From Natronobiforma cellulositropha (GTDB lineage Archaea > Halobacteriota > Halobacteria > Halobacteriales > Natrialbaceae), in assembly GCF_025629245.1 (NCBI RefSeq), contig NZ_JANZXN010000030.1, forward strand, positions 1 through 64,000: 64,000 nucleotides of DNA. The letters run 5' to 3'. Position numbers and translations under genes: made by a program. How positions within the stretch are numbered: the stretch's first letter is position 1; the number at the start of each line of letters is the position of its first letter. Shown in pieces: positions 1 through 64,000 of this stretch. The notes under the pieces were generated by a model. The model saw only the letters and a program-made list of their open reading frames with translations. It had not been told where the DNA came from and searched no databases.

Positions 1-957
1 GTCGGTCAGGTCGCCGCCTTCGGCGCGCGCCTCGCCGAGGTCGATGCCGCCCTCCTCGAGGCGCTCCTCGTTGAAGCGGATGACGCTCTGGAGGTCGTTG
101 AGCGTCGTGTCGAGTGCGCGTTTGCGCTCTCTGAGTTCCTGCACTCTGCCCTCCAGTCTGGCGGGCGACTCGTCTTCGTCGCCGTCGATCGCCTCGAGTC
201 GCTCTTCGAGTTCCTCGCGCTCGCGCTCGAGTTCGCTCCGGGCCTCGCGTTCGGTCTCGAGGTCGAAGCGGGCCGACTCGAGGCGCTGGCGGGCCCGGCG
301 GAGGTCGGCGAAGGTCCGCTCGAGGTCTGATTTCTGGGCCTGGCTCTCCTCGACGTCGGCGTCGAGTTCCTCGAGTTCGGTCTCGACGGTCTCGAGTTCG
401 CGCTCGAGGTCGGCGATCTCGTCGTCGAGACCGACGCGCTCGGCTTCGAGTTCGGGCAGGCGCTCGGCGAGGCGCTCGAGATCGGCGAGTTGCTCGTCGA
501 TGTCGCGCTTTTCGGTTTCGAGGAGCGTGATCTGGGCCTGAATCTCGTCGGTGTCGATCGGCCGCATGATCAGCTCGCGCAGATCGTCCCCCCGGCCGAC
601 CGCCCGGCGCGCCTCGTTCGACTCGAGCAAGAAGGCGAAGAGATCCGCCAGTTCGGCGTCCTCGAGGTAGGGATCGCCGTCGAAGACGAGGTGGCCGTTT
701 CGCCGGCTGATCGAGCGCGTGTACGTATTTTCGCCGAAGGCGAGGGTGGCACTGCCCTGGTCGGCGTCGCCTTTCAACGAGGGGCGCTCGCTGCCGAGGG
801 CGGCCATGATCGCCTGGAGAAACGAGGTGCGGTTGGTGGCGTTGCGCCCCGTCAGCACGTTGACCCCCGGCTCGAGTGAGACCGTCGTCCGGTCGATGCC
901 GCCGATGTTCTCGGCGGCGACCTCTACCGGTGTCTCTAGAGACTCTGTGATTGACAT
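1..957 (-). CDS. sph: Archaea-specific SMC-related (Sph-type) ATPase, partial
   Basis: This is the N-terminal 319 codons of an SMC/Rad50-like protein that runs off the left edge of the window. The start is the ATG at 957-955. About 40 residues in it carries LTGRNATNRTSFLQAI, a degenerate P-loop in which the usual GxxGxGKS is replaced by GRNATNRTS, as in haloarchaeal SMC-related proteins. From about residue 120 it becomes heptad-rich coiled coil (repeated LE, EL and RE pairs), as expected for an SMC arm. It lies 55 bases downstream of rdfA in the same direction. In haloarchaea this pair is conserved and linked to cell-shape control. The C-terminal half, with Walker B, is outside the window. 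Confidence 0.88.
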   Translation of the reverse strand, partial: MSITESLETPVEVAAENIGGIDRTTVSLEPGVNVLTGRNATNRTSFLQAIMAALGSERPSLKGDADQGSATLAFGENTYTRSISRRNGHLVFDGDPYLEDAELADLFAFLLESNEARRAVGRGDDLRELIMRPIDTDEIQAQITLLETEKRDIDEQLADLERLAERLPELEAERVGLDDEIADLERELETVETELEELDADVEESQAQKSDLERTFADLRRARQRLESARFDLETEREARSELEREREELEERLEAIDGDEDESPARLEGRVQELRERKRALDTTLNDLQSVIRFNEERLEEGGIDLGEARAEGGDLTD

Positions 958-1012
958 ATGCGTTCGATGTCGCGCTCAGACTATAAACGTTGATGACCAG
1001 AACGGAGAGGGT

Positions 1013-1624
1013 TCAACCCGTGTGGCAGTCACAGCCACCCTGCGTGATGAGTTCGTCGACGGTGTAGTCCGCGCCGCAGGCGTCACAGACGACGCGGACG
1101 GTGACGAACACCTCGTACTGACGGTCGGTGAGTAAGTCCGCACGGACGAGTTCCTCGAGCGTCGAGTCGGTGACGACCTGGGTGCGACTCGCCAGCCGTT
1201 GGATCGTCTCTTTCTTGCGCTCGATCCGGTCTTCGACGTCCTGCGTAAGCTCCGCGTTACGGACGGTCGTCAGGTAGGTGTGAATCGCCTGGTGAGTGAC
1301 GAAGTCTGTACAGACCTCGTCGACGTCGACGCCGGCACGCTCGAGTTCGCGGCGTTTTCTGATCTCGTCGGCTCGCGGTACGTCGTCGTCGGTCAGCGTC
1401 TGGTAGGTGCTCTCGACGTCCGAACTGATCGTCGACTCGCCCGCCTCCCCCAGTGCGGCCTGTAACACCTCGATGTTGAACTCGGTCGCTAAGTCCCGCA
1501 GACTCGTCCGTTCGGTCCCGTCGCCCACCCAGGCGGCCTCGAGGTGGTCCCCAAACCCGTCTAACCCGTACTCGTCGATCACTCGCTCGACTTTCGTCCG
1601 TCGACGAGTCTCCTCTGCGGTCAT
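1013..1624 (-). CDS. rdfA: Rod-determining factor RdfA
   Basis: The 203-residue product matches the RdfA family in its recognisable blocks: KVERVIDEYGLDGFGDHLEA near the start, SLRDLATEFNIEVLQAAL, and RELERAGVDVDEVCTDFVTHQAIHTYL. The C-terminus has two Cys pairs (CDAC and CDC-H) that probably bind zinc. The start is the ATG at 1624; the open frame extends upstream to 1804, but those codons lack the family sequence. RdfA is known in Haloferax as a factor needed for rod-shaped cells. The SMC-like gene follows immediately, as in other haloarchaea, so the two probably form one operon. Confidence 0.88.
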   Translation of the reverse strand: MTAEETRRRTKVERVIDEYGLDGFGDHLEAAWVGDGTERTSLRDLATEFNIEVLQAALGEAGESTISSDVESTYQTLTDDDVPRADEIRKRRELERAGVDVDEVCTDFVTHQAIHTYLTTVRNAELTQDVEDRIERKKETIQRLASRTQVVTDSTLEELVRADLLTDRQYEVFVTVRVVCDACGADYTVDELITQGGCDCHTG

Positions 1625-1844
1625 ACCTACATAGATAGATGCCACCGTTACAAGTGTTGCGTCACGATCGATCCCGCCGATCGTACACGGCGGCCGCCGG
1701 TGCTCGCTCGAGGCGGGCTGCCGTCCACCCACTGTGGATTCCGTTACAACACTACGACTGTCAGCGGCGTCGCGCACCGCCGGTGGCTCGAACGGCGCAC
1801 CCATCGGTCACATCACTTATCCCGGTCGGAATGCATCCCTCCGC

Positions 1845-2858
1845 ATGCACGTTCTCATCGTCGGCGGGACGGGACTGATCAGCACCGGAATCACCCGCCA
1901 ACTCGTCGACACGGGCCACGACGTCACGTGTTTCACCAGGGGTGAAACGCCGGCGCAGGTGCCCGACGGCGTCACGTTCGTCTCGGGCGACCGAAACGAC
2001 CACGGACGTTTCGCCGCCCAGGTCGACGAACTCGAGGTCGACTGCGTGATCGACATGATCTGTTTCACGCCCGAACAGGCCGAACGCGCCGTCGAGGCGT
2101 TCGCGGGCACGGTCGACCAGTACATCTTCTGCTCGACGGTCGACGTCTACCACCGGCCGCCGGCGACGAATCCCATCACCGAAGACGCCCCCCGGTCACC
2201 GCCGGTGAGCGAGTACGGCGAGAACAAAGCCGCCGCCGAAGACGTCTTCTTAGCCGCCCACGGCGACGCCTTCGACGTGACGATTATCCGCCCGTGGAGC
2301 ACATACGACGAGAAACACCCGATCTTACACACCTTCGGCCGGGGCAGTTACTACCTCGACCGACTCGAGCGCGGCGAACCGATCGTCGTCCACGGCGACG
2401 GCACCTCGCTGTGGGGACCGTGTCACCGCGACGACGTCGCCCGCGCGTTCGTCAACGCCGTCGGCAACGAGACCGCCTACGGTGAAGCGTACCACGTCAC
2501 GAGCGAGGAGGTCATCACGTGGAACCAGTACCACCGGACCGTCGCTCGCGCGCTCGAGGCACCCGATCCCGACCTGGTTCACATCCCGACCGCTGACCTC
2601 GTCGCAGCGGTGCCCGAGCGCACCGACATGCTGGTCGCTCACTTCCAGTACAGCACCGTCTTCGACAACGCGAAGGCGCGACGCGACCTCGGCTTCGAGT
2701 ACACGATCTCGTTCGAAGACGGCGTCCGACGCGGTCTCGAGTGGATCGACGCACACGGCTCTATCGACCCCTGGGACAGCGAGAACGACGACGCGCTGAT
2801 CGCCGCCTGGCGCGAGGGGACGGCGACGTTCCAGGACGCGTTCGCCGAGCGCGTCTGA
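1845..2858 (+). CDS. NAD-dependent epimerase/dehydratase (extended SDR)
   Basis: The 337-residue protein opens with a Rossmann nucleotide-binding motif (MHVLIVGGTGLISTGI, giving GGTGLIS). It has the extended-SDR catalytic pattern YGENK near residue 125 (Tyr-x3-Lys) and a central WGPCHRDDVARAFVNAV segment typical of UDP-sugar epimerase-like enzymes. The start was placed at the ATG at 1845 because the Rossmann strand begins there; 37 in-frame codons upstream look non-coding. It probably acts on a nucleotide-linked sugar or related compound, but the substrate cannot be read from the sequence. It stands alone, convergent with the aldo/keto reductase downstream. Confidence 0.85.
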   Translation: MHVLIVGGTGLISTGITRQLVDTGHDVTCFTRGETPAQVPDGVTFVSGDRNDHGRFAAQVDELEVDCVIDMICFTPEQAERAVEAFAGTVDQYIFCSTVDVYHRPPATNPITEDAPRSPPVSEYGENKAAAEDVFLAAHGDAFDVTIIRPWSTYDEKHPILHTFGRGSYYLDRLERGEPIVVHGDGTSLWGPCHRDDVARAFVNAVGNETAYGEAYHVTSEEVITWNQYHRTVARALEAPDPDLVHIPTADLVAAVPERTDMLVAHFQYSTVFDNAKARRDLGFEYTISFEDGVRRGLEWIDAHGSIDPWDSENDDALIAAWREGTATFQDAFAERV

Positions 2859-2868
2859 CCGAGCGCGC

Positions 2869-3849
2869 TCAGGCCGACGTCCGGGCGTCGTCGATCCGGG
2901 CGTACTGGGCGTCGCTCAACTCGATCTCGAGCGCGCCGAGGTTGTCCTCGAGCTGTGCGACGGTTCGCGCACCGACGATGGGAACGCAGGTGAACGCCTC
3001 CTGCTGCACGAGCCACCGGAGGGCGACCTGTGCGGGCGTGGCGTCGATCTCCTCGGCGACGGCGCGCACCGCGTCGAGGACGGCCCAGCCGCGTTCGGAG
3101 ACGTACCACTCCGAGAACATCTCGTCGAGCGCGCCGCGAGAGCCGTCGGGCGCTTCGACGTCGTCGACGCCCTCGCCGACGCGCTCGTACTTGCCGGTGA
3201 GAAAGCCCCCGGCCAGCGGCGAGTACGGGCAGACGGCGAGACCCTGGTCGGCGCAGACGTCGAGGTAGTCAGACACGTCCTCGCGGTAGGCCGCGTGAAA
3301 CATCGGCTGGGTGATCTCGAAGCGCTCGAGACCGTCGACCTCTGCCTTCCAGAGGGCTTTGGTGAGCTTCCAGGCGGCCATCGTCGACGCCCCGAGGTAG
3401 TGAACCCTTCCTTCCTCGACCAGGTTCGTCAGCGTCCGCATCGTCTCGAGCACCGGCGTCTCGTCGTCGAAGCGGTGGATGTAGTAGACGTCGAGGTAGT
3501 CAGTGTCGAGGCGCTCGAGCGATCCCTCGATCTCCGCACGGACGTTCTTCCGCGAGAGGTTCTCCTGGAAGCGCGACTCCTGTGACCAGTAGACTTTCGA
3601 GGCGATCACGAAGTCTTCGCGGTCGCGCTCTGCGAGCCACTCGCCGATCCAGCGCTCGGAGTCACCGCCGCCGTAGCCGTTGGCGGTGTCGATGAAGTTC
3701 CCGCCCGCGTCTGCGAACGCGTCGAGGAGGGTGTGAGCCTCCTCGCGGCCGGTCTCGACGACGCCGCCGCTCTCCTGGCCGAAGCGCCACGTCCCCAGAC
3801 AGAGCGGTGATGCCTGTACCCCGGTGGAGCCGAGTCGTGTGTACTCCAT
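2869..3849 (-). CDS. Aldo/keto reductase
   Basis: The 326-residue protein has a complete aldo/keto reductase fold. It opens with MEYTRLGSTGVQASPLCLGT, followed by the catalytic Asp and Tyr in NFIDTANGYGGGDSE, Lys in VIASKVYW, and His in VYYIHRFD. The NADPH-binding end VPIVGARTVAQLEDNLGAL is present. It is predicted to be a cytosolic NADPH-dependent carbonyl reductase of the large KvAP-beta-like/YajO branch. Its stop is 11 bases from that of the convergent epimerase. The substrate is unknown. The sequence 3850-3962 upstream holds a palindrome-rich spacer (CACACGATCATATGATCGCGTG) that may be a promoter/operator. Confidence 0.88.
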   Translation of the reverse strand: MEYTRLGSTGVQASPLCLGTWRFGQESGGVVETGREEAHTLLDAFADAGGNFIDTANGYGGGDSERWIGEWLAERDREDFVIASKVYWSQESRFQENLSRKNVRAEIEGSLERLDTDYLDVYYIHRFDDETPVLETMRTLTNLVEEGRVHYLGASTMAAWKLTKALWKAEVDGLERFEITQPMFHAAYREDVSDYLDVCADQGLAVCPYSPLAGGFLTGKYERVGEGVDDVEAPDGSRGALDEMFSEWYVSERGWAVLDAVRAVAEEIDATPAQVALRWLVQQEAFTCVPIVGARTVAQLEDNLGALEIELSDAQYARIDDARTSA

Positions 3850-3962
3850 GTGTGTGGGTGTGACTCGAGCGGCTTATACCCCGGAGACTCCGGCGATTCG
3901 AGGGGGCCGACTCGACGCGTCTCAGTATGCACACGATCATATGATCGCGTGCATAACGCACG

Positions 3963-6788
3963 TCAGTCCCAGAACGACTTCGTCCGGGCGTACTCGCGTT
4001 CCTGTGCCAAAATGTCCCGGTAGAAGTCGTCTTCGTCCTCGCGCAACTTCGCGATGATGCGGGCGGCGTTGTGCGGGCCGACGCCGCGGGCGCTCATCGC
4101 GATGACGGCGCGCTTGCCGTGGCTCTGGACGAGATTCGCGTTGCGGATCGCCCGGCGGACCAGTTGCTCGCCCTCCTCGTCTCGCTCGGCGGCGCGGACG
4201 GCGTCGACCACCTCGTCGGCCCACGGACTCAGGGCGGCGACGCGCGTCGACCCACACGCGGGACAGGTCGGCTGCTCGGCGACGCGCTCGACTCTCGTCC
4301 GCGAGAGCCACTCGGTGCAGTGGGTACACACCAGCGTCACCCGGTCGCGCTGAATCCGCTCTCTGACCGCCTGAATGACGCTCGCGTCGGCGTTCTCGGG
4401 TGCGAGCAGTTCCTTCCCCGACGAGTGCCCACCGGTGCCGACCGGCGTCCGCCCGCGCGTGGTGACGAGGTCGATCGCCCCCGACTGGACGCCCTCGAGC
4501 ACCGCGCTCGCCGCCGCCGGATCGAGATCCTCGTGGAACACCTCGCGGACGGCCTCGGCGTGCATCGGCGTCTCCTCGAGTGCGGCGAGGAGCCGCTCGT
4601 TCGAGAGCCTGCCAGCGCCACGCCAGCGCTCGAGCGCGCCGAACTTCGCCGAGACCTGTGCGAGGCGGAAGGCGAGCGCATCCGAGCGTTTGAGCCCGAG
4701 TTCGACGATGGGTTCGACGTGGGCGGGGTCGGTCTCCTCGAGCACGGCCAGGATCTCGCTCGTCGCGACTCCCGTCGGCACCTCGAGTTCGATCCGGTAG
4801 GGGTCGACGTCGAGACCGATCGAGGAGCCACTGGCCTGGCCGAGCAGCGCCGAGAGCAGCCGGCCGAGCGTCTCGTTCGCCGTGTGGCCGAAGTGGGCGG
4901 TGAGGACCACGGCCCGGCCCTCGCGCTCGAGGACGATCCGGTCGGCGGTCGGAATCGGCGTCTCGCTCTCGGCGTGGCGCTCGAGCGGGGCGAGCGCGCG
5001 CTCGAGGGTGTCGCCGGTGGCGTCGTAGCGACCTGCGAGGTCGCGAGCCACGGACCCGGCGTCGGTCCCCGACTCGAGCTGTGTGCCCGCGACGGCGCGA
5101 ATCTCGCCGACCTCCCCGGCGACCGCCTGGGGGACGGGAATCTCCTGGCCGATCCAGGAGGGAATCTCGCCGGTCGGGTCCTCGATGGGACTCACCTCCA
5201 CTCGGCCCTCCTCGTCGTCGACCTCGGCGATGCGCCACATCCGCCCGCGCTGGACGAAGGTCGCACCGGGGGCGGCGAAGTTGACGACGAAGCGCTCGTC
5301 GAGCGTGCCGATCCGGCCCCCCGAGGCGATGTCGTGGACCTCGTAGGTCGCCTCGTCGGGGATCATCGAGAGGTTCGCGTAGACGTACCCCCGGGTGCCG
5401 CCGGAGGGCTCGAGGCGGTCGTCGCCCTCGTCGAACCAGACGATCCGGTTGCGGTGGAGTTCGCCGAGGACGCTCCGGAACGACGCCTCCGTGAGGTCGC
5501 GGTAGGGGTAGGCCCGCCGGACGAGCGCGAGCGCGTCGACGACCCGGACCGAGCCGTGACACAGCACCAGTCCCGCGACCTGGTTCGCGACCACGTCCAG
5601 ACTCCCCTCGTGGATCGCGGCGGGTTCGACCTCGCCCGCTCGAGCGCGCCGGGCGATGGCCATCGCCTCGAGCGTGTCGTCGGGGCGGGTGGTGACGATG
5701 GTGCCGCGTGAGACGTCGCCCGACCGGTGGCCCGCACGGCCGATGCGCTGGAGCAGCCGCGAGACCTGTCGCGGACTCTGGTACTGGATCACGTGGTCGA
5801 TCCGGCCGACGTCGATGCCCAGTTCCATCGAGGAGGTACACAGCAGCGCGTCGAGGTCGCCAGCCTTGAACGCGTCTTCGACCTCGATGCGCGCCTCCTT
5901 CGAGAGCGAGCCGTGGTGGACGCCGATGGGCAACTCGAGTTCGGTGACTCTCGAGGCGAGCGCCTCGGCGGTCTGTCTGGTGTTGACGAAGATCAGCGTC
6001 GACTCGTGGCGCTCGACGAGGTCACGGATCAGTCTGACGTGGCTCGCGGTGGCGGGGTCGGTCGCGAGCGTCCGTGCCAGCCGTTCGTCCTCGTCGGTCC
6101 GCTCGGGTTCACGGACCGTCACCGCGACGTTACTCCCGACGTCGATTTCGCGGATCACGCACGGACTGCCGCCGGTGAGGAACGCGCCGACCTCCTCGGG
6201 GTCGCCGACGGTCGCCGAGAGACCGATGCGCTGGAACGCCCCGGCGAGACCACGCAGGCGCTCGAGACCGACCGCGAGCTGTGCGCCGCGTTTCGACGCT
6301 GCGAGTTCGTGGACCTCGTCGATCACGACGTGTGAGAGGTCGGCCAGTCCCTCACGGAGGCGCTCGCCGGTGAGCATCGCCTGGATGGTCTCGGGCGTCG
6401 TGATCAACACGTCCGGCGGGTTCTGCGACTGCTTGCTGCGCTGGTAGCGGCTGGTGTCGCCGTGGCGGACGTCGACGGTGGGACCGAGCGTCTCACCCCA
6501 CCACTCGAGGCGCTCGCGCATGTCGCGGTTGAGCGCGCGCAGCGGGGTGACGTAGAGTGCGCCGAAGCCGTCGGGTGGGTCGTCGACGAGGGCGTCGAAG
6601 ACGGGGAGCATCGCGGTTTCGGTCTTGCCGCTCCCGGTGGGTGCAATCACGAGGGTGTCCTCTCCGGCGGTCAGCGGCGCGATGGCGAGCCGTTGTGGCG
6701 GGGTCGGCGTCGAGAAGCCGCGCGCCGAGAGGGCTTCGCGAACCGACGGCCCGAGGTGTGAGAAGGCCGCCGCGTCGCCGTCTGTCAT
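3963..6788 (-). CDS. lhr: ATP-dependent helicase Lhr (superfamily 2, Lhr-Core type)
   Basis: This 941-residue SF2 helicase has the Q-motif region near residue 30, Walker A APTGSGKT (residues 49-56), and the DEVH box at 157-160. A SAT-like motif (GLSATVGDP), an IxxxQRIGRAGH motif VI, and the Lhr-specific winged-helix and C-terminal regions follow. Near residue 830 are two Cys pairs (CTHC and CPAC) for a zinc site. The length fits the Lhr-Core class, not the 1,500-residue bacterial long form. Lhr proteins unwind 3'-tailed DNA and RNA:DNA hybrids and are linked to repair. The gene lies 48 bases downstream of the phosphoesterase rpe in the same direction. Lhr-phosphoesterase pairing is known in many genomes, so it may belong to the rpa operon. 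Confidence 0.93.
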   Translation of the reverse strand: MTDGDAAAFSHLGPSVREALSARGFSTPTPPQRLAIAPLTAGEDTLVIAPTGSGKTETAMLPVFDALVDDPPDGFGALYVTPLRALNRDMRERLEWWGETLGPTVDVRHGDTSRYQRSKQSQNPPDVLITTPETIQAMLTGERLREGLADLSHVVIDEVHELAASKRGAQLAVGLERLRGLAGAFQRIGLSATVGDPEEVGAFLTGGSPCVIREIDVGSNVAVTVREPERTDEDERLARTLATDPATASHVRLIRDLVERHESTLIFVNTRQTAEALASRVTELELPIGVHHGSLSKEARIEVEDAFKAGDLDALLCTSSMELGIDVGRIDHVIQYQSPRQVSRLLQRIGRAGHRSGDVSRGTIVTTRPDDTLEAMAIARRARAGEVEPAAIHEGSLDVVANQVAGLVLCHGSVRVVDALALVRRAYPYRDLTEASFRSVLGELHRNRIVWFDEGDDRLEPSGGTRGYVYANLSMIPDEATYEVHDIASGGRIGTLDERFVVNFAAPGATFVQRGRMWRIAEVDDEEGRVEVSPIEDPTGEIPSWIGQEIPVPQAVAGEVGEIRAVAGTQLESGTDAGSVARDLAGRYDATGDTLERALAPLERHAESETPIPTADRIVLEREGRAVVLTAHFGHTANETLGRLLSALLGQASGSSIGLDVDPYRIELEVPTGVATSEILAVLEETDPAHVEPIVELGLKRSDALAFRLAQVSAKFGALERWRGAGRLSNERLLAALEETPMHAEAVREVFHEDLDPAAASAVLEGVQSGAIDLVTTRGRTPVGTGGHSSGKELLAPENADASVIQAVRERIQRDRVTLVCTHCTEWLSRTRVERVAEQPTCPACGSTRVAALSPWADEVVDAVRAAERDEEGEQLVRRAIRNANLVQSHGKRAVIAMSARGVGPHNAARIIAKLREDEDDFYRDILAQEREYARTKSFWD

Positions 6789-6836
6789 CTCGAGAGCGTA
6801 GGGGTGAGACGCGCATAAGACCCTCGCTTGTCCCGC

Positions 6837-7655
6837 TCAGATCGATCGGTAGGGTCCGAGGCGCGTCCCGTCGAGGAGATACGCCTCCGCCCCCGTGATC
6901 CCCGCCGGCAGGAACGGCGAGAGAAACGACTGGCCCGACAGGTTGACCCAGGTCCCGCCAGCGAGGTCGTTGAACGCGGGCACGCAGACGGCCGCCGGTG
7001 CGGCGGACGGGTCGGTGAGCCACTCGAGACCGGTGTACGCCTCCCGGTCTGTGAACCCGTCGGCAGCGAGCCGTCCGCGCAGCCAGACGCGTTCGATACG
7101 CGCGCCGCCGACGTCGTCCTCGAGTCGTACGCAGGGGTGTTCGTGGCCGAAACAGACGACGTCGACGCCCGTGAGCGCGTCGGGATCGGGCCAGGTGTGG
7201 CCGTGGCAGACGCCGAGCCGCCCCAGCCGGACACCGCTGCCGGCGACCACCTCGACGCCCTCGAGCCAGGACTCGATGTTCCCGTCGTGGTTGCCCTTGA
7301 CGAGCGTCGTCTCGAGACCGGCCGGCAGCGTCTCGAACAGTACCTCGAGTTCGCCGCGTTCGGCCCCGCCGGGGTCGCCGATGGCGTGCATCAGGTCGCC
7401 GAGGATCACGAGCCGGTCGGGAGCGGTTCGCTCGACGAGCGAGACGAGGCGCTCGCGGCGCGCCTCGGCCCGACTCGGGACGGTGACCCCGCGCTCGGTG
7501 CGAATCCCGACCTCGATGCCCGCGTGGTAGTCGGCGATCAGCAAGACGCGCTCGCCTTCGACGCGAGCGAGTGCCGCCGGTTCGTCCGGCACTGGTTCGA
7601 GCGGTGGCGTGTAGGCCGACTCGCGCACCGGCGCGTCTGCGGGCGGTGGTGACAC
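6837..7655 (-). CDS. rpe: RPA-associated calcineurin-like phosphoesterase Rpe
   Basis: The 272-residue metallophosphoesterase has the two-metal motifs in order: D-x-H (ADYHAG, Asp42/His44), GDLMH (Asp87), GNHDG (Asn122/His123/Asp124), a GH in CHGHTW, and GHEHP. The GTG at 7655 was chosen as the start because it lies 2 bases after the stop of rpap1; an ATG at 7697 would lengthen it by 14 residues. In Haloferax the order rpa1-rpap1-rpe is established as one operon, and the same order is seen here. It probably acts on nucleic-acid or nucleotide phosphate in replication/repair, although its exact substrate is not established. Confidence 0.88.
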   Translation of the reverse strand: MSPPPADAPVRESAYTPPLEPVPDEPAALARVEGERVLLIADYHAGIEVGIRTERGVTVPSRAEARRERLVSLVERTAPDRLVILGDLMHAIGDPGGAERGELEVLFETLPAGLETTLVKGNHDGNIESWLEGVEVVAGSGVRLGRLGVCHGHTWPDPDALTGVDVVCFGHEHPCVRLEDDVGGARIERVWLRGRLAADGFTDREAYTGLEWLTDPSAAPAAVCVPAFNDLAGGTWVNLSGQSFLSPFLPAGITGAEAYLLDGTRLGPYRSI

Positions 7656-7657
7656 GT

Positions 7658-9355
7658 TCAGATCGGTTTCAGCGTCTCGTCGTCCGGTTCGTAACACTGT
7701 CCGCCCATCAGTGCGTCCTCGATGGCCTCTTCGACGGCCGCTTCGTCGACGCCGGCGTCCGCGGTGATCGTCTCGATCAGCGTCGCTCTGTCCGCGCCGT
7801 CGCCGTCGTCGAGGTCGCGCATCGTCTCGACGACGAGGCTCTCGACGTCGACGTCGACGTCTGCGGGCGTCTCGTCGGACTCCTCGTCCTCGAGGTCCCC
7901 GTCAGCTGCCTCCGGCGTCGCGTCGGGTTCGTCACCGTCCGCGTCGGCGTCACTCGAGTCGGTCTCCACCTCGTCGTCCGTTTGCGCCGTGAGGTCCTCG
8001 CTCTGTGGCTCGAAGTCGCCGAGTGACCCGCCGACGTCGTCCGTGTCGGTGCTGGCGTCGTCGCTCTCGCTGGTCTCGTCGGTCGCCGGGGTCTCGGCCG
8101 CCGCGTCGGCCGGGTCCGGTTCGGGCGTCTCGATGCCCGCCTCGCCGGGGTCCCCGACGTCGGTCCCGGTCGTGAACTCCGCACCGAACTCCGCCTCGAG
8201 TTCGGCCCGTTCCTCGTCGTCCATCTCGTACATGCCGCCGACGTCCTCGAGGTCGGTCTCCGCCTCCGACTCGTCGTCTGCGTCCGCGCTCGCTGGCTCC
8301 GTCTCGGTCGCTGCGTCGTCACCAGCATCCGCCGACGATGCCTCGACCGGTGGCTCACTGTCCGCACCCGCCGACGCCGGCTTCTCGGCGGCAGCCGTTT
8401 CCTCCGCCGTGGTCTCGGACGGAGCCACTGATTCGGACGGCGCGTCCGATTCGAGCGACTCGTCATCGGTCTCGCTCGAGCGGTCGGAGGCGGTGTCCGC
8501 GGCGTCCGTCGCCGCCGGTTCACCCGAGGCGCCGGGTGTCGCGGCTGGCGCCTCGGCCGGTTCCGTCTCGGCTGTCTGGGCCGCTCGTGTTTCGGTCGTG
8601 GTGTGGGAGGCTTCGAACGAGCGGTCCGCGGCGAGGCTGGCGAAACTCGCGCCCTCACCGCTACTCTCGTCAGGGACCAGTGAGAACGCCCCGACCTGGT
8701 CGAGGTCGCCAGCGACGACGCGGGCGGCCTCGAGCGAGAGCGTCCGCAACGCCTCGAGGTAGTCGGGTGTCGTTCCGTAGTGGTCCTGTGCGAGCGGGAT
8801 ACCCGCGGCGAGACCAGCCTCGACGCCGTTCTCGAGGAGTGTCTCGGTCAACGCCTCGCCGCGTGCGTCGACCTCGGCGGCCGCCGCGTAGGTGGCGATG
8901 CGCTCGAGGGTCTGTTCGGCGGCCGTGACGACCCAGCGCTCGCGCGTCGCGGCGTCGATCGTCGAGAAACTCTCCGGACGGATCGAGGTGTAGACGAGGT
9001 CCGAATCGTCCGGCTGGAAGGTTCGGGCCTTGCCAGTGACGGCGACGAACGCCGGCGGGTCGGTGCGCTCGAGGAACGCCAGCGCCTCCGGCTGGTACTG
9101 GCCGGCGTAGACGACGAACGCCCCCGTCGGGTCGACGACACGCGCTCTGACCATCTCGTCGTTGACCGGCGTCACCTCGGTGAGCGTCCCGGTGACGAAC
9201 AGCCGGTTCGTCCGCGCGCCCGTCGGCGTGACGACGTAGTTCGGTGCCCGCTCTTCGTCGCTCTCGGCGTGACTGAGCGAGGCGTCGTCGTACTCGGCGG
9301 CGAACAGCCGGTAGGCGACTTCGCGGCCGGCGACGGGCCCGTCGTCGGCGCTCAC
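7658..9355 (-). CDS. rpap1: RPA-associated protein Rpap1
   Basis: The 565-residue protein has an N-terminal OB-fold-like domain (about residues 1-230, containing RLFVTGTLTEVTPVNDEMVR and VVYAGQYQPEALAFLER). A long low-complexity linker of Ala, Glu, Asp, Ser and Thr follows (about 235-500), then a short folded C-terminal segment. The family (COG3390) is the partner of haloarchaeal RPA. Its ATG overlaps the rpa1 stop by 4 bases (ATGA), indicating translational coupling. The linker is unusually long and almost free of hydrophobic residues, so it is probably disordered and could mimic DNA charge. It is expected to act with RPA1 on single-stranded DNA. Confidence 0.9.
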   Translation of the reverse strand: MSADDGPVAGREVAYRLFAAEYDDASLSHAESDEERAPNYVVTPTGARTNRLFVTGTLTEVTPVNDEMVRARVVDPTGAFVVYAGQYQPEALAFLERTDPPAFVAVTGKARTFQPDDSDLVYTSIRPESFSTIDAATRERWVVTAAEQTLERIATYAAAAEVDARGEALTETLLENGVEAGLAAGIPLAQDHYGTTPDYLEALRTLSLEAARVVAGDLDQVGAFSLVPDESSGEGASFASLAADRSFEASHTTTETRAAQTAETEPAEAPAATPGASGEPAATDAADTASDRSSETDDESLESDAPSESVAPSETTAEETAAAEKPASAGADSEPPVEASSADAGDDAATETEPASADADDESEAETDLEDVGGMYEMDDEERAELEAEFGAEFTTGTDVGDPGEAGIETPEPDPADAAAETPATDETSESDDASTDTDDVGGSLGDFEPQSEDLTAQTDDEVETDSSDADADGDEPDATPEAADGDLEDEESDETPADVDVDVESLVVETMRDLDDGDGADRATLIETITADAGVDEAAVEEAIEDALMGGQCYEPDDETLKPI

Positions 9356-10623
9356 GCGCCCACCTCCGTGAGGAAGGTTCGCGCACGCTCGGCGGGGTCG
9401 TCCCCGCTCTCGTCGAACTCGCTCGCGTCGAGGTTCGCGCCGTACTCGTCGACCGAGAGGTGTCCGCGCACGCGGTACTCGCGGCCGACGATACGCTCGC
9501 GGATGGTGTCGGCGACGACCTCCTGGTCCATCGCGTCGCGGGCCTGCTCGAGGGCGTCCTCGAGCGTCCCGCCGTAGACCTCACTCGTCAGTTCGTCGTC
9601 GAGGACGACGGTGACGCTCGCGGTGCCGTCGTCGAGGATGGCCTTCACGCGCAGGTCGTCGACGCCGTCGACGCCGCCGTGGGTCCGACACTGCCCCTTC
9701 TGGATGACGCGGTTACACTCGGGACAGCGCTGGATGAGTCCGGAGCCGTCGCGGACGGCCAGCAGGTTGCCGACCAGACAGACGTCGTAGACGCCGCCGG
9801 AGGCGACCGCGTCGCCGATGGCCATCTCGGGGGCGTCGTCGCCGACGTCGACCGACTCTGCGAGCGCGTCGACGCGTGAGTGTTCGGAGACGTTCACCTC
9901 GGGAACGCCACGGAACTCACGCACGTAGGCGTTCTCGATGCGGACCGACACGCCTTCTTCGATCTCGGGCAGTGGGTCCCAGTTGGTAAACGGGAGGCGG
10001 CCGCTCGCGTCGCCGAAGACGCCGCTCAGAATCTCCGTCTCGCCGTCGCGGCCGTCGATGGTGCGCCGTTCACACTCGAGGACGCGCACCGAGATCGTGA
10101 CCGCCCGGTCGCCCGTCTGTAGCTCCCTGAGCGTCGACTTGCCGCCGATATCGTGGGGCACCTCGAGCGGCTCCTCGAGAAACGAGACCGAGGTGTTCTC
10201 GCCGAGGTTGAGTTCGGGGTCGCCGTCCCACTCGCGGACGCCAGCGTTGCCCGCGGTGATCGTGTCACCGGGTTCGAGACCGAAGTCCTCCCAGGCGGTG
10301 TAGTCGATGACGCCGGTCTCGTCGGCGAGTTTTCCCTCGACGATGACGTGATCTGCGCCCTGGTAGCGGATCGAGCGTTCGCCGGCGGTGAGCACCCGTG
10401 CGGTGACGGTGACGTTGCTCGAGTCGGGTGTGATCTCCCCGATCTGTTTGGTCGTCGGTGCGCCGGAGGCGACGCTCTCGTCGCCGTACTTCCGGCGGAG
10501 GCTCTGTTTGGCCTCGTCGATCGGCACGCTGTACTCGACGAGATTCCGCAAGCCTTGCACAACCTCCTCGTTGTCAACACCGAGGTCGGAGGCGAGTTCC
10601 TCGGCATGGTCTTCGAGATCCAT
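9352..10623 (-). CDS. rpa1: Replication protein A large subunit RPA1 (three OB folds, zinc finger)
   Basis: The 423-residue single-strand DNA-binding protein starts at the ATG at 10623 (MDLEDHAEELASDLGV). Upstream in-frame codons to 10788 overlap the divergent kinase and look non-coding. OB folds are visible at about residues 60-150, 165-250 and 270-410, each with the strand pattern of VTVTARVLTAGERSIRYQ. A zinc finger is formed by Cys300, Cys303, Cys312 and His315. It should coat ssDNA in replication and repair. It is first in the rpa1-rpap1-rpe cluster, which lhr follows. The 10624-10718 gap separates it from a divergent histidine kinase and must hold the operon promoter. Confidence 0.93.
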   Translation of the reverse strand: MDLEDHAEELASDLGVDNEEVVQGLRNLVEYSVPIDEAKQSLRRKYGDESVASGAPTTKQIGEITPDSSNVTVTARVLTAGERSIRYQGADHVIVEGKLADETGVIDYTAWEDFGLEPGDTITAGNAGVREWDGDPELNLGENTSVSFLEEPLEVPHDIGGKSTLRELQTGDRAVTISVRVLECERRTIDGRDGETEILSGVFGDASGRLPFTNWDPLPEIEEGVSVRIENAYVREFRGVPEVNVSEHSRVDALAESVDVGDDAPEMAIGDAVASGGVYDVCLVGNLLAVRDGSGLIQRCPECNRVIQKGQCRTHGGVDGVDDLRVKAILDDGTASVTVVLDDELTSEVYGGTLEDALEQARDAMDQEVVADTIRERIVGREYRVRGHLSVDEYGANLDASEFDESGDDPAERARTFLTEVGA

Positions 10624-10718
10624 CACCCGACGTTGGTCTCGACGCGTAAAAAACGTTCGCGCGAGCGGCTGGCGGTGTCTGCCGGGAGCGACTGACGAAT
10701 TTCCACTACCGGTTCGAT

Positions 10719-11867
10719 ATGCGGATGTGCACGAACAATCACCGTGGGCTGGAGAAACGGAGTGAAGGGGAAGATCGAACCAGAACACTCAAGACATCAT
10801 CACGCACAGTACCGCAGTACGTGGACGAACGTGGTGATCCACCTGGTTACGCACTGGATCCCACGATTGCCAACCGTGGTGATTTCTTTCAGACACTGAT
10901 CGCGAACAGTTCCGACGGAATTCTCACGATAACTGATGAGAGTACGATCGTCTTCGCCAACGCCGGCATCGAACGCATCCTGGGGTGGCATCCGGAAGAG
11001 CTGATCGGGACGTCGAAACTCGAGTTGATCCCGTCACGGCTTCGAGCGGATCACGAGGTCGGTCTCGAGCGCTACCTCGGCGGGGGCGACCGAAACATCG
11101 ACTGGGATGGCGTCGAGCTTCCCGCGCTCCACCGCGACGGCCACGAAGTCGTCGTCTCGGTCACCCTCTGCGAACACGACCTCGACGGCCGGCGGCTGTT
11201 CTCGGGCATCTTCCGTGACGTAACGGAGCGAGAGGAACGAAAGCGAGAGCTCGAGACGCAGAACGAGCGTCTCGCGCAGTTCGCGAGCGTCCTCAGTCAC
11301 GACCTCAGGAACCCGCTGAACGTCGCACAGGCCTACACCGACCAGCTCGCAGCGCGAACGACTCACGAAGAACTCGGCGAGATCACGTTCGCCCTCGAGC
11401 GCATGGGGACGCTCATCGACGAACTGCTCGCGCTCACCCAGCAGGGCGAGACGATCGGTGCGGTCGAGTCGGTGTTCCCGGGGGTGGTCGCCCTCGAGTC
11501 CTGGGAGTGGGTGGATACGGCGGACGCACAGCTGGTGATCGACGACGACCTCGGGACGATCACCGCCGACCGCACCCGGTTCCACGAACTCTTCGAGAAC
11601 CTGTTCCGAAACGCCATCGAACACGGTGGTCCCGACGTGACCGTGACCGTGGGGGCGCTCGCCGGTGAGGACGGCTTCTTCGTCGCCGACGACGGGCGGG
11701 GCGTGGCGCGCGAGGACCGGACGGCCATCTTCGAGCAGGGCTACACGACCAGCCCCGACGGGACGGGGCTGGGACTCGCCATCGTCGACCGGATCGCCGA
11801 CGCCCACGGCTGGACCGTCCGCCTGGCCGACCGGGACGGCGGTGCCCGGTTCGAATTCGTCGTCTGA
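10719..11867 (+). CDS. PAS-domain sensor histidine kinase
   Basis: The 382-residue protein has no predicted membrane segment, so it is probably a cytosolic sensor. A PAS domain occupies about residues 52-175 (DGILTITDESTIVFANAG, then PEELIGTSKLELIP). The HisKA H-box is FASVLSHDLRNPLN with His194. The HATPase motifs follow: N-box NLFRNAIEHGG, G1 DDGRGV and G2 GTGLGLAIVD. No receiver domain or response-regulator gene is adjacent, which is common in haloarchaea. The exact start is uncertain: two ATGs lie within three codons (10719 and 10725), and the first 50 residues have no recognisable domain. It is divergent from rpa1. Confidence 0.85.
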   Translation: MRMCTNNHRGLEKRSEGEDRTRTLKTSSRTVPQYVDERGDPPGYALDPTIANRGDFFQTLIANSSDGILTITDESTIVFANAGIERILGWHPEELIGTSKLELIPSRLRADHEVGLERYLGGGDRNIDWDGVELPALHRDGHEVVVSVTLCEHDLDGRRLFSGIFRDVTEREERKRELETQNERLAQFASVLSHDLRNPLNVAQAYTDQLAARTTHEELGEITFALERMGTLIDELLALTQQGETIGAVESVFPGVVALESWEWVDTADAQLVIDDDLGTITADRTRFHELFENLFRNAIEHGGPDVTVTVGALAGEDGFFVADDGRGVAREDRTAIFEQGYTTSPDGTGLGLAIVDRIADAHGWTVRLADRDGGARFEFVV

Positions 11868-11960
11868 ACCCGCACGCGGCGTTCGCCGTACGCGAGACGG
11901 CTCTCGGGGAGCACTACCGCTCGAGAAGCGCCGAACCGTCGCCGATGGCCGCGGGCGAAA

Positions 11961-11970
11961 TTATTAAATA
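11961..11970 (+). promoter_or_regulatory. TATA-like promoter box for the 11993 gene
   Basis: The AT-rich run TTATTAAATA stands out in GC-rich sequence. It is centred about 27 bases before the ATG at 11993, the spacing of a haloarchaeal TATA box for a leaderless transcript. Confidence 0.6.
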
Positions 11971-11992
11971 AAAATGTGTACATTCGTCACTA

Positions 11993-12460
11993 ATGACCCG
12001 ATTCCAGCGACTGAGTGCCCTCGTCGTCGGAATCGGACTGTTCGCCGTCTACGTCGGCGGCGTCGTCTACGTCGGGCTCGACGCGGTTCCGACGACGACG
12101 AGCGTCGGCGTCGTCATCTCGTTGCTCGCCGCGAGCGCGTACGTACTCACCGGCGTTCGCGAACGGACACGAGTGCGAGGGCGGTCGGTTAGCTGGCACC
12201 AGACGATGGGCGTCGGCACGATACTCCTGGCACTGGGGTGGTTTTTCGTCTCGCTGCCGCTCGTCACCTCGAGACCGATCCTCGGCGTCGCGATTCTCGC
12301 CGGCACCGGCGTCCTCCTCTTCGCTGGCTACGAGGAACTAACGGACGGCGAGCACGTCGACCTCGAGACGGAACCCTCTCGTATGGGACTGGTCGCCGTC
12401 GCGGCGCTCGTCGCACTGGCGATCGGAATCGGCGTCGCGCTGTTCACCTCCTCGCCGTAG
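11993..12460 (+). CDS. Four-helix membrane protein of unknown function
   Basis: The 155-residue protein has four hydrophobic segments: LSALVVGIGLFAVYVGGVVY, SVGVVISLLAASAYVLTG, TMGVGTILLALGWFFVSLPL, and a C-terminal pair running through AILAGTGVLLFAG and LVAVAALVALAIGIGVALF. A short basic loop separates helices 2 and 3, and an acidic loop (ELTDGEHVDLETEP) precedes the last. It should sit in the cytoplasmic membrane. No family was recognised. A TATA-like box at the leaderless distance and a hairpin after the stop (12471-12489) support it as a single-gene transcript. Confidence 0.75.
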   Translation: MTRFQRLSALVVGIGLFAVYVGGVVYVGLDAVPTTTSVGVVISLLAASAYVLTGVRERTRVRGRSVSWHQTMGVGTILLALGWFFVSLPLVTSRPILGVAILAGTGVLLFAGYEELTDGEHVDLETEPSRMGLVAVAALVALAIGIGVALFTSSP

Positions 12461-12470
12461 GGTGACGACT

Positions 12471-12489
12471 CGAGACAGCCACTGTCTCG
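12471..12489 (+). terminator. Hairpin after the 11993 gene, possible terminator
   Basis: CGAGACAG-CCA-CTGTCTCG is a perfect 8-bp stem with a 3-base loop, 11 bases after the stop at 12460. No T-run follows, so termination is inferred only from position. The remainder up to 12641 shows no convincing gene; a short minus-strand frame there (from 12601) could be a decayed gene end. Confidence 0.4.
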
Positions 12490-12641
12490 ATCCAGTCGAT
12501 ACGTTCTCCGTTGGGACCCTGTTCACACGTTCGAAATAGGGCGTCCCAGGCTCGAACGCGTGATCGTCGGATTTCGGGTTATCGGCGAAGTATTGGTCCA
12601 TCCGGAGTTCACTGAGTACTGATACACTGTACTGAACGCGG

Positions 12642-13118
12642 TCAGGGCTGGTTCGTTCCGGCGTTGATGTTCGTCACCGACCCCTCGTCGAGTGCCCGTC
12701 GCCATACGAGGTGAATTGCCCGGGCAACGATGTCAACTGAGGGTTCCCTGAGACACGATGGCTCTACGTGGGTATCCGCGCTCGACGCGTCTGGTGGCGG
12801 GTGGAAGTGTCGGTCGTCAGGCGGTGCTGAAAAGTCGTGAGGGTGGATATCCCACCGGAGGTTGCGCCCGGACGTATCCGAGTAGTGGATGTTGTAGTCG
12901 CCCGCCGTCGTCCATCGAACCGTGAATATGGTTGTCTCTGCCTCCCCGATGCCGTACGGGATCGTGAGTCGGAGTTCTCGCGGGTTGAGTCGGTCGTCGA
13001 TCTCGCCCGAGACCATCGGTTCGATGGCGCTGAACGCATCTCGGAACGCATCGAGTTTCGTCACGTCGATCGTGCCTCGAAGTGCGTGAGAGTCGCCGTC
13101 TCCGTCGTCGAATTGCAT
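12642..13118 (-). CDS. Probable toxin of a TumE/DUF6516-like toxin-antitoxin pair
   Basis: The 158-residue protein starts at the ATG at 13118, which shares one base with the stop of the upstream helix-turn-helix gene (TGATG). It contains FTVRWTTAGDYNIHYSDTSG followed by a His/Asp/Pro-rich stretch (RWDIHPHDFSAPPDDRHFHP). This resembles the conserved core of DUF6516/TumE-family proteins, where a strand is followed by an R-x-D-x-x-P/H-H cluster. The family assignment rests on that pattern only. Coupling to a winged-helix protein supports a toxin-antitoxin or regulator-effector unit. It sits next to a mobile non-coding element, fitting an accessory locus. Confidence 0.6.
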   Translation of the reverse strand: MQFDDGDGDSHALRGTIDVTKLDAFRDAFSAIEPMVSGEIDDRLNPRELRLTIPYGIGEAETTIFTVRWTTAGDYNIHYSDTSGRNLRWDIHPHDFSAPPDDRHFHPPPDASSADTHVEPSCLREPSVDIVARAIHLVWRRALDEGSVTNINAGTNQP

Positions 13119-13648
13119 CAGACTGCTTCTGCGCCACCGGTGGGGTTTTCGACCGCGCTGAGCGCGAGCGCTACCTCAGCGAATGCGAGGTTTCGCCGCG
13201 TCGTTCGCCACTCGAGGAGCGTCTCTGCGTCGATATTCGCGCGGGATCGGACGGCGTCATCGGGCGAGTTAGCGCCGAACCGGTCGCCGTACTCTCGAAG
13301 CTCCTCGCGCATCTCCAGAACGCGTGTCGAGAGCGTCTCGGTGTCCGTCTCGTCGAGGATACGCCGAGCCTGTTCGAGAGCGAGCGAGTCTTTGGCTCGC
13401 TGATACAGCGTTCCCGTCGAGTCTGGCGACGCGGTCTCTGCCACGTAGCCGTGTTCGACGAGCGAGCGAAGATGCTTGCGTGCTGTCTGCTCCGACGTGA
13501 GGGCCTTTTCGGCAACGGTCGCCGCGCTCATGGGCTCGTACGCCGTGCGCATCACTGACCGCACACGGTCGAACGGGCTGGTCTCACGCTTCCAGTCCTC
13601 TTTGGCGCGCTCGTTTACATCCTCGAACGCCGGGGCAGAGTCTGGCAT
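13118..13648 (-). CDS. Winged-helix DNA-binding protein (DUF7342-like), probable antitoxin/regulator
   Basis: The 176-residue protein has a winged-helix region at about residues 25-85 (SPFDRVRSVMRTAYEPMSAA, AEKALTSEQTARKHLRSLVE, GYVAETA). A long charged helical C-terminus with EMREELREYGDRFG follows. This layout is common in haloarchaeal DUF7342-type proteins paired with small toxin-like partners. It overlaps the downstream partner by one base, so the two are co-translated. It probably binds its own promoter just upstream of 13648 and neutralises or regulates the partner; that role is inferred from organisation, not from known biochemistry. Confidence 0.7.
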   Translation of the reverse strand: MPDSAPAFEDVNERAKEDWKRETSPFDRVRSVMRTAYEPMSAATVAEKALTSEQTARKHLRSLVEHGYVAETASPDSTGTLYQRAKDSLALEQARRILDETDTETLSTRVLEMREELREYGDRFGANSPDDAVRSRANIDAETLLEWRTTRRNLAFAEVALALSAVENPTGGAEAV

Positions 13649-13697
13649 CGAACCAACGGACGGGACGTGAGTATATCACTCTTCGGGATGATATTCT

Positions 13698-14030
13698 GGT
13701 GGTGTTCAGTGTAGCACGACCTGCCGATCCGTTGGCCGCGAACGCCAAGAAAGCCTCCGACGCTCTCGAGGACTGCGCTTGGCGAGACGCAGGCGTCTCG
13801 CTGGCCTTCGCTCGTTTCACTCGCGAAGAACTCGCTGTCGTTCGAGAGAGCGTTGCTCTCTCGTGACTGAGCGAATCGGGGATTCGCGAGGTCCGCGAAA
13901 CCGACGGTTTCGCTCGATGACGAACGACGCACCACGTCTTTCGAACGACCTCGCACCTCGAGAGCGTCGCCCCTTTCAGTCCCACCCAGCGTCGGCTGGT
14001 CGGCTGGTTTTCGCCTACCTAAACACGGCC
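13698..14030. mobile_element. Structured MITE-like element, copy A
   Basis: This 333-bp non-coding block has related inverted ends: GGTGGTGTTCAG at 13698-13709 and, reverse-complemented, GGCCGTGTTTAG from 14030-14019. Inside, GACGCTCTCGAGG (13759-13771) pairs perfectly with CCTCGAGAGCGTC (13956-13968). That 13-bp stem encloses five hairpins, at 13782-13801, 13806-13828, 13843-13863 (9-bp stem, GTT loop), 13871-13887 and 13895-13913. A tail follows with CCCCTTT, TCCCACCC and TTTTCGCCTACCTAAACAC that closely matches copy B at 51 kb. No matching flanking duplication was found, so this copy may be older. No protein frame looks real here. Confidence 0.7.
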
Positions 14031-14046
14031 AGTGAGACCGACAGAA

Positions 14047-14056
14047 AGTATATACA
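14047..14056 (+). promoter_or_regulatory. TATA-like promoter box for the 14082 gene
   Basis: The run AAGTATATAC lies about 30 bases before the ATG at 14082 and just outside the right end of element copy A. The spacing suits a leaderless or near-leaderless haloarchaeal transcript. Confidence 0.6.
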
Positions 14057-14081
14057 CAAACGTTAGAAAGGCGTCAGATAG

Positions 14082-14822
14082 ATGTCTGAGAAGTGGAGCG
14101 ATCCCGTCTTGTGGTACTCTGTTGGAGTGGCAGTTCTACTGGGTACCTGTATCCTGTATACGGGTGCCCTCACATCACCGTACAGTACGGATGGGCCGTC
14201 GTATGCAATCGCTCACGAGTCAGCAGAGCCGTTCGAACGCTACGTCGAAGGGAGCGAAGAATTGCGAGAGGTGTCACCAACTCCCATAGCCGCTCTTTCG
14301 CCGGAGACTCAACGAGCATTCGAAGAGATACGGAACAAACAACCGAGAGGTGTCGAATATCCACCCAACGCATGGCAGCAACTGCGTCCAGTCTCAGTCT
14401 GTGACTCGTCTCTCCTCTATTGTGACGAGTACGCCAATTTGCCAGAGTTCCCGTCAGTGTACCACGAGACTCACGAGGCGTACGGTCTCGTGGAGGTCGA
14501 CGGAGACGAATATCTCGTCCGGACGTCGTCCGCACACGGATTCGACTTCAGTCCAATCTTCGAACTGATCGTAAAAGCACTTACGTTGGGCTGGTATGCC
14601 GTTTTCCTTCTCTGGACGGGACTCACACGAGAGAAAAGAACGAACAGACGCCAGACCACGTACGCTACGGTTGGGCTTGGCTTGGCAGGAGCAGTGTTGA
14701 TATACCCATATTCACTCATGCTGATGGACTATTCACCGAGCTTGTTACCCCACGGTATCCTCGCTCTCGTTTCGTGGGGAACCATTCTGGCCGGGTTGTA
14801 CGGAATCGAGGAGAATACCTGA
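14082..14822 (+). CDS. Membrane protein of unknown function with large extracytoplasmic domain
   Basis: The 246-residue protein has one N-terminal helix (LWYSVGVAVLLGTCILYTGA) and a soluble region of about 130 residues. Three C-terminal helices follow (IVKALTLGWYAVFLLWTGL, TYATVGLGLAGAVLIYPYSL, and HGILALVSWGTILAGLYG). The soluble part contains IAALSPETQRAFEEIR and PVSVCDSSLLYCDEYANLPE, the latter with two Cys that might form a disulfide outside the cell. Similar orphan membrane proteins occur in haloarchaea, but no function was recognised. Codon use is less GC-rich than in core genes nearby, and it follows a mobile element, suggesting recent acquisition. Confidence 0.7.
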   Translation: MSEKWSDPVLWYSVGVAVLLGTCILYTGALTSPYSTDGPSYAIAHESAEPFERYVEGSEELREVSPTPIAALSPETQRAFEEIRNKQPRGVEYPPNAWQQLRPVSVCDSSLLYCDEYANLPEFPSVYHETHEAYGLVEVDGDEYLVRTSSAHGFDFSPIFELIVKALTLGWYAVFLLWTGLTREKRTNRRQTTYATVGLGLAGAVLIYPYSLMLMDYSPSLLPHGILALVSWGTILAGLYGIEENT

Positions 14823-15283
14823 CCCGATAGGGTCAGGATGCATCCGATTGCTGGAACGGATGAGTGTAGTGGGTCGTCAGTCTTCGTGCATCGTACGGGG
14901 AATGGTGTGACTCGTGTGATCAGCAGGTGGCCATGCCAGTCGAGCCCGTCGGGCCCCCCAGCATTTGTTGGTACTCGAGTACGCGGCCGCGCTCGTATCG
15001 ACTAACAGCGTGCATCCACTTACGGTATCGACCAGTTCGGTACCGCTTCGAGGATTTCACCAGCGCCGTCTGAACCTCCGACGGACCGCCGCGACGGACC
15101 ACCGGTGTGACGCCGATATGCAAGTAGACTTTCCCTATAGAAACTTAAGTTGGAAACATTCATGGTGGTTCGTTCAGACTACAGCGAATGAGGTCGGAGA
15201 CGAGCGGTCCCGGCTACGGGGTCGCCTCGAGCGAAGCGACGAGTCACAACTACGAACAGTGGCGTCTCTACGCCCCCTGAACC
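14823..15283. other. 461-base non-coding stretch, leader and promoter region of nrdA
   Basis: No convincing gene was found. A minus-strand frame at 14920-15123 lacks a family signature. The AT-rich run TATAGAAACTTAAGTTGG (about 15136-15153) is the likely promoter of nrdA. If so, the transcript would begin near 15170 and leave an unusually long leader of more than 100 bases before the ATG at 15284. No known riboswitch consensus was recognised in it. Confidence 0.45.
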
Positions 15284-17713
15284 ATGAGCCAGCAACAGAC
15301 ACAGACACCACAGGTCAGATCGATCATCGACCGCGCACGGACCGGCTACGAATCACACCTCACCGACGAAGACGTCACGGATCTCACCACCGAGATCGAA
15401 CGTACCCTCTACGAGGGCGCAGCCACCGACGAGGTGTATCAGGCCGTCATCCAGGCACTGACGGCGCGCGTCGAGCGTGACCCGGCGCTCACGCACGTCG
15501 CCGCCGCCGTCTTCCGGCAGCGATACTACCGCGAACTCCTCGGTGAGGACCTGACCGGGTTCGAACTCGACCGTGCCTACCGGGAGACGTTCGTCACGAA
15601 CCTCGAGCGAGGCGTCGAACTCGGTCTCCTCGACGAGCGGCTGACCGACCGGTTCGACCTCGCCGACCTCGCCGACTACCTCGAGCCTGACCGCGACCAG
15701 CTGTTCGAGTACATGGCGATGGAGACGCTCTACCAGCGCTACTTCCTCAAGACCGAACAGAGCGGCGAGCACCTCGAACTCCCACAGGCGTTCTGGATGC
15801 GCGTGGCGATGGGTCTCGCACTCGAGGAGGACGAGCCACAGTCGTGGGCGAAGGAGTTCTACGACGTCCTCTCGAATCTGGAGTTTACGCCCTCGACGCC
15901 GACGCTGTTTCACAGCGGGACGGCTCACCCACAGCTCTCCTCGTGTTACCTGACGACGGTCCAGGACGACCTCGAGGACATCTTCGAGGCGTACAAACAC
16001 CACGCACAGCTGTCGAAGTGGAGCGGTGGGCTGGGCAACGACTGGACGAACCTCCGCTCGGCGGGGGCGCTCATCGAGAGCACGGGCGTCGAGTCGACCG
16101 GCGTCGTGCCGTTCCTCCGGATCAGCAACGACGTGACGGCCGCGATCAACCGCTCCGGAAAACGCCGCGGGGCGGCGTGTGCGTACCTGGCCTGCTGGCA
16201 CCTCGATTTTCCCGCCTTCGTCGACCTCAAGCGGAACACCGGCGACGAGCGCCGTCGCACGCCGGATATGAACACGGCTGCGTGGATTCCGGACCTCTTC
16301 ATGAAGCGCGTCGAAAACGGCGGGGAGTGGACGCTGTTCAGCCCCGACGAGGCTCCGGAGCTCCACGGTTGCTTCGGTGAGGCGTTCGAAGCACGCTACC
16401 GCGAGTACGAGCGACGCGCCGACGAGGGCGAACTCAGACAGTACGAACGCGTCGACGCCGAGGACCTCTGGCGGACGATGCTCACGCGCCTGTTCGAGAC
16501 CGGCCACCCGTGGCTGACGTTCAAAGACCCCTGTAACGTTCGTTCCCCACAGGACCACGTCGGGAGGGTCCACTCCTCGAACCTCTGTACGGAGATTACG
16601 CTCAACACGAGCGCGGACGAACACGCCGTCTGTAACCTGGGGAGCGTCAACTTCGCGACCCACGTCTCCAACGACGGACTCGACCGGGAGTACCTCGCGG
16701 AGACCATCGAGACGGCGATGCGGATGCTCGACAACGTCGTCGACCTCTGTTTTTACCCGACCGACGAGGCCGAACGCTCGAACGCACAGCACCGGCCCGT
16801 CGGACTCGGGACGATGGGCTTTCACGACGCACTGATGCAACTCGAGGTTCCGATGGACTCCGAGGCGGCGGTCGAGACGGCCAACCGTTGGCAGGAGTTC
16901 GTCTCCTACCACGCGATTCTCACCTCCTCGAGACTCGCGGCCGAACGGGGACCGTACCCCTCCTACGAGGGATCGAAGTGGGACCGCGGTCTCCTCCCAC
17001 AGGATACCGTCGACCTGCTCGAGGACGAACGTGGCCGAGAGATTCCGACGGACCGCGAGGAGACGCTCGACTGGTACGCCGTGCGCGAACACGTCGAAGA
17101 ACACGGGATGCGAAACTCGAACACGATGGCCATCGCGCCGACGGCGACCGTCTCGACGGTCAACGGCACGACGCCATCGATCGAGCCGCTGTACTCGAAC
17201 CTCTACGTCAAGTCGAACATGTCGGGTGACTTCACGATTATCAACGACCAGCTCGTCGAGGACCTGCGAGAACGTGGACTCTGGGACGAGGAGATGGTCG
17301 ACCGTATCAAGTACCACGACGGCTCGGTTCAGGAGATCGACACCGTTCCGGACGACCTGAAACGGCGTTACCGCGGCGCGTTCGAGATCGATCCACGCCA
17401 CCAGATCCGACTGACCGCACACCGACAGACCTGGATCGACCAGTCGGTCTCACACAACGTCTTCTTCCCGTCGACCGACGGCTCGCTCCTGACGGACGTC
17501 TACGAGACCGCGTGGGAGCTGGGTCTGAAGACGACGTACTACCTCCGCACGCTCGGCGCATCCCAGATCGAGAAGTCCACGCTGGACATGGCCACGTACG
17601 GGAAAACACAGCACCGGGATGGGTCGCCGCCGGCGGATACGACGGCCGATGGTGGTCGCTCCAGCGACGACCTCTGTACGGTCGAGGACCCGACGTGCGA
17701 ATCCTGTCAGTGA
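15284..17713 (+). CDS. nrdA: Ribonucleoside-diphosphate reductase alpha subunit (class I NrdA)
   Basis: The 809-residue catalytic subunit converts ribonucleoside diphosphates to deoxyribonucleotides. The active-site cysteines are visible: Cys221 in LSSCYLTT, the N-C-E triad in NLCTEI (Asn433, Cys435, Glu437), and Cys450 in AVCNLGSVN. The C-terminal shuttle pair is CESCQ at the very end. The first 90 residues resemble only the later half of an ATP-cone, so allosteric activity control may be reduced or lost. The start follows a long leader region. nrdB begins 26 bases after the stop, so the two are probably co-transcribed. Confidence 0.94.
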   Translation: MSQQQTQTPQVRSIIDRARTGYESHLTDEDVTDLTTEIERTLYEGAATDEVYQAVIQALTARVERDPALTHVAAAVFRQRYYRELLGEDLTGFELDRAYRETFVTNLERGVELGLLDERLTDRFDLADLADYLEPDRDQLFEYMAMETLYQRYFLKTEQSGEHLELPQAFWMRVAMGLALEEDEPQSWAKEFYDVLSNLEFTPSTPTLFHSGTAHPQLSSCYLTTVQDDLEDIFEAYKHHAQLSKWSGGLGNDWTNLRSAGALIESTGVESTGVVPFLRISNDVTAAINRSGKRRGAACAYLACWHLDFPAFVDLKRNTGDERRRTPDMNTAAWIPDLFMKRVENGGEWTLFSPDEAPELHGCFGEAFEARYREYERRADEGELRQYERVDAEDLWRTMLTRLFETGHPWLTFKDPCNVRSPQDHVGRVHSSNLCTEITLNTSADEHAVCNLGSVNFATHVSNDGLDREYLAETIETAMRMLDNVVDLCFYPTDEAERSNAQHRPVGLGTMGFHDALMQLEVPMDSEAAVETANRWQEFVSYHAILTSSRLAAERGPYPSYEGSKWDRGLLPQDTVDLLEDERGREIPTDREETLDWYAVREHVEEHGMRNSNTMAIAPTATVSTVNGTTPSIEPLYSNLYVKSNMSGDFTIINDQLVEDLRERGLWDEEMVDRIKYHDGSVQEIDTVPDDLKRRYRGAFEIDPRHQIRLTAHRQTWIDQSVSHNVFFPSTDGSLLTDVYETAWELGLKTTYYLRTLGASQIEKSTLDMATYGKTQHRDGSPPADTTADGGRSSDDLCTVEDPTCESCQ

Positions 17714-17739
17714 ACTATCACCCCCTTCCAATCACTACG

Positions 17740-18732
17740 ATGCCGATCATCAACACCGACGCCGAACACGATCCGAACAAGATACTGCCAATCGAGTACG
17801 ACTGGGCTCGAGAGTACTACGAAGCCGGAGTCAACAACAACTGGGTGCCCGAGGAGATTCCGATGCAAGAAGACGTCACCCAGTGGAACGGTGATGCCCT
17901 CTCCGACGCTGAGCGACAGCTCATCGAGTGGAACCTCGGGTTCTTCTCGACGGCCGAGTCGCTGACGGCCAACAACATCGTCCTGGCAGTGTACGATCAC
18001 GTTACCGCACCCGAGTGTCGTCAGTACTTGCTCCGGCAGGCCTACGAGGAAGCGATTCACACGGATACGTTCATCTACTGCTGTGACTCGCTCGGATTCG
18101 AGCCGGAGTACCTCTACGGGATGTACGACCGCGTCCCCTCCATCGAGGAGAAAGACGAGTTCGTCGTCGACCTGACTCGAGTCATCGACGAAGACGGCTT
18201 CTCCATCGAGACAGACGAGGACCTGCGGAACTTCCTCCGTGACCTCGTCGGCTTCTACGTCATCATGGAGGGCATCTTCTTCTACGCCGGATTCGCGATG
18301 ATGCTCGGACTGAAACGCCAGAACAAGATGGTCGGCGTCGGCCAGCAGTTCGAGTACATCATGCGCGACGAGTCACTCCACCTCGGGTTCGGGGTCGACC
18401 TCATCGACGCGATTCGGACGGAGAACCCCGGTGTGTGGACCGACGAGTTCGGCACCGAGGTGGTCGACCTGATCACCGACGCCGTCGAACTCGAGAAGAT
18501 CTACGCCTACGAGGCCTGCCCCGACGACATCCTCGGCATGAGTGCCGAGGGGTTCGCCGAGTACGTCGAACACATCGCCGACCGTCGGCTCGGACAGCTC
18601 GGCCTCCCGAAACAGTACGGGACGGACAACCCGTTTCCGTGGCTGTCAGAACAGGTCGACCTGAACAAGGAGAAGAACTTCTTCGAAACACAGGTCACGG
18701 AGTACCAGAGCGGCGGCAGCCTCGACTGGTAA
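17740..18732 (+). CDS. nrdB: Ribonucleotide reductase beta subunit, class Ic-like (NrdB with Phe at radical site)
   Basis: The 330-residue ferritin-like protein supplies the radical initiator for NrdA. The metal ligands are visible: Glu73 (STAESL), Glu104 and His107 (EEAIHTD), Glu177 (IMEGIFF), and Glu211 and His214 (RDESLHLGF). The position of the radical Tyr of E. coli NrdB (four residues after the first His ligand) is Phe111, and the first ligand is Glu instead of Asp. Both match the Chlamydia-type class Ic enzyme, which uses a Mn/Fe centre in place of a tyrosyl radical. The ATG at 17740 was chosen; the open frame upstream overlaps nrdA and is not coding. Confidence 0.93.
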   Translation: MPIINTDAEHDPNKILPIEYDWAREYYEAGVNNNWVPEEIPMQEDVTQWNGDALSDAERQLIEWNLGFFSTAESLTANNIVLAVYDHVTAPECRQYLLRQAYEEAIHTDTFIYCCDSLGFEPEYLYGMYDRVPSIEEKDEFVVDLTRVIDEDGFSIETDEDLRNFLRDLVGFYVIMEGIFFYAGFAMMLGLKRQNKMVGVGQQFEYIMRDESLHLGFGVDLIDAIRTENPGVWTDEFGTEVVDLITDAVELEKIYAYEACPDDILGMSAEGFAEYVEHIADRRLGQLGLPKQYGTDNPFPWLSEQVDLNKEKNFFETQVTEYQSGGSLDW

Positions 18733-18776
18733 CGCACTCGAGCGGCGTCTCTCACCCTCGTCGGCCCCTCGCAGAC

Positions 18777-19043
18777 TCACTCCGGCATCGGCGTTCCGGT
18801 CAGGCTCAGTCGGGCACCCGACTCGAGTTCGGTCTCGAGACCGTCTGCCAGTTTCACGTCCCGCCCATCGAGGTGGACGACGAGTGCATCACGTTCGAAC
18901 GCTTCGACGAGTTCGATTCCGAGCGTCGGCGTGAGTGATCCGAGGACTGTGGCGACGGTCGCCCCCTCGGAGACGGACTCGACCAGTCGCTTCTCTCCGG
19001 CGGCCTCCCGGACGTGACCGTAGGTGAGCACCTCGACGTGCAT
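18777..19043 (-). CDS. MoaD/ThiS-like ubiquitin-fold small protein without terminal Gly-Gly
   Basis: The 88-residue protein (ATG at 19043) has the beta-grasp pattern of MoaD/SAMP proteins: MHVEVLTYGHVREAAGEKRL, SEGATVATVLGSLT, and ALVVHLDGRDV. It ends in LSLTGTPMPE, without the C-terminal Gly-Gly needed for adenylation, thiocarboxylation or protein conjugation. It may be a structural or regulatory relative and not an active sulfur carrier or modifier. It stands alone, divergent from an MFS transporter gene, with no molybdopterin gene next to it. Confidence 0.78.
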   Translation of the reverse strand: MHVEVLTYGHVREAAGEKRLVESVSEGATVATVLGSLTPTLGIELVEAFERDALVVHLDGRDVKLADGLETELESGARLSLTGTPMPE

Positions 19044-19179
19044 ACTCGAGGTGCGTCTGCGACGGGTGTGAACGTTCTGGTGGTGGCTCTCGCTCGTCTT
19101 CGTACTGAATGAGACGTGAACGGTGTCGGTGGTGTATCGATTCGAAACGTTCTTCCCGCTCCCGGCGACAGCCACGGGC

Positions 19180-20457
19180 GTGAACGACGACCGGCCGCAG
19201 TTCTGGGCGCTGTATCTGACGCGGTTCGCCGAAGGCTTCGGCTTCATCACCCTGGTGACGTTGCTTCCGTACTACATCAACGAACTCGAGCCGACGGGGA
19301 CGACCGTACTCGGGGTCACCATCAGCGCCGGGCTGATCATCGGGATGTACACCTCCGGGTTCACGCTCGCCCAGACGCTCGCGGTAATCCCGCTCGCGTG
19401 GGCGGGCGATCGTTTCGACAAACGGACCGTCCTCCTCGTGGTCGTCGGCCTCGGGGCAGCGGTGTACGCGCTCTTTCCGCTGGTCGACTCGAGCGCCTCG
19501 TTCATCCTGATCAGGGCGCTCCAGGGGGTCGCCGTCACTGGTGCGGGGCTGATGACGCTCTCGCTGGTCGGCCAGATCGCCGAGATGGGAACGCGCGCGA
19601 ACTACATTGGGAAGGCGAACGCCGCGAGCTTCGCCGCCTCGATTTTCGGCAGTCTGGGTGCGGGCGCGCTCTACGAGGCGTTCGGTTTCGGTCCCATCTT
19701 CGCGATCATCGTCTGTATCATCGTCCTCGCGTGGCTCGGTTCGTTCGCATTCCTCGAGCGCGACGAGACGCGTATCGAGGGGTTTCCGTTCACGGGTCTC
19801 GCGCTCAACCGCCGGATTCTGACGCTCTCGGTCTTTCGCTTCCAGTACGCCTTCTCGGTGACGCTCGTGCGCAACTGGGTGCCAATCTTCGCGGGCGTCA
19901 CCGCTGCCCAGGGCGGTCTCGCCTACGGCGGACTGGCGGTCGCGCTCACCGTCACCGCCGAGAAGTTCACCAACATGTGCTGTCAGCCGTTTACGGGTCG
20001 TCTCTCCGATGGCCACGGCCGCGCATTGTTCGTCTTCGCCGGTGGCGGCGCGTACGGGCTGATCGCACTGGTCGTCCCGTTCTCGCCCGCCATCGGCGAG
20101 GCGCTCTCGCTCCCGGCGAGCTACCCCCTCTTCGGTGAGCTGACGGCAGCTTTCCTCCCACTCGTTGCTCTCTCCGGGCTCCTCGGCATCGCCGACAGCT
20201 TCCGCGAACCCGCGAGCATGGCGCTGTTCGCCGACGAGGGAACCGCAGAGGGCGGCGTCGCCTCGAGTTTCGGTATCCGCGAACTCATCTGGCGGCCCGG
20301 GAGCGTGATCGCGCCGCTGCTCGGCGGCTGGCTCATGGTCGAAGTGAGTATGTCCTCGGTGTTCTTCGTCGGCGGTGCGTTCGCGCTCACCGGCGTCGCG
20401 TCGTTCCTGATCGTCCTCGTCCGGTTCCACGGCACGCGGGCGCTGACCGAGTGGTAG
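19180..20457 (+). CDS. Major facilitator superfamily transporter
   Basis: The product has about twelve hydrophobic segments and the MFS loop signature GDRFDKR between helices 2 and 3 (AWAGDRFDKRTVLLV). A related GRLSDGHGRALF motif occurs in the second half, showing the internal duplication. The N-terminus reads NDDRPQFWALYLTRFAEGFG. The GTG at 19180 puts the protein start at that conserved block (425 residues); an in-frame GTG at 19123 would add 19 residues and cannot be excluded. The substrate is unknown; drug or metabolite efflux is typical for such proteins. Confidence 0.85.
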   Translation: MNDDRPQFWALYLTRFAEGFGFITLVTLLPYYINELEPTGTTVLGVTISAGLIIGMYTSGFTLAQTLAVIPLAWAGDRFDKRTVLLVVVGLGAAVYALFPLVDSSASFILIRALQGVAVTGAGLMTLSLVGQIAEMGTRANYIGKANAASFAASIFGSLGAGALYEAFGFGPIFAIIVCIIVLAWLGSFAFLERDETRIEGFPFTGLALNRRILTLSVFRFQYAFSVTLVRNWVPIFAGVTAAQGGLAYGGLAVALTVTAEKFTNMCCQPFTGRLSDGHGRALFVFAGGGAYGLIALVVPFSPAIGEALSLPASYPLFGELTAAFLPLVALSGLLGIADSFREPASMALFADEGTAEGGVASSFGIRELIWRPGSVIAPLLGGWLMVEVSMSSVFFVGGAFALTGVASFLIVLVRFHGTRALTEW

Positions 20458-20463
20458 CCTCAC

Positions 20464-20733
20464 TCAGGATTCGATCTTCGCGACGATCTCTCGAGCCTGC
20501 GCCGTCGCTTTCTCTTCGCCGACGTGTTTCTCGATCAGGACGCTCGTGACCTCCCAGTCGTCGCTCCCCTCGAGTCTGCCGGTGCGCACCTCACTTCCCG
20601 CAGAAACCGATTCGGCCGGGGTTTTCGCCCAGTCCGGTGTTCGAATGTCGTCGTAGCGGTCGGGGTCGCGGAATCTGACGTGAATGTACTCGTCTGCGGT
20701 CTCGACGAGTTCGACGTCGGGTGGATCGCTCAC
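20464..20733 (-). CDS. Small conserved haloarchaeal protein of unknown function
   Basis: The 89-residue protein was started at the GTG at 20733 (SDPPDVELVETADEYIHVRF), because the conserved block begins there; the frame remains open to 20799. It continues RDPDRYDDIRTPDWA and ends in a charged helix (EEKATAQAREIVAKIES). The composition is acidic and the reading frame shows strong GC3 bias, supporting a real gene. It is convergent with the MFS gene, six bases apart. No function is known to me. Confidence 0.7.
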   Translation of the reverse strand: MSDPPDVELVETADEYIHVRFRDPDRYDDIRTPDWAKTPAESVSAGSEVRTGRLEGSDDWEVTSVLIEKHVGEEKATAQAREIVAKIES

Positions 20734-20837
20734 GCCAGCCAGCACACCGTCGACGGCCCTAACGCTACGCCCGGAACACGCGCGCCGGGAGGTGAACACC
20801 GACAGGCGGCGGTGTCACTCCAGACACGCCACTCGAG

Positions 20838-21026
20838 TCAGGCGGTGTCTTCGGTGTAGACGACGCCGTTGACCTCGAGTGCGTTATCCGTACCACCGTC
20901 GATCTGAATCTCGCCCTCCGCGTTGCCGTCGGCGACGTTGCCGCGTCCGGTGGTCTGACTCGAGTCGGTCGGTTCGTCCTGTGCCGACTCACCCACCGCC
21001 ACCCTCGACCGAACCCGTTCGGGCAT
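20838..21026 (-). CDS. Possible small acidic protein
   Basis: A 62-residue frame starts at the ATG at 21026 and ends with GEIQIDGGTDNALEVNGVVY and an acidic tail. The composition (Asp, Glu, Gly and Thr rich, no Cys) fits small haloarchaeal proteins. It is divergent from the HTH-10 gene with only 32 bases between the start codons, which leaves little room for two separate promoters. No family was recognised and it could be spurious. Confidence 0.4.
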   Translation of the reverse strand: MPERVRSRVAVGESAQDEPTDSSQTTGRGNVADGNAEGEIQIDGGTDNALEVNGVVYTEDTA

Positions 21027-21058
21027 AGTCGTTAGTGCCAGCCGTCCGAACACGAGCT

Positions 21059-21697
21059 ATGGTTCAGGCGACGCTCACCGTCACCATGCCCGAAGAGCTG
21101 TGGGTGAGCCAGGTATCGACGGCCCACCCCGACGTGGCGATCCGGGTCGTCGCGGCGGTCCCGGGTACCGACACCGGGTTCGCGCTGGTCAGGCTGGTGG
21201 GACCGGGCCTCGAGACGATTCTCGAGGCGTTAGCCGACCACCCACAGCTTCCCGACCTCACGATCGCTCACCGAGACGACGGCGAGGCGACGGTCGCACT
21301 CGAGATGACGGCGCTACCGCTGTTGGTCTCCTCGAGAGAGGCCGGTATTCCGATCGAACTGCCTATCGAGATCAGCGACGGCGAGGCGACGATCGAGGTC
21401 ACCGGCTCACGGGAACGGCTCTCGAAACTGGCGACACAGCTGACGGGGTTCGGTCTCGGATACCGGGTCGAACAGGTCAGCGAGCATCGCCACGAGGGCC
21501 ACGTCCTCTCGGAACGACAGCTCGAGGTCGTCCTCGAAGCGCTCGAGGAGGGCTACTACGACACACCCCGGCGCTGTTCGCTGACGGAGCTGGCGACGCA
21601 TCTGGGCGTCGCGAAGTCGACGTGTAGCGAGACGCTCCACCGCGCAGAGGAGGCGATCGTGAAGGCGTTCGTCGAGGACCTCCCGCTCGAGGAGTGA
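21059..21697 (+). CDS. HTH-10 family (bacterio-opsin activator-like) transcription regulator
   Basis: The 212-residue protein ends in the haloarchaeal HTH-10 domain: LSERQLEVVLEALEEGYYDT, then RRCSLTELATHLGVAKSTCS and ETLHRAEEAIVKAFVED. The N-terminal 140 residues form the variable sensor-like domain found in this family (TVTMPEELWVSQVSTAHPDV). The ATG at 21059 was chosen over upstream codons that overlap the divergent small gene. It is expected to bind DNA and control a metabolic or stress operon, but its targets cannot be read here. Confidence 0.88.
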   Translation: MVQATLTVTMPEELWVSQVSTAHPDVAIRVVAAVPGTDTGFALVRLVGPGLETILEALADHPQLPDLTIAHRDDGEATVALEMTALPLLVSSREAGIPIELPIEISDGEATIEVTGSRERLSKLATQLTGFGLGYRVEQVSEHRHEGHVLSERQLEVVLEALEEGYYDTPRRCSLTELATHLGVAKSTCSETLHRAEEAIVKAFVEDLPLEE

Positions 21698-21726
21698 GCG
21701 GTGGCGTCGGTGGCGCGACGGTGTGT

Positions 21727-22260
21727 TCAGTCGCTCGTCGAGCGAACGGCGAAGCGCTCGCGGACCTTCTCGACCTTCGGTGCGGCGTACATCGCACAGT
21801 AGGCCTGTTCGGGATTCTTCGCGAAGTAGTCCTGGTGGTACTCCTCGGCCTCGTAGAACGTCTCGAGCGGTTCGATTTCGGTGACGATCGGATCGTCGTA
21901 GACGCCTTCCTCCTCGAGTGCCTCGACGAACGCTTCGGCGGTCGCCTGCTGGTCCTCGTCGTGAGTGAAGATCGCAGAGCGGTACTGTGAGCCGACGTCC
22001 GGTCCCTGTCGGTTCCGCGTCGTCGGGTCGTGGATGGTGAAGAAGACCTCGAGTAGCTCGTCGTAGCCGACCGTCTCGGGGTCGTAGGCGACTTCGACGA
22101 CCTCTGCGTGGCCCGTCTCGCCCGAGCACACCGCCCGGTAGGTCGGCTCGTCGACGTGGCCGCCGGCGTAGCCGGAGGTGACGCGGTCGACGCCATCGAG
22201 CACGTCGAACGCGGCTTCGATACACCAGAAACAGCCGCCGCCGAAGGTCGCTCGTTCCAT
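21727..22260 (-). CDS. msrA: Peptide methionine sulfoxide reductase MsrA
   Basis: The 177-residue enzyme reduces methionine-S-sulfoxide in proteins. It starts MERATFGGGCFWCIEAAFD with the catalytic Cys10 in GCFWC. It retains the conserved blocks SGYAGGHVDEPTYRAVCSGE, TGHAEVVEVAYDP and SQYRSAIFTHDEDQ. A Cys in EQAYCAMYAAPKV near the C-terminus may act as resolving cysteine. The ATG at 22260 matches the usual family start. It is a single gene on the minus strand. Confidence 0.95.
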   Translation of the reverse strand: MERATFGGGCFWCIEAAFDVLDGVDRVTSGYAGGHVDEPTYRAVCSGETGHAEVVEVAYDPETVGYDELLEVFFTIHDPTTRNRQGPDVGSQYRSAIFTHDEDQQATAEAFVEALEEEGVYDDPIVTEIEPLETFYEAEEYHQDYFAKNPEQAYCAMYAAPKVEKVRERFAVRSTSD

Positions 22261-22373
22261 ACGGGAGGTACGGCGCGAGCGAGGAAAGGTGTGACGTTGA
22301 CGGCGACTGCTGGACGGCGCGGCGGGTGAGACGGCTCGGCGAAGCTCGTCCAACCCGGCGCAGACCGTCCGAA

Positions 22374-23729
22374 TCAGCGCGCGTCCGACTCCTCGAACGG
22401 TCCGTCGGGGTGGAGACCGTCGCGTCGGTCCGCGACCGCCCCGTCGGGTTTCGAAACCGGTCCCTCGAGCAGCGGGTCGCCGGTCTCGGCCATCCTGGTG
22501 TGGAGGCGCTCGCGGAACTCGTCGCGGACCGCCGCGTACTCGGGGTCGTCGACGAGGTTGACACACTCGAGCGGGTCGTAGACGCGGTCGTAGAGCGCCT
22601 CCCGTGGCTGTTCGCGCTCACCGAGACCGTACTCGAGGAGGTGCTGTTTCGACGGGCCGTCGTCGACGTTCGGCAACACCCACGTTTCGTAGTCGTCGAA
22701 GCGGCGGACGTAGACGTAGCGCTCGGTTCTGAGACACCGGGCGGGTTCGTAGGCGGCGTGGTAGGTCACCTCGGTGACGACCTCCTCGCGGACGGTCTCG
22801 ACTTCGCCGACGACGAGTCCGTGCAACGAGTGGCCCGCCGCCCAGTCGGGTACCTCGACGCCGAGTGTCTCACAGACCGTCGGGTAGAGGTCGAGGTGAG
22901 AGACGAGTGCGTCCACGGCGACGCCCCGCGGCCCGTCCGGCGGGCGAATCAGCAGCGAGACGCCGGTCCCGCCGTCGCGCAGCGAGCACTTCATCCCCGG
23001 AAACGGCGGGCCGTGGTCGGTCGTGAAGACGAGCAGGGTCTCCTCGAGCACGCCGGCCGACTCGAGGGCGTCGTAGACGTGGCCGACACAGTCGTCGACG
23101 AAGCCGACGGCGGTCGCGTAGCCAGCCATGTCCTCGCGCGTCTCCGGCGTGTCCGGGAGGGGATCGGGTGGCCTGACGTACGCCGGGTCGACCGCGAGAC
23201 CGTCACCGGTCGGAAACGGACGGTGGGTGTTGTGGAAGCCGACCGAGAGGAAGTACGGCGGGTCCCGCTCGCTCCAGCCGTGGATGTAGGCGGCCGCCGC
23301 TCGAGCGCTCGCGTAGTCGTCAGCGGCGTACTCGTGGGGGGCGTCGAACGCGGCGTTCGTCGGGTGCGGGTCGTCGGGAAACACCGCGTAGCCGAGGTCG
23401 CGTGCCGAACCGTCGGCCGGCGACTCGTGTTCGGTTCCGCAGAGGACGGTCTCGACGCCGTGTCTCGAGAGGTAGCTCGCGAGGTGGCGGTCGTAGTCGT
23501 CGACGGAGAACCCCCGGTGGGCGAGACCGACCAGCCCGTTGACGTGCGGTGGCTGGCCGGTCAGGAGCGCCCCGCGACTCGGCGAACACGTCGGCGCGGC
23601 GCTGTGGGCCTGCCGGAAGAGGACGCCCTCCTCGGCGACACGCTGGAGGCGTGGCGTCGGCAGGTCGTAGCCGTAGGGCCCGACGTAGCGTCCCGTATCG
23701 TGGCTGTGGATCAGGACGACGTTCGTCAT
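22374..23729 (-). CDS. Sulfatase (type I, formylglycine-dependent)
   Basis: The 451-residue protein is a sulfatase of the COG3119 type. The formylglycine motif is CSPSRGALLTG with Cys48, which must be oxidised to be active. Metal-site residues appear in VVLIHSHDTGRYVGPYG near the start and in FTTDHGPPFPGMK. The upstream open frame beyond the ATG at 23729 does not look coding. No signal peptide is visible, suggesting a cytosolic enzyme, perhaps acting on sulfated sugars or small sulfate esters. The heparan-sulfamidase-like HSHDTGR start may hint at the subgroup, but the substrate is unknown. Confidence 0.88.
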   Translation of the reverse strand: MTNVVLIHSHDTGRYVGPYGYDLPTPRLQRVAEEGVLFRQAHSAAPTCSPSRGALLTGQPPHVNGLVGLAHRGFSVDDYDRHLASYLSRHGVETVLCGTEHESPADGSARDLGYAVFPDDPHPTNAAFDAPHEYAADDYASARAAAAYIHGWSERDPPYFLSVGFHNTHRPFPTGDGLAVDPAYVRPPDPLPDTPETREDMAGYATAVGFVDDCVGHVYDALESAGVLEETLLVFTTDHGPPFPGMKCSLRDGGTGVSLLIRPPDGPRGVAVDALVSHLDLYPTVCETLGVEVPDWAAGHSLHGLVVGEVETVREEVVTEVTYHAAYEPARCLRTERYVYVRRFDDYETWVLPNVDDGPSKQHLLEYGLGEREQPREALYDRVYDPLECVNLVDDPEYAAVRDEFRERLHTRMAETGDPLLEGPVSKPDGAVADRRDGLHPDGPFEESDAR

Positions 23730-23867
23730 CGCGGACGGTTCGCCGCCTGCAACCGAGAGCGTGAGGCTGCACCACTCCCCGCTTTTTGTTTCACCGTCCG
23801 TGACTCTCATCGTCGTGTGACGACGGAGCGTGGTAGAAATAAGCATGCCCGCGGCGTAGCATCCGGT

Positions 23868-24344
23868 ATGAACTCGAGAACGAGACGGTTCCTGACCCTG
23901 CTCGGTGGCTCCACCGTCGTGGCGCTCGTGATTACGGTACTGCTCGCACCGCCGACTGCCGGCGCGGGCGTGCTCACGTTCGCCGTGGTGATGGTGGCCG
24001 CGCTCTCGTTCTCCTACGTCGTCGGCTACCTCGAGACGCCACTCGAGACCGAGGCGTACACCGTCTCGGACGAGCCGACGAGCGGGGAAGGGCCGACGTC
24101 GGCGAGCGAGCGCGACCGTGAGGAGTTCCGCTGGATGGTCCGCGAACTCGCCGGCGTCGCCATCGCCTCGGCGTTCGGCCTGCTGTTGCTCGTGCTGTTC
24201 CTGCTCCAGATGACGGCGTTCGTCGAGCATCCGGTACTCGGCACCCGGGAGATCGAAGCCTGGGCCGTCCTCGCCGTCCTCGCGCTCATGCTGGTCGTCC
24301 TCGGTATCTGGAGCCTCCGTGGACGCGAGCCGATCGTCTCGTAG
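23868..24344 (+). CDS. Four-helix membrane protein of unknown function
   Basis: The 158-residue protein has helices at the N-terminus (TVVALVITVLLAPPTAGAGV and LTFAVVMVAALSFSYVVGYL) and C-terminus (LAGVAIASAFGLLLLVLFLL and AWAVLAVLALMLVVLGIWSL). An acidic cytoplasmic-type loop of about 45 residues separates them. The ATG at 23868 was chosen because the much longer open frame upstream is antisense to the sulfatase. It is divergent from the sulfatase and its stop abuts the stop of the convergent cyclase gene. No function was recognised. Confidence 0.75.
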   Translation: MNSRTRRFLTLLGGSTVVALVITVLLAPPTAGAGVLTFAVVMVAALSFSYVVGYLETPLETEAYTVSDEPTSGEGPTSASERDREEFRWMVRELAGVAIASAFGLLLLVLFLLQMTAFVEHPVLGTREIEAWAVLAVLALMLVVLGIWSLRGREPIVS

Positions 24345-25022
24345 TCACTCGAGGATGGCGACCGCCCGCACCGGCGAGCCATCGCCCGACGGAATCGCGA
24401 GCGGGAACGCAGACAGCGTGAATCGCTCGTCGTCTGTGACTGCCTCGAGTCCGCAGAGGTTCTCGAGGATCACCCGCTCTGTGGCGAACAGCCGGTCGTG
24501 GACCGGAAAGCCCGCTGGCTCGTCCGCGCCCGCGTTCGCCGTCGGCGTCGGATCCGGATTGAGCGCGTCGAGACCAAGGTGGAGGTCGCGTTCGACGAGC
24601 CAGTCGGCGGCGTCGGCGCTGAGGTACGGGTGATCGTAGTAGGTCGCCTCGCCCCAGTGAGTCTCCCAGCCGGTACGGACGACGACGAGGTCGAGCGTGC
24701 GTTCGTCCACACCGCTCACCGCCTCCTCGACGGCACGCTCGAGTCGCCCGGCACTGATCACCTCGCGCGCCTCGAGCGGCCGGCAGTCGGCGACCGTCGC
24801 CGTGAGGTGGAACGTCTCGAGCGGGAGCGCCGAGAGCGACGGTCCCGGGGACATGTGTGCCGGCGCGTCGACGTGTGTGCCGGTGTGGGAGTCGAGGTCG
24901 AGACGGGTCGTCCGGTAGCCGTCCGCCGCGACCGACGCCGTCGGCTCGACACTGGCTGGTTCGGTGCCCGGATAGACCGGCATCCCGCTCTCGAGTGGCT
25001 GGGTGAGGTCGTAGATGACCAT
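24345..25022 (-). CDS. Cyclase / kynurenine-formamidase-like metal-dependent hydrolase
   Basis: The 225-residue protein has the cyclase-family metal signature HTGTHVDAPAHM (H-x-G-T-H-x-D-x-P-x-H). It begins MVIYDLTQPLESGMPVYPGT, exactly as in this family. A second conserved stretch is LDLVVVRTGWETHWG. Members hydrolyse N-formylkynurenine, isatin or related cyclic amides, and the substrate here is not clear because no tryptophan-degradation gene is adjacent. The gene is divergent from a nucleotidyltransferase gene. The 174 bases between them contain a tandem 9-bp repeat. Confidence 0.88.
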   Translation of the reverse strand: MVIYDLTQPLESGMPVYPGTEPASVEPTASVAADGYRTTRLDLDSHTGTHVDAPAHMSPGPSLSALPLETFHLTATVADCRPLEAREVISAGRLERAVEEAVSGVDERTLDLVVVRTGWETHWGEATYYDHPYLSADAADWLVERDLHLGLDALNPDPTPTANAGADEPAGFPVHDRLFATERVILENLCGLEAVTDDERFTLSAFPLAIPSGDGSPVRAVAILE

Positions 25023-25085
25023 GTGCAGACGTCCACCGCGAGCAGCCGTCGGTGTTGCGGATTCGCTTCCGAGGCGGCCCGTTCG

Positions 25086-25130
25086 CGAAGTACACTGTGT
25101 ACACGGTGTAAACGTTGTAAACTGTGTGAA
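25086..25130. repeat. Five tandem 9-bp units in a divergent promoter
   Basis: The units read cgaagtaca, ctgtgtaca, cggtgtaaa, cgttgtaaa and ctgtgtgaa, in perfect register with no spacer and consensus C-n-n-n-G-T-n-n-A. They lie between the divergent cyclase (start 25022) and nucleotidyltransferase (start 25197) genes. This looks like a multi-site operator. Confidence 0.6.
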
Positions 25131-25196
25131 CGTCTCGAGCGGTGTGCCCGGTTCTCTGATCGGTACCGAGTTACCACCGGGACACGAACGCGAGGT

Positions 25197-26093
25197 ATGG
25201 AGCCAGCCGTCGAGGAGGTGCTCGAGTCGGTCGCCGACGAACACGAGGTGTGCGTTCTCGCCGCCCGCGACGTCGGCAGTCGCGCCTGGAACCTGGCCGA
25301 CCCGGCGAGTGACACCGACGTCTGCGTGCTCTTCGCCCAGCGGCCGGTCGAGTACGCCACCCTCGACGGCTACGTGGCAACGCTCGAGCACACAGCCGGC
25401 ACCTACGAGTGTCGTGGCTGGAACGTCCGGCGGTTCGCCGAGTTGCTGGCCGACTCGAATCCGAGCGCGTTCGAGTTCCTCCACAGCCCGCGTCGCTACC
25501 GCGAGTTCGGCCCGCTCGCAGCACTCGAGGCCGACGTGGGGAACGTCTTCGCCCCGATGGCGCTCTACCACCACTACCGCTCGCTCGCCACCCGCCAGTA
25601 CCGCAAATATCTACAGGGACGGCTGCTCGAAGGCGGCGACCTCGCGTACCTGCTCCTCGAGCGCGATGGTGACAGCTGGCTGGCGATGCCTGCTGGGGAC
25701 GGCGAGAACGAGGGCGACGGGCCGGTCCGCGTCCCTGCAGGTGACTACGAGGAGGGAGCGGCCGACCGGACCGTCAAGCGCCACCTCTACGTCGCCCGGG
25801 CGGTGCTCTACGCGGCTTTCGTCCGCGAGACTCACCGGTTTCCGCCGCTCGACTTTCCGCAGTTTCTCGAGGACGTTCGCGACGAACCCTGGGTCGAGCC
25901 GTCGTTCCTCGAGCGAACGCGGACGCTGGTCGAACGAAAACGCGCCGGTGAGGGAGAGGCGAAGGTGGGGCTGCTGTTCGAGCCTGCCGAGATCAGCCTT
26001 CCGGAGATCGACCCGGCCGACCACGCGGGGCGGACGGTCCCACGCGGCCGGGTCGATCGGTTCGTCCGTGAGGCGCTCGGGTATTATGGGTGA
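25197..26093 (+). CDS. RlaP-like nucleotidyltransferase
   Basis: The 298-residue protein starts at the ATG at 25197. It has the polymerase-beta-type motif RDVGSRAWNLADPASDTDVC (GS-x10-D-x-D) near residue 25, as in the RlaP family (PF10127), which is often linked to RNA repair. A long helical middle section follows, with MALYHHYRSLATRQYRKYLQ. No RNA ligase gene lies next to it here, so an RNA-repair role is only possible by family. An internal acidic insert near residue 170 (GDGENEGDG) is of a haloarchaeal type. The 26114 gene follows after a 20-base gap. Confidence 0.78.
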   Translation: MEPAVEEVLESVADEHEVCVLAARDVGSRAWNLADPASDTDVCVLFAQRPVEYATLDGYVATLEHTAGTYECRGWNVRRFAELLADSNPSAFEFLHSPRRYREFGPLAALEADVGNVFAPMALYHHYRSLATRQYRKYLQGRLLEGGDLAYLLLERDGDSWLAMPAGDGENEGDGPVRVPAGDYEEGAADRTVKRHLYVARAVLYAAFVRETHRFPPLDFPQFLEDVRDEPWVEPSFLERTRTLVERKRAGEGEAKVGLLFEPAEISLPEIDPADHAGRTVPRGRVDRFVREALGYYG

Positions 26094-26113
26094 TGGTGTA
26101 GTCGTGTCTACAC

Positions 26114-26797
26114 ATGCCGACAAAATTTCAACAATTCGTCGTTCTCGTCCTCGTAGCCGCCCTGTTCGTCTTCGTAGCAGTAGACGTCGTCTTCGAGGAG
26201 ATCACGTTGACGTGGCTACAGATCGCGCTGTTGACCATCGCAGTCGGCGTCGTGTTACTCCTCTTTGGGATCCTCGGAGAGATTTCACAGATCTCCGTGG
26301 GAGCAGAGGGTACCACGATCGTCTTCGAAAAACGACAGCTCGTGACGGCCGACGAAGCGGTCGTGACGCTCGAGGAGAGCGCGGACGGTACGCCTCCAGC
26401 ACAGACCCGGTCGCCGCAGACCAGGTCGGCGCAGCCAGCGGCCGAATCGGTTTCGCTGTCGGTCTCGACGCTCGAGACGTACCTCCCCCACCTGGCCGAC
26501 CGCGTCGAAGCGGACCCACAGGAGGCGTTCGACCGCCTCCTCAGAGACGTCGCACTCGAGGTGGCGACCTACCTGGGAGAGCCGAGAGACCACGCGTCGA
26601 ACACCCGTCTGTTGCTCTCGCTCGAGTCACTGGGCGCGGAGTACGCCGACTTCACCGACGCCTACCGACAGGTCACCGAAGTGTGTTCGGTCGCAGCGTA
26701 CGGCGACACTACCGTAGAGGAGCGACTGGAGGCTGCCGCGATCACGCTCCAGTTCCTACAGCACGTTCGACAGCAGACGCGGCGTCACGACACCTGA
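26114..26797 (+). CDS. Membrane-anchored protein of unknown function
   Basis: The 227-residue protein has two N-terminal membrane helices (QFVVLVLVAALFVFVAVDVV and WLQIALLTIAVGVVLLLFGI). A Ser/Gln/Pro-rich linker and a soluble helical C-terminal domain follow (SVSTLETYLPHLADRVEADP to AAITLQFLQHVRQQTRRHD). The topology suggests a small hairpin anchor with a cytoplasmic domain. No catalytic motif or known family was recognised. It begins 20 bases after the nucleotidyltransferase stop in the same direction, so the two may be co-transcribed. Confidence 0.65.
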   Translation: MPTKFQQFVVLVLVAALFVFVAVDVVFEEITLTWLQIALLTIAVGVVLLLFGILGEISQISVGAEGTTIVFEKRQLVTADEAVVTLEESADGTPPAQTRSPQTRSAQPAAESVSLSVSTLETYLPHLADRVEADPQEAFDRLLRDVALEVATYLGEPRDHASNTRLLLSLESLGAEYADFTDAYRQVTEVCSVAAYGDTTVEERLEAAAITLQFLQHVRQQTRRHDT

Positions 26798-26881
26798 CGT
26801 GAGCGAACGCAGCGTTTGGTGTCACACTCGAGCCGGGACACCTCGAGCCGCCCACACTCGTCGGCCCGGCGCGTACGGCCT

Positions 26882-27640
26882 TCACCGACCGATCGTCCCC
26901 CGCCGCGTAATCGGTGCCGACGGGTCGAGACAGAACGCGAGGACCACGGACGCCTCGAGCGCCGTCACGGCTGGATCGGTTCCGCCGGTGACGAGTGCGC
27001 TCTCGGTGTAGCCGACCGTTTCGGCACCGACCTCGAGCGCGCCCTCGAACACGTAGAGGTAGGTATCCCACCTCGCCTGACGGGGGAGCGCGACGGTCGT
27101 CCCCTCCTCGAGTCGGCAGTCGTAGCAGTGGACGGCGTTGCGAACGTACAGTGGGGCGTCACCGTCTTCGGGACCGAACAGGTGTCGCCACTCGTTTTCG
27201 GCCGGGTCGGGAATCGGTTCGTGTTGGATGCCGGGTTCGAGACCCAGACTGTGCGGCCGGACGAAGAGCTGGAGCATTCGCAGCGGTGGGTCGTCCGCGA
27301 ACGTCTCCTCGGCATGCCAGAACCCGCTGCCGGCGTTCATCACCATGAGGTGGTCGCTGTCGGTAACCAGTTCGTTCCCCTCGTGGTCGTCGTGGCGCAT
27401 CACGCCCGCAGGGACCCAGGAGATGATCTCCTCGTTCCGGTGCTGGTGCATCGGAATCACCGTCCCGGGATCCATGAACGACTCGACGACGGTCGCGAGC
27501 GGCCCGTAGCCGTGGTCGTCGTGATCCGGGACGGCCCGGCCGGGGAAGGTGAAGTGAATGCGAAACGGGCCCTGGTTCTGCGAGACGTCTGTCCGAGGTG
27601 CGGTGTGGGTGCCCGCCTCCGTCGACGTTGCGTCGTCCAT
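26882..27640 (-). CDS. Pirin family protein (bicupin)
   Basis: The 252-residue protein has the pirin cupin motif: GTVIPMHQHRNEEIISWVPA gives the metal-binding H-x-H and Glu, with a further His in NAGSGFWHAEETF. A second cupin-like half follows, with ARWDTYLYVFEGALEVG. Pirins of the YhaK/quercetinase type bind Fe or a similar metal and some show dioxygenase activity; the role here is unknown. The ATG at 27640 is preferred; the open frame to 27745 upstream is less convincing. Confidence 0.88.
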   Translation of the reverse strand: MDDATSTEAGTHTAPRTDVSQNQGPFRIHFTFPGRAVPDHDDHGYGPLATVVESFMDPGTVIPMHQHRNEEIISWVPAGVMRHDDHEGNELVTDSDHLMVMNAGSGFWHAEETFADDPPLRMLQLFVRPHSLGLEPGIQHEPIPDPAENEWRHLFGPEDGDAPLYVRNAVHCYDCRLEEGTTVALPRQARWDTYLYVFEGALEVGAETVGYTESALVTGGTDPAVTALEASVVLAFCLDPSAPITRRGTIGR

Positions 27641-27787
27641 CCGACCGTGGTAGTCGCTCGAGGGGCTTAGGCATTCCTCACAGCACAGACACGCTCTCGG
27701 GTCAATTCTGAGCTGCGAGCCATCCATCGCAGGCAAACGAGCCAAAAAAAGATAGTTCTATAACAGATCATCGGGCAAATAACGCCG

Positions 27788-28126
27788 ATGAGTGATTCAC
27801 AGTCGAGTTCGCTGATTAACGCGTTGATTGGGGCAGTCGTCACTGTCTTGCTCTCGTTCACGATGATTTCGCCGGTCGCTGGCGGGGCAGTTGCAGGGTA
27901 CTTAGAGCGGACGGATGGTGTCCGTATCGGGGCGATATCGGGTGCAATTGCACTTGTTCCGATGCTCTTCTTCGGAATTCTCGTTATCGGCTTCCTCTCA
28001 ATGGGGAACATGGCTGGGTTCGCGTTCCTGTTCCTCCTGTTCATGCTCGTGTTCGGAGCGATCTGGACGGTTGGGCTGAGCGCACTCGGTGGCTACCTCG
28101 GCGTGTATCTGCGAGACGAACTGTAG
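27788..28126 (+). CDS. DUF5518 family membrane protein
   Basis: The 112-residue protein has helices at LINALIGAVVTVLLSFTMIS, IGAISGAIALVPMLFFGILV and FAFLFLLFMLVFGAIWTVGL, and a final glycine-rich segment ending LGGYLGVYLRDEL. The motif SPVAGGAVAGYLER between the first two helices is typical of DUF5518, a haloarchaeal membrane family of unknown role. The upstream region contains an A-rich run and GATAGTTCTATAAC (near 27750), a plausible TATA region. It is a single-gene unit. Confidence 0.82.
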   Translation: MSDSQSSSLINALIGAVVTVLLSFTMISPVAGGAVAGYLERTDGVRIGAISGAIALVPMLFFGILVIGFLSMGNMAGFAFLFLLFMLVFGAIWTVGLSALGGYLGVYLRDEL

Positions 28127-28303
28127 TGAACGCGCCAGCCTACCGGGGCAGTTCGGAGAACGGGCCACCGGAGTGGAGTCACCACCCAGCCCACCGTCTC
28201 CAGTCCGAAGGGATACGTTCGATGGTTCGGAACACCGGTCTCGAGACCGTCGGGATTCAGAACCTACATCGTCTCGAGCACGAGTAGTGTAGACAGAATA
28301 CCG

Positions 28304-29128
28304 ATGAGTGACGCTCCAGCGTTCGACCTCGATGGGACGGTGTGTGTGATTACGGGCGGGTCGGGGGTGCTCGGCTCCGAGATGGCGCGAGCGATCGGTG
28401 AGCGTGGCGCAACCGTCGTCCTCCTCGCTCGAGACGAGACCGCACTCGAGGAGGCGAGCGAGACGCTCACCGCACGCGACATCGAGAACCTCACGATACC
28501 GGCGTCGGTGCTCGAACGGGCGGAACTCGAGGCCGCCGCCGAGATGGTCGTCGAGGAGTACGGCCGCATCGACGCCCTGATCAACGCGGCGGGTGGGAAC
28601 CACCCCGACGCGACGACCGGTGCGGAGACCTCGTTTTTCGACCTGCCGAAGGCAGGGCTCGAGCAGGTGGTGAACGTCAACTTCCTCGGGACGGTACTCG
28701 CCTCGCAGGCCTTCGGCGAGTACATGGTCGAGCAGGGTGAGGGCGTGATCGTGAACGTCTCCTCGATGGCTGCGGTGACCCCGTTGACGAAGATTCCGGG
28801 CTACTCGGGGGCGAAAGCGGCCGTCTCGAACTTCACCGAGTGGCTGGCCGTCCACGTCGCCCAGGAGTACTCGCCGGCGATTCGGGTCAACGCCATCGCT
28901 CCCGGGTTCTTCCTCACGGAACAGAACCGCTACCTGTTGCTCGACGAGGAGACCGGTGAGTACACCGAGCGCGGCCAGCAGATCATCGACCACACGCCCC
29001 AGGGCCGGTTCGGCGAGCCAGCGGACCTCGCGACGACCGTCTGCTGGCTGCTCGCACCCGGCTCTGCGTTCGTCACCGGAACGGTGATTCCGGTCGACGG
29101 CGGGTTCGCCGCGTTCAGCGGCGTCTGA
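28304..29128 (+). CDS. Short-chain dehydrogenase, fructuronate/mannonate reductase-like
   Basis: The 274-residue classical SDR has the NAD-binding TGGSGVLG (near residue 18), NAAGG, and the catalytic Ser-Tyr-Lys (SSMAAVT, then YSGAKAA). The C-terminus has the VIPVDGGFAAFSGV ending. Features such as NAAGGNHPDATTG and the ERGQQIIDHTPQGRFGEPAD segment resemble SDR-type D-mannonate (fructuronate) reductases. A sugar phosphate isomerase-like gene and a Gfo/Idh/MocA gene lie next, so a sugar-acid pathway is plausible, but the substrate is inferred. Confidence 0.85.
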   Translation: MSDAPAFDLDGTVCVITGGSGVLGSEMARAIGERGATVVLLARDETALEEASETLTARDIENLTIPASVLERAELEAAAEMVVEEYGRIDALINAAGGNHPDATTGAETSFFDLPKAGLEQVVNVNFLGTVLASQAFGEYMVEQGEGVIVNVSSMAAVTPLTKIPGYSGAKAAVSNFTEWLAVHVAQEYSPAIRVNAIAPGFFLTEQNRYLLLDEETGEYTERGQQIIDHTPQGRFGEPADLATTVCWLLAPGSAFVTGTVIPVDGGFAAFSGV

Positions 29129-29246
29129 AACCTCACCCTCGCTCGAGACCAGTGTCGGACGGCGCGGACTCGAGAGCGGACTCGTCGCCTCGCCACGAAT
29201 CCGGGACCCGAAGGTTGAATACGCCGTCTACCACTCTTCGCTGTTG

Positions 29247-30089
29247 ATGGCCGGTCACACCTTCGTCGTCAGCGGGTTCGCCGATGAGATCGACGCCGAC
29301 CTCGAGACGCAACTCGACCTCCTCGAGCGACTCGGGATCGAACACCTCGACCTTCGCAGCGTCGAGAACACGAACGTCCTCGACCTCTCGGACGAGCAAG
29401 TCGAGCGGGTCACGGACGCGCTCGCAGAGCGCGACATCGGCGTCACGTCGATCGGGTCGCCGATCGGGAAGATCGACGTGACCGACGAGTTCGAGCCACA
29501 CTTCGAGCGCTTCGAGACCGCACTCGAGATGGCACAGACCTTCGAGACGGCGTACATCCGGCTGTTCTCCTACTACATCCCCGAGAACGAGCGGCCCGCG
29601 GACTACCGCGAGGAGGTCCTGCGCCGGACCCGACGGAAGGTCGAACGGGCAGAAGCGGTCGGGATCACCTTGCTCCACGAGAACGAGAAAGACATCTACG
29701 GCGACACGCCCGAACGGTGTCGGGACCTGCTGACGGCGATCGATTCGCCGAACTTTCGGGCGGTCTTCGACCCGGCGAACTTCCTCGAGATCGGGTCGAC
29801 GCCGTACCCCGACGCCCTCTTGCAGCTCGTCGAGTTCGTCGATCAGCTACACATCAAGGACGCGACCGCCGGTGAGCGCGCCAGCATCGTCCCCGCCGGC
29901 GAGGGCGACGGTCGGATTCCGGAGACGCTCGCCGCCCTCCAGGCGCGTGGGTTCGAGGGACCGGTCTCGCTCGAGCCACACCTGGCGATCGCCGGCGCGA
30001 TGAGTGGCTACAGCGGTCCCGAGGGGTACGAGGTCGGGGCGAAGGCGCTGGTCGACTGTCTCGAGGCAGTCGAGGCGACCTCCGAGTGA
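29247..30089 (+). CDS. TIM-barrel sugar phosphate isomerase/epimerase
   Basis: The 280-residue protein belongs to the xylose-isomerase-like TIM-barrel family. It begins MAGHTFVVSGFADEIDADLE. The metal ligands can be placed at ITLLHENEKDIYG (Glu), RAVFDPANFLE (Asp), VDQLHIKDAT (His), and the C-terminal VSLEPH (Glu). The ATG at 29247 was chosen over a TTG one codon upstream. It is 118 bases downstream of the SDR gene. It likely acts in the same sugar or sugar-acid pathway, but its reaction is unknown. Confidence 0.85.
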   Translation: MAGHTFVVSGFADEIDADLETQLDLLERLGIEHLDLRSVENTNVLDLSDEQVERVTDALAERDIGVTSIGSPIGKIDVTDEFEPHFERFETALEMAQTFETAYIRLFSYYIPENERPADYREEVLRRTRRKVERAEAVGITLLHENEKDIYGDTPERCRDLLTAIDSPNFRAVFDPANFLEIGSTPYPDALLQLVEFVDQLHIKDATAGERASIVPAGEGDGRIPETLAALQARGFEGPVSLEPHLAIAGAMSGYSGPEGYEVGAKALVDCLEAVEATSE

Positions 30090-30128
30090 CGCAGTCTCGC
30101 CGGTCGCGGGGTGGCCCGAAGGCGCCGG

Positions 30129-31130
30129 CTACTCGTAGTCACCGGCGCGAAACGCGTCGAAATCGATCCACGCCTCGCGCGCGGCGGATTCGTAGATCGC
30201 GAGAACGAGGTCGACCGCCGTCCGCGCCTCCCGGGCCGGAACCATCGGCGCTCGCCCGTCGCGGACCGATTCGACGAAGTCCCGGACGACCTCGGTGTGA
30301 GCTACACCCCACTCGAGCGGCCCTCCGGCGTCGATCGCCGGGATACCCTCGCCCATCGAGAACTCGGTGTCGTTGTACGACCCCGCCGTTCCGTTGATCT
30401 CGAGGCGGGAGGTCCCGCCCTGCGTCGCGGTCGTCGCCTCGATCGTTCCGGGGGCACCGTTCTCGAACTCGAGGAGGACCGCGGCGCTGTCTTCACACTC
30501 CATCTCCCTGGCGAGGGTGTCCGTGCGTGCGTACAGTCCCGAGACACCGCCGCCGATCCACTGCAGCAGGTCGATCACGTGGATCGCCTGGTTCAGCAGG
30601 CAGCCACCGTCCATCTCCCTTGTTCCGCGCCAGGCCGCCGAGTCGTAGTACGACTGGGGGCGATGCCACTTCACCGTCGCCGTTCCGAGCACCATCCGGC
30701 CGAGGTCACCGTCCGCGACGGCCCGACGCGCCCGCTGGTGACAGGGGTAGGCCCGCCGCTGGAAGACGCCCGCGAGGGTGACGCCCGCGGCGTCGGCGGC
30801 GTCGATCATCGCGTCGATACGCACGCCGTAGACGTCGAGCGGTTTCTCACAGAGCACGTGGGCACCGGTCTCCACACACTCGATCGACACCTCGGCGTGC
30901 GTGCCACTCGGCGTACAGACGCTCACCGCGTCGACGGCCGCATCCCGGATCATCGCCGTCGGATCGGTGTAGGCTCGACAGCCACGCTCGGCGGCGAACG
31001 ACTCCGCCGCCGCACGGTTCAGGTCCGCACACGCGACCAGGTCCACACCGGGCACCCGCTCGAGTGCGTCCGCGTGTGTCTCACCGATGCCGGCGACGCC
31101 GACGATGCCGTACCGCACTGGCTCAGTCAT
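30129..31130 (-). CDS. Gfo/Idh/MocA family oxidoreductase
   Basis: The 333-residue protein has an N-terminal Rossmann domain (YGIVGVAGIGETHADAL) and the family signature ALxEKPLD as HVLCEKPLDVYG (EKP, near residue 95). The C-terminal alpha/beta domain has GGCLLNQAIHVIDLLQW, with the His of the catalytic region. It is expected to oxidise or reduce a sugar or inositol derivative with NAD(P). The ATG at 31130 was chosen. It converges on the isomerase gene and could act in the same sugar pathway. Confidence 0.9.
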   Translation of the reverse strand: MTEPVRYGIVGVAGIGETHADALERVPGVDLVACADLNRAAAESFAAERGCRAYTDPTAMIRDAAVDAVSVCTPSGTHAEVSIECVETGAHVLCEKPLDVYGVRIDAMIDAADAAGVTLAGVFQRRAYPCHQRARRAVADGDLGRMVLGTATVKWHRPQSYYDSAAWRGTREMDGGCLLNQAIHVIDLLQWIGGGVSGLYARTDTLAREMECEDSAAVLLEFENGAPGTIEATTATQGGTSRLEINGTAGSYNDTEFSMGEGIPAIDAGGPLEWGVAHTEVVRDFVESVRDGRAPMVPAREARTAVDLVLAIYESAAREAWIDFDAFRAGDYE

Positions 31131-31188
31131 CGACTGTGATCGCGAGGGGCGGTTCATAACTCGTTCGGCCACTCGCCTGAGCGTCGAG

Positions 31189-32304
31189 TCACTTCCGGAT
31201 CTCGTCGATACTCCTCGCGACGTCGGTCGCCTGGATGTCGGTGTAGGTCTCGTGGGTCGTCTCGATCGACTTGTGGCGCAGCGCCGACTGGGCGAGTTCG
31301 GAGTGGCCGCTCGCGTACAGCTCCGCACCGAGTGCACGACGCGCACCGTGGGGTTTCAGGTAGCCACCGTCGACGTCGATTCCCGCCTCGGCCGTGAGCC
31401 GTTTCAGGACCCGCCGGCCACCCGCTTTGGTGAGCGACGGCGGCGAAACGCCGTACTCGCGCAGCAGGTCGTCGATGTCGCGCTCCGCGAGCAGCGCCTC
31501 GAGTTCGTCGGGCGCGAACTCGTCGCCGAGCGCCCTCCGAACCGCCCGGTAGATCGAGGGTGCGTGGGCGGTGGGAAACACCGGCCACTCGTCGGTCGGT
31601 GGCTCGAGGACGCGCGCGAGTTGCTCGAGCGCCGCATTCGCATCGGTGGGTAAGCCGACGGTTTCGTACTCGCGGGACTTGCCGAACACCTCGAGCGTGC
31701 CGCGCTCGAGGTCGACGTCACCCCAGGTGAGACCGGGGCGGTCGTCGTCGCGCGTGTCCCGAAACAGTTCGGCCCCGCGGACGCCCGTGTCGGCGAGGAC
31801 GACGACGATGGCTCGGTCACGGAACGCGACGGGTCGGGAGACGTCGACCGTCCCCTCGAGCGCCATCTCGACGCGCTCGCTCGCGTAGGAGACGAGGCGG
31901 GTGCGCTGTGCCCGCGTCCAGAACTGGGTGTCTCGTCTCCCCCGTTGCTCGGGGAGCAACTCCGTCGCCCGGTTCGTGTTCGCCGGGTTCGACTCGAGCA
32001 GTTCGTCGCGGACGCAGAAGGAGAGGAACGCCCGGACGTACTTGAAGTAGGTGTTCGCCGTGGAGGCGCTGATCTCGCCGTCGGCGTGGCGCTCGCGGAG
32101 GTGGAGACCGTACTCGCGGAGGTCGCGGGCGTCGAGGTCTGCGACACGGTCGACACCTGCGGTCGAACACCAGTCGGCGAAGCGCGAGAGCGGCGAGCGC
32201 ATCGTCGAGCGCGAGCCACCCGCGTCGAGCGAGGCGAGATACCGCTCGAGGGCGTCTGTGACGCCCGCCTCGCGGTTTACCCGGCGGTTCGGTGACGGAG
32301 ACAT
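31189..32304 (-). CDS. Tyrosine recombinase (XerC/D-like integrase)
   Basis: The 371-residue protein has an N-terminal SAM-like core-binding domain (to about residue 125, with SASTANTYFKYVRAFLSFCV) and a C-terminal catalytic domain. The active-site residues are present: Arg in DTGVRGAEL, Lys in FGKSREYET, H-x-x-R in KPHGARRALG, then His in LRHKSIETTHETY and the nucleophile Tyr in that same stretch. It starts at the ATG at 32304; upstream codons to 32334 are not convincing. It probably rearranges DNA or resolves dimers. No phage genes or att duplication were seen nearby. A perfect inverted repeat sits 42 bases upstream. Confidence 0.9.
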   Translation of the reverse strand: MSPSPNRRVNREAGVTDALERYLASLDAGGSRSTMRSPLSRFADWCSTAGVDRVADLDARDLREYGLHLRERHADGEISASTANTYFKYVRAFLSFCVRDELLESNPANTNRATELLPEQRGRRDTQFWTRAQRTRLVSYASERVEMALEGTVDVSRPVAFRDRAIVVVLADTGVRGAELFRDTRDDDRPGLTWGDVDLERGTLEVFGKSREYETVGLPTDANAALEQLARVLEPPTDEWPVFPTAHAPSIYRAVRRALGDEFAPDELEALLAERDIDDLLREYGVSPPSLTKAGGRRVLKRLTAEAGIDVDGGYLKPHGARRALGAELYASGHSELAQSALRHKSIETTHETYTDIQATDVARSIDEIRK

Positions 32305-32776
32305 TCGTAGTCGGGGTACAGTGTCGACCCCCATAAAGTCACGTGGTTAAACTGCTGTTTAACGAAGTGGGTTACGAGACTGGCGAATGTACGGAGTGTG
32401 GGGGAGTAGACCGCTGTACTTCCCGTTTGGAAATGTGTAAATCACATAGCGCTATAACAAATCCAGTGGCGGCAGAATCCTCGAGGAGTTCGGTGTCACC
32501 GTGTGGGAGCCGATGCCGGGTCTTCGATTCGGGACCGTAGAGCGAGTCCGAGGGGGACGAAACCAACCGAGATTGCTCGATACATTCCCGATACCTGTCT
32601 ACAGTACCGTGGGGTGGCTCCCTCGGCCAAAACGACATCTGTTTCCAGTGACTGATGCGTTCCATCCGTCGTATTTTCGGCAGCCACATCGCAGATACGG
32701 CGACCACATATCTACAGATACCGATTTGAATAGGCAGAGTTAACCGACCGAGGCGGGAACCATCACCACAATCGAC
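32305..32776. other. 472-base stretch without a convincing gene
   Basis: The region is lower in GC than its neighbours. It holds a perfect inverted repeat (32346-32363), another short one (ATGTG-TAAAT-CACAT at 32433-32447), and an AT-rich run GATTTGAATAGG (about 32723-32734) that may be the promoter of the FAD oxidoreductase. A minus-strand frame of 111 codons (32372-32707) has no recognisable protein features. The stretch could be a decayed insertion beside the recombinase. Confidence 0.5.
32346..32363. repeat. Perfect inverted repeat beside the recombinase gene
   Basis: GTTAAAC-TGCT-GTTTAAC has 7-bp arms and a 4-base spacer, 42 bases upstream of the recombinase start. Two short arms around a small core resemble tyrosine-recombinase core sites, but it could equally be an operator for the recombinase gene. 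Confidence 0.55.
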
Positions 32777-34111
32777 ATGTCGGTGAGAACGATGGGACGG
32801 TATCGGCCGGAGAGAACAGCGGTGAACAACGACCAGTGCGTCGTCGTCGGCGGAGGCATCGCGGGGCTGTGTGCTGCACGGGTGCTCGCCGACTACGCCG
32901 AGCGTGTCGTGCTCGTCGAGAAGGACCCACTACCGGACGAGCCGGTACTTCGACGGGGCGTCCCACAGATGGCACAGCCACACGCCCTGTTAGAAGCCGG
33001 TCGGGAAGTCCTCGAAGAGTTGTTTCCCGGATTCTGTGAGGACGTGCTCTCGAGTGGCGGGCTGATGATCGACGGCGCGAGCGACATGGAGTACTTCGCC
33101 GCGGGCGGTCTGTTGGCGCAGGGACCGAACCAACACCCGATGTACTGTGCGAGCAGAGCGCTCTTCGAAGGAGTGGTCCGTCGACGAGTCGCGACGCTCG
33201 ACAACGTAGCGTGCCGGCCAGAGCGGCGACTGGTGGAGGTCGACCTCGACGACGGTGCGGTCTGTGGCGTCCGTATCGCAGGCCCGGACGGGCAAACGGA
33301 AGCACTCGAGGCGGACGTCGTCGTGGATGCGACTGGCCGGACCTCGAAGACGCCAGCCTGGCTCGAGGAGAACGGATACGAACGCCCACCGGTGGACGAA
33401 CTGTCGGTAGAAGTCACCTACACCACGACAGTCATCGACAGACCACGAGACTGCCGGCGTCTGGTGTTCGTCCCACCTGCGCCGCCGCGTACGCGCGGTG
33501 GCGTCGCAATCCCGATCGAGGACGGCCAGTGGCACCTCGCAGTACAGGGAATGTACGGGGACGACGCGCCGACCGACGCCGAGAGCGTGCGGGCGTTCGC
33601 CGAGAGCCTCCCGACCGGAGAACTCGGACGGCTCGGAGCCGACGCCTGGGAAGACCGGGATCTAACGCACTATCCGTTTCCGTCGAGCATCAGACGGCGG
33701 TACGAAGACCTCGAGCGCCGTCCGGATGGGCTGGTCGTCGTCGGCGATGCGCTCGCGAGTATCAATCCGCTCTACGGGCAAGGGATGTCGATCGCCGCAC
33801 TCGAGGCACTGGCGCTCCATCACGTGCTCGCGGAGGGCGACAACGTGTCGGGACGGTACTTCGAGACCGTGCGCTCGATTCTCGATCCGATGTGGGAGAC
33901 GGCGACTGCGAACGACCTCGCGTACGACCGAGCGGACGGGACGAATTCACTCGGGACGAACCTGTTCAACCGGTACGTTGGCCGGCTGCTACGCAAGGCC
34001 CACGACGACGGGACCCTGACCGACGCGTACATACGAGTGCTGTTGTTGAAAGAACAGCCGACGTCGCTCCTGCGTCCGTCGGTCGTACGACGGGTGTTGT
34101 TCTCGAGGTAG
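32777..34111 (+). CDS. FAD-dependent oxidoreductase/monooxygenase
   Basis: The 444-residue flavoprotein has the dinucleotide-binding motif VVVGGGIAGLCAARVLADYA near residue 22 and the second FAD motif DGLVVVGDALASINPLYGQG (GD motif). The central region RRGVPQMAQPHALLEAGREV is typical of geranylgeranyl-reductase/halogenase-like monooxygenases. It starts at the ATG at 32777; a GTG at 32822 is an alternative closer to the Rossmann strand. It precedes the permease/ArsR cluster in the same direction. It may be the oxidative step of that unit, but its substrate is unknown. Confidence 0.82.
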   Translation: MSVRTMGRYRPERTAVNNDQCVVVGGGIAGLCAARVLADYAERVVLVEKDPLPDEPVLRRGVPQMAQPHALLEAGREVLEELFPGFCEDVLSSGGLMIDGASDMEYFAAGGLLAQGPNQHPMYCASRALFEGVVRRRVATLDNVACRPERRLVEVDLDDGAVCGVRIAGPDGQTEALEADVVVDATGRTSKTPAWLEENGYERPPVDELSVEVTYTTTVIDRPRDCRRLVFVPPAPPRTRGGVAIPIEDGQWHLAVQGMYGDDAPTDAESVRAFAESLPTGELGRLGADAWEDRDLTHYPFPSSIRRRYEDLERRPDGLVVVGDALASINPLYGQGMSIAALEALALHHVLAEGDNVSGRYFETVRSILDPMWETATANDLAYDRADGTNSLGTNLFNRYVGRLLRKAHDDGTLTDAYIRVLLLKEQPTSLLRPSVVRRVLFSR

Positions 34112-34154
34112 CCGGCGATGAACACCGGGACCAGCAGGCTGCAACCCAAAGCAT

Positions 34155-34178
34155 TAATACAAATCGAGATAACTCAAT
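34155..34178 (+). promoter_or_regulatory. Promoter with possible shared operator (copy 1)
   Basis: TAATAC (34155-34160) sits about 28 bases before the ATG at 34185. It is followed by AAATCGAGATAACTCAAT (34161-34178), which matches the copy before 42415 at 15 of 18 positions. GATAACT is at 34168-34174. Confidence 0.6.
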
Positions 34179-34184
34179 ACATGT

Positions 34185-34313
34185 ATGTCGAAGAGATCAG
34201 GCATCACCGGCTGGCTCAGTCGGCTGTTCACGGGCGGCTCGGAGACACAGGACTGTGAATGTGCCTACGAAATCACGGACGCAGGTACCGACGACTCTCC
34301 AGAGTGTGAGTGA
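34185..34313 (+). CDS. Small Cys-containing peptide of unknown function
   Basis: A 42-codon frame starts at the ATG at 34185, right after a strong TATA-like box. It encodes a short amphipathic start (MSKRSGITGWLSRLFTGG) and an acidic tail with three Cys (DCECAYEI and PECE). The size and Cys-x-Cys pattern fit a small metal-binding or thiol peptide. It lies between the FAD gene and the permease and shares a promoter motif with the amidohydrolase, which supports its reality. No homologue was recognised. Confidence 0.5.
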   Translation: MSKRSGITGWLSRLFTGGSETQDCECAYEITDAGTDDSPECE

Positions 34314-34360
34314 GTGACGAGTATGTTCCGAGGTACGAATTGTGATTTATAGATCCAGAG

Positions 34361-35359
34361 TTGGTCGATGGGTACACACCGTACACATCCGCGGGGTGGC
34401 GAGACGTGATTAGCCCGGAGCTCGAGGCGTCACTCGGCGACGCTGCAGCGTACTTCGTCGAACTGGCGGTCGTGTTGATTCCGTTGTTCCTGCTGGCGTC
34501 GTTTCTCGTCGGGTTGGCACGGGAGTACCTGCCACCGGAACGTGTCGAGAAAGCACTTCGCGAGCGTGACGAGGGAAGCGGGAACGTCTACGCAGCGGGG
34601 ATGGGTGCGATCACACCGTTCTGTTCGTGTTCGACGGTGCCGATCCTCGCGGGGCTCTTACAGGCGGGTGCTCCGATCGGGCTATCGTTCTCGTTCCTGC
34701 TCGCCTCGCCGCTGGTCAATTACATCGCAGTCATCCTCTTACTCGGCCTGTTCGGCGTTCCGATCACGGTGTTGTACATCGTGACGACGTTCCTGGCTGC
34801 CGTCGTTGCCGGAGTCCTCATCGGACGGTTCGACCTCCAACGGCACGTCAAAGATGTGGAGCTGAATCGGACCGGCCAGCAGACTGCAGTCTCCGACGGT
34901 GGGACCTGCGGAGGTACCCAGTGTGGCGGCGCTGTGACTCCGCCCTCTCACAAAGTGCGCGTCAAAGCCGCAGGTGGGGACGCCTGGTCGTTCTTCGTCG
35001 GAATGTTGCCGTACCTGGTTCTCGGCATCGGTATCGGGGCGTTCCTCTACGGTGTCGTTCCCCAGGAGACGATCCAGCGGCTCATCGGACCCGGGAACCC
35101 GTTCGCAGTCATCATCGCAGCGATCGCCGGTGCCCCGCTCTACGTCAGCCTCGAGGCGATGCTTCCAATCGCGTCCTCGCTCGCCGACCAGGGCGTACCG
35201 GTCGGGACGGTACTCGCGTTCGTGATCGGCGGTGCCGGCGTGAGCATCCCGAACCTCATCATGCTCAACAAACTGTTCGACCGAACGCTCCTCGCGATCT
35301 ACGTCGTGACGGTCGTCAGCATCGGAATCACCGTCGGGCTGCTGTTCAACGCGATCTAG
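34361..35359 (+). CDS. ArsP/DUF318-type permease
   Basis: The product of about 332 residues has eight or so membrane helices. The signature PFCSCSTVPILAGLLQAGAP (near residue 85) is the conserved Cys motif of the ArsP_1 permease family, which exports trivalent organoarsenicals or other metal(loid)s. A central loop contains GGTCGGTQCGG, a second Cys cluster that may bind a metal. No ATG starts this frame: TTG at 34361 or GTG at 34406 are the options. It is followed by a CxxC protein and an ArsR regulator, supporting a metal/metalloid efflux role, which is inferred. Confidence 0.85.
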   Translation: MVDGYTPYTSAGWRDVISPELEASLGDAAAYFVELAVVLIPLFLLASFLVGLAREYLPPERVEKALRERDEGSGNVYAAGMGAITPFCSCSTVPILAGLLQAGAPIGLSFSFLLASPLVNYIAVILLLGLFGVPITVLYIVTTFLAAVVAGVLIGRFDLQRHVKDVELNRTGQQTAVSDGGTCGGTQCGGAVTPPSHKVRVKAAGGDAWSFFVGMLPYLVLGIGIGAFLYGVVPQETIQRLIGPGNPFAVIIAAIAGAPLYVSLEAMLPIASSLADQGVPVGTVLAFVIGGAGVSIPNLIMLNKLFDRTLLAIYVVTVVSIGITVGLLFNAI

Positions 35360-35403
35360 CCGGCCCACGGCTTCCCGGCTGGAACGGAAAGGATATATTG
35401 CAT

Positions 35404-35422
35404 TAATACGATGTGGATAACT
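35404..35422 (+). promoter_or_regulatory. Promoter with possible shared operator (copy 2)
   Basis: TAATAC (35404-35409) and GATAACT (35416-35422) precede the ATG at 35431. The order and spacing (12 bases between starts) are nearly as in copies 1 and 3, though the rest of the operator is less similar. An upstream GATATATTG (35392-35400) could be an additional TATA element. Confidence 0.5.
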
Positions 35423-35430
35423 GATCACGC

Positions 35431-35961
35431 ATGCATCCCGCAGTCACCGTCGAAACGAGAGCGGCACGAAGCTACGCGAAACAGACCATCGTCGTCGATT
35501 TCTTCTTCTTGGAAGAATCGTGTGGGCGGTGTCACGAGACGGAACGCGCTCTCGAGGAGGCGATCTCGAGTGTGGCACCGCTGTTCGACCGGATCGGTGC
35601 CGAACTCGAGCTGCGGAAGGTACCGATTTCGGGAGTGGACGACGCGCGTCACGCACGCCTCGAGGTCCTCCCGACGATCAGGATCGACGGGCGAGACGCA
35701 CAGCCGCAGTACGTCGAACACGCCGCCTACGAATCGCTAACGGGCGAAACGGGAGGTGACCACAGCGGCTGTCGGCTGTGGGTCGAAGACGGAGCGGTCG
35801 GACAGACGCCCTCGGCCGAGTTGCTCGTCGAGAGCTTGCTCGTGGCCGTCGGCCGCGCGGCCGGCGAGAACGCGCCGGCGTATCGCGTACCTGCCGGATT
35901 GCAGTCGTACTTCGAGGACACAGATTCGTGTGCGGTAACGGACGAGTCGTGTGAGTCGTGA
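35431..35961 (+). CDS. Thioredoxin-like CxxC protein (DUF2703-like)
   Basis: The 176-residue protein has a thioredoxin-like start: VVDFFFLEESCGRCHETERA with Cys31 and Cys34 as a redox or metal-binding CGRC pair. A strand-turn with VLPTIRIDGRDAQ (cis-Pro position) follows, and further Cys occur at HSGCRLWVE and near the C-terminus (DSCAVTDESCES). The pattern matches the DUF2703 family. It may reduce or hand over a metal or metalloid. It sits between the ArsP-type permease and the ArsR gene in the same direction, so it is probably part of that response. Confidence 0.78.
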   Translation: MHPAVTVETRAARSYAKQTIVVDFFFLEESCGRCHETERALEEAISSVAPLFDRIGAELELRKVPISGVDDARHARLEVLPTIRIDGRDAQPQYVEHAAYESLTGETGGDHSGCRLWVEDGAVGQTPSAELLVESLLVAVGRAAGENAPAYRVPAGLQSYFEDTDSCAVTDESCES

Positions 35962-36012
35962 CGGTGATCTCACAGTCGAAACGCTATTTGCGACGGAACC
36001 GGAGCGTACGAT

Positions 36013-36393
36013 ATGAGTGAATCGACACCGCTCGACGAGGAGGCGTACGAGACGATCGGCCGACTCTGTGGTGGTGACCCGGAGACGCACATCGAATCGT
36101 TGCGCGACCTCCGGCCCAGTGACGAGACGACGGGCGCACAGCTGGACGTGTTCAAGGCGCTCGCGAACGAAGACCGGCTACGGATCGTCTCGGCGCTCAG
36201 GGAGTCAGAGTGTTGTGTCTGTGAACTGCAGGTCGTCCTCGACGCTCCGCAGTCGACAGTCGCGACCCACCTCAGAAAGCTGCGCGCGTCCGGGCTGGTG
36301 AAAGCCCGGAAGAAGGGGAAGTGGCGCTACTACCGAATCGCGGACACGGCGGTGCTGGAGGTGCTCGACCTCGCGACGGCGATCGACGGGTGA
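36013..36393 (+). CDS. ArsR-type winged-helix metalloregulator
   Basis: The 126-residue regulator has the ArsR core: FKALANEDRLRIVSALRESE, then CCVCEL (Cys pair in the alpha-3 position used for As/Cd sensing), and the recognition helix QSTVATHLRKLRASGLVKAR with wing KKGKWRYYRI. The Cys arrangement CCVC resembles the ELCVC metal site of ArsR repressors. It lies 51 bases after the thioredoxin-like gene. It probably represses the promoters of this unit when metal is absent, but binding to the TAATAC/GATAAC sites is only inferred. Confidence 0.9.
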   Translation: MSESTPLDEEAYETIGRLCGGDPETHIESLRDLRPSDETTGAQLDVFKALANEDRLRIVSALRESECCVCELQVVLDAPQSTVATHLRKLRASGLVKARKKGKWRYYRIADTAVLEVLDLATAIDG

Positions 36394-36466
36394 TATGCGT
36401 ACCGTTTTCGGGATATGACCATACACGAGCAGTGGTTGTCGTCGGGGAGATCAAATCTGTTATTCT

Positions 36467-36484
36467 CGATCCATACGGATCGAT
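36467..36484. promoter_or_regulatory. Perfect inverted repeat upstream of the ABC importer
   Basis: TCGATCC-ATAC-GGATCGA has 7-bp arms and a 4-base spacer, in the AT-rich gap between the ArsR gene and the importer. TTTATTAG (near 36578) lies about 27 bases before the ATG at 36607 and is the likely TATA box. The repeat is a candidate operator or mRNA hairpin. Confidence 0.5.
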
Positions 36485-36606
36485 TATTTGAGATATAGGC
36501 CTAAAATTGCATTGTATAGGATTTGTAAGGGTGTTCGGGACAAGACATATTGTACTATACCGATAGATTCGAAACGTTTATTAGCTCTATCCAATGCCTA
36601 TTTTCT

Positions 36607-38394
36607 ATGAAAAAATCTGCCGGGAATGTCAAACGGCGAGCGTTGTTGAAGACGGCTGGTGTGCTCGGGGCGGTTACGCTGGCCGGCTGTACTGCCGACT
36701 CGAGCGGTGACGCTGCCGATGAGCGGGCAGCACTCACTCCAGACCGTGACCTGGGAGAGCGAGTCGACACGCTCGTCATGGAGTACTGGTCTGACTACGG
36801 CGGCCACACGACGACCCAGGAGAACATGGCGCCGGTGATCAGAGACAGTGTCGAGTCTGCACTCGGTGTCGAAATCTCGATCCAGCCGGTCGATTTCACC
36901 GCACAAGTTGGCAACGTCTACCACGACGAGCGGACACACGAACTGACCTTCTGGTGGCACTCGAACGCACCCGACCGACTCGACCCTCACGAGACGACGC
37001 GACGGTTCGCCGGAGACTGGGCGGGCGGGGACGGCAACTCGAACCCACAGAACTACATCAACTGTGAGTTCACCGAACTCGCCGTCGGGCAGGCCAACGC
37101 CCGTTCCGAGGAAGAGCGCCGTGAGATGGTCGCGAACGCACACAGCATCATGAGCGAAGACCGGATGACGATTCCGCTCGCACCGAACGTGGTCCACGGA
37201 GCGTACCGAACCGACGCCGTCGAAATCGGCGGCGTCGGCGAGGCGGGACTGACGCGCACGAACCCGAACGTCTTCATCAAGTCACGCGCACTCGAGGACG
37301 AGTACATCACCGCCGCGACGGGACCCGTTCCACTCGAGACGAGGAACTTCCCGATTTCGGATAGTACCGCGGGGCTCGCGATCTGGAACCGGCTCGTTCA
37401 CTCGCCGCTGGTGGCGTACGACGAGGACTACGAACTCGTGAACGTCCTCGCCGAATCGTACGAGGTCGAAGCAGACGGAACCATCTTCACCGTCGAACTC
37501 CGTGACGGGACGTTCCACAACGGCGACCCGATCACCGCAGAAGACGTCGCGTTTACGTTCTCACACCTCGCCGAGAACGCGGGCATCTACTCGAAAGCGA
37601 CCGCCGTCCCCTACGAGTCGATCACGACCATCGACGACCGGACCGTCGAGTTCGTCACCGAACAGCCGCACCTGCCGCTGGTGACCGGAGTGTGGCCGCG
37701 GTGGGGCGTCTTCCACAAAGAGACCTGGGTCGACGGCGGCGTGCGGGACAATCCCGAGGAGTTCGACTTCGATCCGATCGTCGGCTCCGGGCCGTTCGTC
37801 GTCGAGGACTACCAGCAGGGCTCACATTTGGAACTTACCCCCCACGAGGGGCACCCGTTCCACGAGCCAGAGAGCAGCATCTACTGGCGCGTCTACCAGG
37901 ACCAGCAGTCGGAGTACCGGGCGTTCAGCCAGAACGAGGTACAGATCATCTGCGAACAGGCACCGGGTGTGATGAGCGAGATCGAGCGGGAACTGACAGA
38001 CACGGCCGAGACGAACGTCGCCCAGGGATTCATGTACTTCAGTCTGTACCCGCAGTTTCCGGTCGCACCCACGAAATTCTACGAGTTCCGGGCTGCACTG
38101 GGGAAGGCGATCGACCGTGAACGGTTGATCGAGACGGCGTTCGTCGAGCCAGTCGACGCACCGCTGTACTCCTGTCCACTGGCCGAAGCACACCCGTTCC
38201 GCCCGCCGGACGAACAGCTGACGAAACTGGTCGACGACCCCCGTGGCGAGGTCGACGCCGCCCGTCAGGTCCTGATCGACGCCGGGTGGGGATGGGACGA
38301 AGACGGACGACTGCACTATCCCGACGGGACCGACCTCTCGCCACGGTGGCCGGAAGGTGAGGTACCCGATCCCGACGAGTACGACTGCCTGTAA
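36607..38394 (+). CDS. ABC importer substrate-binding protein (SBP_bac_5), apparently circularly permuted
   Basis: The 595-residue exported lipoprotein has KRRALLK (Tat-like) and a lipobox LAGC (Cys28). The order of family blocks is unusual. Residues 53-205 (VDTLVMEYWSDYGGHTTT, FWWHSNAPDRLDP, then EEERREMVANAHSIMSEDR) look like the part that normally follows the AxxLLxxAGW block. The usual N-terminal part (IWNRLVHSPLVAYDEDY, LRDGTFHNGDPITAEDVAF) comes only at residue 259 onward. The protein ends soon after RQVLIDAGWGWDEDG. This implies a circularly permuted peptide/nickel-type binding protein. The ATG at 36607 gives the signal peptide; the frame upstream is not coding. It leads a five-gene importer operon. 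Confidence 0.9.
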   Translation: MKKSAGNVKRRALLKTAGVLGAVTLAGCTADSSGDAADERAALTPDRDLGERVDTLVMEYWSDYGGHTTTQENMAPVIRDSVESALGVEISIQPVDFTAQVGNVYHDERTHELTFWWHSNAPDRLDPHETTRRFAGDWAGGDGNSNPQNYINCEFTELAVGQANARSEEERREMVANAHSIMSEDRMTIPLAPNVVHGAYRTDAVEIGGVGEAGLTRTNPNVFIKSRALEDEYITAATGPVPLETRNFPISDSTAGLAIWNRLVHSPLVAYDEDYELVNVLAESYEVEADGTIFTVELRDGTFHNGDPITAEDVAFTFSHLAENAGIYSKATAVPYESITTIDDRTVEFVTEQPHLPLVTGVWPRWGVFHKETWVDGGVRDNPEEFDFDPIVGSGPFVVEDYQQGSHLELTPHEGHPFHEPESSIYWRVYQDQQSEYRAFSQNEVQIICEQAPGVMSEIERELTDTAETNVAQGFMYFSLYPQFPVAPTKFYEFRAALGKAIDRERLIETAFVEPVDAPLYSCPLAEAHPFRPPDEQLTKLVDDPRGEVDAARQVLIDAGWGWDEDGRLHYPDGTDLSPRWPEGEVPDPDEYDCL

Positions 38395-38397
38395 CCG

Positions 38398-39303
38398 ATG
38401 ACCTATCGCTCAGCCGCCACCGGCCCACTCGAGACGTACCGCCGGAACGTCCGTCGGGGACTCGCACTCGTGCTGAGCGACCGGACTACGACGACGTACC
38501 TGGCGATCATCTGTGGGGCGTTCGTCCTCGCACTCGTCGGCCCGTGGATCGCCCCCTACGAGTACAACCAGACGGTGTACGTCGATGGGCGAATACACCG
38601 GCTTGCGACACCCTCACTCGCCCACCCGCTCGGAACGACGTGGGAGGGTTACGACGTTCTCTCGAGGCTCCTCTACGGCGCACGGCCATCCGTCCTGACT
38701 GGCGTTCTCGGCGGTGGGCTGATCATCTCGGTCGGCCTGCTCGTCGGCGTCACCGCTGGCTGGTACGGCGGCAACGTCGACGCCGCGCTGATGCGGATGA
38801 CGGACGTCTTCTACGGCGTTCCGCTGATCCCGTTCGCGATCGTCCTGGTTGCGCTGTTGAACATCGGCTTTTACACCTCGATCGCGGTGATCGGGCTGTT
38901 ACTCTGGCGAAACTCGGCGCGGGTGCTCAGAGCACAGGTGCTTCAGCTGAAAGCCCGGCCGTACGTGAAAGCCGCGCGGGCGACCGGTGCGGGAAACACA
39001 CGGATCGTCGTCCGACACGTGCTCCCGAACATCGCACCGATGGCGATCATGTTCTTCGCACTCGGTGTCGGCCACTCGATCCTCATCGAGGCCAGCCTCT
39101 CGTTTCTCGGCATCGCCGACCCGTTCGTCCCGTCGTGGGGCGTGATGGTCAGAAACGCCTACAACTCCGGGACGATGTCGCGTGCGTGGTGGTGGGCACT
39201 CCCGCCGGGGATCCTGATCGCCACGCTGGTCGTCTCGTTCTGCATGCTCGGCAGGAAGTACGGGTCGATGGCCGGAAACGAGGGGAACGGAACGACCTAC
39301 TGA
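38398..39303 (+). CDS. ABC importer permease, DppC/OppC type
   Basis: The 301-residue membrane protein has the OppC-type layout: one N-terminal helix (TYLAIICGAFVLALVGPWIA), a periplasmic-side stretch with HPLGTTWEGYDVLSRLLYGA, and five more helices. The EAA loop is visible as YVKAARATGAGNTRIVVRHV, with LPNIAPM. It begins 3 bases after the binding-protein stop, so translation is coupled. Together with the DppB-type permease it should form the membrane channel for a peptide, nickel or similar solute. Confidence 0.92.
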   Translation: MTYRSAATGPLETYRRNVRRGLALVLSDRTTTTYLAIICGAFVLALVGPWIAPYEYNQTVYVDGRIHRLATPSLAHPLGTTWEGYDVLSRLLYGARPSVLTGVLGGGLIISVGLLVGVTAGWYGGNVDAALMRMTDVFYGVPLIPFAIVLVALLNIGFYTSIAVIGLLLWRNSARVLRAQVLQLKARPYVKAARATGAGNTRIVVRHVLPNIAPMAIMFFALGVGHSILIEASLSFLGIADPFVPSWGVMVRNAYNSGTMSRAWWWALPPGILIATLVVSFCMLGRKYGSMAGNEGNGTTY

Positions 39304-39309
39304 GAGACC

Positions 39310-40323
39310 ATGACGACACCACTACTCGAGATCGACGATCTCACCGTCACGTACCGAACCGACGCGGGGGAGTTGACCGCCGTCTCCGACGTCTCCTTCT
39401 GTGTCGAAGCGAACGAGATATTCGGTCTCGTCGGCGAGTCCGGCTCCGGAAAGAGCACGCTCGCGAAGGCGATCATCGGCTGTCTCGACCGGAACGGACG
39501 GATCGATTCCGGAGAGATCCGCTACTGCGGAACGGCGCTGACCTCGCTGTCGGAAGAGCGGTTCAGACGCGAGTTCCGGTGGAACGAGATCGCCTGGATC
39601 CCACAGGGATCGATGAACAGCCTCGACCCGCTCGAGCGTCTGTGTGATCAGGCACTCGAGATCGCACAGACGCACACGGACCACTCGGCAGCGACGGTAG
39701 ACGATCGGTTCCGGCGCGCGTTCGACGCGGTTGGACTCCAGCCGGATCGCGTCACGGAGTACCCACATCAGTTCTCGGGTGGGATGAAACAGCGGGCGAT
39801 GATCGCGCTGGCGTTGCTGTTAGAGCCGTCGCTGATCATCGCCGACGAACCGACGACCGCACTCGACGTCATCATGCAAGACCAGGTGTTTCGGTACCTG
39901 GACGAGATCCGGCAGCGGACGGGCGTGGGCGTGCTGCTCATCACACACGACCTGAGCGTCGTCATGGAAGAGTGTGCGAACCTCGCGGTGTTACACTCCG
40001 GTCAGCTGGCCGAAGTCGGACCCGTCACTGCCATCTACGACGCACCGCACCACCCCTACACCCGGAAGCTGTTGGGCGCGTTCCCGGACGTCCGCGACCC
40101 GGACGCCGAACTCGAGGTGCTCGAGGGCCACCCGCCGAAGATCACCGACGGTGGCGGCTACTGTACGTTCGCAACCCGGTGTCCGATCGCCACGGCGGAG
40201 TGTGAGACCGTCGCGCCGACGCCCCAGCAGGCCCTGGAGTCACCCTCGCAGTACCATCTCACGACGTGTCACCGGTCAGATCGACTGTTCGAGCACGGGC
40301 GGTCAGTGAGGCGGTCACGGTGA
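39310..40323 (+). CDS. ABC importer ATPase, DppD/OppD type
   Basis: The 337-residue ATPase has Walker A GESGSGKST (near residue 42), signature SGGMKQRAMIALALLLEP, and Walker B LIIADEPTTALDV with the switch His in ITHDLSV. The C-terminal oligopeptide-transporter region carries Cys residues (CTFATRCPIATAEC), as in Dpp/Opp ATPases that bind an Fe-S cluster or metal there. It starts 6 bases after the permease and ends overlapping the next ATPase by 4 bases (GTGA). Confidence 0.93.
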   Translation: MTTPLLEIDDLTVTYRTDAGELTAVSDVSFCVEANEIFGLVGESGSGKSTLAKAIIGCLDRNGRIDSGEIRYCGTALTSLSEERFRREFRWNEIAWIPQGSMNSLDPLERLCDQALEIAQTHTDHSAATVDDRFRRAFDAVGLQPDRVTEYPHQFSGGMKQRAMIALALLLEPSLIIADEPTTALDVIMQDQVFRYLDEIRQRTGVGVLLITHDLSVVMEECANLAVLHSGQLAEVGPVTAIYDAPHHPYTRKLLGAFPDVRDPDAELEVLEGHPPKITDGGGYCTFATRCPIATAECETVAPTPQQALESPSQYHLTTCHRSDRLFEHGRSVRRSR

Positions 40324-41363
40324 CTTCGGCACCCGTACTGGAGGCGCGAAACGTCGAGAAGTGCTACCGGAGCGGCGGTGGGTTCCTCGGGAGGCTCATG
40401 GGCCGTGACCGGAAGACGGTCACCGCCGTCGACGACGTGTCGCTGGCGCTGCGCCCCGGTATCGCACACGGAATCGTCGGCGAGAGTGGCTGTGGAAAGT
40501 CGTCGTTGCTCGACGTGCTGGCTGGGCTCGAGTCGGTCGACGGCGGTGCGGTGACCTACGACGGGAGACCGACCGCCGAGTTCTCGCGTCGCGACTGGAT
40601 GGCGTTTCGTCGCGACGTCCAGATCGTCTTTCAGAACCCGTTCGAGTCGCTCGATCCGAAACTGACGGTACGCGAAGCGATCGCCGAGCCGCTCGCCGTC
40701 CACTCGATCGACGACCGACACGAACGCATCGAGACGGCGGTCGAACGCGTCGAGTTACGCCCCGTCGAGCGGTACCTCGAGAAGCTCCCCCACCAGCTGA
40801 GCGGCGGCGAGCGACAGCGGGTGTCGATCGCTCGTGCGCTCGTCCTCGAGCCCAGCGTGTTGTTGGCGGACGAGCCGGTGTCGATGCTCGACGTCTCGAC
40901 GCAGGCGAACATCCTCTCGATGCTCTCCTCGTTGATCGACGAACTCGACCTCTCGGTACTCTACGTCTCACACGACATCTCGACCGTCGGCTACCTGTGT
41001 GACGAGGTGAGCGTGATGTATCTCGGTGAGGTCGTCGAGTCGGCACCGACGAACCGTCTCCTCGGCGAGCCAGCACACCCGTACTCGCGGGCGCTCATCG
41101 ATGCGGTACCGATTCCCGATCCGTACGCAGAGCGCGAGCGAACGGCTCTCGTCGGCACGCCGGACGGCGGTGGGCGGGACCGAACGGGCTGTCTGTTCGG
41201 CGACCGCTGCCCCGACCGAACACCCGCCTGCGAGCGCCGGCCGGAGCCGGTCGCACTCGAGCCGACACACCGCGTCTCCTGTCACCTCTACACCGAAGAG
41301 CCGACCGACGAAACGGCCGTACGGACGCCGGTTCCCGGTGAGCACCACGGGGGTGGACGCTGA
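40320..41363 (+). CDS. ABC importer ATPase, DppF/OppF type
   Basis: The 347-residue ATPase has Walker A GESGCGKSS, signature LSGGERQRVSIARAL, Walker B VLLADEPVSMLDV and switch His in VSHDIST. The C-terminal region has a Cys set (GCLFGDRCPDRTPACERRPE) like other OppF proteins. The GTG at 40320 was chosen because it overlaps the upstream stop by 4 bases; an ATG at 40266 would overlap by 58 bases. Its stop shares one base with the next start (TGATG). Confidence 0.93.
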   Translation: MTSAPVLEARNVEKCYRSGGGFLGRLMGRDRKTVTAVDDVSLALRPGIAHGIVGESGCGKSSLLDVLAGLESVDGGAVTYDGRPTAEFSRRDWMAFRRDVQIVFQNPFESLDPKLTVREAIAEPLAVHSIDDRHERIETAVERVELRPVERYLEKLPHQLSGGERQRVSIARALVLEPSVLLADEPVSMLDVSTQANILSMLSSLIDELDLSVLYVSHDISTVGYLCDEVSVMYLGEVVESAPTNRLLGEPAHPYSRALIDAVPIPDPYAERERTALVGTPDGGGRDRTGCLFGDRCPDRTPACERRPEPVALEPTHRVSCHLYTEEPTDETAVRTPVPGEHHGGGR

Positions 41364-42352
41364 TGGTGAGCGTGCGCTATGTCGGCTCCCGAGCACTGCA
41401 GACGGTGTTTCTCCTGTGGTTCATGCTCACGTTTCTCTTCTTCTTCTTCAGACTGATGCCGGGCAGTTACCTCGACATCATGATGTACAGAGGGGCGGAT
41501 CCCGAATCGATCGCGGTGTTCAAGGAGAACTGGGGGTTGAACGACCCGCTCTACGTCCAGTACGGGAGGTATCTCGTGAACTTCCTGGGGTTCGATGCGG
41601 GGCTGTCGGTCCAGTACCGTGAGCCGGTGTGGGACCTCGTGCGGAGACGGATGTTCAACACCTTCATCCTCGTGGCGCCGGCGATCACGCTCTCGTACGT
41701 CGTCGGCGGGGTGATCGGTGGTCTCATCGGCTCCCGACGGGACTCGAGGGCCGGCGAACACGGACTGGGTGCGCTCATCTTCGTCGGTTCGCTCCCGTCG
41801 TTCTTCGTCGGAATCCTGTTGATCGCGATGTTCTCGATGTGGGCCGGGCTGTTCCCCACGTCGGGAATGGTCAGCCCGGAGGTGACGCGGACGTACCGTG
41901 ACGCCGTCTGGTGGCGGCCGTATCTCACCGGTGACTTCGCGATGCACTACACGCTCCCGTTCGTCGCCATCGTGTTCAGATACCTCTACTTCCCCTCGCT
42001 CATTATTCGGACGAGTTTCATCGACGTCACCAGACAGGAGTTCAACGAGTTCTACCGGGTGGCGGGGCTGACACCCAGAGCACGGCTGCGCCACCAGCTG
42101 AAACACGCGAGTCTACCGCTGATCACGCTGTACCCGCTGTCGATGACGTGGGCGCTCGGTGGCATGGTCCTGATCGAGACGGTGTTCAACTGGCCGGGGA
42201 TCGGTCAGATGCTCGTCCAGGCCGTCCTCTCTCGAGACTACCCCGTGATACAGTTCGTCTTCTTCATCATCGCGGCGTTCGTCATCCTCTCGAACTTCGT
42301 CGTCGACCTCGTCTACGGAGTTGTCGACCCACGCATCTCGGCGGACGACTGA
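41363..42352 (+). CDS. ABC importer permease, DppB/OppB type
   Basis: The 329-residue permease has an N-terminal helix with TVFLLWFMLTFLFFFFRLMP. The DppB-type periplasmic segment (LNDPLYVQYGRYLVNFLGFD) and five later helices follow. The cytoplasmic EAA loop appears around YRVAGLTPRARLRHQLKHAS. The sequence ALGGMVLIETVFNWPGIGQM is diagnostic for this subfamily. It is the last gene of the importer (order: binding protein, C, D, F, B). The B permease at the end is unusual, since it more often directly follows the binding protein. Confidence 0.92.
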   Translation: MVSVRYVGSRALQTVFLLWFMLTFLFFFFRLMPGSYLDIMMYRGADPESIAVFKENWGLNDPLYVQYGRYLVNFLGFDAGLSVQYREPVWDLVRRRMFNTFILVAPAITLSYVVGGVIGGLIGSRRDSRAGEHGLGALIFVGSLPSFFVGILLIAMFSMWAGLFPTSGMVSPEVTRTYRDAVWWRPYLTGDFAMHYTLPFVAIVFRYLYFPSLIIRTSFIDVTRQEFNEFYRVAGLTPRARLRHQLKHASLPLITLYPLSMTWALGGMVLIETVFNWPGIGQMLVQAVLSRDYPVIQFVFFIIAAFVILSNFVVDLVYGVVDPRISADD

Positions 42353-42386
42353 GTAGGCGGGACGGCGTCTCGAGTATCGGTACACC

Positions 42387-42410
42387 TAATACAGATCGAG
42401 ATAATTCGAT
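42387..42410 (+). promoter_or_regulatory. Promoter with possible shared operator (copy 3)
   Basis: TAATAC (42387-42392) is 28 bases before the ATG at 42415. The following AGATCGAGATAATTCGAT (42393-42410) nearly repeats the copy before 34185 and contains ATCGA-GATAAT-TCGAT, an inverted repeat with 5-bp arms. It gives the amidohydrolase its own promoter despite following the importer operon. Confidence 0.62.
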
Positions 42411-42414
42411 ATGT

Positions 42415-43506
42415 ATGAGTGTATCGAGTGAGACGAGTGTCGAGGACGCCGTCATCTGCGACGCTGATTTCCACAACACGGTCGAGATCGAGACGCTCCT
42501 CGAGTACGTCGAGGACGCCCGTGTCGAACGGAAGGTCCGGACGTTCGGCGTGCCACGCCAGTCGAGTCCGTGGAGTCCGAACTACGCGCGGAAAGTCGAA
42601 GATGGGTTTCACGCACTCGGCCGGGCGAGGAACCGCGAGGAGATCGTCGAAGCGAAGGCGTCGATGTCGGTAGATACGGTGGTCGTCAACCCCAACCTGG
42701 GGTCGACACTCTCTGCCTCGCAGTGGGACGTAGTGAAGACCGAACTCGTCAGGGCGTACAATACGTTCCTGATCGAGGAACTCGCCGATCCCTCTGCGGG
42801 AATTTACGGGACGGTGTTGCTCCCGCAGTGGGACGTCGAAGAGAGCGTCCGCGAAGTCCGGCGGTGTGCCAGTCACGACGGCGTCGTCGGCGCACAGGGC
42901 TACTACACCGGCACCGTCCGTTTCGGCGAGTCCCCGTTCGACGCGTTGTTCGACGAACTGACCGCGCGGGACCTCCCGCTGGCACTGCACGGCGGCGGTT
43001 ACTCGCTGTTCGACCGGCTCCAGACGTACAACGAGGCAGTCACCTTCGAGTGGCCGTCGATGGCGATCGTAAACGTTCTGAACATGATCTTCAGCGGCGT
43101 CTTCGACGCTTATCCGACGCTGACCGTCCTCCTACAGGAAGCGGGCGTCAACTGGATCCCGTTCGTCGCGAACCGAGCCGACGAGATGTATCAGACCGGT
43201 CCCGACGACGTCCAGTTCACCGAGCGACTGTTCGAGAGAGACCAGACCTACCTCGAGCGTCTGCCCAGCGAGTACCTGTTTCGCAACTTCTACTATACGA
43301 CCCAGCCCATCGCCCTCCCGAACGAGGGACGACACGCCGAAGCGATGCTCGAGATGTGCGACGCGGAGAACACGTTCGTCTTCTCGTCGGACTGGCCACA
43401 CTCGACGACCGACCTCCCCACCTGGCTCTTCGAGAATCCGAAGGTCAGCGAGCGGATGCGCCGGAAGATCTGTCACGAGAACGCAGCGGAGGTGTTCGGA
43501 CTGTAA
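42415..43506 (+). CDS. Amidohydrolase family 2 protein (ACMSD-like)
   Basis: The 363-residue protein is a metal-dependent TIM-barrel hydrolase or decarboxylase. It has ICDADFHNTVEIE at the N-terminus (D-x-D-x-H in place of the usual H-x-H), LPLALHGGGYS with a ligand His, and a C-terminal Asp in FVFSSDWPHSTTDLP. Similar proteins include ACMSD and 6-methylsalicylate decarboxylases. The ATG at 42415 lies directly after the shared promoter; the longer frame upstream is antisense or shifted. A Rieske gene follows 2 bases after its stop. The substrate is probably the compound the importer brings in, an inference from order only. Confidence 0.85.
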   Translation: MSVSSETSVEDAVICDADFHNTVEIETLLEYVEDARVERKVRTFGVPRQSSPWSPNYARKVEDGFHALGRARNREEIVEAKASMSVDTVVVNPNLGSTLSASQWDVVKTELVRAYNTFLIEELADPSAGIYGTVLLPQWDVEESVREVRRCASHDGVVGAQGYYTGTVRFGESPFDALFDELTARDLPLALHGGGYSLFDRLQTYNEAVTFEWPSMAIVNVLNMIFSGVFDAYPTLTVLLQEAGVNWIPFVANRADEMYQTGPDDVQFTERLFERDQTYLERLPSEYLFRNFYYTTQPIALPNEGRHAEAMLEMCDAENTFVFSSDWPHSTTDLPTWLFENPKVSERMRRKICHENAAEVFGL

Positions 43507-43508
43507 CC

Positions 43509-43847
43509 ATGCCGACTGTCGTACTCGGTTCATCCGAAGAGTTCCCCGAAGGCGAAGGAGTGCCGGTGAGCGTCGACGGAACCGAAATCGCCGTCTTCAA
43601 CCTCGGCGGAACGTTCAGAGCCATCCTGAACAACTGCCCACACAAGAACCTCCCACTCGACCCCGCCGGAAGCCACCAGCTCGGCGCCGTACTCGGCGCA
43701 GTCGACGAGGAACGCTGTACAATCCAGTGTCCGTGGCACAACCTCGAGTTCGACCTCGAGTCGGGACACAACCCCGTCCTCGACAGAGCGCTCCCGACGT
43801 TCGACGTCACGACGAACGACGCCGACGAGGTCGTTCTCGAGTACTGA
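43509..43847 (+). CDS. Rieske [2Fe-2S] ferredoxin-like protein
   Basis: The 112-residue protein has the two Rieske cluster boxes: C-x-H in ILNNCPHKNLP and C-x2-H in IQCPWHNLEFD. It resembles the small ferredoxin of ring-hydroxylating dioxygenases or a NirD-like protein. No oxygenase alpha subunit is adjacent. It starts 2 bases after the amidohydrolase stop, so the two are co-translated. It probably transfers electrons to an oxygenase, perhaps the FAD oxidoreductase at 32.8 kb, but that link is speculative. Confidence 0.88.
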   Translation: MPTVVLGSSEEFPEGEGVPVSVDGTEIAVFNLGGTFRAILNNCPHKNLPLDPAGSHQLGAVLGAVDEERCTIQCPWHNLEFDLESGHNPVLDRALPTFDVTTNDADEVVLEY

Positions 43848-43931
43848 CAGGGCAGCGGCGCTCGAGAACGGAGCCACCGGGAGGGCATCCCGGACCAGAA
43901 ACCCAATACGCCAGCCCCTCGAGCGGTCCGT

Positions 43932-44669
43932 ATGGCAAAGACGGCGATCAACCTCTACAGCGTCCGCGACCTCGACGAGCCGCTCCTCGAGATCCTCGAA
44001 CGGGTCGCAGCGGCGGGCTACGACGGCGTCCAGTTCTCCGGCGGACTCCGCGGAACGGACCCTGCCGAGGTCCGGGCGACACTCGAGGAGACCGGTCTCG
44101 AGACTACCCCCGCTCACATCGGTATCGACGTACTCGAGGAGGAACTCGAGTCGGCGTACGGCCGGTTCGGTGAGACGCTCGACTGTGGCGGGGTGGTCGT
44201 TCCCTACCTCGAGGCGGAGGCGTTCGCCACGCCGGCGGCCGTCGACGCGACGGCGGACCGACTGGCCGAGCTCGCAGAAGCGACGGCGGCGCTCGGCTGG
44301 CCGCTGCACTACCACAACCACGACCACGAGTTCGTCTCACTGGGCGAGGAGGCGGCACTCGAGCGTCTTCTGGCGCGCGTCCCGGAACTCCGTCTCGAAC
44401 TCGACGTCGGCTGGGCGCTCGTCGGCGGCTCCGATCCGGCCGCACTCATCGAGCGCTACGGCGAGCGCATCGAGGTGCTCCACACGAAGGACATGGTGAC
44501 CGACGAGCCACGCGGCTTCCGCGAAATCGGCGAGGGTGACGTCGATATGGAAGCGTGTGCGTACGCCGCGCACGAGGCGGACGTCGAGTGGCTGGTCTAC
44601 GAACACGACGAACCCGACGAACCGGCGGCATCGATCGAGACCGGGGCGGCGTATCTCGACTCGCTGTGA
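43932..44669 (+). CDS. TIM-barrel sugar phosphate isomerase/epimerase
   Basis: The 245-residue protein has the xylose-isomerase-like fold: it starts MAKTAINLYSVRDL, and has ITERVAAAGYDGVQFSG-like phrasing (ILERVAAAGYDGVQFSGG). The metal-site residues lie in PLHYHNHDHEF, LELDVGWALV, VLHTKDM, and WLVYEHDEP. It differs clearly from the homologue at 29.2 kb. The gene stands alone, with the alcohol dehydrogenase convergent from the other side. Its substrate is unknown. Confidence 0.85.
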   Translation: MAKTAINLYSVRDLDEPLLEILERVAAAGYDGVQFSGGLRGTDPAEVRATLEETGLETTPAHIGIDVLEEELESAYGRFGETLDCGGVVVPYLEAEAFATPAAVDATADRLAELAEATAALGWPLHYHNHDHEFVSLGEEAALERLLARVPELRLELDVGWALVGGSDPAALIERYGERIEVLHTKDMVTDEPRGFREIGEGDVDMEACAYAAHEADVEWLVYEHDEPDEPAASIETGAAYLDSL

Positions 44670-44702
44670 GACACTCGGCGAGCAGACAGCGCCGGTGGCA
44701 CG

Positions 44703-45932
44703 TCACCAGGCAGCCTCGAGTGCCGACTCGATCGCCTCGAGCGACGGCTCGAATCCCGGCGGGGCGTTCGCCAGCAGCGGGTCGTCCCGGATCGTTTCGG
44801 CGACGGCGGGAAACGCCTCGGGCGTCGGCCCGTCGACCTCGCGCAGGCGCGTCGGCAAGCCGAGTCCGTCCCTGACCGCGGCGACGGCGTCGACGACCGC
44901 TCGAGCGGTGTCGGCGTCGCTCAGGTCGGCGTCCCAGACACCGAGCGCCTGCGCCAGCAGGTTTCGCCGGCCGTCGACCTGCTCGAAGAGTACTCGGAGT
45001 ACCTGGGGGGCGGCGACGGCGTGGGCGGCCCCCTGCTGGACCTCGTAGGTCCGCGCGAGTCCGTGGCCGAAGGCGTGGATCACCGAGAGCGTGCTCGCGT
45101 CCGCCCGCGAGATGCCGTACTGGACGAGCAGGATACCCTCGAGTGCGGTCTCGAACACCGAGGGGGCGCTCGAGTCCTCGCCGATGGCCGGGAGCGCGTC
45201 GGCGAGCAGCGAGAGACCGCGCGCCGCCGTCGCGTCGGTAACCGGTGTCGCCGTGCGTGCGTAGAGCGTCTCGAGTCCCTTGTCGAAGCCGTTCATCGCC
45301 GAGGCGGCGAGGACCGACCGCGGGGTGGTGGCGAGGAGGTCTGGGTCGTAGACCACCGCCGCGGGCATGAGCTTCGGATCCGAGAGGCTCCCGCTCGTGG
45401 GCGTCTCGACGAGCCCCGAGGTGGGTGAGGCGGTCACGCCGGCAGCGATCGAGAGGTCCGCCCCGGCGAGCGTCGTCGGCACCGCGACGAGCGGGACGAG
45501 CGGACCCGCCGGAACGGTGATCGTCCCCATCTGGGCGAGTTCGGTCCCGACGACCGCAGGCGAGCGTTCGCTCGCGCCGAGCACGGAGACGAGTTTCGCG
45601 ACGTCGAGGCTGCTGCCCCCGCCGACGGCAACGAGGGCGTCGGCGCGCTCCTCACGAACGCGCTCGAGACCCCGAACCGCGGTCTCGAGGCGCTTCTCGG
45701 GCGTGGTCTCGGCGAAGACGCCGGCGAGCCGGTCACCGAGACCCGCCGTGACGGGGTCGATCACCTCGGGAGTGGTTCCCACCGTCGAGCCACAGACCAC
45801 CAGCGCGCGCTCGAGACCCGCCGCCTCGAGTTCCGCCTCGAGGGCGGCGACGCCTCCGGAGCCGAAACGAACCACGGCCGGATCGTACGCGAATCTGAAC
45901 GGGCGGGCGCGCCCGCGTGAGCCGTCGGTCAT
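44703..45932 (-). CDS. Iron-containing alcohol dehydrogenase
   Basis: The 409-residue dehydrogenase has the NAD-binding GGGSSLDVAK near residue 100 and the metal-site region with Asp in AMNGFDKGLE and His in STLSVIHAFGHGLA, then GAAHAVAAP. It starts at the ATG at 45932; the frame up to 46007 is not coding. Fe-ADH family proteins reduce aldehydes or oxidise alcohols, sometimes maleylacetate. That role would suit the neighbouring quinone/ring-cleavage operon, although it is divergent and may be unrelated. Confidence 0.88.
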   Translation of the reverse strand: MTDGSRGRARPFRFAYDPAVVRFGSGGVAALEAELEAAGLERALVVCGSTVGTTPEVIDPVTAGLGDRLAGVFAETTPEKRLETAVRGLERVREERADALVAVGGGSSLDVAKLVSVLGASERSPAVVGTELAQMGTITVPAGPLVPLVAVPTTLAGADLSIAAGVTASPTSGLVETPTSGSLSDPKLMPAAVVYDPDLLATTPRSVLAASAMNGFDKGLETLYARTATPVTDATAARGLSLLADALPAIGEDSSAPSVFETALEGILLVQYGISRADASTLSVIHAFGHGLARTYEVQQGAAHAVAAPQVLRVLFEQVDGRRNLLAQALGVWDADLSDADTARAVVDAVAAVRDGLGLPTRLREVDGPTPEAFPAVAETIRDDPLLANAPPGFEPSLEAIESALEAAW

Positions 45933-46054
45933 ACCGGGCCGTTCGTCGAGCGAGACCAAAAGCGAGCGGGCCGAGACGGTGGTGACACTCGTGCCAGCCG
46001 GTAACACTCGAGTCGACGAAGGCCTAATACGTCCGCGCCGTTAGTAGTAACACA

Positions 46055-47044
46055 GTGCAACCACATACGACGGGGGAGACGGACGGCGGACGAACCGGAG
46101 AGCACACCCCAGGGCTGCACCACGTGACCGCCATCTCGAGTGCACCCCAGGCCACCGCCGACTTCTACACCGAGGTACTCGGACTGCGACTGGTCAAGCG
46201 GACGGTCAACTTCGACGATCCGACGACCTACCACCTCTACTTCGGCGACGAGGTCGGTTCGCCCGGAACGATCCTCACGTTCTTCCCGTTCGAACGGGCG
46301 AGACCGGGGACGGTCGGCCGTGGCCAGGCGAGCGCGACCGCCTTCACCGTCCCCGAGGACTCGCTCGAGTACTGGCTCGAGCGCTTCGAGACGCTCGAGG
46401 TCGACCACGACGACCCCCACGAGCGCTTCGGGGAGACGGTCGTCCCGTTTCGCGACCACGACGGCCAACCGCTCGAACTGGTGACCGGCGAGAGCGACGT
46501 CGAACCCTGGCCAGACGGGGCCGTGGACACAGCACACGCACTCCGTGGCTTTCACGGCGTCACCCTCGACTCGCTCGAGCCCGTCGCGACCGCGACGGTC
46601 CTCGAGACGCTCGGCTACGAAGCACGCGAGAGCGAGGGCGAGCGGACGCGCTTCGTCGCGGCGGGCGACCGCGCGAGCGTCGTCGACCTGCTCGAGCGCC
46701 CCCGCGGCGAGCGGGGCACACAGGGTGCGGGAACCGTCCACCACGTCGCCTTCCGGACGGCCGACGACGAGCGCCAGCAGGCCTGGCGCGAGCGTCTCAC
46801 CGACATCGGCCTGGGAGTGACCCCACAGCGCGACCGCCAGTACTTCCGGTCGATCTACGCGCGCGAACCCGGCGGCATCCTCCTCGAGATCGCGACCGAC
46901 GGTCCCGGCTTCGACCGCGACGAGTCCGTCGACGACCTGGGGACGGCGCTGAAAGTACCGCCGGGACTCGAGGACGAGCGCGACCGACTCGCCGAGCGCC
47001 TGCCCGATCTCGAGGTCGCGACCCCCGCGGAGGTGGAGCGATGA
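46055..47044 (+). CDS. VOC-family ring-cleaving dioxygenase, MhqO-like (copy 1)
   Basis: The 329-residue protein has two VOC (vicinal oxygen chelate) modules. The first begins GLHHVTAISSAPQATADFYT with a metal His, and includes LGLRLVKRTVNFDDPTTYHL. The second has GFHGVTLDSLEP and TVHHVAFRTADD, with a Glu ligand in GGILLEIATD. This is the MhqO/catechol-dioxygenase-like class, which degrades hydroquinones. A GTG at 46055 starts it. It overlaps the esterase by 4 bases, giving an operon of three coupled genes. Confidence 0.9.
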   Translation: MQPHTTGETDGGRTGEHTPGLHHVTAISSAPQATADFYTEVLGLRLVKRTVNFDDPTTYHLYFGDEVGSPGTILTFFPFERARPGTVGRGQASATAFTVPEDSLEYWLERFETLEVDHDDPHERFGETVVPFRDHDGQPLELVTGESDVEPWPDGAVDTAHALRGFHGVTLDSLEPVATATVLETLGYEARESEGERTRFVAAGDRASVVDLLERPRGERGTQGAGTVHHVAFRTADDERQQAWRERLTDIGLGVTPQRDRQYFRSIYAREPGGILLEIATDGPGFDRDESVDDLGTALKVPPGLEDERDRLAERLPDLEVATPAEVER

Positions 47045-47715
47045 CGGCGTTCGACGGCCCACACCAGGATCAGCCACTCGTAAGTGCCGGCGCGCCGCTC
47101 GAGGTCGCCGAGGCGGCAGTCGTCCTCGTCCACGGCCGCGGGGCCAGCGCCGAGAGCATCCTCCGCCTCGCCGACGAGTTCCACCAGCACGGCGTCGCCT
47201 ACTTCGCCCCGCAGGCGGCCGGCCACACCTGGTACCCGAACTCGTTTCTCGCCCCCGTCGAGTCGAACGAACCGGGCCGTACCTCCGGGCTGGCCGCCGT
47301 CGCGAACGCCGTCGAGACGGCGATCGATTCGGGAGTCGAGCGTGATCGAATCGCCATCCTCGGCTTCTCACAGGGGGCCTGCCTCGCCAGCGAGTTCGTC
47401 GCCCGCAACCCGACGCGCTACGGCGGTCTCGTCGCCCTGAGCGGCGGTCTCATCGGCGAGACGGTCGACGCCGCAGACTACCTCGAGTCGGCCGACGGCG
47501 ACCTCGAGGGCACCCCGGCCTTCTTCGGCTGTAGCGACGTCGACCCGCACATCCCGGTCGAGCGCGTCCACGAGAGCGCCGCCGTCCTCGACGACCTGGG
47601 CGCGGACGTGACCACACGCATCTACGAGGGGATGGCTCACACCATCAACGACGACGAGATCGCGTTCGTCACCGACCTGGTCGCCGGTCTCACCGACGAG
47701 GGCGACTCGCCGTGA
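47041..47715 (+). CDS. Phospholipase/carboxylesterase, MhqD-like
   Basis: The 224-residue alpha/beta hydrolase has an HGRGASAE oxyanion region (near residue 32), the nucleophile elbow GFSQGA, Asp in GCSDVDPHIPVE and His in GMAHTIND. It matches the MhqD class of carboxylesterases, which in Bacillus accompany MhqO in quinone detoxification. It overlaps both neighbours by 4 bases (ATGA with copy 1; GTGA with copy 2), so all three are translated together. Confidence 0.92.
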   Translation: MTAFDGPHQDQPLVSAGAPLEVAEAAVVLVHGRGASAESILRLADEFHQHGVAYFAPQAAGHTWYPNSFLAPVESNEPGRTSGLAAVANAVETAIDSGVERDRIAILGFSQGACLASEFVARNPTRYGGLVALSGGLIGETVDAADYLESADGDLEGTPAFFGCSDVDPHIPVERVHESAAVLDDLGADVTTRIYEGMAHTINDDEIAFVTDLVAGLTDEGDSP

Positions 47716-48677
47716 GCGACGGCAGGGACGGACACACTCACACCGACGGCGAGCGCCCACACGTCACCGGCATCCACCACGTGACCGCCATCGCCGACGA
47801 CGCCCGCTCGAGCGACGCGTTCTACACCCAGGTACTCGGACTCAGACTCGTCAAACGCACCGTCAACCACCAGGACCGCTTCGCCGCCCACCGCTACTAC
47901 GGCGACCGCACCGCCACCCCCGGCACCCTGCTCACCCTCTTCGTCTACCCCGACCTCGACCCCGGCCGCGTCGGCAAGCCCCAGCCTGCGGCCATCGCGT
48001 TCGCAGTTCCACCCGACTCGCTCGCCTACTGGCAGCGCCGCCTCGAGTCCCACGACGTCGCCCTCGGCGAGCGGAGCGAGCGCTTCGGCGACCCGGTGCT
48101 CTCGCTCACCGACCCCAGCGGCATCACCCTCGAACTCGTCGCAACCGACACCCCACCCGTCCCCGCCGACTCACCCGACGGTCCCGTCCCCGCCGACCAC
48201 GCCATCTCCGGTCTCCAGAGCACCACCCTCCACTCGGCGAGCGTCTTCCACACCGCCGCGACGCTCGAGGTCCTCGGCTTCGAACCCCTCGACCAGGAGG
48301 GCGACCGGGTGCGTTACCGCCGCGACGGCCCGACGCCGGCCGTCGTCGACCTCCTCGACACCGACGCCCCCTACGGCCGCGACGGCATCGGCACCGTCCA
48401 CCACGTCGCCTTCCGCAGCGGTGAAACCCGGCTCGAGGCGTGGCTCGAGCGCCTGCTCGACGCCGGCGCCGACCCCTCCTACGTCACCGACCGCCACTAC
48501 TTCCGCTCGCTCTACGTCCGCGAACCCGGCGGTCTCCTCTTCGAACTCGCGACCGACGACCCCGGCATGACCGTCGACGAACCGGTATCGGACCTGGGCT
48601 CGAGGCTGGTGTTGCCGCCGGGACTCGAGGACGAGCGGGCGGTGATCGAAGCGCAGTTGCCGGACGAAAGTGTGTGA
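47712..48677 (+). CDS. VOC-family ring-cleaving dioxygenase, MhqO-like (copy 2)
   Basis: The 321-residue protein is a diverged paralogue of the first MhqO-like gene. It shares IHHVTAIADDARSSDAFYTQ, VLGLRLVKRTVNHQDRFAAH, GTVHHVAFRSGETR and the C-terminal motif REPGGLLFELATDDP. It starts at the GTG at 47712, overlapping the esterase stop. Both copies keep the VOC metal ligands (His, His, Glu), so both may be active and may differ in substrate. It ends the operon; the accessory island begins downstream. Confidence 0.9.
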   Translation: MSDGRDGHTHTDGERPHVTGIHHVTAIADDARSSDAFYTQVLGLRLVKRTVNHQDRFAAHRYYGDRTATPGTLLTLFVYPDLDPGRVGKPQPAAIAFAVPPDSLAYWQRRLESHDVALGERSERFGDPVLSLTDPSGITLELVATDTPPVPADSPDGPVPADHAISGLQSTTLHSASVFHTAATLEVLGFEPLDQEGDRVRYRRDGPTPAVVDLLDTDAPYGRDGIGTVHHVAFRSGETRLEAWLERLLDAGADPSYVTDRHYFRSLYVREPGGLLFELATDDPGMTVDEPVSDLGSRLVLPPGLEDERAVIEAQLPDESV

Positions 48678-48780
48678 GAACAGTAGAGGGAGCGGCTGCT
48701 GTCCGGTTGTATCTGGTTTTCGGTGCGTTGCAACCATCCTGCTGACGCTACCCCAAACACCGTGAGTTCCGCCCATTGAT

Positions 48781-48942
48781 CACGCACATAATGCGCGAAT
48801 CAATGAGGCTCTCTACGACCAGAAAGTCCTGTCTGAGATCGTCTTCCCGGTGATCAAGCGTACGCTCGGTGACGCCGTACGTTTGCGATCCAGATATTGA
48901 GAGTTCCATGGAGGCATCAAGATGTGGTTTTCTCCAATATGA
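48781..48942 (+). pseudogene. Broken 3' end of a DDE transposase gene
   Basis: A frame without a start reads AHNARINEALYDQKVLSEIV and then FPVIKRTLGDAVRLRSRY. This resembles the C-terminal part of haloarchaeal IS5-type transposases (HNAR-x-NE, VIKRxxGD, the usual WYREF). A TGA at 48898-48900 stands exactly where an Arg codon would be expected (RSRY-stop-EFHGGIK), and another TGA ends it at 48942. No inverted ends could be recognised. Nothing else convincing was found in the rest of 48678-49248. Confidence 0.65.
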
Positions 48943-49248
48943 TACATGCTATCGGCAGTGAGATCAACCGCAGTATGGCAATTCACCACGGCCAAATGGA
49001 ACAAAGTAATCTGTGATCTACGACATCGGTTCCTCAACGGTCGACAAGAACGTATTGACCGAGCGTCTGAGCGTCAATTCCGACCGAGTATTGGCTGCGG
49101 AAAAGATTTTTGGGATTCGACGGGAGGCGTGTAGATTACGTGCTGGGGAACAGTGGCGCGGACGTCAAAGCGATGACTGAATTGATTAGTAGCCTATTGG
49201 GGACCGAGTCAGGTTGATCGCTAAAAAACCCCATACAGTAGTCAATAA

Positions 49249-49707
49249 TCAGTCATAGTTGGGCAGTAGCTTTGTTAGGAGGAGATCAGATGCAATTAAA
49301 CAAATGACCAAAACTGAAATTACAATTAGTAGTCCTGGAAAATATGATTCTCCTGTGAAAACGAACCAAAGTTCAACTACACTAGAAATGAGAAATACAA
49401 ACCACAAGAGAGTAGCCAATATGAGGACAACGAGGGTTTGTAAACCAAGCACAGCATCTCCACTGTGATTGGGCAATTCCTCATCTTCGGCAACTTCACC
49501 TGAACTTGTGTAGGCTTCAAAATTCACCTGCGTCAAGATGTTAAACCCTACTGCGCTGGTGAAAATTGCCCCAAAGACGAGAGCTACATCAGTAGATCCT
49601 GGGTTTGGGTGGTTCCAGTAGATGTAGCAATAGTTGATTGTAGGCAGGAACGCAAAGACTACAAATTCACCTTTTAGAAGTCGTATGGTGTCGTTGACTG
49701 TTGACAT
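49249..49707 (-). CDS. Four-helix membrane protein, third gene of low-GC cassette
   Basis: The 152-residue protein (ATG at 49707) has helices at FVVFAFLPTINYCYIYW, VALVFGAIFTSAVGFNILT, a long hydrophobic span at LQTLVVLILATLLWFVFLIS, and LLIVISVLVICLIASDLLLT. A short acidic cytosolic-type loop (SGEVAEDEELPNHSGD) sits between helices 2 and 3. Its start is one base after the stop of the 311-residue gene. It is visibly AT-richer than the surrounding core. No family was recognised. It may be a membrane effector or anchor of the cassette, inferred from order and topology only. Confidence 0.72.
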   Translation of the reverse strand: MSTVNDTIRLLKGEFVVFAFLPTINYCYIYWNHPNPGSTDVALVFGAIFTSAVGFNILTQVNFEAYTSSGEVAEDEELPNHSGDAVLGLQTLVVLILATLLWFVFLISSVVELWFVFTGESYFPGLLIVISVLVICLIASDLLLTKLLPNYD

Positions 49708-49708
49708 T

Positions 49709-50644
49709 CTATAGAGTGTCCGGTGATACCCTGAGAATGTACTGTTCAATATCTGGGTCCCGGTATTCACTCATCTCTGCATCGTAATCATTATCTAAAA
49801 TGACATGGGCTTGGTCAATGATTTCATAGGTTCCCTCGCCTTTACCACAAATGTCAATGAAACCAGGAGACCAAGGGTATCGTTCAATCCTCTTGGCCTT
49901 GTCAATTGTGAGAGTACAGACTTCTTCGGCAGTCATTCCATTCGAACGGACAAAAACCGCGAATGGGTTTTTTCGGATGTAAGTGTCAATAATATCTGAG
50001 TAATCCTTACTGGTCCTACTTCCTTTTTTGACAAGTTCTGCATACATCTCATCAAAAACGCCACCATTGTCAAAATATCCAGTAGATGTTAGTGAGATTA
50101 GATGTTGTGCTTCCATAGGGTCGTTTCCCCGCCTTCTATGGTCGTCAGCGATTTCTCCTCGCCAGTCATACACGGTTCCTCGACTAAGGTTCTGAATACG
50201 TTCGGTAGCCCGAAGAGCAAGTGCATCTTCAAATACCGGTAGAAATCGCCGAGGTAATCTATCCACATATTGATCGAAAATCGAATTGATGTCACTATCT
50301 GGATTTTTCATCACTTTAGCGACCCCTCCACGGTCACCTACTGCGAATCCATCCTTCTGTTTGTGTATCTCCAAAAACAGTTCCTTGTGCTCAATTAGGA
50401 CCTCATTTGGGATATTATCTGTATCAAACACAAGGCAGTGTATTCCATCTACCTCTTTTATCGCACCATATTGCTCAGCGGGCAGGTCTCTTACGCGAAT
50501 GTCCTCGTATTCCCCATGTACTATGAGTTCCTTGAATTCCGTCTCTCTGGTAGCGATAGGTGTATATTTGGTCTCTGAATTTCCGCGAATATGTTCAATG
50601 AGAGAATCAGCAATTGCTCGAGCACCAAGCCTCACATTATCCAT
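49709..50644 (-). CDS. Protein of unknown function, second gene of low-GC cassette
   Basis: The 311-residue soluble protein contains FKELIVHGEYEDIRVRDLPA, HCLVFDTDNIPNEVLIEHKE and RIQNLSRGTVYDWRGEIADD. It also has NPFAVFVRSNGMTAEEVCTL and a C-terminal WSPGFIDICGKGEGTYEIID. No P-loop, nuclease motif or helix-turn-helix was identified. It starts 9 bases after the stop of the small first gene and is followed one base later by the membrane gene, so the three are surely one operon. Its GC content is much lower than the core. It does not match a family I know. Confidence 0.72.
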   Translation of the reverse strand: MDNVRLGARAIADSLIEHIRGNSETKYTPIATRETEFKELIVHGEYEDIRVRDLPAEQYGAIKEVDGIHCLVFDTDNIPNEVLIEHKELFLEIHKQKDGFAVGDRGGVAKVMKNPDSDINSIFDQYVDRLPRRFLPVFEDALALRATERIQNLSRGTVYDWRGEIADDHRRRGNDPMEAQHLISLTSTGYFDNGGVFDEMYAELVKKGSRTSKDYSDIIDTYIRKNPFAVFVRSNGMTAEEVCTLTIDKAKRIERYPWSPGFIDICGKGEGTYEIIDQAHVILDNDYDAEMSEYRDPDIEQYILRVSPDTL

Positions 50645-50653
50645 AGATAACTG

Positions 50654-50902
50654 CTACCTTTCTTCTCTAATTTTCCGACTGCTGAGATGAGACACAATTG
50701 CTGAAAAGTCGTCTTCGACTGGCTCTACAGATCCGTGGCCAAGGTATCCAATCTCGTCAATAGTCAGCCTTTCACCTTCACTAGAGGTGCAAATTTCCTT
50801 CGATTCAATATCTCGAATATACCCTTCTTCGGTGACTTCTACACCCAATACAGGAAGGAAGGATTCAAGCTTATTCCGATCAATGACGAGTTCAGTGGAC
50901 AT
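50654..50902 (-). CDS. Small acidic protein, first gene of low-GC cassette
   Basis: The 82-residue protein reads MSTELVIDRNKLESFLPVLG, continues with a short sequence RDIESKEICTSSEGE and ends in a charged stretch (SHLSSRKIREER). It has one Cys and no DNA-binding helix that I can see. It begins the three-gene operon; element copy B lies about 70 bases upstream. A small leading gene followed by larger partners is the layout of toxin-antitoxin or defence cassettes, but nothing in the sequence proves this. Confidence 0.65.
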   Translation of the reverse strand: MSTELVIDRNKLESFLPVLGVEVTEEGYIRDIESKEICTSSEGERLTIDEIGYLGHGSVEPVEDDFSAIVSHLSSRKIREER

Positions 50903-50969
50903 AGATAGCTGGTTTTTCCTATGTCATTCTCTGCACCTATGTGGTAAAAAAGGTACCGGTAGTACCACA

Positions 50970-51229
50970 GGTCGTGTTTAGTTTGGTAATGGGCCTGATT
51001 CGCCAGTGGAGAAAAACCATAAAGCCCCGCTGCCATCGAGGGCTGCGACTCGCTACGATCCTCGGACTTCGTCCTGCGGTTCTTGCGTCGTGGTTGGAGA
51101 GACCGTAGGTCTCTCCTCATCACGAAACGGCGCACCGTTTCGAACGATCTCGCTCCTCGATGGCGGCGCCCCTTTTAATCCCACCCGGTTGCGGTTGTCT
51201 GGTCAGTTTTCGCCTAACTAAACACCACC
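50970..51229. mobile_element. Structured MITE-like element, copy B, with 8-bp target duplication
   Basis: This 260-bp element has 16-bp ends: GGTCGTGTTTAGTTTG at 50970-50985 and, read from the other end, GGTGGTGTTTAGTTAG (51229-51214), 14 of 16 identical. It is flanked by perfect direct repeats GTACCACA at 50962-50969 and 51230-51237. Inside, GCCATCGAG (51032-51040) pairs with CTCGATGGC (51156-51164) around hairpins at 51064-51074, 51096-51116 (9-bp stem, GTA loop) and 51123-51142. The right 60 bases match copy A. It carries no protein gene. It appears to have been moved by a transposase in trans. Beyond 51237 the sequence to 51399 holds only the CRISPR-like repeat and the asd promoter region. 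Confidence 0.78.
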
Positions 51230-51299
51230 GTACCACAAATGTGAGTCTATGACCGACAACGCACCTATTATTCTTGGGCATGATCGAAGACAACTCCGG

Positions 51300-51336
51300 G
51301 TTGCAACGCACCGAAAACCCAGAACGGGATTGAAAC
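51300..51336 (+). repeat. Solitary CRISPR-type repeat unit
   Basis: A 37-base sequence begins GTTGCAACGCACC and ends ACGGGATTGAAAC. These are the 5' and 3' signatures of a well-known CRISPR repeat class (GTTGCAAC...GGGATTGAAAC, 37 nt), and ACCC/CGGG can pair in the middle. Only one convincing copy exists here, so it is not an array. A weak match of the same length at 51370-51406 would leave a 33-base gap but includes the asd start codon. Confidence 0.55.
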
Positions 51337-51399
51337 CACATCGACCGTCAGGCGTTCACGTCCGCAACCGTCAAACCACCCGATACCCTCACAACGGGT

Positions 51400-52047
51400 A
51401 TGAAAGTCGCCCCTGGGGCGTGGCGCTACGCCCTGCCCGCGCTGCTGGCCGCACCGTTCGCGTTCATCTTCTCGACGGCGGTGAGCGTGCTCACACTCCT
51501 CGCGGGGCTCTCGGTCTTAGCGTTCTTTCGCGACCCGGAGCGGACGCCACCGCCGACGGGTGTCGTCTCGGCCGCCGATGGCTCCGTCTCCGTGGTCCGC
51601 GAGGAGGGCGAGCGCGTCCGCCTCGGCGTCTTCATGAACGTCTGGCACGTCCACGTGATCCGCGCGCCGCGGGCGGGCGTCGTCCGCGAGGTCGAACACA
51701 CCCCTGGTGCGCACAAACCGGCGTTCTCGAAGGATTCCGACCGCAACGAGCGCGTCCGGGTCCGCCTCGAGTGTCGGGCCACAGCCTCAGGTGAAGAACC
51801 AGAAAGCGACGACGAAGAGTGGGAGGTGACGTTCATCGCGGGCGCGTTCGCCCGGCGCATCCACCCCTACGTCGAGCCCGGTGACGAACTCGAGCGCGGC
51901 GAACGGATCGGGCACATCGCCTTCGGCAGCCGTGTCGACGTGACCTTCCCGCCGTCGGTCGAACGCGAGCAGCTCGCCGTCGCGAAGGGGGAGAAGACGA
52001 CCGCCGGGGAGACGGTGATCCTCGAGTCGGAGCCGCTCGAGGCGTAG
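51400..52047 (+). CDS. asd: Phosphatidylserine/archaetidylserine decarboxylase
   Basis: The 215-residue protein has an N-terminal membrane region (ALPALLAAPFAFIFSTAVSV and VLTLLAGLSVLAFFRDPERT). The decarboxylase core has FMNVWHVHVIRAPRAGVV and the self-cleavage site in IAFGSRVDVTFP, where the Ser becomes the pyruvoyl group. It converts archaetidylserine to archaetidylethanolamine in the membrane. The short archaeal form lacks the long N-terminal region of bacterial enzymes. It has a central acidic insert (SGEEPESDDEEWE). It is a core gene at the edge of the accessory island. Confidence 0.93.
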   Translation: MKVAPGAWRYALPALLAAPFAFIFSTAVSVLTLLAGLSVLAFFRDPERTPPPTGVVSAADGSVSVVREEGERVRLGVFMNVWHVHVIRAPRAGVVREVEHTPGAHKPAFSKDSDRNERVRVRLECRATASGEEPESDDEEWEVTFIAGAFARRIHPYVEPGDELERGERIGHIAFGSRVDVTFPPSVEREQLAVAKGEKTTAGETVILESEPLEA

Positions 52048-52089
52048 GCCGCCGGGGTCAGCCCGCTCGAGTCGTCGAGGGTCGGACAC

Positions 52090-52719
52090 TCACTCGAGGT
52101 CGACGACGACCTCGTTTCGCTGGAGGAACGGCGGGGTGAACGGGTCGCTGTAGCGCAGCAGATAGGGGTCCCCGGTGGGATCGACGCCGACGGTCTCGAG
52201 CGCCGAGCGCAGGTGGGCTTCGGCGCGGTCGGTGCGGTCGGGGGTACCGTACCAGGAGAAGCCGTAGGCGGCGACCGTCCGGGGTGCTTCGACGACGAGG
52301 TCGATGCGGTCGTCGGTCGGCTCCGGGGTGTGTTCGGGTGAGAGTCTGGCTGGCAGGTAGAACGCCATCGTCACCTCGTCTTCGGCGTCGGTGGTGCGAA
52401 CGGGACCCGTCATCGGCAGTTCGAGGCGCTCGCGGTGGACTCTGACGGGGGCGGTCATCGGGAGGTCGCGGTTGCGTTCGTTCGCGCCGGTGAGGTACGC
52501 GTAGAGGCGTTCGAACGCCGCCTCGGGTTCGTCGGCGGTCGTCTCGGCGACGACCAGCGCCGGGTAGCGTCTGATCTCGACGCCGTCGGCGGTGCGAAGC
52601 GTCGTGTAGTCGATCGTCGGCGTGGTCGTTCTGGTGTAGAGTCCCCAGCCGATCCAGGCGGCAGTGAGACCGGCGAGTGTACCCAGCGCGCGCGTCGGCG
52701 TCAGGCGGAGGCGGACCAT
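52090..52719 (-). CDS. SOUL family heme-binding-like protein
   Basis: The 209-residue protein has a possible N-terminal helix (ALGTLAGLTAAWIGWGLYT), then the SOUL domain: RTADGVEIRRYPALVVAETT, FERLYAYLTGANERNRDLPM and TAPVRV. Later come VTMAFYLPARLSPEHTPEPT and a C-terminal LLRYSDPFTPPFLQRNEVVV. SOUL proteins bind heme in some organisms; in archaea the role is unclear. It starts at the ATG at 52719. Its stop lies 42 bases beyond that of asd, convergent. Confidence 0.88.
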   Translation of the reverse strand: MVRLRLTPTRALGTLAGLTAAWIGWGLYTRTTTPTIDYTTLRTADGVEIRRYPALVVAETTADEPEAAFERLYAYLTGANERNRDLPMTAPVRVHRERLELPMTGPVRTTDAEDEVTMAFYLPARLSPEHTPEPTDDRIDLVVEAPRTVAAYGFSWYGTPDRTDRAEAHLRSALETVGVDPTGDPYLLRYSDPFTPPFLQRNEVVVDLE

Positions 52720-52832
52720 ACACGGGGGTTCGACCGCGAGCGCCAAAAGCCGGTGTCACCGGTGTGCGTGACTGTCACCACCGAAGGGACGACGGACTCG
52801 AGGGCCGGGGTTCCGACGGCCGCGTGGCGGAC

Positions 52833-55814
<2,982 letters not shown>

Positions 55815-55822
55815 CGCGGCGC

Positions 55823-56251
55823 TCACTCGGTGGCGACGAGTTCGTAGGCGTGTTCGCTCACCTCGTCTTCGGCGAAGACGAAGACGCGGCCGTCGACGAC
55901 CTCGAGGTCGGCCTCGACGCGTACGGAGTAGCCGGCCGTGGCGACGTGGACCCCGGGGAAGAGTTCCTCCTCGTCGTCCGGTTCGAGGATGACCCGTCCG
56001 ACGCCGGTCGACTCGAGGATGTCGTCGTGGGTGTTCCGGTCGTTGACGTAGGTCATGACGCCCTCGACGCCGTCGGGGTCGGTGACGAGGACGTGGACCT
56101 CCTTGCCGGGCGGCGTTCGGACCGACGCCTCGACCGGCTTCGGAATCCCGTTGTAGAACGTCTCCCGGCCGTCGAGGTAGCGGACGACGACGCCGCCGTC
56201 GACCAGTTCGACCGCCAGCGTACTGGGCGCGACGGTGCTTCGAGTGCTCAT
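55823..56251 (-). CDS. DUF5796 family protein
   Basis: The 142-residue protein starts at the ATG at 56251 and contains LAVELVDGGVVVRYLDGRET and FYNGIPKPVEASVRTPPGKE. It ends with VDGRVFVFAEDEVSEHAYEL. This is the haloarchaeal DUF5796 family of unknown function, often found beside the shikimate kinase gene. It is divergent from the archaeal shikimate kinase gene, with 120 bases between the starts. The sequence is strongly acidic and has no Cys or membrane segment. Confidence 0.83.
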   Translation of the reverse strand: MSTRSTVAPSTLAVELVDGGVVVRYLDGRETFYNGIPKPVEASVRTPPGKEVHVLVTDPDGVEGVMTYVNDRNTHDDILESTGVGRVILEPDDEEELFPGVHVATAGYSVRVEADLEVVDGRVFVFAEDEVSEHAYELVATE

Positions 56252-56371
56252 ACGTGGTACCTGCGTCCGCGACCGCAAAAAGCACCCGTTCTCAGCGCGC
56301 CGTCGGTGAACCCACCGTCGCAGCGGGACCGAACCGCCAGCCGTAAATACGCCGTCTGAGAGAGTCCCTGC

Positions 56372-57244
56372 ATGGACGGCCGTGCAATCGCCCCCGCCGC
56401 GGGAACGGTGCTCAACGCACTCGCAACCGGCAACGGCGCTGCGTTCGCGATCGACCTCGAGACGACGGCGACGGTCGAACTCACCGACGATGCGACTGTC
56501 ACCGGCGAGATTGCCGGCCAGCCCGACGCCGACGCCTCGCTCATCGAACGGGCCGCCGAACTGACGGTCGACCGCTACGCCGCCGACGCCGGTCTCGAGC
56601 GCAGCGGGGTCGGCGCACGCGTCCGCACCGAGAGCGAGGTCCCGATGGCCTCGGGACTGAAGAGTTCGAGTGCGGCCGCGAACGCGACGGTCCTCGCGAC
56701 GCTCGACGCTCTCGAGATCATCGACGCAGTCGACCGGATCGACGCCTGCCGGCTCGGCGTCGAGGCCGCCCGCGACGTGGGGGTGACCGTCACCGGCGCG
56801 TTCGACGACGCCAGCGCGAGTATGCTCGGCGGGGTGACCGTCACCGACAACGCGAACGATGCGCTGCTCGCACACGAGCGCGCGGAGTGGCACGCGCTGG
56901 TCTACACCCCGCCCGAACAGGCGTTCAGCGCCGACGCCGACGTGAGCGCGTGCGAACGGCTCACCTCGATGGCCGACCTCGTCTGCGAACTCGCCCTCGA
57001 GGGGCGCTACGGCGAGGCGATGACGGTCAACGGCTTCGCCTTCTGCAGCGCCCTCGGCTTCCCGACCGATCCGATGCTCGACGTGCTCCCGACGGTCGAG
57101 GGCGTCTCCCTCTCGGGCACCGGCTCGAGTTACGTCGCCATCGGTGACCGGGCGACGCTCGCGGACGTTCGCGAGCGGTGGGAGGGGCGGCCAGGGTCGA
57201 CACGGCTGCTGGAGACGCGAAACGACGGCACACAGACACAGTGA
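56372..57244 (+). CDS. aroK: Archaeal (GHMP-type) shikimate kinase
   Basis: The 290-residue protein belongs to the GHMP kinase superfamily, not the bacterial AroK fold. The ATP-binding GHMP loop is SEVPMASGLKSSSAAANATV (near residue 95). The N-terminus is MDGRAIAPAAGTVLNALATG. A C-terminal GHMP motif (VEGVSLSGTGSSYVAIGD) is also present. It phosphorylates shikimate in aromatic amino-acid synthesis. The chorismate mutase gene starts 6 bases after its stop, which confirms the pathway. Confidence 0.93.
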   Translation: MDGRAIAPAAGTVLNALATGNGAAFAIDLETTATVELTDDATVTGEIAGQPDADASLIERAAELTVDRYAADAGLERSGVGARVRTESEVPMASGLKSSSAAANATVLATLDALEIIDAVDRIDACRLGVEAARDVGVTVTGAFDDASASMLGGVTVTDNANDALLAHERAEWHALVYTPPEQAFSADADVSACERLTSMADLVCELALEGRYGEAMTVNGFAFCSALGFPTDPMLDVLPTVEGVSLSGTGSSYVAIGDRATLADVRERWEGRPGSTRLLETRNDGTQTQ

Positions 57245-57250
57245 TTTGGT

Positions 57251-57559
57251 ATGACTCGAGAGAATTTCGACGACGGAACTTCGGCGGCTGAATCGGACCT
57301 GAACGCGCTACGCGAAGAGATCGAAGAGATCGACCGCGACCTCGTGGAACTCATCGCACGGCGGACCTACGTGGCGGATACGATCGCCCAGGTGAAAGAA
57401 GAGGAGGGGTTGCCGACGACCGACGAGCAACAGGAAGAGCGAGTGATGGACCGGGCGGGGACGAACGCCGCGAAGTTCGACGTGGATTCGAACCTCGTGA
57501 AAGCGATCTTTCGGCTGCTGATCGAGCTGAACAAGGTTCACCAGCGCGAGAACCGGTAG
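57251..57559 (+). CDS. Chorismate mutase (AroQ class)
   Basis: The 102-residue all-helical enzyme converts chorismate to prephenate. It shows LNALREEIEEIDRDLVELIA followed by the Arg-rich RRTYVADTIAQVKEEEGLP, with the Arg and Lys that bind chorismate. Further helix residues lie in QEERVMDRAGTNAAKFDVDS and LVKAIFRLLIELNKVHQREN. It follows the shikimate kinase gene after 6 bases and is probably co-transcribed. It lacks a fused prephenate dehydratase or dehydrogenase domain. Confidence 0.93.
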   Translation: MTRENFDDGTSAAESDLNALREEIEEIDRDLVELIARRTYVADTIAQVKEEEGLPTTDEQQEERVMDRAGTNAAKFDVDSNLVKAIFRLLIELNKVHQRENR

Positions 57560-57578
57560 CAACCCACACTAGGTGGTA

Positions 57579-57971
57579 CTAATACGTCCGAATTTCGAGA
57601 CCATCGATGCGCTCGAAATGTTTGGTGTTTCTCGTAACGATCGGTTCGTCGTTTAACAGGCCGGTTGCGGCAATAATACAGTCCTCTCGCTCGATTCGTT
57701 TGCCGTCGTTAATGAGTTCACCGGACAGTTTACCCGCCCTTCGCATCACGGCCCTGTCCGCACTCACAACGTGTTTTGTATCTAGTATCTCGAGGATGCG
57801 TTTTCGTTTCGATTCTGGCATCTGTGACCGTGCAACACCCTCGTAGAGTTCGAGGACCGTAACGGCAGACACTTTCTGTGGTCGTGACTCTTTCTCGATA
57901 ATGTCGAGAAGCCGTTCTGCGTTTTCGTCGCCACGTAATAGGTCAATGATGAACGACGTGTCCTGAATCAT
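57579..57971 (-). CDS. vapC: PIN-domain toxin VapC
   Basis: The 130-residue PIN-domain ribonuclease begins MIQDTSFIIDLLRGDENAER with the first Asp of the metal site. It has Glu in VTVLELYEGVARSQ and Asp in REDCIIAATGLLNDEPIVTR, then the last Asp/Asn region in TRNTKHF. VapC toxins cut tRNA or rRNA. It overlaps its antitoxin gene by 4 bases (ATGA). It is AT-richer than the core genes beside it, and lies next to the chorismate mutase gene, convergent. Confidence 0.92.
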   Translation of the reverse strand: MIQDTSFIIDLLRGDENAERLLDIIEKESRPQKVSAVTVLELYEGVARSQMPESKRKRILEILDTKHVVSADRAVMRRAGKLSGELINDGKRIEREDCIIAATGLLNDEPIVTRNTKHFERIDGLEIRTY

Positions 57972-58228
57972 TTCCGCGTTTCGGTGCCAACGGCTTCGTC
58001 TAACTCCGTTGCGAATCGGTCGCTTCGTTCTCCGGAGTAGGTTCGGCCCTCTTCGATAGCAGCTTCGAGATCTCTCGCCTCGTCTTCAGAGAGAATTCCC
58101 ACAATTTCGTTCCACGACCGCTCTCCTGCGAGGCGCTTGACGGTTTCACTGAAACTCTCCCCTTCCTTTTTCCGGGCTTTCAGCCGTTCGTAGGCTTCCT
58201 CGTCGAGTGAAATCGTTTTGGTCGCCAT
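57968..58228 (-). CDS. vapB: Antitoxin VapB (DUF217-like)
   Basis: The 86-residue antitoxin has a short N-terminal DNA-binding start (MATKTISLDEEAYERLKARK) and a SFSETVKRLAGERSWNEIVG segment. A charged C-terminal tail would wrap the toxin (DEARDLEAAIEEGRTYSGER). It matches archaeal VapB proteins of the DUF217 kind. It precedes vapC with a 4-base overlap. It starts at the ATG at 58228. Confidence 0.9.
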   Translation of the reverse strand: MATKTISLDEEAYERLKARKKEGESFSETVKRLAGERSWNEIVGILSEDEARDLEAAIEEGRTYSGERSDRFATELDEAVGTETRK

Positions 58229-58239
58229 CGTAATACACA

Positions 58240-58263
58240 GTACTACATGTACGCTTAAATATA
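58240..58263 (-). promoter_or_regulatory. Promoter/operator region of vapBC
   Basis: Read on the minus strand, TATATTTAAG (58263-58254) is a strong TATA-like box about 30 bases before the vapB ATG. GTAC-TACAT-GTAC (58240-58252) lies between it and the start codon and may be the VapB operator. Confidence 0.55.
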
Positions 58264-58483
58264 CTGGTGGTGCTGCCGTTTTACCCGGCGAGGGGAGTAG
58301 TAGTAAGATGATAGATCCGGCATTTGCGTACACGCTGAGTAGACGGAATCTGTAACAGTAGCCTGAAACCTGAAACGAGGTTTCACAACGACGTGACAGT
58401 GAGAGATCGAAGGTCTCCGACGAACTCGAGACCATCTCGAGTGCTAGAGCCGCATTCGACCGATCATCGAAATAAACTCGCCA

Positions 58484-58512
58484 AATAAATTATAAGAACC
58501 TCCACGGAGGTT
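58484..58512 (+). promoter_or_regulatory. Promoter and inverted repeat before the large histidine kinase
   Basis: AATAAATTATAAG (58484-58496) is a clear TATA-like run. It is followed at once by AACCTCC-AC-GGAGGTT (58497-58512), a perfect 7-bp inverted repeat that could be an operator. The rest of 58264-58483 shows no gene. This promoter places the transcript start near 58516, just before the ATG at 58540. Confidence 0.55.
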
Positions 58513-58539
58513 AACTTCGTTCAGCACGCATGCAGCACA

Positions 58540-58617
58540 ATGAGCGAATGGAGGGGAGTTTCTAACGTACCGTTCGAGGGCGGCGAGAACGATATGCCGG
58601 CGCCCCAACGGTAGCAG
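58540..58617 (+). other. Severed N-terminal extension of the histidine kinase gene (in-frame TAG)
   Basis: From the ATG at 58540 the same frame reads MSEWRGVSNVPFEGG and then PAPQR, followed by TAG (58612-58614) and QMLVNNVGDGIYQLD. A Tyr or similar codon is expected before QMLV in PAS proteins. The TAG thus looks like a nonsense mutation (or a read-through site) that removes 24 residues. Confidence 0.5.
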
Positions 58618-61248
58618 ATGCTCGTGAATAACGTCGGTGATGGGATCTACCAGCTCGACGCAAGGGGCCGGTTCGTCGCCGTCAACGACGTCATTGTCGA
58701 AATGACGGGCTACTCCCGAGACGACCTTCTCGGCGAGCACGTTTCGGTCGTCGTCGAAGCCGCTGACGTAAAACCCTTCGAACGAGAGATCCGTGCACGA
58801 CTCGAGACTGGTGACGACCCTCACACCACGTTCGACCTGGCGATCGAGACGGCCGATGGTGACCGCATCCCCTGCGAGCTCCGGTTCACCGTCCTCGTGA
58901 ACGATGGGGAGTTCGCGGGGACTGCTGGCGTTGCTCGACTGAGTCGTGAGTACGACCGCTCGAGCGACCACCTCCCATCGATCTGGGAGACCTACGAGTC
59001 GATCTCCTCTGTCATCGATGAAGCAGATGTCGGCGTGTTCGTTCTCGATGATGCGTTCGAGGTCGTGTGGATCGACGAAACCACCGAAGAGTACTTCGGC
59101 ATCGATCGGAGCGACGTCGTCGGTCGGGACAAGCGGACACTCATTCAGGAGACGATCCGTAACCGGTTGTCCGATCCCGACTCGTTCACAGAGACGGTCT
59201 TCGCGACCTACGACGACAATTCCTACGTCGAACAGTTCGAGTGTCAGATCACACCCGGTCCCGGCCGTGAGGGACGCTGGCTCGAGCACCGGAGCACACC
59301 GATCGAGTCCGGGCGGTACGCCGGTGGGCGCGTCGAACTGTATTACGATATCACCGACCGGAAAGAAGCAGAGCGTGCGAGAGAAGAGAGCGAGCGGCGG
59401 TTCCAGACGCTAGTCGGTGCCGTCGAAGAGTATGCGATCTTTATGCTCGATTCGGAGGGACACGTCGTGAGCTGGAACGACGGGGCCGAACGGATCAAAG
59501 GCTACGATGCAGCCGACATCCTCGGAGAGCACGTTTCGATCTTCTACACCGACGAGGATCGCGCTGATGGGGTTCCGGACCGGAATCTCACAACTGCGCG
59601 AGAGGAAGGTTCTCACGAGGAAGAGGGCTGGCGCGTCCGCGCAGACGGGTCGCAGTTCTGGGCAGATGTGACAGTGACGGCCATCTACGATGGGGACGAG
59701 CTACAGGGCTACGCGAAGGTCTCTCGTGACTTAACCGAACGCAGAGAACGCGAGCAGCGATCGAGACACGAACACGCCCTCACCGAGCAAATTCTGGAGA
59801 CGAGTCCCATCGGTATCGCCGTCGTGAACCGAGACGGGTCGACCGCCCGGGCAAACGAACGGATGGCGCAACTGCTCGATCTACCGACGGACGGCTCGTC
59901 CACCATCGCACAACGGGAGACGTACGGCGCGAACGGCGATATGCTCCCGCTCGAGGAGCGACCCGTCTCTCGCGTGTTCGAAACAGGAGCGCCCGTAGTC
60001 GATCAGAAAATATACATCGAACGACAGGGCGGACAACGGCGGTGGCTCTCGATAAACGCCCGGCCCATCACCGACGACCAGGGTGAAACCGAACAGGTCG
60101 TCGAGACCGCGGCTGACGTAACCGGTTTGAAAGCGCTCGCAGAACGGCGCAAACGTGACCTCGAAGAACGCGAGAAGGAGCTTGCCGCCGTTCAACTCGC
60201 GATAAATATGTTCGAAACCGACGATGAACCGGTCGAGCAACTCGCTCAGGAATTCGTCTCCGTGCTCCCGCAATTCTTTCAGTATCCCGAGCAAACTGCG
60301 GCTCGCATCTCGATTGGCGAAACCGAACAGGCCACCGAGGAATACGACGTTCGCCACCGTCGAATTACCGCTCGGACGACTACTGTCAGAGGGACCCCGA
60401 TAACGATCGAGGCCGCCTTTCAGGACCCCGCAGACGGTCTGGAAGAGGGTGCGAAAGCTTTTCTCGACGAAGAACAGGAGCTAATCGACACGGTCGTAAC
60501 ACTGTTGAAGCTCCACTTCGACCGGCGCGAGTACATCGACGATCTACAGGCGTCGAACGAGCGCCTCGAACAGTTCGCCTACGCCGCCAGCCACGACCTG
60601 CAGGAACCGCTCAGGATGGTCTCCAGTTATTTACAGCTCATCGAAGGTCGGTACATCCACGAACTCGACGAAGACGCCGAAGAATTCCTGACGTACGCGA
60701 TCGACGGCGCCGAGCGCATGCGCGAGATGATCGATGGACTGCTCAAGTACTCCCGCGTAGAAAGCCGAGGCGACCCGTTCGAACGGGTCGATCTCGACGC
60801 AGTGCTGGAGGATGTCCTCGATGATCTTCGTCTCTCGATCGAGGGACGAGACACAGAAATTATTCGTGAACCACTGCCAACCGTGGAGGGAGACAGGAGC
60901 CAGCTCCGTCAGGTGTTCCAGAACGTACTCGACAATGCGATCGAGTACAGCGGTGATGATCCCCCGCGCATAACAGTCAGTGCCGAGCGCGCGGGAGAGG
61001 AGTGGGTGATTTCCGTCAGCGACGAGGGAATCGGCATCGACCCTGCCGACGCCGACCGTGTCTTCGACGTATTTCAACGACTCCACACCCACGACGAATA
61101 CGCCGGAACCGGCATCGGTCTCGCGCTCTGTCGGCGCATCGTCGAACGCCACGGCGGCGAGATCTGGGTCGAGTCTGAATCGAGCGGGGGTGCAACGTTT
61201 TCGTTCACTCTCTCAGCCGTACGTGAGGACGACACACGATCTTCGTGA
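58618..61248 (+). CDS. Multi-PAS sensor histidine kinase
   Basis: The 876-residue protein has four PAS-like units, from about residues 1, 125, 265 and 390 (GDGIYQLDARGRFVAVND, DVGVFVLDDAFEVVWIDE, AIFMLDSEGHVVSWNDG, PIGIAVVNRDGSTARANE). A region of about 100 residues follows, then HisKA with the H-box FAYAASHDLQEPLRMVSSYL (His659). The HATPase motifs are NVLDNAIEYSG, SDEGIGIDP and GTGIGLALC. No membrane segment is seen. The start at 58618 begins abruptly within the first PAS strand, so the real N-terminus may lie at 58540 beyond an in-frame TAG. No response regulator is adjacent. Confidence 0.85.
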   Translation: MLVNNVGDGIYQLDARGRFVAVNDVIVEMTGYSRDDLLGEHVSVVVEAADVKPFEREIRARLETGDDPHTTFDLAIETADGDRIPCELRFTVLVNDGEFAGTAGVARLSREYDRSSDHLPSIWETYESISSVIDEADVGVFVLDDAFEVVWIDETTEEYFGIDRSDVVGRDKRTLIQETIRNRLSDPDSFTETVFATYDDNSYVEQFECQITPGPGREGRWLEHRSTPIESGRYAGGRVELYYDITDRKEAERAREESERRFQTLVGAVEEYAIFMLDSEGHVVSWNDGAERIKGYDAADILGEHVSIFYTDEDRADGVPDRNLTTAREEGSHEEEGWRVRADGSQFWADVTVTAIYDGDELQGYAKVSRDLTERREREQRSRHEHALTEQILETSPIGIAVVNRDGSTARANERMAQLLDLPTDGSSTIAQRETYGANGDMLPLEERPVSRVFETGAPVVDQKIYIERQGGQRRWLSINARPITDDQGETEQVVETAADVTGLKALAERRKRDLEEREKELAAVQLAINMFETDDEPVEQLAQEFVSVLPQFFQYPEQTAARISIGETEQATEEYDVRHRRITARTTTVRGTPITIEAAFQDPADGLEEGAKAFLDEEQELIDTVVTLLKLHFDRREYIDDLQASNERLEQFAYAASHDLQEPLRMVSSYLQLIEGRYIHELDEDAEEFLTYAIDGAERMREMIDGLLKYSRVESRGDPFERVDLDAVLEDVLDDLRLSIEGRDTEIIREPLPTVEGDRSQLRQVFQNVLDNAIEYSGDDPPRITVSAERAGEEWVISVSDEGIGIDPADADRVFDVFQRLHTHDEYAGTGIGLALCRRIVERHGGEIWVESESSGGATFSFTLSAVREDDTRSS

Positions 61249-61418
61249 CTGTTCCGGCGGTCCCGACGAAGCCGAACGGGTCAACTGGTTTCGTCAGCGA
61301 GGCGTTTGCGCGGCGGTACTCACACTCGAGTGCCCGAGAGGAACAGTAATTACGTGTGCAGTCGAACGTCCTGACGAAAAGCCATGTTCTCGAGGACAGC
61401 ATCGGAGGAACCCGGGCG

Positions 61419-62672
61419 ATGAGTCGCTTCGCTCGCGAGCACCGGCGCGACGTGAACCGCCACCGGGACGGGGAATTGGCCGACCGGGATCGGCGAGTAT
61501 CACACAGAACCCGCTCGAGCGGGGCGACGGTGGCGAACGACTCTCGAGAGCAACAGGTCGCGGTGCTGGTCGGGCGACTCGGCGAGCGTACCGTCTACGA
61601 ACTGGCCGAACGCGGCGAACTGCCGCCGGGATACAACACCCCACTCGGCGAGGAAATCAGCGTCGCTCGCTACCGAAGCGAGGGTGGCGTCGACGTCGAG
61701 AGCGCCAGACGCTCGCTGGTCGCCCAGCGCCAGCGCACCCCGGCAGGCGAGAGCACGGCGCCCGACGTGGTCCGCGAGGTGCTGTCCCAGCCAGGCCAGG
61801 GTCTCGAGGGCGAGGTCCGCGAAACGATGGAGTCACGGCTCGGGTACCCGTTCGACGACGTGCGCATCCACACGGGCCCGAGGGCCGCAGCGGCCGCGAG
61901 CGCGCTCGAGGCGCGGGCGTTCACGGTGGGCAACCACGTGGTGTTCAACCGCGGTGAGTACGACCCCGACAGCCGCGAAGGCACCTACCTGCTCGCCCAC
62001 GAGTTGACCCACGTCCGCCAGCAGACCGGCGGGCGGATCGACACGTTCTCCGCGGACGAGGAGATTCCGGTCGCCCGAATCCCCATCGACGTCGAGCAGT
62101 ACCTCCAATCCGGGGGCGACACCGACGCGTTCCTCCAGTCCGAGAACGAACCGGACGACGACGACCCGCTCGTGTACCACGAGAAGGTCGACGAGGCGTT
62201 CACCGAGCGGGTGCGAGAGATCGCTGCCGAACTCGGTGCCGACCCGAACCACCTGATGGCGATCATGGCGTTCGAGACCGGCTACTCGTTCGATCCGGCC
62301 CAGGAGAACATGGCCGGGTCGGGGGCGACCGGTCTCATCCAGTTCATGCCACGGACCGCCGAGGGACTGGGGACGAGTACCGACGAACTCGCCGAGATGA
62401 CCGCACTCGAGCAACTCGAGTACGTCCGTGCGTACTTCCAGCCCTACGCAGGGAACCTCGACACGGTGGACGACTTCTACATGGCGGTGCTCTGGCCGGC
62501 GGCGGTCGGCGAGAGCGACGACTACGTCCTGTTCGAGGAGGGGACGATCCAGTACGAACAGAACGCGGGTCTCGACCACGACGGTGACGGCGTGATCACC
62601 AAAGCCGACGCCGCGAGAAGCGTCCGTGAGGCGCTCGCCGCGGGCCAGCGAGCGCTCGAGATCAGCGAGTGA
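61419..62672 (+). CDS. DUF4157 metallopeptidase-like protein fused to a lysozyme-like (SLT) domain
   Basis: The 417-residue protein has a DUF4157 domain (about residues 130-205): ESRLGYPFDDVRIHTGPRAA, RAFTVGNHVVFNRGEYD, and the zinc site HELTH (194-198) in LLAHELTHVRQQTGG. The C-terminal third (about 265-410) resembles a transglycosylase/lysozyme-like fold: MAIMAFETGYSFDP, then GSGATGLIQFMPRTAEGLG. It ends with a calcium-loop-like DHDGDGVITKADA. DUF4157 is common in proteins linked to contractile injection systems, but none of their genes are here. The ATG at 61419 is preferred over the upstream 61356 start. No signal peptide is visible. Confidence 0.8.
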   Translation: MSRFAREHRRDVNRHRDGELADRDRRVSHRTRSSGATVANDSREQQVAVLVGRLGERTVYELAERGELPPGYNTPLGEEISVARYRSEGGVDVESARRSLVAQRQRTPAGESTAPDVVREVLSQPGQGLEGEVRETMESRLGYPFDDVRIHTGPRAAAAASALEARAFTVGNHVVFNRGEYDPDSREGTYLLAHELTHVRQQTGGRIDTFSADEEIPVARIPIDVEQYLQSGGDTDAFLQSENEPDDDDPLVYHEKVDEAFTERVREIAAELGADPNHLMAIMAFETGYSFDPAQENMAGSGATGLIQFMPRTAEGLGTSTDELAEMTALEQLEYVRAYFQPYAGNLDTVDDFYMAVLWPAAVGESDDYVLFEEGTIQYEQNAGLDHDGDGVITKADAARSVREALAAGQRALEISE

Positions 62673-62681
62673 CCGACGAGA

Positions 62682-63521
62682 TCACTCCCAGTAGGTGATG
62701 ATCGCCTCGGCGCTTCCCTCCCCCTCGTCGACGGTCCGGACGGTCTCTTCGTAGGCGTCGTAGACGACACTCGAGAGCGGAAGCGTCGCCCCGGTCTCGC
62801 GGGCGACGGCGATCGCGTAGCCGACGTCTTTGTGCCAGATGGCGAGCGTGCCGAGACCCTCGAGTCGCTGACTGAAGTCGCGCTCGTAGTACTCTTCCTG
62901 AACGTCCATCTCGAAGAAGTCGCGGAGGAGACGGGCGTCGACGTCGGCGGCTTCGAGGAAGGTGACGAGTTCGGCGTCGAGGGCGCGCTGGCCGGCGTAG
63001 CGAAGCTGTAAGGCGAGTTTGAGGACGGTCGCGTCGCCGGGGTCGCCGACGAGGACGTGGTCGTTGGAGACGGTCTCGATGACCGCGCGGGCGGTCTCGT
63101 AGGCCCCCTCGCGAGCGCCGACCATCATCTGGGTGCCGGGTTTCGGTGCGGCCCCGGTCAGCGGCGCGTCGACGAAGTGGGCACCCCGGTCTGCACAGTA
63201 CTCCGCACAGGCGACGGCCGTCTCGGGGAGCGTCGTCGAGGCGTCGACGACGACCTGACCGGTCTCGAGCGCCGACAGAATCCCCCGCTCGCCGGTCATC
63301 GTCGCTTCGACCTCGGGTGAGCCGGGAAGTGCGAGGAGCAGGACGTCGACGCGGGTGGTGAGGTCCGCCGGATCGCTCGCCGCGCGAGCGCCGCGGTCGG
63401 TGGCAGCGGCGACCTGCTCGTCGGCGATGTCGTATACCCAGGGGTCGTAGCCGGTCTCGAGGAGGTCCTCGAGAAAGCGGGTGCCGATCACGCCGACGCC
63501 GAGGATGCCAACGGTCGTCAT
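62682..63521 (-). CDS. NAD(P)-dependent beta-hydroxyacid dehydrogenase-like protein
   Basis: The 279-residue protein belongs to the 3-hydroxyisobutyrate/tartronate semialdehyde reductase family. It has the Rossmann motif VGILGVGVIGTRFLEDLLET and the substrate-binding VDAPLTGAAPKPGTQMMVG (the DAP-x-TGG-like block). The catalytic Lys lies in the central helix TVLKLALQLRYAGQ. The domain-swapped helical C-terminus is present. The ATG at 63521 was chosen; the upstream open frame to 63629 is not coding. The exact acid is unknown. It converges on the DUF4157 gene, 9 bases apart. Confidence 0.87.
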   Translation of the reverse strand: MTTVGILGVGVIGTRFLEDLLETGYDPWVYDIADEQVAAATDRGARAASDPADLTTRVDVLLLALPGSPEVEATMTGERGILSALETGQVVVDASTTLPETAVACAEYCADRGAHFVDAPLTGAAPKPGTQMMVGAREGAYETARAVIETVSNDHVLVGDPGDATVLKLALQLRYAGQRALDAELVTFLEAADVDARLLRDFFEMDVQEEYYERDFSQRLEGLGTLAIWHKDVGYAIAVARETGATLPLSSVVYDAYEETVRTVDEGEGSAEAIITYWE

Positions 63522-63636
63522 GGTATAGGGCGGTGGCCGGACCACAATAAGCGTTGAGGCGGCGGCGAGCGACGGCGCGAGACGGTGAGTGGTCGAGCGC
63601 GACCGAGGCGCACGGTCTCGAGCGCTCACCCCAGAG

Positions 63637-64000
63637 TCAGTCCTTCCAGGAGGCGTAGTCGCGGTCGATCACGCGGTAGCGCCGTTCGATAGCGTCGAGT
63701 AACTCGAGGTCCTCGTCGTCGAGGGCGACGTCCGTGGCGGCGAGGTTCTCGCGCATGTGCGCGTCGCTCGAGGCTCTGGGAATGGCGGCGACGTTCGGTT
63801 TCGAGCACAGCCAGGCGAGCGAGACCTGCGCGGGTGAGGCGTCGTGTTTCCGTGCGACGGCGCGAACTTCGGGCACGTCGAACACCTCGCCGCGAGCGAG
63901 CGGGCAGTAGGCGACGAGCCAGTGGTCGTCCTCGAGCGCAGCGGCGCGGAGGTGCTCCTGTGGGAGCAGCGGGTGACACTCCACCTGGTTGGCGACGATG
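63637..64000 (-). CDS. Aldo/keto reductase, C-terminal part (cut by window edge)
   Basis: The last 121 codons of a reductase run off the right edge. They include IVANQVECHPLLPQ, VAYCPLARGEVFDV, SLAWLCSKPNVAAIPRASSD and the NADPH-binding ending. These match the AKR5-like/2,5-diketo-gluconate reductase type, different from the homologue at 2.9 kb. The catalytic Asp, Tyr and Lys lie outside the window. The substrate is not known. Confidence 0.88.
   Translation of the reverse strand, partial: IVANQVECHPLLPQEHLRAAALEDDHWLVAYCPLARGEVFDVPEVRAVARKHDASPAQVSLAWLCSKPNVAAIPRASSDAHMRENLAATDVALDDEDLELLDAIERRYRVIDRDYASWKD

Follow-up and report, generated by a model that had tools for sequence, protein, structure and literature searches.

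A covarying haloarchaeal hairpin core found inside two IS6-type MITEs and dispersed across most genomes of the order, with a putative RNA form

Two repeat copies, A and B, lie in the window (the whole stretch of 64,000 nucleotides that was analysed) and are, on the evidence of their ends, non-autonomous IS6-type transposons (MITEs). Inside them sits a hairpin core of a previously uncatalogued haloarchaeal family that is present in most genomes of the order. The pairing of this core is preserved while its letters change, which strongly indicates a structured nucleic acid. On balance, it is probable that the interiors of the two MITEs are, or in the case of A derive from, a haloarchaea-wide structured element whose active form would be an RNA.

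The two MITEs and their ends

The initial annotation had marked out positions 13698-14030, and these limits coincide to the base with the outer ends of the terminal inverted repeats (TIRs) of copy A. The ends of both copies are as follows.

13698..14030, no strand assigned: copy A, whole MITE, from a TIR search of its own genome
13698..13715, plus strand: left TIR of copy A, GGTGGTGTTCAGTGTAGC, from the sequence and the TIR search
14013..14030, minus strand: right TIR of copy A, GGCCGTGTTTAGGTAGGC as read on the minus strand, from the sequence and the TIR search
50970..51229, no strand assigned: copy B, whole MITE, from the TIR search
50962..50969, no strand assigned: left target duplication of copy B, GTACCACA
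51230..51237, no strand assigned: right target duplication of copy B, GTACCACA

The 18-bp ends, GGTSGTGTTTAGTTWRGC, were found at 25 places in the own genome (0 in the control), and most of them form inward-facing pairs that lie 107-333 bp apart. Copy B is flanked by a perfect 8-bp target duplication, and besides B at least four sister copies in the same genome have perfect duplications, matching at 8/8 positions (gaacagag, ccgagcca, cggtgatg, cgaacgtt). A clean target duplication was not found at the flanks of copy A, and its absence there probably fits old age. The same ends also flank 698-bp haloarchaeal elements holding IS6-type (DDE_Tnp_IS240) transposases, one of which is bordered by a perfect 8-bp duplication. 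IS6 elements generate 8-bp repeats and include archaeal members of 700-750 bp, and the recorded IS6 MITEs include two, one of 227 bp and one of 336 bp (PMC7986276). The assignment of A and B to the IS6-type MITEs follows from the TIRs that they have in common with IS6-type transposons, together with the 8-bp duplications and this literature.

A scan of the interiors of A and B revealed no gene filling either of them and no transposase inside, and the single IS6-type open reading frame in the own genome, a candidate helper, is cut short. An IS6 transposase acting in trans could spread those copies that have TIRs. The two copies resemble the IS6-family MITEs of the archaeal clade in their GGTSGTGTTTAGTTWRGC ends, their 8-bp duplications and their lack of an internal gene, but differ from them in that their interior is a conserved structured element, found mostly elsewhere without MITE ends. 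Three 107-bp mini MITEs without the hairpin were seen in genome G000 (C60:45377-45483, C26:66638-66744 and C22:1065-1171; loci L300, L302 and L307), of which the C60 copy is flanked by a perfect 8-bp duplication, the C26 copy by one of 7/8. From the duplicated flanks of these hairpin-less versions, the hairpin seems to be dispensable for IS6-type movement.

The hairpin core and its family

The stems, hairpins and tail that had been described in A and B from the letters are all present in the window, at these positions.

13759..13771, plus strand: copy A, closing stem P1 (13 bp), one arm, GACGCTCTCGAGG
13956..13968, plus strand: copy A, closing stem P1, other arm, CCTCGAGAGCGTC
13970..13987, minus strand: copy A, tail CCCCTTTCAGTCCCACCC, which on the minus strand is the 5' box GGGTGGGACTGAAAGGGG, conserved in the 126-copy alignment
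13749..13753, minus strand: copy A, 3' arm of stem P0, GAAAG on the plus strand and CUUUC in the predicted RNA
13973-13977: copy A, 5' arm of stem P0
13843..13863, no strand assigned: copy A, inner 9-bp hairpin with a 3-nt loop
13895..13913, no strand assigned: copy A, inner 8-bp hairpin with a 3-nt loop
51014..51188, minus strand: copy B, structured element, match to covariance model R1 (45.4 bits, E 1.2e-6 in the window)
51029..51041, plus strand: copy B, closing stem P1, one arm, GCTGCCATCGAGG
51155..51167, plus strand: copy B, closing stem P1, other arm, CCTCGATGGCGGC
51032-51040 and 51156-51164: copy B, 9-bp part of P1, GCCATCGAG and CTCGATGGC
51096..51116, no strand assigned: copy B, inner 9-bp hairpin with a 3-nt loop
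51169-51186: copy B, tail CCCCTTTTAATCCCACCC

The shared tail is more frequent than chance predicts: it occurs twice in the window, where 0.04 occurrences are expected, and 13 times in the own genome, where the reversed control has none. The 9-bp closing stem of copy B lengthens to 13 bp with one mismatch, and copy B is a full family member at 45.4 bits. Copy A matches the family model at its ends alone (23.6 bits at 13954-13989); its interior is rearranged by extra hairpins and it derives from the family element. Just past copy B, at positions 51300-51336 on the plus strand, there is a single match to RF01369 (CRISPR-DR56), a family of CRISPR repeats.

In RNA orientation, which is the minus strand of the window, the family core is about 115-130 nt long. 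It begins with GGGYGGGACU, followed by P0 (GAAAG/CUUUC), a symmetric GGG/GGG loop and the hypervariable P1 of about 12 bp; after P1 come P2 with a C.C mismatch, the conserved asymmetric loop GANGYAAG/CGCARCGA, P3 and a variable hairpin. A search of haloarchaeal genomes with a covariance model had been proposed at the outset, and the model built from 28 copies detected 13 copies in the own genome and gave matches in 233 of the 295 genomes of the order, a survey in which up to 12 candidates were scored per genome and the copy numbers are lower bounds. When 295 genomes were sampled across the phylum, 44 had matches, all within the order.

The copies are dispersed, mostly intergenic, often many per genome (about 80 motif matches in genome G031) and mostly outside MITEs, the MITE inverted repeat lying upstream of the core in 15 of 140 copies versus about 1.6% by chance. 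P1 stems differ even among the copies of one genome. No shared neighbouring gene was found around the copies except at orthologous loci, and almost no annotation lies beneath the matches, on plasmids where this was checked. Searching Rfam 15 produced no significant match, and relaxed thresholds led to matches at chance level; literature searches that included the motif letters and haloarchaeal repeats, structured RNAs, MITEs and REPs returned no description of the core. Viral contigs yielded a single motif match, and another, on a contig labelled Lachnospiraceae (L135), is chance or contamination.

Covariation, strand polarity and change in place

Covariation is unprovable from two copies alone, so the proof that pairing is conserved over sequence, as the initial annotation had proposed from A and B, has to come from larger alignments. 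When P1 was examined free of any model, 92% of its pairs were Watson-Crick, compared to 42% after the arms had been re-dealt between copies. The 28-copy alignment showed 97.7% of cells paired, with 174 double-change cells against 59 when shuffled and 16-30 when slid. The 126-copy alignment (A4), which was fitted to the model structure and leans towards it (the P1 test is free of this), had 96.9% of its paired cells forming pairs and double changes in 24 of its 29 pairs, with 790 double-change cells versus 197 in shuffles, all of these covariation counts being raw cells with kinship among the copies ignored. The proposal is borne out by the larger alignments. P0 covaries as well (GC to CG in 12, AU to GC in 13), and copies that were found via the inner loop motif alone, without the tail, have kept P0 and its compensations, e.g., CAAAG/CUUUG and CGAAG/CUUCG.

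The mismatches that are tolerated in the stems have a direction. Read in the plus-strand orientation of the window, the model-free P1 set contained 63 A.C against 15 G.T, which is an excess of G.U on the minus strand, and the 126-copy set, read on the minus strand, contained 111 G.U against 20 A.C (74:8 by elements, and 62:20 once the one U.G-favouring pair is taken out). With that pair taken out, the polarity peaks in single copies (44:11) and is weaker in head-to-head dimers (18:9). The logic is that a bias of G.U over A.C means that selection sees one strand, for which double-stranded DNA gives no reason. The selected single strand would most simply be an RNA; single-stranded DNA would give equal polarity. 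The suggestion of a functional structured RNA or DNA is borne out as to the structure, to which the alignments add a single-strand polarity; the RNA form is one that we infer, and the function is putative.

Compensation in place could be followed at the nucS-endA intergenic locus in 29 genomes of one Natrinema-type genus (17 aligned copies), the genus and gene names being taken from named loci (Natrinema limicola, N. mahii, N. salsiterrestre) and translated neighbours, not from curated annotation. Among the 17 copies, the P1 stems differ between species and are still paired, 86% Watson-Crick versus a shuffled maximum of 74%. At this locus, five genomes are missing the hairpin and nothing else, its loss being bounded by GGGGC direct repeats, and further genomes lack the whole unit. 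Deletion is the simpler reading here because of these direct repeats and the rarity of the hairpin-less unit elsewhere (1 of 99 genomes); that the hairpin is a recent insertion into a standing target was considered and, given the same rarity, rejected as the main story.

RNA, mobile DNA and other readings of the core

If the active form is an RNA, it would be made by read-through from a neighbouring transcript or from an unseen promoter. Recognition would then fall to the conserved loops and G-tracts, either bound by a protein or folded into a K+-stabilised quadruplex, with the stems as no more than their scaffold. Since the loops and G-tracts are constant and the stems are free to vary, it is simplest to suppose that the stems serve to position the loops for such a partner. 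All four G-tracts are intact in 102 of the 126 copies and in 18 of 28 copies found by the inner motif, a hint of a K+-favoured quadruplex. The haloarchaeal cytoplasm contains molar K+, which would favour such a structure. In Haloferax volcanii, the existence of quadruplexes has been demonstrated (PMC12873603). The more specific proposal of an RNA class with a G-quadruplex core (GGG-Y-GGG, GGG, GGG) set in a duplex, with P0 and P1 stacked, stabilised by K+, multi-copy in each genome and dispersed in part by IS6-type MITEs, is tentative and on present sequences rather unlikely. A kink-turn reading of the inner loop, judged by eye, was unsupported.

No AT-rich promoter-like peak was seen at -25 to -30 of the elements, the sole AT rise, near -40, fitting the TIR, and neither an own promoter nor a U-run terminator was seen at the element ends. 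Orientation to the neighbouring genes, which were called near the loci by a composition rule, is nearly random (68:56 upstream, 73:51 downstream). This orientation, together with the lack of a visible promoter, makes a riboswitch or a fixed UTR role unlikely. The head-to-head dimers, about a quarter of the copies, are unusual for an RNA gene and count against the RNA reading. In several of them (L030, L058, L077, L180, L199 and others), the two cores lie about 20-25 bp apart around a palindromic linker with GACCGGTC.

The dimers are the best argument for single-stranded DNA, i.e., for a mobile hairpin of the REP/BIME kind, in which a transposase recognises one strand as single-stranded DNA and only foldable copies move. 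Their palindromic linkers recall BIMEs and fit a mobile history, the copies are dispersed, intergenic and almost randomly oriented, and the strand polarity fits this explanation equally. The core shares with bacterial REP/BIME elements the multi-copy intergenic hairpins and the head-to-head dimers. However, the REP stems of any one genome are as a rule alike, whereas the core stem is hypervariable within a genome and nevertheless paired, around conserved loops and G-tracts. Neither does it have a Y1 partner in the genomes examined: a search for the Y1 transposase (PF01797, RAYT) in the element-rich genomes G021, G031 and G056 found no match. Pairing also persists at a fixed locus across species, and we regard the mobile hairpin as unlikely.

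Functionless palindromes kept perfect by template-switch repair, with covariation as a mutational by-product, would explain the short perfect hairpins, some of them inside A and B (7 in the window versus a shuffled mean of 3.2 and maximum of 5), and the precise loss of the hairpin between GGGGC direct repeats. The same repair would erase the C.C of P2, the GANGYAAG/CGCARCGA loop and the GGG/GGG loop, all of which persist, and it predicts no bias of G.U over A.C, so that it appears improbable. That bias is equally unexpected if the element works between genes as double-stranded DNA, either as an intrinsic bidirectional terminator or as a cruciform. Such a role would suit the intergenic site and the strong hairpin (z of -2.8 in A and of -4.1 in B) but not the absence of a convergent-gene bias (22 of 124 only), and is very improbable. 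A guide-RNA relic of an IS200/605 element had been raised in the initial annotation; here the hairpin would be the omega-RNA scaffold of a TnpB system or the terminal palindrome of a PATE. Haloquadratum is known to carry palindromic PATEs, including short forms made up of the termini only, and these elements lack inverted repeats and target duplications (PMC3119063). Like these PATEs and IS605-type elements, A and B are short, gene-less, palindromic and haloarchaeal, and have deletion-derived short forms; unlike them, they have inverted repeats and, at B and its sisters, 8-bp duplications. No TnpB adjoining or co-varying with the element was found (G031 has about 80 motif copies and 3 TnpB matches), there is no link to TnpA, and the core has no Rfam match. 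With IS6-type ends and no Y1 transposase in the three element-rich genomes, the relic was given up as extremely improbable.

Returning to the RNA reading, the core resembles Rfam structured RNA families in having covarying helices around conserved loops and strand polarity, and departs from them in its lack of an Rfam 15 match, its very many copies per genome and the absence of a fixed gene partner. If the single-strand reading is true, most haloarchaea would carry an unnoticed multi-copy structured RNA without an Rfam entry, and the family would offer a direct test of the role of intergenic RNA in organisms with molar intracellular K+. The link between a conserved fold and transposon ends makes spread and function separable by experiment, and the covariance model is immediately usable by annotators and RNA-seq groups.

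Other repeats accompany the core in places. A second repeat, CCTCCCCAACCGACTCG...TCGTCCCTCGCG, often adjoins it in several genera (L045, L046, L047, L054), and some cores of genome G009 have degenerate AACAGCCAGAAAGCCCC units in tandem upstream of them, spaced at tens of bases (L055, L056, L061, L062).

Follow-up and report, generated by a model that had tools for sequence, protein, structure and literature searches.

The locus examined here is a short block with inverted ends whose interior folds like an RNA, and it raises the question of what kind of element this is and whether its interior is an expressed RNA. It lies in a 64,000-nucleotide stretch of Natronobiforma cellulositropha DNA on contig C24, referred to here as the window. 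The reading in which we place good confidence is that non-coding mobile DNA is nested here at three levels, namely a MITE, a hairpin repeat (m1) inside the MITE, and a two-hairpin module inside m1.

Anatomy and copies of the element

The features of the window that bear on this question are the following.

50962 to 50969, no strand: left target-site duplication, GTACCACA
50970 to 51229, plus strand: IS6-type MITE of 260 bp, one copy among 13 complete ones in the 3.76-Mb draft genome
50970 to 50986, plus strand: left terminal inverted repeat, GGTCGTGTTTAGTTTGG
51021 to 51175, plus strand: m1, a haloarchaeal hairpin repeat with AAAG/CTTT outer pairs, a symmetric CCC/CCC internal loop and conserved inner words
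51028 to 51041 with 51155 to 51168: variable but paired stem of m1
51091 to 51147, plus strand: two-hairpin module of 57 bp, TGGTT-hairpin-TCATCA-hairpin-AACGA, inside m1 between TTGCGTCG and TCTCGC
51096 to 51116, plus strand: first hairpin of the module, GGAGAGACC-GTA-GGTCTCTCC
51123 to 51142, plus strand: second hairpin of the module, CGAAACGG-CGCA-CCGTTTCG
51213 to 51229, minus strand: right terminal inverted repeat, GGTGGTGTTTAGTTAGG when reverse-complemented
51230 to 51237, no strand: right target-site duplication, GTACCACA
13698 to 14030, plus strand: second, older MITE copy of 333 bp with decayed ends and no recognisable duplication

The preliminary description of this locus had proposed a non-coding MITE with a perfect 8-bp target duplication, 16-bp inverted ends matching at 14 of 16 positions, and nested hairpins, and this anatomy stands. 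GTACCACA is present at both flanks as a perfect duplication, and the inverted ends extend to 17 bp with 15 of 17 positions matching. The coding frames are limited to short, overlapping ones, for example one of 71 amino acids. The closing arms at 51021 to 51041 and 51155 to 51175 are 81% complementary over 21 nt, and the fold of the 260-nt plus strand was stronger than all 200 of 200 shuffles (z of -6.1), with a z of -5.7 for the minus strand. The neighbors are an 82-amino-acid reverse frame without an assigned family on one side and a phosphatidylserine-decarboxylase-like gene at 51400 on the other. At 51300 to 51336, 62 bp beyond the right duplication, lies one CRISPR-like direct repeat, which Rfam CRISPR-DR56 matches with 35.6 bits (cut-off 35), and no second copy of it was found in the whole genome at up to three mismatches.

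Searching the genome with 14 bp of the end and up to two mismatches gave 43 matches, compared to 8 with the reversed pattern, and pairing of the ends yielded the 13 complete copies, which fall into size classes of 107, 122, 204 to 206, 252 to 264, and 333 bp. The target duplication matches at 8 of 8 positions in five of the 13 (the window copy, C34, C56, C57, and C60), at 7 of 8 in another five (C55, C22, C23, C2, and C26a, the last with a 1-bp shift), and at 6 of 8 in C45a; C45b and C24b have none. With equal base use assumed, a flank match of at least 7 of 8 has a chance of 0.0004 per site. The preliminary description had left room for a block fixed at one locus; the element is instead dispersed, and 8-bp duplications surround most of its other copies. 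One further copy of this genome with decayed ends (C26, positions 66760 to 67050; stretch L003) lies outside the 13 counted, and at 1440 to 1600 of that stretch two modules form one larger palindrome around CCTCGGACTTCGTCCTGCGG. The 24-base right end gave no matches in the collection of genome contigs. No copy of the element was found in phages, and plasmids gave two partial matches.

The size classes arise mainly from the interior. The 333-bp copy at 13698 to 14030 has a bigger interior with additional hairpins, and a hairpin, TGACTGAGCGAATCGG..GATTCGCGAGGTC, is common to this copy and C56. Four m1-holding copies in this genome are without the 57-bp module, and four 107-bp copies have no hairpin at all, with AAAG joined to CCCCACCC across a short direct repeat. 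Since these hairpin-less copies have target duplications (8 of 8 in one and 7 of 8 in three), m1 is probably a passenger and the hairpin interior dispensable for transposition of the MITE, although each of the 107-bp copies may have inserted with a hairpin and lost it later.

An IS6-family parent type

Of 125 genomes of the family, 51 contain exact MITE ends, and the reversed control gave zero matches. Five convergent end pairs spaced 697 bp apart were found in family genomes, and a sixth 697-bp element is present in L117. The ends of this insertion sequence are GGTCGTGTTTAGTT, and the right end in L110, GGTCGTGTTTAGTTAGG, is one base off the right end of the MITE. Duplications of 8 of 8 flank the 697-bp elements at four of six loci, with 2 of 8 and 0 of 8 at the other two. 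The 217-amino-acid protein of the L110 element is an IS6 transposase (NF033587, scoring 179 bits where the cut-off is 125; Pfam DDE_Tnp_IS240). Because this IS6-family element of the relatives matches the MITE in its ends and likewise has 8-bp duplications, we assign the window element to the IS6-type MITEs: it shares its ends with an IS6 element, duplicates 8 bp, contains no transposase gene, and is present in multiple copies. A search of this assembly for an intact IS6 parent came back empty; the closest protein match, a degraded relative of 40% identity, is on C58, and the genome has two further, weaker matches. Contig C60 ends 123 bp after an end of the 697-bp type, where a frame beginning MSMSKISRFTG starts.

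The preliminary description had ascribed mobility to a transposase, acting in trans, that makes 8-bp duplications, and it was right about the transposase, whose type is the IS6 family. Judged from sequence, the IS6-family transposase would move the MITE in trans, duplicating 8 bp of the target. A 206-bp IS6-ended MITE that holds m1 within a perfect CGTCGCGT duplication is present in a different family (L043). IS6 elements are known to duplicate 8 bp of target, and the sections of PMC7986276 consulted mention two MITEs of this family, one of 227 bp and one of 336 bp, so that the MITE belongs to an already known type and is itself ordinary. Indeed, it resembles the IS6-family MITEs described there and in ISfinder in its gene-less insertion sequence ends, 8-bp duplications, GG tips, and similar size. 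It differs from those in PMC7986276, as far as they are described there, in an interior with a nested, order-wide hairpin repeat.

The m1 repeat and its nested module

Stripped of its ends, the MITE is m1, which begins with AAAGCCCC and ends with GCCCCTTT. With one mismatch allowed, 194 of 293 genomes of the order contain the right arm of m1, GCCCCTTTCARTCCCACC, whereas the reversed pattern matched once in the whole set. Matches per genome range from 0 to 143 (the maximum in G133). Among 90 m1-like intervals from the retrieved loci, some of them overlapping or tandem, 83 have no IS6-like end pair within 75 bp. m1 mostly occurs without IS6 ends and is a dispersed repeat independent of the MITE; it is probably mobile in its own right. 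Several copies are arranged head to head, and several, a tendency that is unquantified, lie by gene ends or in short intergenic gaps. The stem arms of m1 differ in sequence among seven MITE copies of this genome and retain complementarity at 11 to 14 of 14 positions.

Variants of the repeat were also observed. At positions 1 to 640 of L210 (G074 C1), six tandem m1 left arms spaced by 56 bp are followed by a complete m1 and then by several GTGGTCTGCGTCACCG-like repeats. An alternative interior of about 111 to 116 nt, with GATAT or CATAT...ATAG and GACGACCA words, occupies the m1 shell in L200 to L216 (G041, G074, G058, G166, and G156); this second interior type was present in 12 of the 60 hairpins used for the wobble counts described below.

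The module is 55 to 67 bp long, left G included, and has 7-bp imperfect inverted ends, TGGTTCG...CGAACGA (TGGTTCG/TCGTTCG). A strict two-hairpin pattern was matched in 147 of the 293 genomes, with zero matches for the reversed control. All 80 named records listed with the module, among 119 stretches, are haloarchaea, including two from Haloquadratum (L225 and L250), and viral contigs gave no matches. Within m1, the module sits at TTGCGTCG^TCTCGC, and m1 copies empty of the module exist. Other m1 copies carry the module elsewhere and inverted, at CTCGCTG^CGCTCC, with identical boundaries. Outside m1, it splits a palindrome, CCTCGGGGTCAAG^CCCCGAGG, of which the empty form was found in 93 of 195 genomes. 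All five frames tested beside this palindrome, at four filled sites and one empty site, matched the TnpB-type TNB domain, the five having been preselected by a TnpB-like motif. In the short stretch scanned, 11 of 18 palindrome loci had no TnpB-like frame, and an empty copy in L341 is flanked by other genes. In L174, L172, L194, and L034, the module sits in the palindrome by tnpB frames and may be within a guide-RNA region.

Sixty stretches were picked from the 147-genome pattern search regardless of context, and their 62 strict matches divide into 17 in m1, 4 in the palindrome, and 41 elsewhere, the last including a near-match palindrome in L141. In a sample of 136 sites, the base to the right of the insert was C in 127 and sometimes T; the G to the left was set by the search pattern. 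Simple hairpin loops contained 12 of the 136 sites (8.8%), compared to 373 of 13,596 control positions (2.7%; Fisher P of 0.0004), and in these 12 the junction was exactly at the stem-loop boundary in 10 and one base away in 2. With just 12 of 136 sites, simple hairpin loops were rejected as a general target of the module. Module sites show no target duplication, and precise empty versions of the sites exist.

The distribution of the module and its exact ends are matters of observation; how it moves is put here conditionally. It would enter with a G on its left and a C (sometimes T) on its right and leave the target unduplicated, using several sites in m1 and the palindrome that adjoins tnpB genes of IS605/IS1341-type elements. 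A single old insertion, copied along with m1, could explain why many families have the module at one m1 site. A broader proposal, possible but in our view somewhat doubtful, is that the module is an order-wide minimal mobile DNA of about 60 bp, with no duplication, a G^C target, and loop-stem junctions in hairpins, that an unrecognised mechanism acting on single strands moves it, and that its stems evolve via whole-hairpin conversion, inheriting structure and not sequence.

Alternative readings and known systems

The preliminary description had suggested that the interior could be an expressed RNA, and a structured non-coding RNA whose fold is under selection would account for the strong fold, the conserved loop words, and the covariation of the m1 and module stems. 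Stem positions paired in 568 of 600 cases in m1, compared to 51% when partners were re-dealt, and in 99% in the module, compared to 60 to 66%; the hairpin sets were preselected for pairing (7 of 9 or 9 of 14), which inflates the percentages and should leave the comparison of GT with AC unbiased. The m1 wobble set comprised those hairpins, 60 out of 80, that have a AAAGCCCC start and a GCCCCTTT end, with stems cut at two consecutive mismatches. Selection on one RNA strand would be expected to raise GU above AC on that strand. However, wobble pairs were GT/TG in 8 and AC/CA in 10 cases in m1, and 3 and 1 in the module, giving 11 versus 11 between the strands when both repeats are taken together, on small counts. 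The equally strong fold of both strands and the missing strand bias leave an expressed RNA unsupported. In addition, no Rfam family matched the interior (the significant match was the CRISPR repeat outside the element, the others sub-threshold miRNA matches), copies without the interior bear target duplications, and modules occupy several places in m1. An RNA of this element is thus very unlikely, and the interior is better described as a hairpin repeat in its own right, spread across the order and itself enclosing a second repeat. We infer that the stems are kept paired at the DNA level and not by selection on a single RNA strand. Template switching, in which one hairpin arm is corrected from the other at the DNA level, or an exchange of whole hairpins would produce this turnover; 7 stem words are common to both hairpin positions of the module, out of 17 and 14. 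More generally, paired stems with sequence turnover and no strand bias caution against taking covariation in dispersed palindromes as proof of RNA.

Two further readings dispense with a mobile module. If copies lacking the module or m1 were deletion derivatives of a single ancestral complex hairpin, with no insertion, the deletion-like junction of AAAG with CCCCACCC in the 107-bp copies and the m1 site at which several families alike carry the module would be expected; we consider this improbable, given that an identical-ended module occurs at different m1 sites and in opposite orientation, and also in tnpB-linked palindromes, which are common in their empty form. Alternatively, m1 and its modules might be selected, immobile DNA that functions like REP or BIME sequences, as 3'-end or nucleoid-protein sites, in keeping with the high copy number, the head-to-head pairs, and the unquantified proximity of several copies to gene ends or short intergenic gaps. 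This is unlikely, although less so than the deletion reading, in light of m1 lying within IS6-ended MITEs of two families and of the wide spread of match numbers among genomes of the order. The nest of MITE, m1, and module remains the reading we prefer.

The literature searched, in which most subscription journals lay outside the scope, gave no description of m1 or the module. As described in the parts consulted of PMC2817692 and PMC3116915, REP and BIME sequences resemble m1 as high-copy hairpins, often in inverted pairs, whereas m1 is longer, with a conserved CCC/CCC loop and nested insertions. The text seen of PMC13155455, PMC3733652, and PMC12306157 makes no mention of haloarchaea. m1 is also comparable to the palindrome-associated elements (PATEs) in the portion of PMC3119063 consulted, which are likewise non-coding palindromic haloarchaeal repeats and targets of smaller repeats. 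However, any tie of m1 to IS605 ends is putative at most, and the window element, unlike PATEs, has true inverted ends and is flanked by a target duplication.

Greater significance lies with the nested module than with the MITE. Its closest described kind is SMR-A, the small mobile repeats of Haloquadratum walsbyi, which are about 110 bp long and whose mobilisation was called enigmatic (PMC3119063, in the portion consulted); in the haloarchaeal literature searched, the phrase "small mobile repeats" appeared in that paper alone. The likeness is by description and not by the HqIRS42, HqIRS43, and HqIRS55 sequences. Both are non-coding with inverted ends and no target duplication, both enter near-terminal palindromes of IS605-type elements, and neither has a known mobiliser. 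The module differs in length (55 to 67 bp versus about 110 bp), in its two hairpins with interchangeable stems, in its order-wide occurrence, and in having m1 as a further target. It thus shares most of what defines SMR-A, and because half of the sampled haloarchaeal genomes provide exact ends, empty sites, and a target preference for it, what moves it becomes a directly testable question.
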